From: Apostichopus japonicus | Taxonomy: Eukaryota > Echinodermata > Holothuroidea > Aspidochirotida > Stichopodidae | Length of the DNA stretch: 64,000 bases | Assembly (NCBI RefSeq): GCF_037975245.1 | Contig: NC_092579.1 | Location: forward strand, 3,372,001-3,436,000 | Reading direction: 5' to 3' | Shown: positions 1 through 64,000 of the stretch, piece after piece | Layout of the letters: the number at the start of each line of letters is the position of its first letter | Numbering within the stretch: the stretch's first letter is position 1 | The notes under the pieces: model-generated | The model's input: only the letters and a program-made list of their open reading frames with translations | The model's database searches: none | Told to the model about the DNA's origin: nothing | Translations under genes and position numbers: made by a program

Positions 1-468
1 GAGTTTTTTGAATGTGGTATATGGTAAGTTGGTAACTTAACTGTTCTTTTTAAGGTAAAAGATATAGTCATGGTCTATTTAAATTTGGGCCGGTGGTTCA
101 GTTTTATCCTTCAACTAAACATGCTGTCCTCGAGTGTTTTGATCAAATTCCGAGATTGTAAAAGTCTTGGGTCAAATCAGTCGAAGTAGGGGGGAAATTT
201 TCCCAACTTCGCGCTTGCATGCATTAAATTTTACTGTATTATCCCGATAAATGCTTGGAACGATTTTTTTATCAAAGCGTGTGGAGAATCTCCCATTTAA
301 CAATCATATATGTAAATATTGACATATGTAGGTCTAGAGAACTCTATGGGTGACCAAGGCCGCGATTACTGATGGTCAATTCCTTAGTGTCCATTTTAAG
401 TATTTATCATATTCACCTGTATAATTATCAAAATGACATATACGTTTGCGTGTATGCTCTACTAGCAG

Positions 469-1108
469 CTGCAGCCAGCTGGAGGCACTGCAGAGAGTAA
501 GTGAAAAGTTATTTTATTTGTGAATGCTGAATCAGAGTATAAGTACTCTAATTTATCTATGTATAAAAGGGTTCAAATTCAGGCCTCGTAAATTCCTCTT
601 AAAAGTAATCGCCATTTGGCGACCGTTACTAAAAAACTAACTGACCAAACCTCAACATTCACTCGCCACAACGATTGCTGTTCAAGACGTCTTACTTATG
701 GTATAGTACATATCTACAACAGCAATACTCTCTGTAAATTAAAGTAAGGCGGATACATTGTGCTACGTAATTGCACACTGAAAAAATATATTTCTGTGCA
801 GTATGAAATTTAAACTTTTTCCACGAAAAATAAGTGATGAACAAAGTAAAACATGTCGCAGAACACCCAATGTATATTGCTTGATCAGATTGTACTGTGA
901 ATAAGAGACAAAAGTTAATCAGTATAAAACGAAGCTTGTTATCTTGTTTCCAAGAAATTACGCAAAGCAAAAGTTTGAATTTTAATTGTAGTGTAACCTT
1001 GTAAAAATCAAGTTAATATTTCTTAGACATTGTTTCCTTTTGAAAGTATAACCGGGGGCCTCACAGCACTTGTAGCCCAGGGGTCTACAAAATCTTAATC
1101 CGGCTCTG
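469..1108. mobile_element. hAT-like MITE, left end deleted (unit A copy)
   Basis: The right end, finishing at 1108, matches the right terminal inverted repeat of the intact copy at 11596-12306, and the interior is homologous (the block beginning gagtaagtgaaaag). The left terminus is missing: the sequence joins directly from flanking DNA near 468. It was therefore inserted before the tandem duplication and truncated in this unit. No transposase coding is visible. Confidence 0.55.
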
Positions 1109-1409
1109 TATGTGTGTATAAATGTTTATCATTTCCGGCTCATGTTATGATTTTATTAGGGGGAAGGGAGATTGCCTAGCATGCGGCCACCCCCTCCTCC
1201 CCTCACCTCCCCTCCCAAAACATCCTATGATTGCGGGTCACGATTTAATTCACTTGCCGTCAAGAGCAAAAGGAATTCAACCTGGTCGTATCGATTCTGC
1301 TCACCGCCGTTTAATATACTGATTTCATCACTCGCAGTTACTATGTAACGTACTGTTAAAATTCCACTACATGCTTTTCTATTATGCAGATTTGATGTGA
1401 CGATTCAAA

Positions 1410-2243
1410 ATGGCCTCCTTTATTTCTGCAATTGAAATATTCGCCTCTAGTTATGACGAACGAGTAACACGAGAATGGATCCATAGACATTGGCCAAAGA
1501 CCTTAGCAATCAGCGTCCTATACATCATACTGGTCTTCTCTGGGAGACGCTGGATGGAAAAGAGAGAAAAATACAACCTCAGATGGGCTCTCACTCTTTG
1601 GTCTGCGTCTCTGGCGCTGTTTAGCATCATCGGTACTTGGTTTATGTTGGGGAGAGCAATCCACGATTTACGTATGTACGGGTTTCGACACACCATCTGC
1701 GACAACACCTTCTACTACACAGGACATGGTATTTGGTTGTATTGGTTCTGTTTGAGTAAAGTCGTGGAGTTGGGAGACACATTTTTCATCGTTGTTCGTA
1801 AACAAAAGTTGATGTTCCTCCACTGGTATCACCACGTGGCTACCTTAATCTTCACATGGTATGGATATGGCAATGAGATTGCACTCGGCATGTACTTTGC
1901 AGGCATCAACTTTGCTATTCACTCCTTCATGTACTCCTACTACGCTATTCGTGCATCTGGATTAGTGCGCATGCCTCGGCAAGTCAACGTCACGATTACG
2001 TCATTGCAACTTTTGCAGATGGTGTTTGGAGTATACGTTAATATCTACGCATACAGTGAGCTGTTGAACAGTCGTCCATGCAATAATAACTTGTCCAGTA
2101 TATATTTTTCTTTCGTCATGTACTTCAGCTATGTGGTTTTGTTTGCAAATTTCTTCTATCAGAACTACATGACCAAACAGAAGCATTCAGGGAAAGCCTA
2201 CACAAACGGGATAAATTTAACGGGCACCAAGAAAGAAACGTAA
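1410..2243 (+). CDS. ELOVL6: ELOVL6-like very-long-chain fatty acid elongase, copy 1
   Basis: Predicted 277-residue ER membrane condensing enzyme. ELOVL proteins condense malonyl-CoA with acyl-CoA; ELOVL6 members typically extend saturated C12-C16 chains. Family signatures are KVVELGDT (117-124), the histidine box HWYHH (138-142), HSFMYSYY (171-178) and TSLQLLQ (197-203), with several hydrophobic membrane segments. The C-terminus KKET fits the dilysine KKxx ER-retrieval signal. Length is close to vertebrate ELOVL6 (about 265). The whole CDS is one exon. A pyrimidine tract and AG at 1388-1389 mark a 3' splice site 20 nt before the ATG, so an untranslated 5' exon lies upstream but I could not place it. 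An AATAAA lies at 2661. Subfamily assignment (ELOVL6 rather than ELOVL3) is by similarity and not certain. Confidence 0.93.
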   Translation: MASFISAIEIFASSYDERVTREWIHRHWPKTLAISVLYIILVFSGRRWMEKREKYNLRWALTLWSASLALFSIIGTWFMLGRAIHDLRMYGFRHTICDNTFYYTGHGIWLYWFCLSKVVELGDTFFIVVRKQKLMFLHWYHHVATLIFTWYGYGNEIALGMYFAGINFAIHSFMYSYYAIRASGLVRMPRQVNVTITSLQLLQMVFGVYVNIYAYSELLNSRPCNNNLSSIYFSFVMYFSYVVLFANFFYQNYMTKQKHSGKAYTNGINLTGTKKET

Positions 2244-2683
2244 GAGTTTAGGGAGGCTTTAGTTTTAATCATATTAAGGCGGATCCACTGTAATTGACAA
2301 TTTCGACCAAAGCATCATTCTGTATTTCAAGGAAACGACATGATTGGGACCTTAAGAAACAATTAACACCCAAAATAATCAATGTGATCAGTATTTACCG
2401 CGATATGCGGCCTGTTTACCTCTAGATATGCATGTCTTAACCAGAGTTGTAGCAGTAGGAGGTTCAGGCGGTTTCTTGAATCAGGAACACCGGGTTCCGA
2501 CATATCAAGCCAACGGATCACAACTGCAAGTCCAGTAAGATCATACAGACAGACACACAGACACACAGAACATTGAGATTTTTCGATTTTGGCGTTGTGT
2601 CCTCGCCGTAACGTACGTGCACTTTCGTGTTTATTCGTCCTTGAGGGGCAAACATGGAGCAATAAAATGGAAGAGCGAAATAT

Positions 2684-2827
2684 GTTGAGACTAGTTGAGA
2701 CTAGTGGAACACTAGTAGTTGTTACTCAGAGTTTCACGCGTTGAGCCATTTTTGTCTGATGATCGCTCAACGCGTGAAACTCTGAGTAACAACTATTAGT
2801 GTTCCACTAGTCTCAACTAGTCTCAAC
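2684..2827. repeat. 63-bp-arm hairpin, probable Penelope-type pseudo-LTR remnant
   Basis: The left arm (2684-2746) and right arm (2765-2827) are inverted copies matching at 62 of 63 positions, separated by 18 nt. The spacer and right arm hold CTGATGA (2756-2762), a CGC/GCG stem (64-66 with 72-74) and GAAA (2776-2779), which is the hammerhead ribozyme core pattern. Unit B instead carries a Penelope-like element near the equivalent point (13860-14777). Assignment to Penelope-like elements is inference. Confidence 0.6.
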
Positions 2828-2844
2828 ATCATCAATCATCAATA

Positions 2845-2848
2845 TCAT

Positions 2849-2882
<34 letters not shown>

Positions 2883-3025
2883 CCGTGAAAAATATGTATA
2901 TTTTTGTAAATACATATATTTACAAATATACATTTTGGATAAGAATGTATATTATGTTAAAAAGCATATATTTGTAAATATATATAGTTTGGTAACAATA
3001 TATATTTGTAAATATATGAAGCTAA
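2845..3025. repeat. AT-rich palindromic block with (TA)n
   Basis: A short (TA)n tract is followed by several copies of atttgtaaatatat and its reverse complement. The same block recurs in unit B at about 14985-15165, after the long (TA)n. I see no coding potential. Confidence 0.7.
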
Positions 3026-3399
3026 AGTTCGCAGACCCTTTAGATCTATTTTAAGTCAAGTTCGTTTTATCAGTAAATATTAAAGTCCAGAGACAAAGTT
3101 AGATAAGAAACGATTGGATTTATAAATAGAATTAGAATATCTCAATCACAAAATGAAAATCAGTTGACAAAGCTATCATTAAAAACGAATCTCAAAACCA
3201 CGTAATTATTTACAGTCCTTCACCATTTTATAACTTTTTTAAAGTTTTTTAAAATAACAACAGCGAATTTTGGTCTATTTTTGTTTCACAAGATTCGAGC
3301 CATTGAAACTAAAAAGGGGTTTCCTTTTGTTAAGAACATAACAGCAACAGTAATAATTGATGATGCTTTCCCACATGCTACTTTTAATAGTTTGCACGC

Positions 3400-6300
3400 G
3401 AGATGGTCTTTGGTAAGCGAATGTTGAACGATGTTTCTCGACATTTTGGAAATAGTATACCTACTTTGGTATGGATCATAATTATGTTCTACATGCGACA
3501 AGGTACAATACTCATTTTTCCTACATTTATTCATCCAAACAGACATGTATTCAGATATATCATAAGCGTGATAAGGAGCAATATAACCATCAGTTATGCT
3601 TTGTTTGCTTCGTTATGTCTTGTTTCCATATATATAAAATTCACGTCGATCAATACGTTCAAAATGTGATCGTACACGCCCCCCCCCCCCCAAAGAAAAT
3701 ACAGGTATCTGTATATGTTTGAATATGTAAACATAAAAGCTATAAAGATGAAGTGGGATATAAACTTAATTTCAATACTTACGGACAATTAAAACACTAA
3801 GCTGTCAGTCCATGGACGGTTTTACTTCTAGGCCACATTTTCTACAATTGATCCTTCAAACATCAAAGGGTTTTCTATGAAAGTGGCTGAACTAGTTTTA
3901 AAAAAATCACTCGGCCTTGAGAAACTCCCTGTGTGCTCCTCTGTGTGTGGTTTTCATCTGGGTATTTAGGAAACCCTTAGTATGATTCCCCTCCAGAGGT
4001 TATAAAAAAACCTTATGTAATTCCCATCAAGTGGTTATAGTATAACCCTATTTGAGGGTCTCGAGTGGTTGCAGCAAGTCAAGGCTCCTTTATGTAATTC
4101 CCATCAAGTGATTATAGTATAACCCTTTTTGAGAGCCTCGAGTGGTTGCAGTAAATCAAGGCTCCCTACCGGGAAACCTTTCTGTGATTTTAATCTATGT
4201 TATCCCCTCGTGTGGTTATAAAAAAGGGTCCTGTAAGCCCGCCCTCTACTCTCCCTCTTAGTGATTGTAAAAGGTCTTATTTCATTCCCATCGAGTGGTT
4301 CAAGGACAAACGTGACGTGCACAGGATTTCAAATGTGTTTGGCGGGGAGGGTTGGGGCACACTTCCAGAATCACACGACTGATTTACGTAAAGATTGATC
4401 TGTTTTAGAAATGGTAGGGGAAATGAAGGATGTTACAAAGGGGGTATGACCCTGGGATAGTTGAAGCTGGCTCCAATATCGCAGGTATGGCGGTCTTCTC
4501 CCCTCCCCCTCCCGTCCTTCCAGAATGAAAAAAAAATAAGAAGTCATTCTGAGGTTGATTTAGACCGTAAATTAGTTCTATAATAAGCTCTAAACCCAAG
4601 GATCGTGCTGATATCTTGATTGTGTGTGTATATGTGTTATTGAAACGGGGGTGTACACTCCTAGTAGTGGTCTAATTCTTCAAGAGTTGAATGTTGATAA
4701 ATCCCCGGCTGAACCATCCCCTTCCCCCTCCCCCTCCCAAACTGACGGTGGAACATGGGCCTTGTTCCTCTCCACTCCTTCGCGCTCGCCTCTGGCTTAA
4801 TTGCCCAACAATCTATTTTGGTTGATTTCCAACTTTGATCTGGCTTTGGTCAGTTGTTTTTTACGTTAATCATTGTAATCTTATCGTAAACACAATTTGA
4901 ACTCCGCGAAGCGCAATGAAGTACCACCGATGAGCTTTGTTCTCTGCTATGTTAATATAAATTGAGCTATATAAGTGTGTGGTTAGTTTCATCTAACAAT
5001 AGTAAACATTAAACATTGTACTAACCTCAGATACACATATGTTAGTATAGGTGATATATCAATGGTTAAAGTAGTGGGCATAGACTAAAAATAGAACATA
5101 TCAAACAGAAAAAATACCAATTTAGTAACGACCTTCCGTTTGTATTGGTAGATAGCGCAATCAGATAGAGTATCAGTATAAGTTATGTATAAATACCCCT
5201 ATTCCAAGGACTATAAGCTAGCACACAATGTAGAATATAATGGTCAATATATTTAGTTTTGCTGCTTTGTCAGTTTTCGAATGCAGACCACCTGGAAGAC
5301 TAGTTCTCTTCCTTCATCCCCAGAAATTCAAGTATCTTTATATTTCAGTAGCGACCTTCCGTTTGTATCTGTAGATAGTGCAAACATGAATTCAAATATA
5401 GAAACAGCATAGATAAGGAGCAATATAATCATCAGTTATGTTTTGTTTTGTTTTGTTTTTTGCTTCAGGATTAAGCGATTCAGTTTTCTGTTCATCTTTA
5501 CATTTCGTAACAACCTTCTGATTGTATTTGTAGATATAGTGTAATCAGAGAGTTCAATAACTTAGAAGTTAAATGTAAACAAATCTCTAGTCCAAGGATT
5601 GAGGTAACATATACGTATAAACGAACAGCTGTAGCGATCATGATCAATTGCTTCTCGGATTATAACATAATCATTTGTGAAGTCAGAGGAGATCCAGTAC
5701 CCTTCCTTTCCCTCCCGCCTTTGACTATCTTCTGCCTTCTCTGCATCATAATAGAGCTAAGGTTAACTTTGATTATTGGAAAAGACCTTGGGTATTGTAT
5801 TGACAGGTAACGCAATCAGATAGGAACAGTAGAAGCTTATTATAAATACAAATAATCCAAAGATCAGTGCTCTAGGGTGTCGCTTTTTTTCCAGAGCAGA
5901 GGAGGTCGCGTACCCTTCTCTTTCCTGCCCACCCCCTATCTAGCTCTTCCCATCACTCTCTTCTGCCGGCCTTCATCAGAACAAAATGCAAGTATGTTTA
6001 TTTTTTAGTAGCGACCTTCCGTTTATGATTGTAGATAGTGCAGACATGTATTCATATATAGAAACAGCATAGAAAAGGAACAATATAATCATCAGTTATG
6101 TTTTGTTTGCTTCAGGAGTAAGCAATTCAGTTTTAATGTTAAGTGGGAGAACGTTACCCTCCATACACCCCACTCACCCTCCCTCCCCGCCCCTTCTACC
6201 ACCATCTATGCATCAATACCTCAAGCCACCATATATATGAAATTCACGTCTATCAGTACGGTCAAAATGTGATCGTACATGCCCCCCCCCCCCCACGCCA

Positions 6301-6450
6301 AATATACCGCATACAAGTATTTATATATGTTGGAATATGTAAGCATAAAAACTATAAAGATGACGTGGGATACAAACTAGAGTTTATTACTTTATAGACC
6401 GTTCAAATGTTCTGCTGTCAGTCGAAAGACGGTTTTATTTCCATGCCACA
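3400..6450. repeat. Diverged tandem module array, unit A
   Basis: Modules of about 160-350 bp share a core reading roughly gaccttccgtttgtatt followed by gtagatag (5118, 5344, 5505, 5770, 6005). They also share a block with caatataatcatcagttatg (about 3580, 5410, 6085) and a block ending in gtgatcgtac before a poly-C run (about 3665 and 6275). Pyrimidine-rich stretches separate modules. Unit B holds the same family at 15600-18900. No gene is visible. Confidence 0.65.
3940..4310. repeat. Degenerate minisatellite (about 35-75 bp periods)
   Basis: Repeated phrases such as aattcccatcaagtggttat and ctcgagtggttgcag recur. One compound repeat is present twice in unit A (about 4015-4092 and 4092-4168) but only once in unit B near 16690-16770, so it changed copy number after the duplication. 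Confidence 0.6.
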
Positions 6451-6479
6451 TTATCGTTTAAACATCTAAGGCTTATCTA

Positions 6480-7046
6480 TGGAAGATTATTAGATAGGAA
6501 TCGAGTTTGGCCTATAAGATATCAATCAGGTTTGGTTTATTAGACAGGTACATGTTAGTATTTAAGGCAATTGTCAGGTATGGTTATTAGGCATTTATCA
6601 GGTTTGGTTTATTAGTCAGAAATCAGGTTTGGTTTATTAGATAGGTATCGAGTTTGGTTATGAGCCTGACAGAAATCAAGTTTGTTTTATTTGACATGAA
6701 TGAGGTTTGACTCATTACAAAGTGACAGGTCTGTATAGTAAGGCATATAGCAGGTTTGGTTTACTAGTCAGGAATCAGGTTTGGTTTCATTAGATGGCAT
6801 CCAGTTTGGTTATGAGAATGACAGGAATCAGATTTGTTTAATTTGACATGAATCAGGTTTGGTTATTAGTCAGGAATCAGGTTTGGTTTATTAGATAGGA
6901 ATCGAGTTTGGTTATGAGCCTGACAGAAATCAGGTTTGTTTTATTTGACATGAATCAGGTTTGACTCATTACACAGTGACCGGTCTGTATTGTTAGGCAT
7001 ATATCAGGTTTGGTTTATTAGTCAGGAATCAGGTTTGGTTTGTTAG
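6480..7046. repeat. Minisatellite with core caggtttggtttattag
   Basis: About 20 imperfect copies of a phrase built on atcaggtttggtttattag, with variable spacers, fill this interval and resume briefly after the hAT insertion at 8386-8415. Unit B lacks the array and has only a short related phrase near 18923, so it expanded in A or was lost in B. Confidence 0.75.
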
Positions 7047-8385
7047 CAGGGGCGTATCCAGGATTTTCCAATAGGGGGGGGGGGGCGCCAGGCATGAATG
7101 ATCGCCGTCCTGGGGGATGGGTCTAAGGGGAGGGGTGTACAATTTGTGCTTTCAAAGAAGGGCTGAAATGCAAAAATGGTGTCATATGCATGGGCGGCGA
7201 TCCGTACTTCCGAGTGGGGGGGGGGATATGACCTTGTTGGCTATCTAAGCGTAGCGCCACCATGAGTTGGCGCGAAGCGTACAAGAAAATTTTGGGATTA
7301 ACAAACCCTCTAGATGGCCGGAAACGGCACTTCCCGAGGTTTCCAAGCGGCATATACCCAACTTTAAAATAGGGATGTCATGTCCGAAATATCTCATAAT
7401 CAGGATCCAAAATACTTTTTTTTTAATTTCGGGTGTTATTTTGGGAAAATTGCCCCTGTCAATCTTGTTTCAGGCGCAACGTTAGAATGTTCGAGAGCTC
7501 TGCTATATTATTCGATGAAGAAAATGGCCTCATGCAGGCTATTATAGGCCTATACACATGCAATACACAATTACACATAGTTACATTCCTAGGTACCGAT
7601 TGCTAGGGCATCCAGGTGAAACGTGTATTAAGCATTACCCTGGTTACATGAGATTCTCAGCTGTTCGAGGGAACATGTACGTGTGTAGGCCTACTATAGG
7701 GCCTATATGAATACTATGAGGGTGCATATATGTACTATATCAATACCGTGGGCGCAATAATACATTTTGTTGCTATAGGGCCAATGAAGCCTACAGTCAA
7801 CTATTTTTGCTTTATAAAGACGCTTTATTTGAAAAGATCGCACTGCGTTTATGGTAGGCGAGAAATGAAGCTAAAAAAGAGCCGTACATTAACGAAGATG
7901 CATAAATGTAGGCATGAAAATATTCTTATCCCTGGCATTTGGTGGGGGGGGGGGGATATGGTGCATTACATCCCCTCCACCCATTTTCATGGGGGATATA
8001 TCCCCCCCTCCACCCAGGATCGCCGCCCATGGCCATATGTGATCCATTTTTCGACCTTAATAATAAGCAACATTTCCAGTAAATATGGACACAAAATGCA
8101 CAATTTAGTATGGCTGGCATGTCATTTAGTGTTTATAGTGACAATACAAACACAATTACCATCTATTTTTCTAAAACTATTATGCCGCCGAACTTCGCCA
8201 GAACCTTTTTTTGGCAAACAAAAAATAAAGCATACGGGAGGGGGGGGGGGGTGAGCGATCACCGACGTCTCACATAAAGGTCGTCATCAATTTTTTTTTT
8301 TTTTTTTTTTTGCTAAACTTTTTTTTGGTGACGGCCAATAGGGGGGGGGGCGCGCGCCTGTTGCGCCCCCCTGGATACCCCCCTG
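7047..8385. mobile_element. Non-autonomous hAT-like element with a nested second element
   Basis: Ends are inverted repeats CAGGGGCGTATCCAGG (left) and, on the other strand, CAGGGGGGTATCCAGG (right). Subterminal ccaata plus a poly-G tract occurs at both ends. The flanks share GTTAG (7042-7046 and 8386-8390); an 8-bp duplication would be imperfect (6 of 8), so the superfamily is assigned mainly from the terminal motif. No transposase ORF is visible. A second element is nested at 7189-8031. Confidence 0.7.
7189..8031. mobile_element. Nested hAT-like element
   Basis: Perfect 15-bp terminal inverted repeats CATGGGCGGCGATCC lie at 7189-7203 and 8017-8031. They are flanked by 8-bp duplications GTCATATG (7181-7188) and GCCATATG (8032-8039), which match at 7 of 8. 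The interior near 7240-7320 resembles the interiors of the MITEs at 30811 and 32414. It lies inside the element at 7047-8385. No intact transposase is visible. Confidence 0.75.
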
Positions 8386-8575
8386 GTTAGACAGGTTTGT
8401 TAAATTATTAAATACGAAGCAAATTTGGTTTGTTTTAGGCTGTTATTTATTCTGTGTTATCATATACAGTGACAACTTGCTACCAAATGACTTCGGACCT
8501 AGCGCTATATATTTGTGCTACTATTACTTAGGGTTATGGACACACCGGGACAAAACTAAACACATATATCATTGG

Positions 8576-9621
8576 CAGGGTTGTCACCACGCCGGGCGGC
8601 GCCGGGCGGTGCTACCCAGCTCTCAAAATTTCCGCCCGGTATACTCAAGGTCAATTTCAGCCTTACCGCCCGGCACCAATTAGCCTACAGTACCGCCAAT
8701 AAGTAACTTGGTAAAGATTAGCGCGATTCAGTGCAAAACGCAGCTTAACTGTAATTAACCCCGCTCCAAATAAGGGAACGCTACTTTCCCCGCACTCCAA
8801 ATAAAGGAACGCAAATTCCCCTCGCTCGCTATTCACCACCGACACAATGGGAGGGAACCGATCGATACAACGCTATTCATAGCGTGGAGGTAGCGTAAAC
8901 CGATCGCTTGTAACCAACACAGGTTATATGCATCACAATTGTTTGTTGTAAACATCCAGAGTAGGCCTACAAGTACGAAGTTTACGAACTTTGAAAGAAA
9001 GTTTTAAACGAGAATAGTTTCGTGTTGAAGGGCAAAACCTTTCTATACGTGTTTATTTTATTCCCCGATATGTTCTGGTTACCAGAAGTAATAAAAAGCC
9101 TTATCCTTTCGGGGTAACATATCATTTTAAATAGTAACATTAGGCTAGGAAACGTTGCACTGAGTACTGTTCTAAAAACATGTCGAGACAAGACTCGGTG
9201 CTTTGGATTCTGTTCGCTGTTTCGCTATGTAGAGACGTTCCACTGCGAATCGTTTCTTAGCGATTTGCCAAGTTTAACTAAGAACAAGTGTTTCACACAC
9301 ATTGTAAGAATGTTGTACAGTACTGTAGCATGCAATTAAATCACATAACACTGGGGTGAGTGATGAGGGGCTCTAAATTCCCAAAAATACCAAAAAAGAT
9401 CCCAGGAAAATTCAGTGATGCACATGAAAAAATAAAGGTATCTCAGGAGAATTTTGAGGACCAAAACCCTTTCTAAATGCCACCATTTTGCATGTAGGCA
9501 CCATCAGAATTTGAAAAATTTTCAAAATCCCCTTACACCCCTCCCCTTATACCCCTCCCCCCAGGACGCGGATCACTGTCACAAATTACCCGGCTCTAAA
9601 AATGGTCTGGTGACAACCCTG
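8576..9621. mobile_element. hAT-like element with perfect TIRs and TSD
   Basis: Perfect 14-bp terminal inverted repeats CAGGGTTGTCACCA are flanked by identical 8-bp target duplications ATCATTGG (8568-8575 and 9622-9629). Unit B keeps the empty site with one ATCATTGG near 19076-19084, so insertion followed the segmental duplication or occurred on that copy only. The element is 1,046 bp with no transposase-length ORF, so it is non-autonomous. Confidence 0.88.
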
Positions 9622-10053
9622 ATCATTGGCCTATATATCATAGAGATAACTCTGATCAACAATTTCCCCAAACATGCTCTGGTGAACAACTTCCCCCAAA
9701 CAACTAAGAGTGATCGTAGTTAGGAGATACCACATGCTCAGGAGACGACCCCTCCGTCGATTTTAGATGTATTGCACTTGGCTCCGGGATCGGGGAGGTC
9801 GAAAACGATCCGGGGGAAGAAATCTCCCCCCCCCCTTCCAAATTTTAGACGTCAAAATGGTGCATTCCGAGGCACATTTAGACTATAAAATAAATCTTTA
9901 GTTAGGTTTAAATATACGGTTGTGCTGATATATCACTAAACGTTTGATTTTAGGTTTTAGGTTAAAAAGGGGTGTGGGCAGGGGTTGGGTTGGTGGGTGG
10001 CTGCACACTGTACTCCCTTGATCCACGTCTAGACTTGCATTATTATTGATTTA

Positions 10054-11595
10054 TACCTGAAGAAATACTATAGGTCCAAAATAGAGCCTGGGATTTGCGT
10101 CAACCTCAAATAAATATTCACACCGATGATGGTGCATGTCAGACAGGAATGATCTTCTTCTGTTTTCTTCCTTTTTTTGGCTAAAAAGGTTGAAAGTTAA
10201 GTTAAAGCATTCTAAATTATTGGAGAAATAATAACACTTTAATGTGCTTCATCTTGTGATTCTCGAGTATCGACCGAAAGACATATTATCTGTGGATATA
10301 TGTTAATGTTACTGTTCTTTTTTGGGGGTGAAAGATGAAGTGATGGTCAATTTTGATTTGGGCCTGTGATTCAGTTTTATCCTTCAACTGAACTTGCTGT
10401 CCTTGATGCTTTCATCGAATTCCGAGATTGTAAAAGTCGATTCCATTTAGTGGTTTGGATTAAAATTGGACCTTCATACGTGGCAGCTGTATTAATGCAT
10501 TAAAAAAATCCAGCATTTATATCGAAACTTTGAAAGTGGATGGACAATTTGGGGAAGTATATTCTTTAATTGAACCATGTGTGTTACGATTAATTCGCAG
10601 ATAGTAGCAATTTGGAATGAATTGCATATCTAAGCGTGTGGAGTTTCTCCCATTTAACAATCTGATAGGTCAATATTGACATATATAGGTCTTGAGAACT
10701 CTATGGTTGACCAATTAGTTTGAAAATTAAACAACGCCGCGGTTACTGATGGTCAGTTCCTTAGTGTCCAGTGTCCAGTGTACAGTTATCGATCTGACAT
10801 ACTTGTGTGTATGCTCTACTAGTTGCGAAAAAAGGCTGAATGCCTGTGGTAAGTGACATAAGTTCCTACTAAGCGAGAGAAGCAGAATTTCTCTATACCT
10901 TTGAGCAATGTGACGGTTATAGGTAGGTAAAGGGCTCAAGTCGAAGCCCTTAGGAACCAGCACTGATATCCGATTAGTGAAGAACATATGGGAACATATT
11001 TCTTCGTAGGAACGTATTTCTTCGTAATGAACATATTTCTTCGTGGGAACATATTTCTTCGTAATTCAGATTTGGCCATTAGGCCGCATATATTGAGAAC
11101 TAACATAGAGATGATTTCTTTGTGTTTGGTACATACTTTTCTGTAAGTGTTATAGACTTATCTTGGTGTCAACTTTATCTACTCAAAACTCCAGTCCCCT
11201 ATATACATTGACTGTAGCCATGTGGTCATGACGGTGTTGTATACTCTATTTGCTTCAATCCCATCATATATACATTTGTTGCATGCACGCTACCTATATT
11301 ACATACATGGGTAGTCCTCTCTATACTCTTTATTTACTGTAGTGCTTGTTTGTGTATAGCACACACTTGTATTGTCGTAAAACATAGACCAAAGTATTTG
11401 TATCCTATTACTGGTAAATAGATTCTTTCGCTCTATTTCAGCCTAGTACACATATATAAACGGATTCTAGGCTGTATTAATGTTACACATATATATAAAC
11501 GGAGTATAGGTTACATTAAGTATACACATATATAACTATATGGTTTTCTATGGTTGAAGAAAAGGTACGTTAACTATTGTTGCTACGTATATGTG
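10054..11595. other. Noncoding DNA upstream of elongase copy 2
   Basis: From about 10300 it matches the start of unit A (1-470). The stretch from about 10840 to 11595 has no counterpart in unit A. I see no coding potential, RNA gene or mobile element. The untranslated first exon of elongase copy 2 probably lies here or farther upstream. Confidence 0.5.
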
Positions 11596-12306
11596 CAGGG
11601 CCGGATTAATGCCTGGGCTTAGGGACTGCAGCCCAGGGGCCTCCGCCATCTGGAGGGCCTCTATAGAGTAAGTGAAAAGTTATTTCAATCGTGAATGCTG
11701 AATCAAAGTATAAGTTCTCTAAATTATCTATTTAATAAAATGGTTCATTTCTGGCCTCCACAATTAGTTTTAGAGATAGTCGCCGTTTGGCGACCGTCAG
11801 TTACTGTAGTGACATTGACATTGACATGACTTTCACTAACCCTAACTCTAGCAGCATAGCACTATCACTCAATCTTAAGTGACTGCATGCTCCAGCGACC
11901 AAGCTGAATAAGAAGCCCCGGAACTCTGTGTGCAAGTTCCTGGTACAACACTGTTGTGTAACAACAGTATCATTGACTACCAGAGACTACATCAAGTAAA
12001 TGTTATAACCACAGCTCTGTTCTACAGTACTAACCTCAATTGAAGATTGTGACACAACCCCAAACTTCAACAGTTACTAAAAAGTTACTCGCCAAAACTC
12101 AAAATTCACTCGCCACTATGGTTGCTGTTCAAGACTCTATACTTATAGTTTATTACACATATACAACATAAATATAATCAATACTGTTTTCTTCGGCACT
12201 TTCTCCTTCTGAAAATATAACTGGGGCCTCACAGTACTTGTAGCCCAGCGGTATATAGCCCATGGGTATACAGCCCAGGGGTCAACAAAATCTTAATCCG
12301 GCTCTG
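11596..12306. mobile_element. hAT-like MITE, intact ends (unit B copy)
   Basis: Terminal inverted repeats are CAGGGCCGGATTAA (left) and, on the other strand, CAGAGCCGGATTAA (right). They are flanked by TATATGTG (11588-11595) and TATGTGTG (12307-12314), matching at 7 of 8 as expected for a hAT 8-bp duplication. The same element, missing its left end, sits in unit A (469-1108), so the insertion predates the duplication. Confidence 0.8.
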
Positions 12307-12524
12307 TATGTGTGTAATAATGTTTATCATTTCCAGCTCATGTTATGATTTATACGGGGAAGGGAGATTGTCTAACATGTGGCGGTGCAACCATCCTCCC
12401 ATCCCAATACATCATATGGTTGAGGGCCGTTTACTGATTTCATCACTCACAGTTACTATGTAACGTACTGTTAACATTCCACTACATGCTTTTCTATTAT
12501 GCAGATTTGATGTGAAGATTCAAA

Positions 12525-13307
12525 ATGGCCTCCTTTATTTCCGCAATTGAAAAATTCGCCTCTAGTTATGACGAACGAGTAACACGAGAATGGATCCATA
12601 GACATTGGCCAAAGACCATAGCAATAAGCGTCATATACATCATACTAGTCTTCTCTGGGAGACGCTGGATGGAAAAGAGAGAAAAATACAACCTCAGATG
12701 GGCTCTCACTCTATGGTCTGCGTCTTTGGCGCTGTTTAGCATCATCGGTACTTGGTTTATGTTGGGGAGAGCAATCCACGATTTACGCAAGTACGGGTTT
12801 CGACACACCATCTGCGACAACACCTTCTACTACACAGGACACGGTATTTGGTTGTATTGGTTCTGTTTGAGTAAAGTCGTGGAGTTGGGAGACACATTTT
12901 TCATCGTTGTTCGTAAACAAAAGTTGATGTTCCTCCACTGGTATCACCACGTGGCTACCTTAATCTTCACATGGTATGGATATGGCAATGAGATTGCGCT
13001 TGGCATGTACTTTGCAGGCATCAACTTTGCTATTCACTCCTTCATGTACTCCTACTACGCTATTCGTGCATCTGGATTAGTGCGCATGCCTCGGCAAGTC
13101 AACGTCACGATTACGTCATTGCAACTTTTGCAGATGGTGTTTGGAGTATACGTTAATATCTACGCATACAGTGAGCTGTTGAACAGTCGTCCATGCAATA
13201 ATAACTTGTCCAGTATATATTTTTCTTTCGTCATGTACTTCAGCTATGTGGTTTTGTTTGCAAATTTCTTCTATCAGAACTACATTACCAAACAGAAGCA
13301 TTCATGA
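12525..13307 (+). CDS. ELOVL6: ELOVL6-like elongase, copy 2, C-terminally shortened
   Basis: 260 residues, nearly identical to copy 1 with a few substitutions such as Ile10 to Lys and Met89 to Lys. All catalytic signatures are kept at the same positions: KVVELGDT, HWYHH, HSFMYSYY, TSLQLLQ. The reading frame ends at a TGA (13305-13307) where copy 1 has GGG. After the TGA the frame stays open for 17 further codons ending in KKET, so the KKxx ER-retrieval signal is lost by a point change. The 5' acceptor AG (12503-12504) and 20-nt leader match copy 1. The AATAAA that copy 1 has at 2661 is mutated here; another lies at 13474-13479. It may be functional with altered trafficking, or on the way to becoming a pseudogene. 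Confidence 0.88.
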   Translation: MASFISAIEKFASSYDERVTREWIHRHWPKTIAISVIYIILVFSGRRWMEKREKYNLRWALTLWSASLALFSIIGTWFMLGRAIHDLRKYGFRHTICDNTFYYTGHGIWLYWFCLSKVVELGDTFFIVVRKQKLMFLHWYHHVATLIFTWYGYGNEIALGMYFAGINFAIHSFMYSYYAIRASGLVRMPRQVNVTITSLQLLQMVFGVYVNIYAYSELLNSRPCNNNLSSIYFSFVMYFSYVVLFANFFYQNYITKQKHS

Positions 13308-13619
13308 AAAGCCTTCACAAACGGGGTAAATTTAATGGGCACCAAGAAAGAAACGTAAGAGTTTAGGGAGTTTAGTTTTAATCATATTAAGGCGGATCCA
13401 ATGGAATTGACTACTTCGATCAAAGCATCATTCTGTATTTCAAGGAAACGACATGATTAGGACCTTAAGAAACAATAAACAACAAGAACGAATCCATGTG
13501 ATCATTTTTACCGTGATTGTCTTAACCAGAGTTGTAGCAGTAGTAGGTTCAGGCGGTTTCTTGAACCAGGGCCACCGGGTTCCGACATGTCGAGCCAACT
13601 GTAAGTCAAGTAAGATCCT

Positions 13620-13620
<1 letters not shown>

Positions 13621-13650
<30 letters not shown>
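13621..13650. repeat. (GACA)n microsatellite
   Basis: Tandem cagacaga repeats lie in the 3' flank of elongase copy 2. Unit A has only a shorter tract at about 2545-2570. Confidence 0.9.
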
Positions 13651-13859
13651 TACATAACTTTGAGACGTTCGTGTTTGTTCGTCCTTTAGGGGCAAACATG
13701 GAGCGAAAAAAAGGATGTATATCACTAATGATCAATTTTATATATCAAACAACGTTAATGTCACATTATCTTGTTGTAAGCAATATATATATATATATAT
13801 ATATATGAAAGAGCGGATGTTGACATGCTTGGTGTATATGATGAATTGTAGAATATGAG
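13651..13859. repeat. Flank with short (TA)n before Penelope-like element
   Basis: AT-rich 3' flank of elongase copy 2 that ends in a short (TA)n (about 13782-13806) just before the Penelope-like element. The tract may be the target microsatellite of that insertion. Confidence 0.45.
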
Positions 13860-14777
13860 ACTTCAACAAGCACAGTAAGAAAGTATACAAGCTGTATGTT
13901 GCAATATTTCGCCGGTTAAGGCTTTATCAAGGAATGAAGTGCAAACTACCGACTCCGTGTATATAAGTAAAAACTTTAAAACCAATTCCCCTGAGCTGAA
14001 ACGCACCAGCGAACAAACTGTATTCGGAGCGCACAGACGGACCAGCAAGATGTGAAAAGCTTAAATATCCAATTGACGTCCAGCACAGCCATTCAATAAG
14101 TTATTACTGGCTTTAATGGTAAGGGCTTCGATTATTTTTCTTTCACTGGTATTGGGTAAGTTGTGATGTAGGATTTGCCAATTGGTGTTTTCTCCAGATT
14201 TCGGATTTATATTGTGAGTTTGTAAATGAGTGTTTATGGTCTGTTTAGTTATACGTAGATGTTCTTTTATTCTCGTTCCAATTGTACATCCCGTTTCGCC
14301 GATGTATGTAGACGAGCAAAGATTGCATTTAATCCTGTAGACACAGTTTTTGGCTAAACAGATATTCTTCTTTACAGCGATTTTGCAGGTGTCACAGTTG
14401 GATGGGCAACCCTGTTTGTCACGTGGCGCGGAAAACAAACTCACGGATGGATTACCTGTCATGAAGTGTGTTCTCAGATTTGTAATGCCCGATCTGCTGA
14501 TTGTTGCCACGGTCTGCCGTTTTATGTTCTCGTTCACAAATGGTACTTTTTAATTTACCTTTTATTTAAGCTTTTCACATCTTGCTGGTCCGTCTGTGCA
14601 TGCGCTTCGAATACAGTTTGTTGCTGGTGCGTTTCAGCTCAGGGTAATTGGTCTTAAAATTTTTACTTATATACACGGAGTCGGTAGTTTGCACCTTATT
14701 CCTTGATAAAGCCTAAACCGGCGAAATATTGGAACATACAGCTTTGTATACTTTCTTACTGTGCTTGTTGAAGTCTC
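13860..14777 (-). mobile_element. Truncated Penelope-like retroelement with inverted pseudo-LTRs
   Basis: Two copies of a terminal block about 205-210 bp long lie in inverted orientation at 13860-14065 and 14567-14777, flanking a minus-strand ORF for a GIY-YIG endonuclease domain. Penelope-like elements are known for direct or inverted pseudo-LTRs and a C-terminal GIY-YIG domain. The reverse transcriptase part, which should precede the endonuclease, is absent. (TA)n tracts lie on both sides. Each pseudo-LTR carries a hammerhead-like motif (about 13897-13936 and 14699-14734). Confidence 0.85.
14061..14537 (-). pseudogene. Penelope-like GIY-YIG endonuclease fragment (RT missing)
   Basis: The 158-codon open frame has a Cys-rich linker (CPSNCDTC, then CNLC) followed by STYIGETG and an Arg/Lys-Glu-His segment. 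This matches the zinc-finger-like linker and GIY-YIG nuclease core of Penelope-like elements, which nicks target DNA for retrotransposition. A full polyprotein would be several times longer and begin with reverse transcriptase, so this is the C-terminal remnant. No promoter or separate start is evident, and it probably has no cellular function. Confidence 0.82.
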
Positions 14778-14787
14778 ATTTTCTACA

Positions 14788-14975
<188 letters not shown>

Positions 14976-15599
14976 TCCGTGAACAAATATATATTTTAGT
15001 AAAATTATATATTTACAAAAGCATAGGATTTGGTAAAATTTTATATTTTTGTAAATATATATATTTACAAATATACATTTTGATCAAAATATATATTGTG
15101 GTAGAAAGCATATATTTGTAAACATATATAGTTTGGTAACAATATATATTTGTAAATATATAAAGCTAAAGTTCGAAGACCCTTTAGATCTATTTTAAGT
15201 AAAGTTCGTTTTATCAGTAAATATAAGTCCAGGGACAAAGGTAGATAAGGAACAATTGGATTTATAAATAGAATTAGAAAATCTCAATCAGAGATGAATA
15301 TCAGTTGACGAAGCCTGAATTAAAAACGAATCTCAAAACCACAATTTATTTACAGTCCTTCGCCATTTTATTACTTTTTGTTAGTTTTTTGTTTTAATAA
15401 AAATAACATCAGTGAGTCTTGGTATATAGTTGTTTTACGAGATTTGATCTATTGAAACTTAAGAGGGGTTTCGTTTTGATAAGAACATAACAGCAACAGT
15501 AATAATTCAACCAAAAATGCAAATTTCCGTAATGAATGATAATGCTTTCCCACAGGCTACTATTTATTGTTTGAACGTGATTCTTTGGTAAGCAAATGT

Positions 15600-18500
15600 T
15601 GAACGATGTTTCGAGACATTTGGAACAAGTGTAAATACTTTATGGATCATAATTATGTTCAACATGCCACAAGTTACAATGCTCATCTTTCCTACATTTA
15701 GTCAAGGTCCCCTGCTGGGAGATATTAAAATAAAACCACTATGTGATTCGAATCTATCTGATACCACTCAAATGCAAGTATCTTTATATTTCGTAACGAC
15801 CTTCCGTTTATATTTGCAGATATAGTGTAATCAGATAGTAGCATAACATAAAAGTTAAAAGTAAACAAATCTCTAGTTCAAGGATTGAGGTAGCATATTT
15901 ATGAACGAACAGCTGTCGCGATCATGATCAATTGATTTTCGAATTAAAACACAATCATGTGTGTTTGGTGCAGAGGAGATCCAGTGACCTTCCTTCCCCT
16001 TCCCTCCCCTTTTCCCACCCGCCCCATCGGTCTCTTCTGCCGGCCTCTCCATCAGAACAAAATGCAAGTATGTTTATATTTTAGTAGCGACCTTCCGTTT
16101 ATATAATGTAGATAGTGCAGACATGTATTCAGATATGGAAACAGCATAGAAAAGAATGAATATAATCATCAGTTATGTTTTGTTTGCTTCAGGATTAAGC
16201 AATTCAGTTTTCATGTTAAGTGGAAAACCGTTTTTTTACCCTGCCCCAACACCCCCCCCCCTTACCACCCCTTCTACCACCATCAATGCATCATTACCTC
16301 AAGCCAACATATATTTAAAATTCACGTCCATCAGAACGCTCAAAATGTGATCGTACACGCCCCCCCCCCAAAAAAAAAAGGATTTATATATGTTGGAATA
16401 TATAAACATAAAAACTTTGAAGATGAAGTGCAATAAAAACTTAATTTTAATACTTACAGACAATTCAAACACTAAACTGTTAATCCATGGACGATTTTAC
16501 TGCCAGGCCACATTTGCTACAATTGATCCTGTACACATCTAATTAAGGCGTCTCTATGAAAGTGGCTGAACTAAAAACTCACTCGGCTGTGAGAGGTCCC
16601 TCTGCACTCCCCTCTGTTTGGTTATCATCTGGGAATTTAGTAAACCCTTAGTATGACTCCCCTCCAGTGGTTATAGAAAACCCTTATGTTATTCCTATCA
16701 AGAGGAGATAGGATAACCCAATTTGTGAGCCTAAAGTGGTTGCAGCAAGTCAAGGCTCCCTACCGGGAAAGGTTAAAATAATCCTCTTTGTGATTCCAAT
16801 TTATGTTATCCCTCTCGTGTGCCGCCCTCCCCCTCTCCTTCCTAGTGATTGTAACAGGTCTTATTTCATTCCCATCACAGGATTTTAAATGTGTTTGGCG
16901 GGGAGGGGTGGAGGGACACTTCTAATAATCACCCGGACTGATTTACGTAGATTGGTTTGCTATAGAAAGGGAAGGGGAAATGAAGGATGTTAAAAAGGGA
17001 GTATGACCCTGGGGTAGTTGAAACCGGCTCCAATATCGGGGGTATGGGGGTCCTCCCCCCCCCTCCCGTCCGTCCCTTCAGAATGAACAAAAATAAGACG
17101 TCATATGGTGCATTCTGAGGTGGATTCAGACCGTAAATTAGTTCTATAATAAGCTCTAAACCCAAGGATAATGCAGATAACAAATGCTCTAGATTGTGTG
17201 CGTATGTGTGATAGAAAAGGGTACACCCCTAGAAGTGGTCTAATTCTTCAACAGTTGAATGTTAACAAATCCCCGACTGAAACATCTCCCTCCCCCCCCC
17301 CCCAACCGACGGTAGAACATGGGCATTGGCCCTCTCCACTCCTTCGCGCTCGCCTCTGACTTCAATGCTTAATTGCCCAACAAACTATTTTGGCGGATTT
17401 CCAAGCCAAGTTTTCAACGTCGATCTAATTTGGTCAGTTTTCTTCGTAATCTTATCTCCATCACAATTTAAACTTGCGAAACGAAATGAAGTACCATGCC
17501 GGTTCGTTCTCTGGTATATTAATATATATTGGGCTTTATAAGTGTGTGGTTATTTTCATTCAAAACTAGTAAACAATAGTAAACATTAAACATTGTACTA
17601 ACCTCAGATACACATATGTTAGTATAGGTGATATAGCAATGGTTAAAGTAGTGGACATAGACTAAAAATAGAACAGAAAATAGCAATTAACTTTATATTT
17701 GGTAACGACCTTCCGTTTGTATTGGTAGATCGCAACCAGATATAGTATCAGTATAAGTTATGTATTAATACCTCTCATACAAGGACTATATAAGTTAGCA
17801 CATATAGCAGTATCTAACGGTCTATATATTTAGTAATGTATTGCTGTAATATTAGTTTTTTAATGCAGAACACCTGGAAGACCAGTTCTCTTTCTTCCCC
17901 CACCCTCCCTTCTCCCCCTCCCCCTCCTCTTTTTCTCTCCACCTCTTCCTCCACCCACCCCCCTGTCTCTCTCTCTTTCCTTCAGCTCTCAGAACATAAA
18001 TTCAAGTATCTTTATATTTAGTAACGACCTTCCAAATGTATTTGTAGATATAGTGTAATCAGATAGTATAGAATAACTTAAAAGTTAAATGTAAACAAAT
18101 CTCTTGTCCAAGGATTGAGGTAGCATACGAATAAACGAACAGCTATCACGATCATGATCAATTGCTTCTCGGACTATAACACAATCATGTGTGTTAGGTG
18201 CAGAGGAGATCCAGTACCCTTCCTTCCCCTCTCCCTTCCCCTTGACTCTATTCTGCCTTCTCTGCATCATAATATAACTAAAGTTAACTTTGACATTTGG
18301 AAACGACCTTGTATATTGTTATTGGCAGATAACGCAATCAGATAGGAACAGTAGCAGCCTATTATAAATACATATAATCCAAAGATCAGTGCTTTAGGGT
18401 TACGCTTTTTTTCTAGAGCAATGAAGGTCGCGTACCCCTCCCTTTCCTACCCACCCCCTATCTAGCTGTTCCCATCACTCTCTTCTGCCGGCCTCTCCAA

Positions 18501-18900
18501 CAGAACAGAATGAAAGTATCTTTATATTTAGAAGCGACCTTCCGCTTATAATTGTAGATAGTACAGACAAATAATCAGGTATAGAAACAGCATAGATAAG
18601 GAGCAATACAATCATCAGTTATGTTTTGTTTGCTTCATGATTATACAATTCAGTTTTCTGTTAAGTGGAAGACCGTCACCTACCCTACACCCCACCCCAC
18701 CCCTGTCAACCCTTCTACCACCAGCCATGCATCAATACCTCAAGCCACTAAATATATAAAATTCACATCTATCAGTACGTTCAAAATGTGATCGTACATG
18801 GTTCACCCCCCCCCCCCCCACCGCCCAATACACCGCATACATGTATTTAAATATGTTGGTATATGTAAGCATAAAAACTATAAGGATGACGCGGCATACA
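15600..18900. repeat. Diverged tandem module array, unit B
   Basis: Same module family as 3400-6450. Copies of the gaccttccgttt core lie near 15797, 16087, 17707, 18027, 18310 and 18536, and the gtgatcgtac/poly-C block near 16345 and 18785. Module number and order differ from unit A, suggesting unequal exchange since the duplication. Noncoding. Confidence 0.65.
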
Positions 18901-19545
18901 AACCGAATTTTAATACTTTAAGCAAGTTTGGTTTATTATAGGCTGTTATTAATTCTATGAAATCATATACAGTGACAACTTGCTCCCAAATGACTTCGAG
19001 TCCGGGCCTAGCGCTATATATTTGTGCTACCATTACTTAGGGTTATGGACACACCGGGACAAAGCCAAACACAGATATCATTGGCCTTTATAACATAGAG
19101 ATAGCTCTGATCAACAATTTCCCCAAACATGCTCTGGTGAACAACTTCCTCAAACAACTAAGAGTGATCGTATAGTTAGGAGATACCACATGTTCAGTAG
19201 ACGACCCCCTCCGTCAATTTCAGATGTATTGCACCATGATTTTAGAAATAAGGGGTGTGGCCTTGGGATCGGTGAAGTCGAACACCATATGGGGGAGGGG
19301 TCATCCCCCTCCTCCTCCCCTCTCCAAAAAATGTAGTTCGAATTTTAGACGCCAAATTGTGCATTCTGAGGCATATTTAGACTATAAAAAATGTCTTTAA
19401 TCAGGTCTAAATATACGATTGTGCTGATATACAACTACATCTTTGAGTTTTGGTATTAGGTTAAAAAGGAGGGGGCGTGTTGGGTGGGGTGGGGTGGGTG
19501 GGTGGCACACCGTACTTCCTTGATCCACGTCTAGACTTGTAGTAA

Positions 19546-20489
19546 GTCCGTATAATCGACTATTTGTTTTTCCACACCGTGTACCATAGTTGAAGATTAA
19601 CTATAGTAGTATAACACGTACTATACTCGTGCTATAAGATCCATGTACTCGTAATCTGGTGCTCATTCATTGGGGGGGGGGGGGTTCTACTTGTACACAT
19701 GCTGTTGTACTCACACTACAAGTATTTAATTCCCGATATTCGATGCATGGATATTACTCCGCACATGAGACTAACAATACTTCGGTATTTTTACTCAAAA
19801 TCTGTTGTCACCGATCAGAAATTTGCTGACGAGAATGATGAAATCACCAAATCATGGGGCCCGGGAGGGGGTGGGAGAGGGCGGGTATTTGAATCTCTGG
19901 ATAAACAAGAAGCAAGTGGTGCCCATGTTCTCGATCATGCTAACCACTATGACTTTTGTTCCTAGCGGTTACCGATAAAGCTATACATCAAACAGAGCAA
20001 CCAGTTCAATTAATGTGTCACCTTTGTCTTGCGTTATTTATCAGTAGATATTATCTCTCTGTCTATTACACAATAGAATCGCCTCATCGAGTACACAATG
20101 GTTACTCTTAACATCAACGTCAACCGGGAGATCGAATTCTGATGCTATATGTTTAACATTCCTCGTTACAACGAGAACGGCAATTGCAGCGAGAGCATCC
20201 ACCAAGAAAGCCCTGCGTGACTTCGTAACCCACTGGTGAGAAATTTTTCACTCATATTTCCCCCCCCCCCCCCCCCCCCGTCTTTATCTTGATATATATT
20301 TGTAGCCTTGGAGTATTTGATTCGTCTTATATTTGGTATACAGGAAGAGAATAAGTATATGATATTCTTGGGTAACATTGCTGACTTCTATAGATTTCGG
20401 TAAGTCACTAACAGCTTGCAACTCCGTCACTGAGAAGGCAAGGCCTACGATCCCCCCCCCCCCCCTCCCAAGTAATTTTCAGAGCAAAT
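19546..20489. other. Noncoding stretch
   Basis: Beyond the duplication, with poly-C/poly-G runs at 19673-19684, 20258-20279 and 20451-20465. Short open frames show no recognisable family, and I see no gene here. Confidence 0.4.
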
Positions 20490-21310
20490 GTGTTCACACC
20501 TGTGCTTGGCGTCGCCGTAAATTCAAAATGGCGTCAGGCAGTCAAACAACGTGATAATGTTAATAACTTAAATAGAAGGGAAATGTCATCGACACCAGTC
20601 AAACTCATCGAGATGAAGCAGAAGCAGAGTAACTATCAAGGTTTTAAAAGTTACCTAAATTCGGAATTCTTGGAGGTGTTGATGAGGATGGAGGAGATAT
20701 TTGTGAGAGAGCAAGTAACCTTTACGAGTCGATTGTAAAAGCGGTACGTAAGGCATTTGACCAACAATAACCTCGTCGGCCTAAGATCTCAGAACCTTCC
20801 AAGTAAAAGTAGTTAAAGCTATTGTCAAAGAAGCATATAGATAATGATTATAGTATTGCTGGTAGTAAGTTATCGTTGCTATTCAGCCGATGATCATGGA
20901 AGATGTGGCATCTATTTATTGCTCCTACAACTGAAACTATACTCTACGCCGGTATTAAGCATAATCTGCAGACAGCTGATTCCTTGGACATGGAGCTAGC
21001 CAGGTCGAAGAATGAAGTTTTTAATAACAAATCTCTGAATGAATAAACTGGAATAATATTCCAGAAAAGAGTATGTTTAAGATATTTTTGGCTTAAAGTA
21101 AAAATCCAGATGAAGACCTGGAAATTAAAGTTATTTAATTTATCGAAATACATTGGAGTAGACATCGTAACAGACGATTTGATTATCTATTATCGTCTCC
21201 CGCGCAATGGCAAACACCCTCGCCCAGCAATCCTCATATTTGTCGAAAGAAAGACAAAAGTAACCATCATGCAGGGTAAAAAGAACTTAAATGCAAATTC
21301 CGCAGCATAA
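20490..21310 (+). pseudogene. Decayed LINE ORF1-like relic (tentative)
   Basis: Broken plus-strand frames together resemble the layout of a non-LTR retrotransposon ORF1 protein. There is a short Lys/Glu-rich segment (20586-20738), a coiled-coil-like piece (about 20945-21045, containing ADSLDMELARSKNEV), then a segment at 21110-21307 with VDIVTDD, YRLPRNGKHPRP and ILIFVERKTK, as in the nucleic-acid-binding C-terminal part of L1-type ORF1. Stops and frame changes show it is not functional. No reverse transcriptase follows. Confidence 0.35.
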
Positions 21311-24300
21311 AGAGGTCTTTGCAAGCTGATGATCTTACAAGACTCCTAATACCACTGATAATTGGTCTGAATCTCCCGCCAAACCCCTTCCCCTACCGCA
21401 AACATGTGTATACGAGGCTGGCACATATAAGGATTGGCTGAAGTCATTCCTAGTGAGGGATTAAGCGGATGGGCCGTCTAAGGGGAGATATGTTCCCTCC
21501 GCTTTGAGTAATTTGTCCGCGTAAATGGGGTGTAGATACGAGAATGATATTGACTATTCCATAATTTCAACTACATTTGTGTCGTGTTGCGAATATATGA
21601 CTTTGCGTGTGTAGCAAACCTAAGCCATCTGGAAGTCTGTTTTTTTTTTGCGGGGGACGGGTTGTCACCCCATGCCCCCATCACCCCCCCCCCCACCCAG
21701 CATAGCTATACCATCTTGAAAATCTATTATACTACATTGTCAGTAAATTTCTATAGTGGTAATTTAAGGTTTAGAAAAAAAACCACGAATCATTTTTTCG
21801 ATTTGTTACACAAACAATAAGGTCAACGCCAATTTCATAAACTAAGAGCTCGTCGCTTGCGCAGCGTTGAAAACAATCACATTCACAAACAATTTATGAC
21901 AGTTCAGTTTGTCTAATCGATTACGTGACCTTGGGTTATCCTTGCTAATTACGCCTAGCAGAATGATCTGCGCATGCATACTGTTCGGTGACTGGATGCT
22001 AATATGATAACACAATTAAACATAGCGTTATTTGTTTTGTGCTATTATTTAATACCAATTTAATCATTAACTCGTAGATATTGATATCACGTGACAGCAG
22101 TTGTCCCTTCATAATTATTAACTCGGGATATCCATCAGGGAGCTGACATGGTGTACCATTGATGGAAGTCGTTACAGGACATTTTCAGGCAGATTGTCGC
22201 AGGCATGTTATAGTGCTATGTGTCTCCCTATACCGATATGTAATACGGGAATGAATGTAGGCCTAAGCCTTCTCTGCAGTTCCAAAGAAGCTTATGGTGA
22301 CGCATATCGACTCAGAGCCCGTTGTAGTCAAATATCATAGATTAGTTAATTATAGTTCAATATTACAGTAGATGGCGAAAAGCAATAGATGCGTTAACTC
22401 TTACATTAGGCTAACGCCATTCAATTTCTATGGCGAACGCTCACTGAAAGGTGAAGTCATTGCACGCGCACGATTGCCACGCATGTTTGTGACTAAGATT
22501 TCTTGCAGTGCGTTCGCATACAGTTGAGTTAATCAACTGTCTATACCGTGCGTTTATCGCAGGATAATGCACGAAGCCGTAGATTAGGTTAATGCACGGT
22601 CAGCTGACGACAACGGACTAATCAGATTCGAGAATTATTAACAAGTATGAATGAACTCGGAATAAATATATAAAAGACTTGTGCCTGATCTCTCGCTTAA
22701 CCCTGCTTTCACCGTATCTGAACTACAAAATAGCAGTTGCACGAAACGGTAAGTAGATATACGCGCCCAGTTGGCTTCATCATTAAGGCGATGCAAATAT
22801 ACAGCGTTTCTTACATGATGTAGCGATGGAGGATAGATGGAATAGGCAGTCATACAAAAAAAAATCCCATGTTTATTAACAGTTGTATGTACCTTATAAT
22901 CTGTCATGCGTAGAAAACCGCAGGATCTCTGTTTCTAGTTACTAGTTCGAATTTTTCACTCTTGTATACACTACAACATGTTTTGCAATGGTCGAACTTC
23001 AATGTGGTGGCACAATACAGCAACTTCGCGTGTTCCCTAAATTCGCGCTCTGTGTACTATGTAGCTGCGCTGATAGCAGTTATGGAAAATGTCCATTTTG
23101 ACTCCCGACCTTTACAAGCATTATTCGTTCTATTTCTGGCGGCGACTGGTCAAACATATAAATGACAAAACATAGCTGAATGAAAGAATCAAACCACTGA
23201 GCAACATCAGCAAGACCGTCATTTAGAAGAACAAACACTGAAGCCCTTGCTACCGCGAGTTGACCGTATACCATCATACAAAGATTCAATTTTGATCTAC
23301 GCACGACGGTATAGGTAGGCCAACAACCACAGTAGACCTATAGTTAAAAAATGAGCCTATTATGCAAATTTTCAATAGAAGCCTGTGTTAAAGTTTGGTT
23401 GTATATCAATGTTTTTTATGTCTATTCGAGACCTCTTTCGTATGTATTCTCGCCTACCGTATTTGGCTAAATATATAGCTCTAAAACAATATTTTGCTAC
23501 GGCGGATATGTATAGCTTCAGGCATTGGCGGATCCCGGGCCTTTGTTTGGGAGGGGCCAAAGTGGCATTAGAGTGATATGGGGGAGGGGTCTAAGGGGAG
23601 GGGGTGCCCCCGTCCCCTTTGGAAAATTTTCTATTACTGAATGCCCTCAGATGCAATTTGGTGCGACAAAAGTGTACAATGGTGATGTTAATTTACTTCT
23701 AAAAAAAATGTTTCCCAGGTGTAATTTTCTAAAATATTTATAAAACAAAGTTGGCATCATCTTTAGCAAGAAATTTTATTTCTCATAGGTTATAAATTTC
23801 TTACAACCAGCCTGTAACTGCAAAATGGTGTTAAACTGTAAATCCTCATGCTCATACATTTACATAGTTCCCAACTCTTGAGAAGGCAAATGCTGGTCCA
23901 TGCCACGATTCGCCGTCCTGGGGGAGGGGTATATGGGGAGGGGGTGTCAAATGGTTCATTATGGGGCACACTTATAGGCTAGAAATTAGGTATAAGTTAG
24001 GTTTACATGAAAGGTTACCTTATGACGTACAATATACCCAATATACCAAAATAATTTACAGGGACCGAACATTTTCCCATGAGTGCGGATTAGTTTTGCT
24101 ATCTGTATGCCATTAAGGTATGCGCTAGCAATGTGTACTTCTGGATTTTGCTTATAGAAGAAGTTGCGAGGCATTAATATTTACCCAAAAAGTACGAATA
24201 AGCTATAGGCCTATACTATAGGCCTACGGTGTAGGCTCGAGCATATCAGGTCGTGAAACATTCGCTCTCGGCGCTAGAACAATCCACTGCTTTTGCAGTT

Positions 24301-24787
24301 ATTACATTTATGTAAATTAGCTTATACCTGTGATGAGAAGAGGAAAGAAAAATGAGTCAAACTATCTGTCAAGCAGGCTGCTAGGAGATTACAGGACGTA
24401 CAGTTTATATGAACTAAAATCCCATTAGTGGAAAAAGGGGGCATGAGATTGTAATCTTGAATTAAAATGGTAATCACCCCTTAAGAGCAAACGGAGTTCA
24501 GGCAGAGGTAAATTTATTTCGATTGGATACGATCTTTATTTCGTTTTTTTATTATCATTTCTTGTATTCCTATGCTGACATATGTCTCTGTTAAGACAAT
24601 TCGTTCGTATTACTAAAGGTTCATCTGTACCACCCACTTTCGCTACGTTGACAACAGACTGTTACTTTGAATGTTTGCCGACATGGACCCTGCAGGTGCG
24701 AAACTCATCAACTGTGCTGATCAGTGAATATCATATTATCACTACCAATGCCAAAATACCGAAATCGAACCAGAAAACGGTTCACTT
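21311..24787. other. Intergenic stretch, no gene recognised
   Basis: Only short open frames without family signatures. G-rich phrases near 23525-23620 and 23895-23950 (ggcggatcc, cgccgtcctggggga) resemble hAT MITE ends elsewhere in the window, but I could not pair two termini. Poly-C lies at 21683-21696. Confidence 0.4.
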
Positions 24788-25213
<426 letters not shown>

Positions 25214-27449
25214 AATTTATTTATGTATTTATCGTATGTTCTCGCAAGTTTTCGATTCATCATTTTGCTGCTAACAGTTGATTTTCAATATGCAATACGA
25301 CTCGTTGCATTATGATTTTAGCATTAAGCCTCCGTCACTTATTAGATATAGGAGCGTTTCAGATTCTGATGCGCATGTTAGAATTTCGGTATTTTACCAT
25401 AATTATGCTTCTTTTTTTCTTCCGCTTAAAACTTCACATTAATGTACAAAACGGTCAAGTCTGTCTTGGACGATTCCATTACGCAACGGGAAGAATATTT
25501 CAAGATTTTAATCTGATTAGTCAGGAACGATGCAGCGTTTGTTTATGTAATTAGTACACTGGTAATTTGTAGAACTCCTATCTTGACCTTGCTCCGCTTA
25601 GCTGACCTCCTACAGTGTGTATATACATATCCTTTTTATCTTACTATTTTTATCTCGGTAGATTTATCTCCTGGGTTATAAATTATCTACCACAGTACAC
25701 TATAAATAACCAAAATAAATAATGACAAAATTGTAGATGATAACAGCTAAGGACGGTAATCAATAGCTTACAGAAATTACAAAATAAAACTCAGAATTTA
25801 CGAACACAATAATATATGATATGCCTTCAAACTAAGACGTGCTCTCTCTCTATATCTATAAATAGAAACGATATTTTCTTTGTTCCTTTATCAGCCTTTG
25901 TTTTTGTTTTGTTTTTGCTTTGTGTTTTTGTTTTTACTTTCATCTTGGCTAATTGATTTAAAATGTATGACTTTTGTGTTTCGTTATTTTGCGATTCCAC
26001 CAAATCTTCCTAATACGGTAACACACAAAATAAGATTGCTAAATTATGCCACTTCTCTTAAATTCTCTATTTTTTACAAAACATTATGGAATTGCAAATG
26101 AATGAATAATTAGTGAGTTTGATTCGCTCGGCAATATTTCATCACCGACACGTATTGCGTCTATGCAATAGAATATTATTGATCAAGCACATTATAATAA
26201 AGCCGAAATCTGAAACTTTTTAAACTTGGCCACTGACTGGGCAAGCTTATGAATTCCATTGTTATGTGATTTAGAATTAAAGAAGATCCTAATTAAAGGG
26301 ATCTTCCGGGAGCAGACAATAAGACACTCATATTCTTCTCTTTTAGTTGAATAGCCCACCTCATTATGTCTTGTTCCGAATATCCCTTTAATTAAAGCGA
26401 TTGGTTTTAAGTGGCAACATTGTGTGCTCACGCAATATACTATCTGATTGATTTTAAGTATAGTTGCGTCCGTTCGGCCAGGCCACTTCAAGCGTTCGGT
26501 TTTAATTACAATATATTATTTGTTTTACTGGACGTTGGATTGACCACACGATCTCTAATCTATTTGTAGTAACTTATTCTAATTATGTCTTAAAAGTTAA
26601 CCGTTCTTGGTAGTAACTATCTGACTATTTGACGAACGTATTAGACTTTGCGATTTGTTGTTTGGTCCAGTCTTCTGATTTTTATCATTTAGAAAAGATA
26701 TATTTAAAGTTTTGGGGAATGTGGTCAACGGTTGTACAATAATCGCACAAATCTTAATAGGATTACTAAACAGCAAAGAAACAACAGTTGAATTTAACAG
26801 TGATACACTCCTGCTGGCTACTTATTACAAGAACAACCCGTTTAACAAGAAAGTCAAGTTTTGTTTTGATTATTGTTCTTTTATGACGGTAAGAACTTTT
26901 AACAACTTTGTCATCACAAAAGTAATTCATGTCGTTTTATCACTTATACGTATACATAAAAACCAGCACTGATAAAACCACACCAACTCTGGTGAATTTT
27001 ACAACTATATGCTCATGTTCTTTACTCAAACGTAACTTGCTTATTGTTCCGTGTATTCCGTGTCACGTATATAACCACCTTGTTAAAATAACTCTATCGT
27101 TATCACCTGGTATATACCAATCGCATCATTTAGTACCATCCGTAATAAACTAGTGCTAAATAACAAAGTTATCTCACAGTACGGTCTGTAATCACCAAAG
27201 CTGGATTGAAAACCCAATAATTTGAAAGTACTATCAGTAATAACCTGTCGTTAATAACCAAGTTATTTGATAGTACCGTTTGTAATAACTCGGCGGATTA
27301 ATGACTTAGGTATAAAATGTTTTTGTTTAAAAACACCCATATATGTGATGAGAGTAGTGTACATGAGGCCTATACAGTCAAATGTTAACGCTGTTTTGAA
27401 ATATAGCATACTGATATCGCGCTATTGAATTTTCGCGCTATTGAATCGC
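25214..27449. other. Intergenic AT-rich stretch, no gene recognised
   Basis: No frame longer than about 100 codons and no recognisable domain. Around 27110-27290 short phrases such as gtaccatccgtaataa and tagtaccgtttgtaataa recur, suggesting a small degraded repeat. Confidence 0.4.
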
Positions 27450-27676
27450 ACTATTGAAGGCCGGTGCCTTCCAATCATAAGGTCCCCGGTTCGAGTCACT
27501 CCAAGATTAATGTATGTCGTCCAGTTACAGAGTTGTTGACAATTGACAATTAATAATCACGGACGTTAAATGTGAATCTAAGAGACTGACTTCGGTCAGC
27601 TTGCGGCTTTGATAAGCCAATGAGGCTTCTTCGCGAGTTCCTGCTTGCAAGGAGGATCTAAAATACATACCATGAC
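27450..27676 (+). mobile_element. tRNA-type SINE, copy 1 (5' end lost)
   Basis: About 220 bp aligns closely with 61145-61383. It contains the RNA polymerase III B-box-like GGTTCGAGTCACTCC (27488-27502) and shares the 3' body ending in ggaggatctaaaatacatac. The A-box region differs from the other copy, so the head is truncated or replaced. Confidence 0.8.
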
Positions 27677-28417
27677 GTCAGTATACAACGTCACAACATA
27701 TATAGTATTGCCTGCTGTATAGAAGTTTGCTTGAGATAAAAACAAATAGATTAATGTGGCAAACATAAGCAGATTCGCTGAACTCCATCTCTTGGTTTAT
27801 TTAAGCATAGGTGTAAATGTTGATGGTGGTATATGTACACACTAGATGCATGCATACCATTGAATATATATGGTAACCGAACTAAAAGTATATGTTTCTC
27901 GGTCTAAAAACTTCGAATTTTCCCAATGCGGCTGTTTTTCCTTCCTTGCATTTGGAGGTGTTCCTAATCTTTAATTTGATCGTAATTGATTAAACTTATA
28001 CACTACAAGGATTTTCTCTATGAATTATCGAATGATTGGGTGATGCAACCAATCCCACCGCTCGGCTACAAATTGCCTTTCAAATTCACTTTACTTTTGC
28101 GTTCTTCATATACGTAGCCTACTACTTGGATTTCTTCTTTGAACCTTCGACCTCCGGGAACACATTTACACATACCGAGCTCAAAGTATAACGACCTTGG
28201 GTGCTGTACATTTCAATTTAATGTTTAAACAGACCGTATAGACTTAACACTGATATTCATCTTCGTTTATCCATGGAAAATTGATTTATGAGGGGGAATT
28301 TATTGCATATCGTTTGTATGGAAAAATCGACCTCCATGCTACATATGCATATGGCACGCGTCACATATTATAACTAATGTTGTCTATGTTTCTTTTTTTC
28401 TCTTCTTGTATACGCAG
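27677..28417. promoter_or_regulatory. Upstream region and 5' UTR intron end of elongase copy 3
   Basis: No coding potential. It ends in a strong pyrimidine tract and AG (28416-28417), the 3' splice site that precedes the 23-nt leader of copy 3. The untranslated first exon is probably here or farther left; I cannot identify it. Confidence 0.5.
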
Positions 28418-28440
28418 ACGATATAACTCATACTTTCAAA

Positions 28441-29298
28441 ATGCTACTATCAGCTATAGAAAGGTTCGCTTCGACCTACGATGAGCCAGCGCTCATGGAC
28501 TGGTTGCTAAGGCACTGGCCGAAGACCGTCTTGATTAGCGCCATCTATATCGTGCTTGTGTTCGCTGGAAAACGGTGGATGGAAAAGAGAGAGAAATACA
28601 ACTTAAAATGGTTGCTCACCCTCTGGTCTGCATCCCTGGCGATATTTAGCATCATCGGTACATGGTTTACATTTGAGAGAACATACAATGATCTACAAGA
28701 GCATGGATTCAAGTACACGGTCTGTGATAATACCTTCCTGCACACGGGACAAGGATTCTGGCTCTACGTGTTTAGTCTTAGCAAGATTGTCGAGCTGGGA
28801 GACACGTTTTTCATCGTCGCTCGTAAACAGAAATTGATCTTTCTTCACTGGTTTCATCACGTTGCTACGTTAGTGTATACTTGGTACGCGACTGGAAACC
28901 TTGTAGCAGCCGGCAGATACTTCTCCTCCGTAAACTTTGCAGTCCATTCGTTGATGTATTCGTATTTCGCTATCCGTGCTTCCGGTCTTATCCGCCTGCC
29001 CCGTCAAGTTAACATCACGATTACATCACTACAGCTGATACAGATGTTCTTTGGTATTTACGTCAACGTGTACGCCTACATTGAAATCTCCAATGGACGG
29101 CAATGTGACAACACCTGGCCTAGTCTTTATGCCTCCTTTGCAATGTATGCCAGTTATGTTCTGCTCTTCGCCAACTTTTTCTATCAAACCTACTTAGTCA
29201 AATCGAAACTGGGGCCTGGTAAGCCCCATACAAATGGCGTAGTGAAAAATGGAGCCGTTGCACAGAATGGCTATAGGAGTGGTAAGAAGGAAATTTAG
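28441..29298 (+). CDS. ELOVL6: ELOVL6-like elongase, copy 3 (diverged paralogue)
   Basis: 285 residues in a single coding exon and clearly diverged from copies 1 and 2 over the whole length. Signatures KIVELGDT, HWFHH (Tyr to Phe within the histidine box), HSLMYSYF and TSLQLIQ are present. The C-terminus ends KKEI, a KKxx ER-retrieval signal. The leader TTTCAAAATG and the splice acceptor 23 nt upstream match copies 1 and 2, so all three descend by DNA duplication from one gene with an intronless coding region. Two AATAAA signals follow at 29438 and 29452. Confidence 0.94.
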   Translation: MLLSAIERFASTYDEPALMDWLLRHWPKTVLISAIYIVLVFAGKRWMEKREKYNLKWLLTLWSASLAIFSIIGTWFTFERTYNDLQEHGFKYTVCDNTFLHTGQGFWLYVFSLSKIVELGDTFFIVARKQKLIFLHWFHHVATLVYTWYATGNLVAAGRYFSSVNFAVHSLMYSYFAIRASGLIRLPRQVNITITSLQLIQMFFGIYVNVYAYIEISNGRQCDNTWPSLYASFAMYASYVLLFANFFYQTYLVKSKLGPGKPHTNGVVKNGAVAQNGYRSGKKEI

Positions 29299-29437
29299 AT
29301 CCTTCCTGACTAAATTTTGTATTTCGAATGGGAGACCTCAAATCTTTATCAGTTAAAAGGGTATTGCGTTTCTTTCCATACAGTTCTCTTTGCATTGTTA
29401 TTCCTTCACCTTCCAATGCTCCCGAAGCTTCTGTTTG

Positions 29438-29457
29438 AATAAAACAGCATGAATAAA
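29438..29457 (+). terminator. Polyadenylation signals of elongase copy 3
   Basis: Two AATAAA hexamers (29438-29443 and 29452-29457) about 140-155 nt after the stop codon, the usual place for 3' end formation. Confidence 0.6.
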
Positions 29458-30748
29458 AACTATTTGATAAAAATCAACAGTAGAATTTTATGGTATGATA
29501 ATGGTGTAAATATAATGCTAATGTATAAAAAGCGATGTTCAGAAAATGTATCATTCAATTATTTAAAATTTAACATTTTTCATGGCGTGTGCAAATATAG
29601 ATATATAGATTCAGTTGATACGGGAACCATTCTGTGGTTTGAAAAACTACAATTTTTTTTTTTTTGTTCAGGTTAAAGTCAATATGTGATACAGATCAAA
29701 ACAAATCTGAAAATAGGCTAGGCCTATATATAACATGTATACGTCTATAGTATGACATAATAGGATACACCAATGGACGTATCTGGAGTGCTATATAGCA
29801 ACTAAGAACAATTACTATTACGGTGTAAGTGCAGAAAAGTGGGCTCATGTAATCAACGAAAATGCTTTAAAATGAAGCAATACAACCTGAAATATGCTAG
29901 ATGAATCTAAAACGGTCACCCATGGAGCAACCTTCTAGTTTAATACGTCTTCGATAAGGTCACATACTGCTGTAGTTGCAGACAAATTTGCTTTGATGGT
30001 TCGATTGCGTCAGCTGTTTGAGAAGAAGATACAACATTCTTCAGTGGACAAAACCTTGATTTAAGTACTTTTAATGCTTTGGTCAATAACCATTTTAAAC
30101 TATCAGGCCAATAACTCTGACTTTGAGAGTAGACATTTGTAGTTTATGGTTGGCCATTGTAACCAAATCTATCGTAAATATACTCAATTTAAAATTAAAT
30201 TTGATCTAACTAAGAACTTCCACCTCCAGAGAAATTTGAATTCACCAAACAATGGTCATAATGAGCAAGTAATTATTAGCTTTTGTTTCTGCCGTTTCCT
30301 AAGATTTCTTTGTCAAGATAGTCTTCAATAAATTGTATATTTTAATGTCAAATGCAACTTTTGATTTTTTTGGAAAATTGTCGGATTTTGCTTCATGATG
30401 TGAAATGACCCTTTATTAGTCAAGCTATTGAGTTATACTGTTATGGGGATTTAATAAACCTCCCCACGTCCACACCCACCCTCTATCCCACCCCGCAAAA
30501 ACTCAAATAAACTGTTCAGTGTAATTCCTTTATGTTGCTCTATCACACTATGTTTGTAGCATGCCCCCTTTAAACATTATCTGAATAAACCATACATCTT
30601 CAGCGAAGTAGTCCTTTGAAATTTTAAATTCGACATAACCTTTCTAAACAGAATAGGAAGAAAATTTACAGTGTATATGCACATCATCTCGTATAGGCCT
30701 ATAACAAGGAATTGGTCTCTTTCCTGTGATGATGTTTTCCATACATTC
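29458..30748. other. Intergenic stretch, nothing recognised
   Basis: AT-rich, with only short meaningless frames. No RNA gene or element ends seen. Confidence 0.4.
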
Positions 30749-30795
30749 CATCGCGAGTTCCTGGAGGAGGATCTAAAATACATGCATACATACAT
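30749..30795 (+). mobile_element. SINE 3' fragment
   Basis: The phrase cgcgagttcctg followed by gaggaggatctaaaatacat and a cata tail matches the 3' ends of the SINE copies at 27450 and 61145. The rest of the element is absent. Confidence 0.65.
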
Positions 30796-30810
30796 TAATT
30801 ATGTCAATTT

Positions 30811-31086
30811 CAGGCGCGCAGCAAAGGGGGCGAAGGGGCAACCGCACTACTCCCCCCCCCCCCCCGAGCATATTTTTTGTATTTTTTATGATGTCGCTAG
30901 TAATTTCAAAATAGAAAATGCTTAGATGCAACTTACAAGGCCTGGGAAGTACAATTTCTAGCGATCTGGGAGGCATTTTCGGCCAATTTTCTTGTACGCT
31001 TCGCGCCAATACATGGTGGCGCTACGCTTAGATACTTTGCCTACAAGCTTCGCCCCTCCCTTGGAAAATTTCTCGCTATGTGCCTT
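30811..31086 (-). mobile_element. hAT-like MITE, family shared with 32414
   Basis: It starts CAGGCGCGCAGC and ends with a degraded inverted copy (ccttggaaaatttctcgcta). Flanks GTCAATTT (30803-30810) and GTCAAATT (31087-31094) match at 7 of 8. Its interior (ggcattttcggccaattttc, tggcgctacgcttagata) is the reverse complement of the interior of 32414-32734. Confidence 0.7.
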
Positions 31087-31094
31087 GTCAAATT

Positions 31095-32405
31095 GATTTG
31101 AGATTTTGATTCTCTTTTTCAACAAGCTAAATAGTATGATATTTACACAGCATTTTATATGTCGCCAATACAAAGTGCCTCCAAATATGCTAGAAATTCG
31201 GATAATGGTTACACATGCTCGAATTTCGACAAATATTTCATTGCCGTTCTACGATAGTTCTCCTCACTGAGACATTTGTTCGTCTTTCTTAACAATCCTC
31301 AATGGGTAGGAAAAATGTTTGAGAACCAGAAATTTCAGGAAATTCCTTTTTGCAAAATGCTAGCAACTTTTAACAGGCCGATGTTGATGACCTTTGGGAA
31401 TTGGTTTATCACGTCAGTTTGAAAAAAAGAAGTAAACAACGACTTTGCCCCTTGAGATTATATTTTGGGGAAAAAATCACCAAATGATTGTGCTTGTCAC
31501 GTCTGCTGCAATGAAATAAACTCCGCACGTTCTATCGTGTTTTTATGAAATATTATATTAAATGTGGTTCCATTCTGTTGATCTATCTCTATTTGTTTGT
31601 CGGTTACTTATTAGTTTTGATCACAAAGCGGAATCATTTCGAAATATAAAGGTATAAAAAAAGGTATAAAGGTCACAGCGGCCTGCTTAGATAGCGGAAG
31701 AAATCATTGTTACTACGTAGATTGTTTCTGACGCAATCTCAATCAAGTGTGACCCGCGGATACCCTTGTCAAACAATAAGGTCGGTTGATGGTTATTCGC
31801 TAACTCAAAAGTAAACTCGTAGCAAATAATCTCGTGTATATATACCTTCAGTATTAGGGTACTGACTTTGTATTTAATGCCGGGTTAAATATGAGAGAAT
31901 TAAGGCCATCTGGTAGTTATTTTATACCCTTGCAGATAATATTCTGTGGAAAAAAAAAACAAAAAATGTGTAATGTCACTTCATGTGTTTATTGAGTAGG
32001 AAATGAACTGCAGCCTTTCTTTAACTGAGGTCAAATATATATCCCGAAAACAATGCTACTCGTGATGGCAACAAATTGGCCACTCATGTTGAAACATTTC
32101 CCCCTCCCCCCTTAAATCACTTCCCCAACTCATCGGGACAATCTGTTATGTTATTTAACATCCCCCAATATCTTGGAATAATTTGGAGAACTGCCGAAAC
32201 TGCCGGGAAAGCATATTACAAAGTTTTAGCAATTTTTGTTTTAGCATTCTAGCAGTATGTGGGTTCGGGCAATACTTATGACTTTTGAACGAGCTTTTCA
32301 CAATTTTGGGGGGTTTTTGGGGCTGGATTAATCCGTTGTTTGTGGATAAACATGTGATGACAAAAATTAACATGGTTTAAGGAAAAGAGGTCCAAAGATC
32401 CTGGA
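31095..32405. other. Intergenic stretch, nothing recognised
   Basis: No convincing frames or RNA genes. AT-rich, with short homopolymer runs. Confidence 0.4.
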
Positions 32406-32413
32406 GATATTAC

Positions 32414-32734
32414 TAGGCGCGTAGCCAGGAATTTTCCAAGGGAGGGGCCGGTCGGAACCTGTAGGCAAATTATCAGAGCTGTATAGATTCTGCATTGAAA
32501 CTATCTAAGCGTAGAGCCACCATATCTTGGCGCTACGCGTACAAGAAAATTTTGGCTGAAAATGCCTCCCAGATCACTGGAAATGGCACTTCCCAGGCTT
32601 TGTAAGTTGCATCTAAGCATGGAGGTAAAACAGATCTAAGCTTGAAATTACTAGCGATATCATAAACACATACAAAAAAAATATGCTCAAGGAGGGGCGG
32701 TCGCCCCCCCCCCCTCCCCTTGGCTACGCGCCTG
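32414..32734 (+). mobile_element. hAT-like MITE with perfect 8-bp TSD
   Basis: 321 bp bounded by TAGGCGCGTAGCC and, on the other strand, CAGGCGCGTAGCC. Identical 8-bp duplications GATATTAC lie at 32406-32413 and 32735-32742. The interior is shared with 30811-31086 and partly with 7240-7320. No coding capacity. Confidence 0.85.
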
Positions 32735-32742
32735 GATATTAC

Positions 32743-35700
32743 GTGGTTACATAAATACCAGTGAAACCCGAAAATGTAGCATTTCAGTGATAGAATATCG
32801 ATAATTTTTGTCTTGCTGGTCACTGCTACCTCCCAGTTTTGCTAATGGTAATGAGATATTCACGAAATCGATTCCACAGCAGTCGTTCTGCATTAAAATT
32901 CAGCGAAAAATCTTTGAATAATCAAAGCGGTATCAGAAATAAACTTATTTTTTATTGTTGAAAGGTTAGAAGCGAGGTATTGTTATTATTCTCATGCAAG
33001 CAGGTCTTTTAGTTATAACAGCAAGTGGCAGGTACCATATCAAAATAATAGCACTATTATACATCCGCAACTGAAAAAGTGATACAATCGTTGAGAAATA
33101 GTCCGTTTTTTTTTTTTTTTTGGGCTCAACGGAATCCAACGCCAAAACAAAATGATTGAAAGTTTCTTGATTCATTATTAAGGTCAAAAAGATGTTTTTC
33201 CCTCCGAAATACGGCCGATGAAATTATTATTCGTGTGATGGGTAGGCCATGTCAGTAGAAAACTCCTATCTATCCAATAACGGCAGATAAAAGTGGCGAC
33301 TTTAGTGTGTAAGTCCATGGAGTAATTACTGGCGCCGTACGACACTTACATGGAGCGCTGTTGTATATCCCACAGGATCGTTCATATATAAAATTATTGC
33401 GATAAACAGTGGCTGCTTGATAAATCCTAGCCATACGCCCCCCCCCCCCTTCCTCACTCACCGTTAAGACCCTCATCACATAAGCACCTTCTTACCCCCC
33501 CCCCCCCTCCCCACCACTTAAGTTACGTGAATAACGCTAACGAAAATGGTGGCAGTAACAAACACCGATCTGTTTTCCACATTCAAGAAATTTTGTTTTT
33601 CTGAAAATGGACATAATCAGCAGGAGAGCGAGCGATAAGATCTTCACTGAGAAAGGAAAAGGTTACAAAATTAATAAAAATTCGGCCTGTTTATAACCAG
33701 CAACTACTTGACAAACAAGGAAGATGTCCTCCTCATAAGAATTAAAGGATGACAGAACCCGACAGAATTTTAGTCTGGATATGTCAAAAATTCAACAACA
33801 AAGAAACAAAAACAAATCGAGAGTTATGTTTCTATTGATAATCTGGCTTTTGTGATATTATATTTTATCTAATATTTTAAGATATCTAAGATAATCATTT
33901 TTTTTTTTTGTACAAATGTTCTAACTCTCGGAGCTAAAGTAGTGATGACGCAGGCTCTTCAGTGCAAGACTTAATGTTAAGTTTCATCCGATGTGACATT
34001 AAATATTATTTGTGACTGACAAACTTACAATGAATTGTAACCATGTTACTTGAGGCCATAAAAATGTCTTGTACCCCCCCCCCCAAACCCTCGGGAATAG
34101 TTTGTGTTACATCTAAGGAACTGACTCATCTGACCGGTCTGTAAAATAGAGTAAGTTGTGCAGTCACTTTAATATTATGGGACAGTCACACTTTAATATT
34201 ATAGGACGGTCTTTGTGGCTAAAGTCATCATCTAAACAAAGAAAATCAGAAACTGACATTGAATAAAAAATTTCAAATATAATTTATTTCTAACCTGATT
34301 ATGATTTTACAATTAGTTTACATGTCACATCAATATAATAAGTAAAAAATGATCACACAAACAGTGAATTCAAGGTGTTACATAATCACTGCAAAATAGT
34401 TGTTATTTCTCGAGGGAAAATAAAAAAGAGTTGATTAAATATTAGAACAGCTTGGTTAATTTTAACATTCATTTATGAACAGTGCTAGGTATCACAGCAA
34501 ATAGTACCAAAGGAAACAGAATGATGGATAAAGTCATGGCAGCTGGAAGAATTAAAATTACAACAGTTGACATTAAGACATAGCAAAGGTAAAAAAAATT
34601 TAGGAACAGAAAGTAATAGCTACAAAAATTTGAACAAAGCTTAAAATTTTCATTACAAAATTACTCATACCACTTAGTAATTGTAGTAATTATTTGTTAT
34701 TGTTTGAAGTTGAACACAAGAGAATTTAAATGATCAATTTGTTCCTTAATTATCCACATTTCTCAGGAAAATAAATCTGTAAGAATGCTTTCGAATTAGA
34801 AAGACGTCAAGGAGCATACTCTTCCCCCCCCCCCCAATGTCCTCCCCAAAATGATACTTTAAAAAGGAAAGGAAGTGTTCCAAAGTAGGCATCAGGGATC
34901 TCCTCAGCTTTAAGGATCAAACATTGAAAATATATACAATAAAAACGTCAAGCAGAAATGTATCCTCTTTGACACTATGACAGACATTTTGTAAAGTACA
35001 TGAAAAGTTAAAGAGCATTTTTTTCAAGGCATTTACAGTACACTGTTCATATTTGTTTACGAAGTATAAAAGATTGGTTTGTTTCCAAATTGTCTCACTT
35101 GAGAAGAGCACTGATGATACCAATGTTGTGTGTTATATAACATGTTACACAAACAACACAGAAACAAATTCCATGGCATTGGAAGTTAGAAATCAAGTAC
35201 TTCACATTTCTATACATCACAGGGATGTAGTGATAAGGGGGGGGGGTGTTTTCTCTTGCAACCAAAAGCAATGCACCCCACCCCCCCTACTCTTCCATAG
35301 TCATGTCAGAAATACCATCCTATGCATCTGTGTCAGTATAGCCCCCAATATCCTGGGAATATCAAAACATGGTTACCCAGTGTCAAATGTTAACAATTCA
35401 TATACTGATCAACCTTAGATAAAGTATTTCCTCATTAAGATGGTGGAAGGTCTTAGTTTACCCTCCTGATGTCTGGATATAATACTGAAAGATAATATAG
35501 TTTAGTAAAGTACTTTTTGAAGAAAGTCATTCATTTCAACAACAAAAATCAACTTTATAATATGGCAAATAGAACAGAGATGACAAATTTAAAAAAATTA
35601 TTTTACATGATTTTAAAACGAAAAGAATTTGAAAGAACTCCCAAAGTCTACCTATCAATGCTAGAAGCGCTGATTATTTAGAAAAATTAAAAAAATTACT

Positions 35701-36987
35701 TCTTCAAAGGAAGACTGCAAAATGCCTTTCATCATAGTATTAACATAAGCACCCACACCTATTAATGTTAATTATTAATTAGATTATATGAATAATATTA
35801 ATTAATCATGTGCTACTAATATAGCACGGAACTAAATGCACCTTTTAATACCACACACTGCTGAAATCGGTACGCAACCTTCCTCCTATCATCACCGAAG
35901 AGAAGATAACATTCCAAATGTATCACTTTTCAAGAAGAAGACTTAAACAAAGATTATAACAGTACATAATTAACGATTTTTATAGATATTTGCCATGAAA
36001 ACATCATGGAAGAAGCAGTGTGTTTTATTTCTTCAAGAAATGAAGTTTATCTGGGCTAAAAATTCCATCTAACAACAATGATTATATTGATATCTGACAA
36101 AAATAGTTTTATTTCTTAATGCCTGATGATTTGTGAAAGACTGTTTATGTACAAGTTTATGATTTTTAATTTAGAATATTAAAATTCTCTGAGCCAACAA
36201 TTTTGAGGTACCTGAACAATGGTAGACATTTCAGTTGAAAAAAAAATAGATATAAACATTTTATAGTGGGTATTCAAAGTATGTGAAGAGTATAACTGTG
36301 AAAATATTTTATAAGAAGTTATCAGGAAATATACACAATCTTCATTTTTACCAAAATGTTCATAATTCTGTTATATATCATATAATTTGCATCTGTTTAT
36401 TTTGCAAACATGCACAAGCAATTAGTGCCAGAATCCCCCCTCCCAAATAACCCCTACACTTCACAACCAGAATCCCCCCCCCCCAAGAAAAAAAAAACTC
36501 CTACACCTCACAACCACCCCCACTACATAATATTACAGGATGTACCACACAGCCTCGAATGATTATTTCCAAAACACATTAACAGTTTGCACTGCAATAC
36601 CGCACTGCAATACTTGGCAAGGTTTCCTTGGTTTCTTTGAAATAGCACATAGATTGACCCTGTATGAAAGATATTACTGATAAAAAAAGGGATTCAGAGA
36701 GAAAGAATAAAAATCACTGGCTATTATCATTCAGAAAAATATTAAAATTTACCTCAAAATATTCTCTGCAAGGATTTCACTATTTAGGTACATAATAATA
36801 ATAAAGTTCGTTCACACAGTACCACCAATTTAAGTGTCCTTAAACTGTATCAAACAAGATCGAATATAAAAAAACTGTAAAAACTCTTAAAATTCTCACT
36901 GCTGAAACTTTGGATAGAAAATTAAAACCATGCATGGAAGGCCACCTGCTCATGGGAGATCAAATGCCTGAGATGGAGCGCCAATGA
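32743..36987. other. Gene-poor stretch; right part may be 3' UTR of the minus-strand gene
   Basis: No coding exon recognised. Poly-C/G runs lie at 33428-33440, 33487-33498, 34074-34084, 34825-34836, 35238-35247 and 36472-36484. From about 34200 the sequence is AT-rich and largely free of recognisable transposons. Several minus-strand AATAAA hexamers (TTTATT as read on +, for example near 34283, 36021 and 36397) would allow a long 3' UTR for the gene ending at 37018, but its true end cannot be set. Confidence 0.4.
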
Positions 36988-37039
36988 TTAATTAGGCCTG
37001 AAGCTGTTCATCGTTAATTAGGCCTGAAGCTGTTCATCG
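36988..37039 (-). repeat. Perfect 26-bp tandem duplication spanning a stop codon
   Basis: Two exact 26-bp copies (36988-37013 and 37014-37039). The gene-proximal copy holds the last codons and TAA (37018-37020) of the minus-strand gene; the distal copy lies in its 3' UTR. The reading frame is unaffected because the stop comes first. Confidence 0.9.
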
Positions 37040-40000
37040 TTACTCTCTTCATTCTCAAAGCTGTTTCGAATACTGTCCAAGAAGCTCATTCCTGTTTCAT
37101 TCATGATTTTCTGTTGTTGATGGAAGGACTGCTGTCTTTTCTGTTGAGGTCAAAGGTTTACATACAGTGTCAAGGAAAGGAACAGAACATTAAAGGAGTT
37201 GGCCGAATTTAAGTTGGCTGAATAAATTATAATGTTGATAGTACTAAACATCATATAAGTCATTATAATAACGATGTAATGATATGAATCTTGCTTGTTA
37301 CACCTAACCAGTCTAACAGTTCAATTGTAACTCATCACTGGACTCATCATTGGTACAGTATCTTATTACTTTCTTTAATACTTGGGAAATTGAAGGCATT
37401 GAACTCATCATCAGTGAATTGCAAACCATATTAAACAAAGTTGCTCCAAAAACAAGTAACTTAAAGAAGAGAACTGAAGCCCCCAGGAGCACAGAATGCT
37501 TCATTGGCTTATTGACCAGCAAATGTTTATGAATTTAAGAGCGTCTGATTGCTATTTGTGACAACAATCAAGTAGATCTTTGCTACAGACAACAACACTT
37601 TCACAGTCGTCGTTCCTAGGCCTAGCATAACTAAAACCTCTGGCGGCTACTTCTTATCAGCTGATTTCATCATCGTGTTTGGTGAGAAGAACACTTACCA
37701 ACACAGCTTGTTTTTCCTTTTTATCTATAGTTGTATCTGAAGGACTACTTTTATCTCGCTCCTTAGAGTCCTGTTTGGTTTTTATTTCTTCCTCTTCTCT
37801 ACCTGATGCAGTACCTGCTCTCACCTCTCTCTCCCTACTAGGTGACCTGTCAAACAAAGAAAGAACATTGTTATGAACAATGTTATCAAGATTAATGCTT
37901 AATTTAGTTTCATTAAATTTTATCCTGGAAGGTACATCTAACCAAACTTCATTGCATGAATGAACTGATCTTACACGAGCATCTGGTGGGTTAACAATAA
38001 TTTTAAAAACAAAAATTCCCAATTTTTGGGTAGTTCTGACAAAAGTGGAAATAAGAGGCAGTGGAAAAATGTTGCCGGAGGAGATTTGTCCATAATGTTA
38101 CTCCGTATTTGAGCACCAGAAGGCAAATTGTCAGATTGTAGACTAAGCTTTTTTAACTTCACATCTCAAATCTACAATTTCCATGTAGGTACTCTTCAAA
38201 TCAATGTTTTCCCACGAAGAGCAGGTGGACCGACTTCTCAACTAAGCCCGCTTCCAGGTTGCAACAAGTTGTTTTCCTTTCTTCACATTAAATATGTAAG
38301 CCTATATCACATCTCGTAACCCTTTTCACACACTAAAAAAAATGTTGTTCGTTGCTGTTTGAACTTTGGGAAATTGTTTCAGCTTACACCAAGAAAAGAG
38401 GAAACTAGATAATTAAAGCATCACTCTTTACCTGGATCTGATTTGGCTCAGCGAGCTCTCCGATCGATTTAATTCACTCTGGCACGATCTTAAAAATTCT
38501 GCACAATCTTGATGTTGGTATTCATCTGCGAGCTCTAAAGGAGGGCGCCCCATCACATCCTTGGCATCAAGGGTGGCGTTATTTGCGACCAGCCACTTGC
38601 AACAATCAATATGTCCACTTGAAAGAAAAATACAGAGTAACAACACCAATGTTACTAAAAACATCAAAATCAGTAATTTGTGTTTAAGTTATGATACAAC
38701 ACTACCAGTATTTTGTATCTCTGTTGAATGTTTTGATTGAACGTGGATGTGCCATCCTGTCTATTTAACTTGCGTTCCCGGTTCTGCCAAGAAGATCCCA
38801 CTAGGATCAAAATGTCAGACGCTCTAACTTCCGCAAAATTACCTTCACATGCTGCTTGTAGTAGATGAGAAGTATTATTTTATCTTTCTGGTTGAGAATT
38901 GTGTTAATTATATTAACAAATATTAATATGTTTCAAAGGAAGGGTGTCATCAAATAGTAAAACACTCCTTGATAGGACAAAGTTCTAGGCATGAGCCTGG
39001 CACAGGCACAACACCTGAATTTTAATGACTCTAAATTTTCTATTAAGCAGACGACACAAGACCCCATATGGTTAATGATTGAATAGAAGTCAAGATATTG
39101 CCACAAAATATGGTGAAAATTAATTAAGACTTTTGTTGCATATGGACTTTGGAAAGGTATCGAATTGGGAAAGGTATATGCATTGGAACATATTCACTAA
39201 TAAAGAAATCAGATTATCTAAATAAAGTTGATTTTTAAATTGTATCTGGTTGCAAATCAATATTTTAAGTCACCATATAGTGTTGAGTGTATATATCATT
39301 ATTATTATTATTATTATTTACCAAATTTATATAGCGCTTTTTTCATGCTTAAACATGTTCAAGAGCGCTTTACCATGACAACAAAATGACAAAACCCTTA
39401 AAATATGAATATGAAGAATAAAATTAGCGCAGCTTAAATTTTAATAAAAAAATATATATATATATATTTACGAAGGAATAATTTAAAAAATATTATAGGT
39501 TTACAGTGAAATTCCTAAAAAAAAAGAAAAAAGTGAGTTTTAAATTTAAGAAAACAAAATGACATTACATTAAATACCTTATAATCAACCTTTCTCTGTC
39601 AATTCTGAAATCTATTTTTACTTACTTCATGGCTGCCAGATGAAGTGGTGTTTGTTCATCCACTGTGAGGCAATCTACGTCCACCCCCAGTGCAACCAGA
39701 ATCTTCATCACTTGAACGTGTCCGTTCATCGATGAGAGATGCATGCAAGAGTATCCCGTCTGGGTCAATTCGTTAACAGAGGCATCGTTCATAACGAGCC
39801 ACTTCACCAGATCTAGTCTACCATGGGAAGAAGCCACGTGCAGTGGAGTCCGCCCTCGTTCATCAGTTGTTCTGTAATTAAAAATCAAAATTACATTTAT
39901 GGTTAGCACAAAAAATCCCCATAGTGACATATGAAAAATTTCTCCATATTTCATAAAGACGCCCAGAAAGATGAGAGCTGTGATCGTTTCCCACAAAAGC

Positions 40001-43000
40001 CTGCACAAATGCCACAAACCTCCTACGAAATCATTGTTAAATTTCTAACCCTTAAATATAGTTAAAACCAGAGTTAACATAAATGGGAAAAAACTTTTCT
40101 TAGGAATAATCTTGGTGTATTGTGTAACAGGAAAAAATAATAAACACACTTTCTGTTTTTAGGTATAATTTCACTCTGAGAGCTATCGCGTGAATGGAGT
40201 CAAATTTAAGGTAATTGGTGCACCCTCCAAGACTCTGTGATGTGATTGAAAGAAGGAAACTTTGGTGATTATCAGTGAACACATAAGGCCTTTTTCCAGC
40301 CCTCCTCCCAATCTCCCTGCCACCAATAATTCTTTCAAATCCATCTAAATTGTTAATTTATCTACCAACATGTGATTTGTACATGCTTACCCTATGACAT
40401 CATGAGAATAGTTAATGAGCTTCTTAACCCTGGTTAAGTCTCCAGTTTGACAGCATTCGTGGATGGATGGTCCTTGTAGCATCAATCTCTCCTCTTCCTC
40501 CTTCATGTATTCCTCCTCCTCCCTCCTCTCATCCTCCTGTCTCCTTATCTCATCTTCTCTTGCCTTAAGTCCGGCCTGTCGGCCATAGAAATAAAAAATT
40601 AATAATTAATTGTACTGAAAGGTTAAAAGAAAACAATGGCTGCGCCACAACCAGGAGGGGAGGGAGGGCGGGGTGCAAAGTTTACCCTTTTAATAAATTT
40701 ATATTGCCATTTTGGTAGAACATTTTCAATTTTTGTAATTTAAAAGTGTCCTTTCATTGAAGAACATTTTGCACACTGATAAATTGTGGTTCGGTATATA
40801 AGGACAGAGGGTCCACTTCATGTTTTCTCAATTTAATGCTCTTTCATGCACCCCATCAAGTAGCCAAGATCAATGACTTCTTAAAAAAAATGATGGTAGG
40901 GCCAAAAAATTTATACAAACAAATGAGCTCAATTCTTCAGTGAGAATAAACACTGCTAAAAATGTCGTGCAGTACAGATATAGCGCCAGGACTAAGTTTG
41001 TATTCATTACAAATGCAAATATGCAAATTAGATTTCCATACAAGGAGAAACAGCAGTCATATTTCGCCTCACCTTGAATCCAATCATGTAATTTTCTCTT
41101 TCAGCGATACCATCATCAGAAAGTTCTCTGATGTTGTTGTTATTATTCACAGAGTGAGATCGTCTTCCCTTGCCCCTTCTCGCTGGTTCATCATCGCTTG
41201 AACTGTCACTCTCGCTGTCACTGGTTCCACTACTGCTGCTGCTGGAATCATCCCCCCTCTTCTTGCGGCTTCTGCCTCTCCTGTCCGATTCACCGCTCTC
41301 TGAATCCGATCCTGTCGTGGTATGCCCTTTCCTGCTCTTCTTTGATCGCCTTTTGCTAGCTCTAGAATTTTAAACAAGATAGAGCAGAAATTTGAAAAGG
41401 ATAGAGGATAAATTATATGTACCCTTCTCAAAATGGTCAGTTACAGCACAAGAATCTTTTACATGGAAATTTTTTTTAAAAACATCATAAATTTTTTTTA
41501 TAAAAGAGACATTAAAGCAAATTTTATATTTTGAGTTAAAATTTGTTATGACTAATTCATGCAAGTTCAAAGGACCATTCTCTTTGTCTTAGGGAAAGAC
41601 ATCACGGTTAACTGGAGACAATACCATATTAGGCCCCACATTTTCCTGGGTCACCTTATTGTCAATGAGCAGGGGGGCTGTAGCCCCCCCCCGATGCCCC
41701 GCTTGTCTGCCATTGGTTGCACCTACTATGGCAAGTTACTTGCATACATCTTGGAGACTGAATATTTCATACTGAAGAGATAAACAGACAGTTACATGAC
41801 TCACCTACTACTACTACCCCCATCACTCCTGGCTGACAGGTAGTCACTGCTCTGGCCGTTATCGATGCCTGTGGCTTCACTGAGGTGTCTATCGGTGTCA
41901 GAGACGGCACTAGTACTCGTATACCGTTTATCATCATCCTCACTCTCAGAGCTGGATGAGACCTCTGAAAAAGAGCATCAATATCAAGGAAGTATTAAGC
42001 AATGCAATCTTAAATAAGAGTAAAGTATTCATTATTTATGTCTCATGAAGTGAATGGTAATGCAGTCCAGTGAAGTCATCACATTGTCACATGTACAAAC
42101 AAACCTTTTGAAAAATTCAAATCACTATTTTTCTTAACTTCCAGCAAATTCAGGGGAAATAGTTAAGATATAGAAGAGAGATGAAAAGAATCCCCAGATA
42201 TAGGTTTAATTGTGTAAGTTTTAACTTGTCCTTAAGGTTAGGACTTGTAAAACCTTCTGTTTAAGTTTCAACGGTACAGACTAAGAATTGAATATTTCCG
42301 TTTTAGTTGACTTTGTTGTTTTGGCATTAAAAAATCTTTGAGTGATACTAATACAACAAACTTTCCAATTAACACAGTTTGCGCTCGATTATTTGTGTTG
42401 TCGGTATCTTGTGTTTGCACACACATGAACAGTTGCTCTCTGGGAAATTTAAACCAATCATAAAGTTATATATGTTAGAGAATCATTCAAAACTGATAAG
42501 AGGTGTCCTTCTCACCCATGATGACATTTGTGACTGGCAGAGTTCTTTCCGTTCTTCCATCGTCATCCTGCGCCGAGAACCAACGAGAGCATACAAACTC
42601 GTAGGTCACATTGTTGTCAAATTCACGGATCAGCACCTTGTCACAGAACCATCCGCAACCTGAGAGTAGGGAGAAACAAGAATGAGCATCTTTACAAAGT
42701 TATAGAAGGCATTATTTTACAAAGTTAATCCAAAGACAACTGATATAGATACCAATAAATGCTTCAGGGTATAACAATCTTTTGGTTGTGATCTGATGCT
42801 GGGCATTCCCTCCTCCTTTCCCAACACCCAAGAGAGACCAAAACTGAAGTGACGGTTTAGATTTCCTCCTAGAAATCTTCTCTTTTGTGTGTATTCAGAA
42901 ATGCATGTTTGCTGTTTCAAGTTTATAGTGAAAAATTTATAAAAAAGAACTTAACAAAGCAATAGTAAGTTAACCATTGCAATTTTCTTTAAGACCATAG

Positions 43001-46000
43001 GTTTTAATCATATTTGGCAGATTCCATCATACTCTGAATTATTCCCAAACTTTAATACATTACAGTTAAATATCACAGCTGAAGTTTGAACTTTGACGAC
43101 CATTAATTAACTTTCTAGCATATTGGTTGGTGGGGAGTGAAGAAGGAAGTAAACCATTGTTTTAAAGGATTCTTAATTAAGAACTGCTTACCAAGCTCCT
43201 TTCTTTCATGACCGATACAGACACATTCCAATCTTCCAACAAAGAAAGATTCCACTCTGAAAACATCAATCTGTAAATCAAAATGTAAAAAAAAATAGCT
43301 TAAAAAGCAAATGGAAAACTTAAAACAGCAACAACAACAAATTCAATGACAAGTTCATAATACGAAAAGATATTCGGAAATAATTGCAAGTGTTTTATCT
43401 AAACTATCACGTCTCTATTGCATTTCACGATACACTTGTCAATGATACATTCACGAAAAAAGAAAAGAATACATTGCTACCAAGAGAAGGTTCCTGTCCA
43501 GATTTAGTACTAGTTGATGGGGAGGGAAGTGGAAGGGACAAAACTGTCTCTTAAGTATGTAATTGTAGCTCTTCGACAATGATTTTTAACCTGGTGGATG
43601 GATGGAATGATTGTGGGCTTGGTTTCAAGGCAAGGACCATCCACCATCTGTTGGAATGTACACTAAAGATATCATAATATGAATTTAGCTATCCATACCC
43701 AAGTAGTTTTCTCATAATCACAAAGAAACCGCTATCATCCTTCGCAAAATGTACAAAAGTACAAACCTGTCCTTTCTGGAATTTCATTCTGTCTCCCTCT
43801 TTCGACTGTTTCAGTTTAATCTTGCCGGTGTTCCCCTTCTCACCGAAGAGGATGACGAAGATGTCGGCCGTGGTGCTCGCTCCGAGTCTGCTCCCAGTGT
43901 GGATGGCCATCTCGTACACGGTTCTTCGGCCAGATTTGATCTTCGGTCCGTGCTGGAGGTGCTCAAAGGTGTCGTCTTCCGGTTCTTCCTCTGAGGCACT
44001 GGGCGTCATCTGAGTACCCATCTCGGGAGCTTTGGGCTCCGTCTGGGTACTCATGACGTTCACTGTCTGAGTACCCGATTCTGGCATGGTCTGGGTACTC
44101 ATAGCAGGGTGCTCCGTGGAGGTCTGAGTACTCACTGCCGGGGGCGGAGGTAAAGTCTGTACCTCCACACTTGGATTCATCTCCATGGTCTGCACCTCCA
44201 CACTAGGGGGAGGGGAGTGGGTCTGTGTCTCGACGCTAGGTGGCGGGGGTATCGTCTGGGTCGACATGGATATCGGCGGGGGGTCGGTCTGCATGGACAT
44301 ATCCGCTTGATAAGGATCTGTCAGACACTCGACGGTGTTAGCCCGTCTGGTCTGGGTGTCTTTGGAGTTAATGTTCTCGACTGTCTGCATCTCTGCCTCT
44401 TTGACAGTCTGAGTGGTGTTATCGATGGAGTAGAGGTCAGGATCTTCTTCGTCTGCTGCTTTGACCGATTCTTCTTCTTCTTCTTCCTCCTCGTCATAAA
44501 CTTCTTCCTCTGCTGGCCCATCGTCGTTAAGACTGACCCTAGACATCTTGATGCTGCAAAATGACAGATATAAATAGACTCTACTCAGATCCACCAACAA
44601 TACAAAAACAGAACAAACAGTACTGTCAGCATAAAAACCTTGCAGAACCAACTAACTAGAGCCACACCTTTTCCCCTTCCAGTTCCCGCTATCTCAACCC
44701 CCCCTCAAAACAAAAGAAACAAAGAGGAGAAAAACTGAATAGACACCTAAAACTCTGAAACAGAAATAACTATGCAAGTTTATAATGTGAATTAGTTTAC
44801 ATGTAACATGTGAAATGTGATAAGTGCATTCACATATAATGTGCGGGTCAATTAACTCAACAGGAACTATTTTCCACTGTATTAGTGCACTGTGACTACA
44901 AGAAATATATAGGCTATGTTCTGTGCAAAATGAGCTTATGTAGCTCCACACTTTGGTCTACTGAGCTCAATGTTTGGATTCCTCGTTGGTGACTACGACA
45001 CTACCTGGAATTAATGCTTTGATCCCATAACATTCCACGACATAAATTTCTTTAGTTACGTTACACACATGATGTGTTGTACTTACTTCAACCACTCTGG
45101 GTTTTGGGTTGAAGTGGCCACAGGAACCAGCATGTTCATACTTCTGTCCGACACCTCCGATACATCGTCTGGCTCAACTTCTGACTCGGAGGCCTCGTAA
45201 TGTCTCTGTGGCTGTACGTAATAGTAAATAACGATACAACATCACGTTAACGATAACATAAGTTATAATTACACAGCAGCGGCTGATAGAAGCTTAATAT
45301 TCACGGTATCCTTCTAATTTTAACAGAGTGAGCAGGATTATCAGGCTGACGTTTTGGGTGGTCTGGAAAATAGCCACCTTCTTCTCTCCCCTCCCATTCC
45401 ACACTGCATGCACACTATCCATTTACAAAGAGTTACATGCCATTTGTTACTTTAGTTTAATTTGGTTTAGCCTAGAAAAAACAGACAAAATGCAAGTTGT
45501 GATTCAATCTTTTATAGAATGACTCACCCATTCAACCTGCCACCCTTTCATTCACATTATTTTGTATCTATTCTTTGGGATTGAGCGACTGATGTTTTCT
45601 TTTGTCATCATCTGTAAAGCGCATTGAGCAACTTTTGTTGGATTCTGCGCTATATCAGACTAATTATTGTTATTATTATTATAGACTTATTATATCTCTG
45701 TTATCAATGCATTTGGAATGCAGCAACTTTGGCACGAAAACAGGAAGTGCTACAAGTAAGAGTACATAGATCTATGTGCAAATAGAAACACCAAGCAATT
45801 ATGTTTATGAGTTATGTTTTAAACTTAAACTCGGAAAATCATCGTCATACTTTAAATTGGAAACATGATTCAAGATAATATGATGATAACCTGTTTATGA
45901 AGACGAACTCTTCTCCCCAAAGAATCATATCCGTATCGCTTGGTACTGGGATGGGCTTCGGTTGCCTTCGGTCCGGTCATGGCAGACTTGGGACGTCCAC

Positions 46001-49000
46001 TCTTTGGTCTGGTTGGACGAATGCCATACGTAGACTTAGGTCTCTCTGGACGGTGTTTCATTGAGGAATTAGCAGCACCGCCAATAAATGGAAGCATCTC
46101 TCTGTCTCCATTTTGTCGAACTCTATACACCTGGAGAATAAAAAACAAGCAAATGTAACAAAGTCAATTTTTTTTAAGGTTCAAAATACACATAATGAAC
46201 ATATTTATGATGCCAAAAAAATATTTTTGTATTACAATGTACAATTTATCTTTATGACAATAAAAACTTACATTGGAAGATTTCTTGGATTCGACAACTT
46301 GGTTTTCAAGAGGTATTGTCTCCTGAAAGAGAAAAAGAAACTTCAGTCAGTAAATTACTTGAATTCATGTATCTTTGTACATTGTAAGATATATAATTGG
46401 AACACATTCATCAATTACCCCTATCAAAAGCAAAAATAAGAAAAGGGGAAAAAAGGTCTGTTTATTTTAAATATTCTGGCATATGTAATCTCAAGTTGAC
46501 GAGCTCGCCTTCTAGTTTGCTGAAATCACCACAGCTAGAGCAAGATCCATATATTAATGGCTGAATTAGGCTGCTTTCTTCTGTCCATTTTTTTTTGGTT
46601 ATATTTTGTAATTCTTTTAAGCATACTTCAATATTTAGGAGAAAGGGCTGTGACCATACATTGTTAGCTTTAGAGAATTGCTTGGTTACCATGCAGCTCT
46701 GAGTGATAAATAGAATAAAGTATTAACTTATAATGCATATCTTTGTGTATGAAATTTAAGGATAACAAAATATGTTTTGAAATAAACTTTTGCACAAATA
46801 AAAAGGAACTTACACTAGCAACTAGCATTTTAGTGGCAGTATTTATCAGCCTTTGAGCTTCTCCCTTAGTCAAGTATGGACCATGTTTAGATCTCAGCAA
46901 GAATGGACCTCCTTTAAAGTTAGATCTCCTACAGAGGAAATGGGGAAAAGAATTACATGAAAAGAAATAATATTATAACAGCTGGTTGAATATTATTAGC
47001 AAAGTGTTGTCAACTTGTGTGAGGAGGCCTTGGTACAGTACAAGACTGTAACCATTAAATGTAACTCTTTTAACTTTAAATCTGCACAATCCCTCTGTTG
47101 TTGTTGTAGTAGTTTTTTTTTCACTTAGGTACTGGATGTAATGTCCATGCAAGTGTTACTTGCATTCAAAATAATGCAAGTGCTAATTGCATTCAAAATG
47201 TTTCACTTTTCTATTTTTTTTCTGATTATTTCTTCGTGCAACCAAAATGGTGCAACCAGTTGATGAAGAGCCAGTTAAATGACTTGTTGGCAGCTCATCT
47301 TTTATCTATACAAAAGAATCCATGGCCAGGCAAACCAGATGTGAAAGTGTTTTAGACCTATGCTACAGGTTGTGATATTTGTTATCAGAATTTACAGATT
47401 TTCTTGATCAATTAACTAAACATATATTTGTGTGTGTGTGTTTACAGTACTTATATAAAGATGATCATATTGAAAAAGCAAATAAAAATTTGCTAACAGT
47501 GTGAAGAAATGTATTATTTATAACCTAATATATCCAATTCGATAAAAGCAAAGTCGTACCTCTTCTTGGGTGAACTAGCCCTTGGTCTTACAAGATGTGA
47601 CGATTGGCCCTGAAAGAATAGATAAAAAGAAGCGAAAAGTTAAAGCAGTTTTATAACATTTACCGATTGTGTCTTCTTTACAGAGGTAAAATTAAATTGA
47701 ATGGGATCAAAATTTGTATATATGATGGTAGTTCCATTTTTCAATTTCTCATTTGAAGTTCCCTGAATGACAACACACACTTACTGTTCAGGCCTTTGAG
47801 CTAAACAATATTTGCTGATAATATGCAGTAATACAGAACTGTTACAAATTTCATGCTAATTCTATGACTGATGTTTTTTGTTTTGAACTAACTATGTGGT
47901 TAACTTCTTAATGTCTACTAGCAGGAAATTGCCAGTGAATTTCTTTTCTACTGGCAAAATCCATTGGCATTAAACCAGTATATAACCTGAGTTTCAAGGC
48001 CATGGTTAAAAGTGTTAATTTCAGTTGCATTTTTATTTTACCTACCTCAGTTGAATAAAAAAAAATCTCTACAAAATTATGAAAGTTTGCAGCTGAGCTT
48101 TTTCTGCTGAAACTAATTGAAATATGAGATTATCATATCCCATCTAGTAGAAACAAATTTTATAGTAATATGACAGAAAACCAAATTTGAAAATGTCATT
48201 ATATTTGTCATTTCTCTCTGAACAGAATAATAAGAAAAGCTCATATACTCACTGTAAATTGGGATTTGGACATGTACTTATCAACATCACGTCTGTGAAG
48301 GGAGAAATTACAAGAAAAGCACTTTAACTTATTGAACTGACTCATCAGGGAAAAAGATTGAGAAGAAGAAAAAGTAAGAGCACCAAAGGTGCGGAGGTTT
48401 ACGCCTTCAATTACATTATGGCATTGTGAGAATGGAACCACATATGACTGAGTCTCTCTTTATAATTAACATTTTTTCTTCAATATCTGAGCCCCTCTCC
48501 TCTCCTCCCCCCCCCCCCCCCTCCCTTCAATTCAACCATTGATATTATTGGCACATCCCAAGAGACATCTCAACGGTCATGAATTTAGCAATTTAGTCAA
48601 TTGTTAGTTAGGAAGACAGGCTCGGTAAAAACCCATGGATTTCAATGACAGAAGCATTTCTTAATTGATCTTTATGCCCAAGTGTATATATGCAAATAAC
48701 TCTATCTAGTTTAAACCTGCAATCTAATAAATATGCTTTCAAATTATTTTCACCTCCACTCATATCAGAACCTAATTTCACATCATTGAAACTGCAAATT
48801 TCTTAAATAGTGTCCAAATTTATGTTCTTTATTTTTTTTTCTTGGGGGGGCGGCGAGGGGGAGTAATTTTTTTGAACGTGAAGCGGTTTCATCGAATCTA
48901 ACCTGACTTTATCTTCCCTTTCAATATAACTTGTCTTTGGATTCATCTGAGCTAAATGCTTCTTGACTTCTGGACTTCGAAAGTAATGCTTTAAAGCTCT

Positions 49001-50613
49001 GTCATGAAGCCCATCATAGAGTAATGTTGGTCGCTGAAAGTAATAATGTAAAAGAACAGTTCATATACACTTGAACTTAAATTTAATTCAGTTTCTACAT
49101 TTTATTCCTTCTGAACTTCTTTTTTGAGATATTCTCATTAGTTATGTATAAATATGATTTGTAACAAAAGTAAACTTGAAGCAAACAAATGCGGTGTGTC
49201 AGATGTTACAAAGTACAATAAAAAAATTCTTTTACATCAGAGATGAAAAATATACTCAAAGTGATTGGGATTTCATGTGTTTTACACCCCCTGTTGCAAA
49301 TGTTGAAATTATATCAAAATCAATGTCAAAATAATAAAGTGAAAAATAAAGAGAATAACAAAATTTTGCTAATTAAATGTGCATCTTTGATATCACACCT
49401 GTTTACTTCAAGTTCACTTAGGTACAAACAATACAATCTTCAAAATTGTACATCATCCACATAAGCACTTGTTCTTTTAAATGTATGTTATAACTGGTTA
49501 AATATATTCAAACATTTACGTTAACATTTTGATCTGAGTAAGACAAATTTAATTTCTTTTTGCCCTTGATTATTAATATGAGCAATTCACTGAATAACAA
49601 TTTTGGAAAGACACAAAACTTCACATTTAAATTTGCTAGCAATGACAAGTTTCTTTTGACCTTTAGAGAGAATTGCAATTACATAAATTAAAAGTTTGAA
49701 AGTAAATAAATGCTATTTAAATAATTTTTGCAATAATTTTGAAAAAACAAAACAATTCTGACAATAACAACATGAGAAAGATTATATGAAAATCAATCAA
49801 ATGTACACTTTACAAATGTACTATCTGAAAAGGCTTTTTGTTCTCACCGGTTTCAATGCTGGATAATGCCTTTGTGGTTTGTCAGGTCCAGACAAATCAA
49901 AAGCATCTTCAAGTCTTTTCACTTCCATGTAATATTTACTGCATGAAAAGAATGAAGCATGCACAGTTGTAATGTACTTATATATCAAAAAGATGCAAAA
50001 GATGATTCTGCAGATTTTGTTTATCAAACTGCAACTAAAGTTTAATTAAAATTGAGTTCAACTTGATCATTTGATGTGTATTATCACATATCAATGTTAT
50101 AGTATGTAGTACAATCAATAATAGATGACATCTATACTAACATGAAATATCTTTAGTGCAGCTATAACAATTGTAAATACATGGCCACATACTACGCTAG
50201 GCCTAGATAAGAAAGTATAGCCTTGGCCTATAAGAACTGTCTGACATAATATAGACATAGGCTAGTTAGGCCAACGTACATGCAGTAAGAAAATGGAAAC
50301 CTAGTACTAGACCACATCTAAGCACACGTTCCACGGCTGTTCCCATATTTACTTCATAGGTCTGTTGTTTTGTACCTGTTACTTTGTCTCTAAATATAAT
50401 ACTGTTCATGACGCTCAGCCTTTGCACTTACAAGCGTACTCTATGTATAGCATACTAAGCAAAACAAAGTATATTAGCCTATATCATGTGACTCAGACTG
50501 AGAGTCAGACCCAGTTAACTTCATCTTTACTTCGATATTGTCATAAATAAGCGAAAAGCGTGATATACATACAGTTTCCTTGCGGTGCTCTTTATAACAT
50601 CTTGAGAAGACAT
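37018..50613 (-). CDS. Probable ciliary protein: ERICH3-like N-terminus, TQT array, PLAT domain, ankyrin repeats
   Basis: Nineteen exons with GT-AG sites and consistent phase give 1,076 residues: 50573-50613, 49848-49938, 48903-49033, 48253-48292, 47560-47609, 46814-46928, 46272-46322, 45891-46130, 45087-45211, 43767-44553, 43192-43270, 42516-42659, 41805-41964, 41073-41361, 40391-40575, 39626-39871, 38432-38617, 37699-37846, 37018-37140. Residues 45-101 (RPTLLYDGLHDRALKHYF start) resemble the ERICH3 N-terminus. An acidic stretch (310-335) precedes 12 QT motifs plus one TQM (341-477). A PLAT/LH2 domain spans 506-613 (YEMAIHTG, ADIFVILFGEKG, CIGHERKELG, GWFCDKV, CSRWF). A Ser/Arg/Glu-rich linker spans about 632-781, a charged helix 782-812, and 4-5 ankyrin repeats about 815-980. 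The tail is basic and Gln-rich. PLAT and ankyrin domains mediate membrane or protein contacts. TQT motifs and an upstream X-box suggest a dynein-linked ciliary role; that is inference. I do not recognise an orthologue by name. Confidence 0.88.
39296..39390 (-). mobile_element. Retroposon 3' tail (GCGCTATATAAAT plus (ATT)n)
   Basis: On the minus strand, taaagcgctcttgaa is followed by agcgctatataaattt and an ATT/ATA trinucleotide tail. This pattern recurs at 45555-45690 and is common at 3' ends of SINEs and LINEs in animals. It lies in an intron of the 37018-50613 gene. Confidence 0.5.
45555..45690 (+). mobile_element. Retroposon 3' tail (GCGCTATATCAGAC plus (ATT)n)
   Basis: The phrase tgtaaagcgcattgagcaac, then gcgctatatcagact and a (TTA)n tail, is the same tail type as 39296-39390 but on the opposite strand. 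It is intronic, and the 5' part of the element is not recognised. Confidence 0.5.
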
Positions 50614-51019
50614 GGTCGTTTCACCTTCTTGGAATCAAATATGGTTGTTAATTACACCTTGTTATCAATATCAGACACATTCATTAACTACTCAGACGCT
50701 TGCTTACACTCACATTGACAACTAAGCTCTTCCGCATATAAACGCTGAGTTGCTATGGAGACAACAGTAAAGTTATTTGAAGTTTGTGTAGCGACATCCT
50801 TGCAGTGGTAGAATAATTGTAATTAAAGACTTTAAGAATGGAAGCTAAAATCGAAATGCCCATGATATGTTCTTTTTCTTCTTTTAAGACGATATTTAGG
50901 GCTGAAACCTTCAATTATAATAATTTTGGCAGTCTTGCACAAACAAAGTGCAACTAGGCCTAAGCAGTCATCCATGTTGCAAGATATAATAGCTTCGTGC
51001 ATACTTCATAGTAAACAAG
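50614..51019. promoter_or_regulatory. Bidirectional promoter between divergent genes
   Basis: 406 bp separate the ATG of the PLAT-ankyrin gene (minus, 50613) from the ATG of the DHX40-like gene (plus, 51020). No other gene fits, so both 5' UTRs and start sites must lie here or in unseen upstream exons. It contains an X-box-like palindrome (50749-50762). Confidence 0.7.
50749..50762. promoter_or_regulatory. RFX-type X-box motif
   Basis: GTTGCTATGGAGAC fits the imperfect inverted-repeat consensus bound by RFX factors (GTTGCYATGGNRAC-like). It is 136 bp upstream of the minus-strand ATG and 258 bp upstream of the plus-strand ATG. In animals, X-boxes within a few hundred bp of the start mark many ciliary genes. 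Binding is inferred. Confidence 0.6.
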
Positions 51020-62917
<11,898 letters not shown>

Positions 62918-63045
62918 GTAAGGTTTACATAGGGATATTTGAAACTTCTAGTCCTGTAAGCCATTGGCCAATGGGAGAACTTAGATTTGTTATAAACATT
63001 TATATCAAACCTGTGCATCAATAATTAATAACTACATCCAATAAT

Positions 63046-63438
63046 TATTGGCAGAGATGAACGCAGAGACAACAAAAACGACTAGTTGACTGAAACTTTG
63101 TCGCATTAAAAGAAGTATAAAACGATTCCAGAAGAGATTAAATAGTCAAACACGTAACTGTAGTTTGCTTCAAAAACAATAAAAGTGTTTATTTAATCAC
63201 TGCTTCTTATTGGAAGGTTTTCAGCATTGGAACATGTAGATGGAAAACAAACATGACGAAATATCAATATGATATTTCGCAATCGTACAGTAGCACGTAA
63301 ACAAACTATCTCCTTATAGGTTAGAGGACTTGCTTACTGTACACTTATACATATATATACGAGTTAAACAGATAAACAAAGTAAGTACATAAAAGAAAAC
63401 AATAATAACAGTCCAGGCAAAAGTGGACTTTACCAACA
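63046..63438 (-). mobile_element. 3' LTR of a Copia-type retrotransposon
   Basis: Just after the RNase H stop, on the minus strand, comes a purine-rich tract (AAGTGAGAAGGAG) and then TGTTGG at 63438, the expected LTR start. The interval contains a TATATAT box and an AATAAA on the minus strand. The far end at 63046 (TATTGG on +, an imperfect match to TGTTGG) is a guess because the other LTR is outside the window. Confidence 0.6.
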
Positions 63439-63461
63439 CTCCTTCTCACTTGCAGTTGGAC

Positions 63462-64000
63462 TTAAAACATTTCTTTTAACCCAGACATTTGTCTTAGTTT
63501 TTCAAACCGTTGTTTACTCAGTCCTTTCGTTAGCAAGTCAGCCACCATGTCCTCGGTTGGACAATACATGAGTTCAATAGTACCACGCTCGACGGTCTCT
63601 CTGATAAAGTGGTACTTTATCTCGATGTGTTTTGTCCTTCCATGAAACTGTGGGTTCTTGGCCATGCAGATTGCAGACTGGTTATCTTCGAGGATCCTCA
63701 GTGGTTTGTTTGGCTTATTTTGCAAGTCGGTGTTAAGTCGTTGCAACCACACTGCTTCCTGGGCTGCGCTGGCCAATGCAATATACTCTGCTTCTGCAGT
63801 CGAGAGGGCTACACATGTTTGCTTCTTGCTCTTCCAGCTCACAGCAGCTCCACTTACTTGAAACAAGTAACCTGAGGTTGACTTCCTGTCATTAACATCA
63901 CCTGCCCAATCAGCATCTGAATAGCCAATACATTCATTTGATCCATCTTTGGTATACAGCAAACCGTAGTTGATTGTACCTCTGAGGTAACGTAGAATAC
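63462..64000 (-). CDS. Ty1/Copia polyprotein, C-terminal RT tail and RNase H (partial)
   Basis: Frame open from the window edge (64000) to TAA at 63462-63464, with no internal stops. It contains ILRYLRGTINYGLLY from the end of the reverse transcriptase, then RNase H signatures GYSDADWAGD, STSGYLF, SWKSKKQ, ALSTAEAEY, DNQSA and a terminal HIEIKYHFIRE and LTKGL. This order is diagnostic of Ty1/Copia. The intact frame suggests a young insertion. It is antisense within DHX40. The rest lies right of the window. In marine animals such elements are often of the GalEa clade; assignment here is inference. Confidence 0.92.
   Translation of the reverse strand, partial: ILRYLRGTINYGLLYTKDGSNECIGYSDADWAGDVNDRKSTSGYLFQVSGAAVSWKSKKQTCVALSTAEAEYIALASAAQEAVWLQRLNTDLQNKPNKPLRILEDNQSAICMAKNPQFHGRTKHIEIKYHFIRETVERGTIELMYCPTEDMVADLLTKGLSKQRFEKLRQMSGLKEMF

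Follow-up and report, generated by a model that had tools for sequence, protein, structure and literature searches.

Structure of the gene and its modules

The window analysed here is a 64,000-nucleotide stretch of the Apostichopus japonicus genome (contig NC_092579.1, positions 3,372,001 to 3,436,000), and its reverse strand carries a 19-exon gene at 37018..50613, with exons that join in frame and introns that are all GT..AG. An earlier note on this DNA had proposed nineteen in-frame exons between these ends and a product of 1,076 residues, and rebuilding the exons from the sequence, from 50613 to 37018, reproduced that model: the coding sequence of 3,231 nt is one open frame of 1,076 amino acids plus a stop, and the exon phases agree across all 18 introns. 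The exons were chosen by splice signals and frame, using a crude, home-made splice score for which sites above 1.5 were listed. On this scale, the exon 1 donor (ACT|GTATGT) falls below the listing threshold, the exon 8 donor reaches 2.0, and weak acceptors precede exons 9 and 19 (2.2 each), exon 14 (2.4), exon 17 (2.7) and exon 15 (2.8). Phase and splice signals are the basis on which the locus is probably a single gene encoding a single 1,076-residue protein. The final exon, including the stop codon, lies at 37018..37140 on the reverse strand. AATAAA occurs twice in 36300-41072, at 37781 inside exon 18 and at 36396, beyond the final stop. The stop codon of the final exon is spanned by a perfect tandem duplication of 26 bp (36988-37042).

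Two domains are directly recognizable in the product. The PLAT domain (aa 508-624; exons 10-12, 42538..43916, reverse strand) matches PF01477 in the Pfam scan with an E-value of 5.9e-15 and a score of 56.4 bits, the cut-off being 23, and its relatives of known structure in the PDB search are AOS-lipoxygenase and polycystin-1 (E about 3e-7). Ankyrin repeats occupy about aa 819-970 (exons 15-17, 38482..40464, reverse strand), where PF12796 (Ank_2) scores 97.9 bits against a cut-off of 27.3 (E 5e-28, best stretch 819-909) and PF00023 covers three stretches with 85.6 bits against a cut-off of 21.1; the ankyrin matches in the PDB extend to about residue 970. This domain search of the joined protein bears out the proposals of a single PLAT domain split over three exons and of C-terminal ankyrin repeats. 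The two modules are separated by a low-complexity linker rich in Ser, Glu, Lys and Arg (about aa 632-781, exons 13-14, 41073..41964, reverse strand), recognized by its composition; residues 627-815 comprise 43 acidic, 35 basic and 39 Ser residues.

Searches of the same genome, which covered 672 Mb in 35 contigs, returned 20 PLAT matches outside the studied gene at E-values up to 0.01. Of these, 13 are clustered on contig C16 (8.459-8.490 Mb), four lie on C9 and three elsewhere, and the best C9 match has 36% identity (E 2.9e-15). LOXHD1 is a tandem array of PLAT domains, and the C16 and C9 clusters would represent LOXHD1-type arrays. The studied protein differs from LOXHD1-type proteins in that the Pfam scan finds one PLAT stretch, set among other modules.

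A regular array of QT motifs

The long QT-motif array claimed for this protein lies wholly in exon 10 (44040..44414, reverse strand), where twelve [T/M/V]QT triplets occur within residues 342-466, and eight of these have the full TQT core. The gaps between successive QT pairs are 8, 11, 21, 11, 11, 11, 11, 11, 11, 8 and 8 residues, seven of them being exactly 11. The array is not random: when residues 321-500 were shuffled 20,000 times, no shuffle went beyond 8 QT, 4 TQT or 2 gaps of 11, compared with 12, 8 and 7 observed, so the counts behind the claim were never reached. A thirteenth xQT, an isolated TQT at residue 879, is located within the ankyrin repeats. Tandem Repeats Finder, run at its lowest score setting, listed no repeat in the DNA that encodes the array, which suggests that the 11-residue period has been kept in the protein and does not stem from a fresh DNA duplication.

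Such triplets correspond to the core of docking sites for the dynein light chain LC8 (DYNLL), which are described as 8-residue motifs that contain either the full TQT core or two or more of the residues that make it up (PMC9481538). All twelve sites in 342-466 conform to this core definition by the manner in which they were picked, eight with the full core. With 8-residue motifs, a period of 11 residues leaves a linker of 3. In Drosophila ASCIZ, duplexes with a 3-residue linker are stable but shift off-register at high LC8, whereas linkers of 6 and 9 residues give homogeneous duplexes (PMC10046861). The three 8-residue gaps leave no linker, and the sites there may therefore not all be filled simultaneously. 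According to a 2018 study, human ASCIZ has 11 functional sites, by far the most of any client then known, and the 5 LC8 sites of Nup159 form stacked linear arrays (PMC5963919). In addition, the sea cucumber genome contains LC8-family genes, with five Dynein_light matches above the cut-off, one of them partial with an internal stop. The array is likely to represent about twelve LC8 docking motifs.

The ERICH3-like head

Residues 45-101 (exons 3-4, 48253..49033, reverse strand, interrupted by the intron 48293-48902) form the part of the protein that had been described as resembling the N-terminus of ERICH3 (C1orf173). A separate ERICH3 gene exists in the same genome, on contig C17, with DUF4590 (PF15257) in two pieces, both above cut-off; a typical head lies some 9 kb upstream of DUF4590. 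Local alignment of aa 45-101 with this head scores 53 points; shuffles of the segment average 25.1 (sd 4.7), and none of 5,000 reaches this score. Since the segment was first picked by eye, the fairer figure is that obtained with aa 1-294 as the query, for which 10 of 5,000 shuffles reach it. The resemblance stands, as a weak one.

No Pfam match was found in residues 1-308 at E-values up to 1, and residues 1-499 gave no credible PDB match at E-values up to 10; two phage tail-sheath sequences (E 0.84 and 0.86) were judged to be chance, and a scan of viral contigs with the head gave no match. DUF4590 is missing from the protein in the Pfam scan at E-values up to 1, and the protein is therefore not an ERICH3. 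The idea that DUF4590 might itself be a disguised PLAT domain was rejected, as 3,154 of 5,000 shuffles reach the score of aa 506-630 against the own-genome DUF4590. Conversely, no PLAT or ankyrin sequence was noticed by eye in the open reading frames of 20 kb at the ERICH3 locus on C17.

The shared upstream region and a possible ciliary link

The start codon at 50613 faces an other-strand start codon at 51020, which belongs to a neighbour that we take, from motifs read by eye, to be a DEAH-helicase-like gene; for two short segments of this neighbour, Pfam returned no match at E-values up to 0.001. As the two start codons face each other, the 406-bp gap is read as a promoter common to both genes. 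This gap contains an RFX X-box-like site, GTTGCTATGGAGAC, at 50749..50762, that is, 136-149 bp upstream of the ATG. It equally belongs to the divergent helicase-like gene. The site is the only exact match in the window to the strict pattern GTTGCYATGGNRAC, with 0.03 expected and 3 of 100 shuffles having one, although this pattern was drawn up after the site had been seen. It also fits a restricted published consensus, GYTRYY N1-3 RRHRAC (PMC2375033), for which 0.07 matches are expected in the 407 bases tested, and altogether it satisfies the strict pattern and two restricted published consensuses. The promoter contains no match to RTNRCC N1-3 RGYAAC, the least degenerate of the published forms. 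With the looser pattern RYYNYYATRRNRAC, ten matches fall at seven positions in the window where 2.7 would be expected, so that loose sites are common here.

According to the same source, RFX-dependent expression cannot be predicted from an X-box found ahead of a gene in a single species (PMC2375033), and the present site is a hint, not proof, of ciliary expression. For rough comparison, in the 2.5 kb upstream of the first visible head exon of the own-genome ERICH3, which may not be the true first exon, there are no strict sites and one loose site at -828. ERICH3 itself is a ciliary protein (PMC6848114); in PMC10299642 it is mentioned once, in the reference list. Taken together, the X-box-like site in the promoter, the weak resemblance of the head to ERICH3 and the LC8-type array suggest that the studied protein may be ciliary.

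Alternative readings of the junction, the array and the head

The junction between exons 14 and 15 is doubtful. Exon 15 (40391..40575, reverse strand) encodes a charged Glu/Arg/Lys stretch followed by the first ankyrin repeats, and the locus might yield two products at this point, namely a head-QT-PLAT protein that terminates shortly past exon 14 and, encoded by exons 15-19, an ankyrin protein or isoform. An acceptor at 40614 outscores the one chosen for exon 15 (5.1 against 2.8 on the crude scale), and its use places Y-N-stop directly after exon 14, so that the protein ends before the ankyrins. Furthermore, the 497-nt intron between the two exons holds two ATTAAA hexamers (40689 and 40832), and exon 15 has two internal Met codons ahead of the ankyrin repeats. 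However, the exon 14 donor is among the strongest of the gene (7.1), its phase 0 fits exon 15, and AATAAA is absent from the intron. Two products are considered quite unlikely on this balance. An ankyrin-less isoform made alongside the full form is plausible, and two genes seem less likely than such a mixture of isoforms.

The array could also be a low-complexity Pro/Thr/Gln spacer, in which case the protein would be a PLAT-ankyrin membrane adaptor acting independently of LC8. The strict LC8 motif form is [^P].[KR].TQT, and just one of the twelve sites fits this pattern. Similarly, only one site has the ending [TVI]Q[TV][DE] of the natural LC8 consensus (PMC3078936), and many TQT peptides fail to bind LC8 (PMC6607443). 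Against this stand the full TQT core in eight sites and a number and 11-residue phasing of QT pairs that are far from chance, which leave the spacer an unlikely explanation. The ERICH3 resemblance, in turn, might reflect convergence or chance in a short Y-x-x-L-x-D-x-x-L-x-x-Y-F pattern. ERICH3 was absent from the results of a whole-genome search with aa 45-101 at E-values up to 10, which yielded the gene itself and one chance match, a C7 locus (E 2.97) that lies in what by eye resembles a tandem repeat and was rejected. A second collinear ERICH3 block (RPxS/TAP), tried against residues 102-294, was likewise not significant, with 225 of 5,000 shuffles reaching its score, and the figure for aa 1-294 and the missing DUF4590 point in the same direction. 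On the other hand, the head alignment includes a gap-free run of 27 residues, of which 9 are identical and most others similar, and the two genes apparently share an intron position to within 2 nt (phase 0 in the studied gene and phase 2 in ERICH3, where the acceptor was read by eye). TQT motifs are also common to both, since the own-genome ERICH3 has two after DUF4590, a number reached in 7 of 20,000 shuffles. Coincidence thus appears possible though somewhat improbable, and a distant kinship of the head to ERICH3 is, to judge from these comparisons, slightly the likelier case.

A candidate LC8 hub client

The claim that no named family has this domain order finds some support, as no protein with the same order appeared, by title or abstract start, among the open-access papers listed, which for some searches were the top of a long list. 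The protein is made of known parts in an unfamiliar order, and what stands out is less the domain order than the long, evenly spaced LC8-type array. It shares with ERICH3 a weak N-terminal head pattern and, in this genome, TQT motifs, but it differs from ERICH3, which is encoded by its own gene, in lacking DUF4590. The multivalent LC8 clients ASCIZ/ATMIN and Nup159 resemble it in having TQT-type motifs lined up along a disordered stretch; in contrast, these are a transcription factor and a nucleoporin. To our knowledge, neither of them has PLAT or ankyrin modules, and we know of none in LCA5 (lebercilin) either. LCA5 is comparable as a ciliary protein that is oligomerized by LC8, but it is described as having two motifs together with coiled coils (PMC9481538).

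Even confidence, neither higher nor lower, attaches to the reading that the locus is one gene for a multivalent LC8 hub client, forming an LC8-zipped PLAT/ankyrin duplex most likely in ciliated cells. LC8 dimers would bind the evenly spaced QT motifs on two chains, and the chains, zipped in register, would form a stacked, stiff duplex. This duplex would pair the PLAT domains for lipid or protein contact, lipid binding being a presumed property, and the ankyrin repeats for contact with cargo or partners, while the ERICH3-like head could act as an additional targeting element. The place of action would most likely be ciliated cells.

An LC8 client with twelve close candidate sites, combined with a PLAT and an ankyrin module and perhaps subject to ciliary control, would offer a natural setting for testing LC8 as structural glue in cilia, and it could hint at ERICH3-type proteins acting through LC8. 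As of 2018, ASCIZ and Nup159 were the only clients for which the role of multiple sites had been characterized (PMC5963919), and knowledge of LC8 function in cilia is called limited (PMC9481538). A bolder and improbable extension is that the protein represents a class of animal proteins not described before. It would be a ciliary scaffold with distant kinship to ERICH3, whose PLAT and ankyrin modules would be carried in pairs by an LC8-ladder rod between membrane and axoneme. Such a rod would have about twelve in-register sites, a number equal to or above the 11 of human ASCIZ.

TQT motifs in ERICH3

The separate ERICH3 of A. japonicus (about 2.46-3.59 kb of locus L014, on contig C17) carries two TQT motifs directly past DUF4590, RGTQTD and VIATQTE, the first of which is near VSRGTQTE, the phage-selected optimum for the dynein light chain hub LC8 (PMC3078936). 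Through these predicted sites, ERICH3 itself may bind LC8.

Other features of the window

The stop codon of the minus-strand gene at 37018..50613 lies inside a perfect 26-bp tandem duplication (36988-37042, 2.1 copies). Introns of the divergent DEAH-helicase-like gene (51020 onwards, plus strand) bear repeats at 53.2-54.5 kb, 55.0-55.3 kb and 55.58-56.0 kb. These comprise a large minisatellite whose units are of the GGCTGGACTGTA type, a satellite of the TTCTA type, and a 160-bp tandem duplication in which an exon-like stretch is copied. An X-box-like site at 59018-59031 reads on either strand (GTCACCATGGAAAC / GTTTCCATGGTGAC).

Three fatty-acid elongase (Pfam ELO) open frames, at 1410-2240, 12525-13304 and 28435-29295, look intronless and lie on the plus strand, and the first two are almost the same sequence when compared by eye. 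These are probably recent tandem copies.
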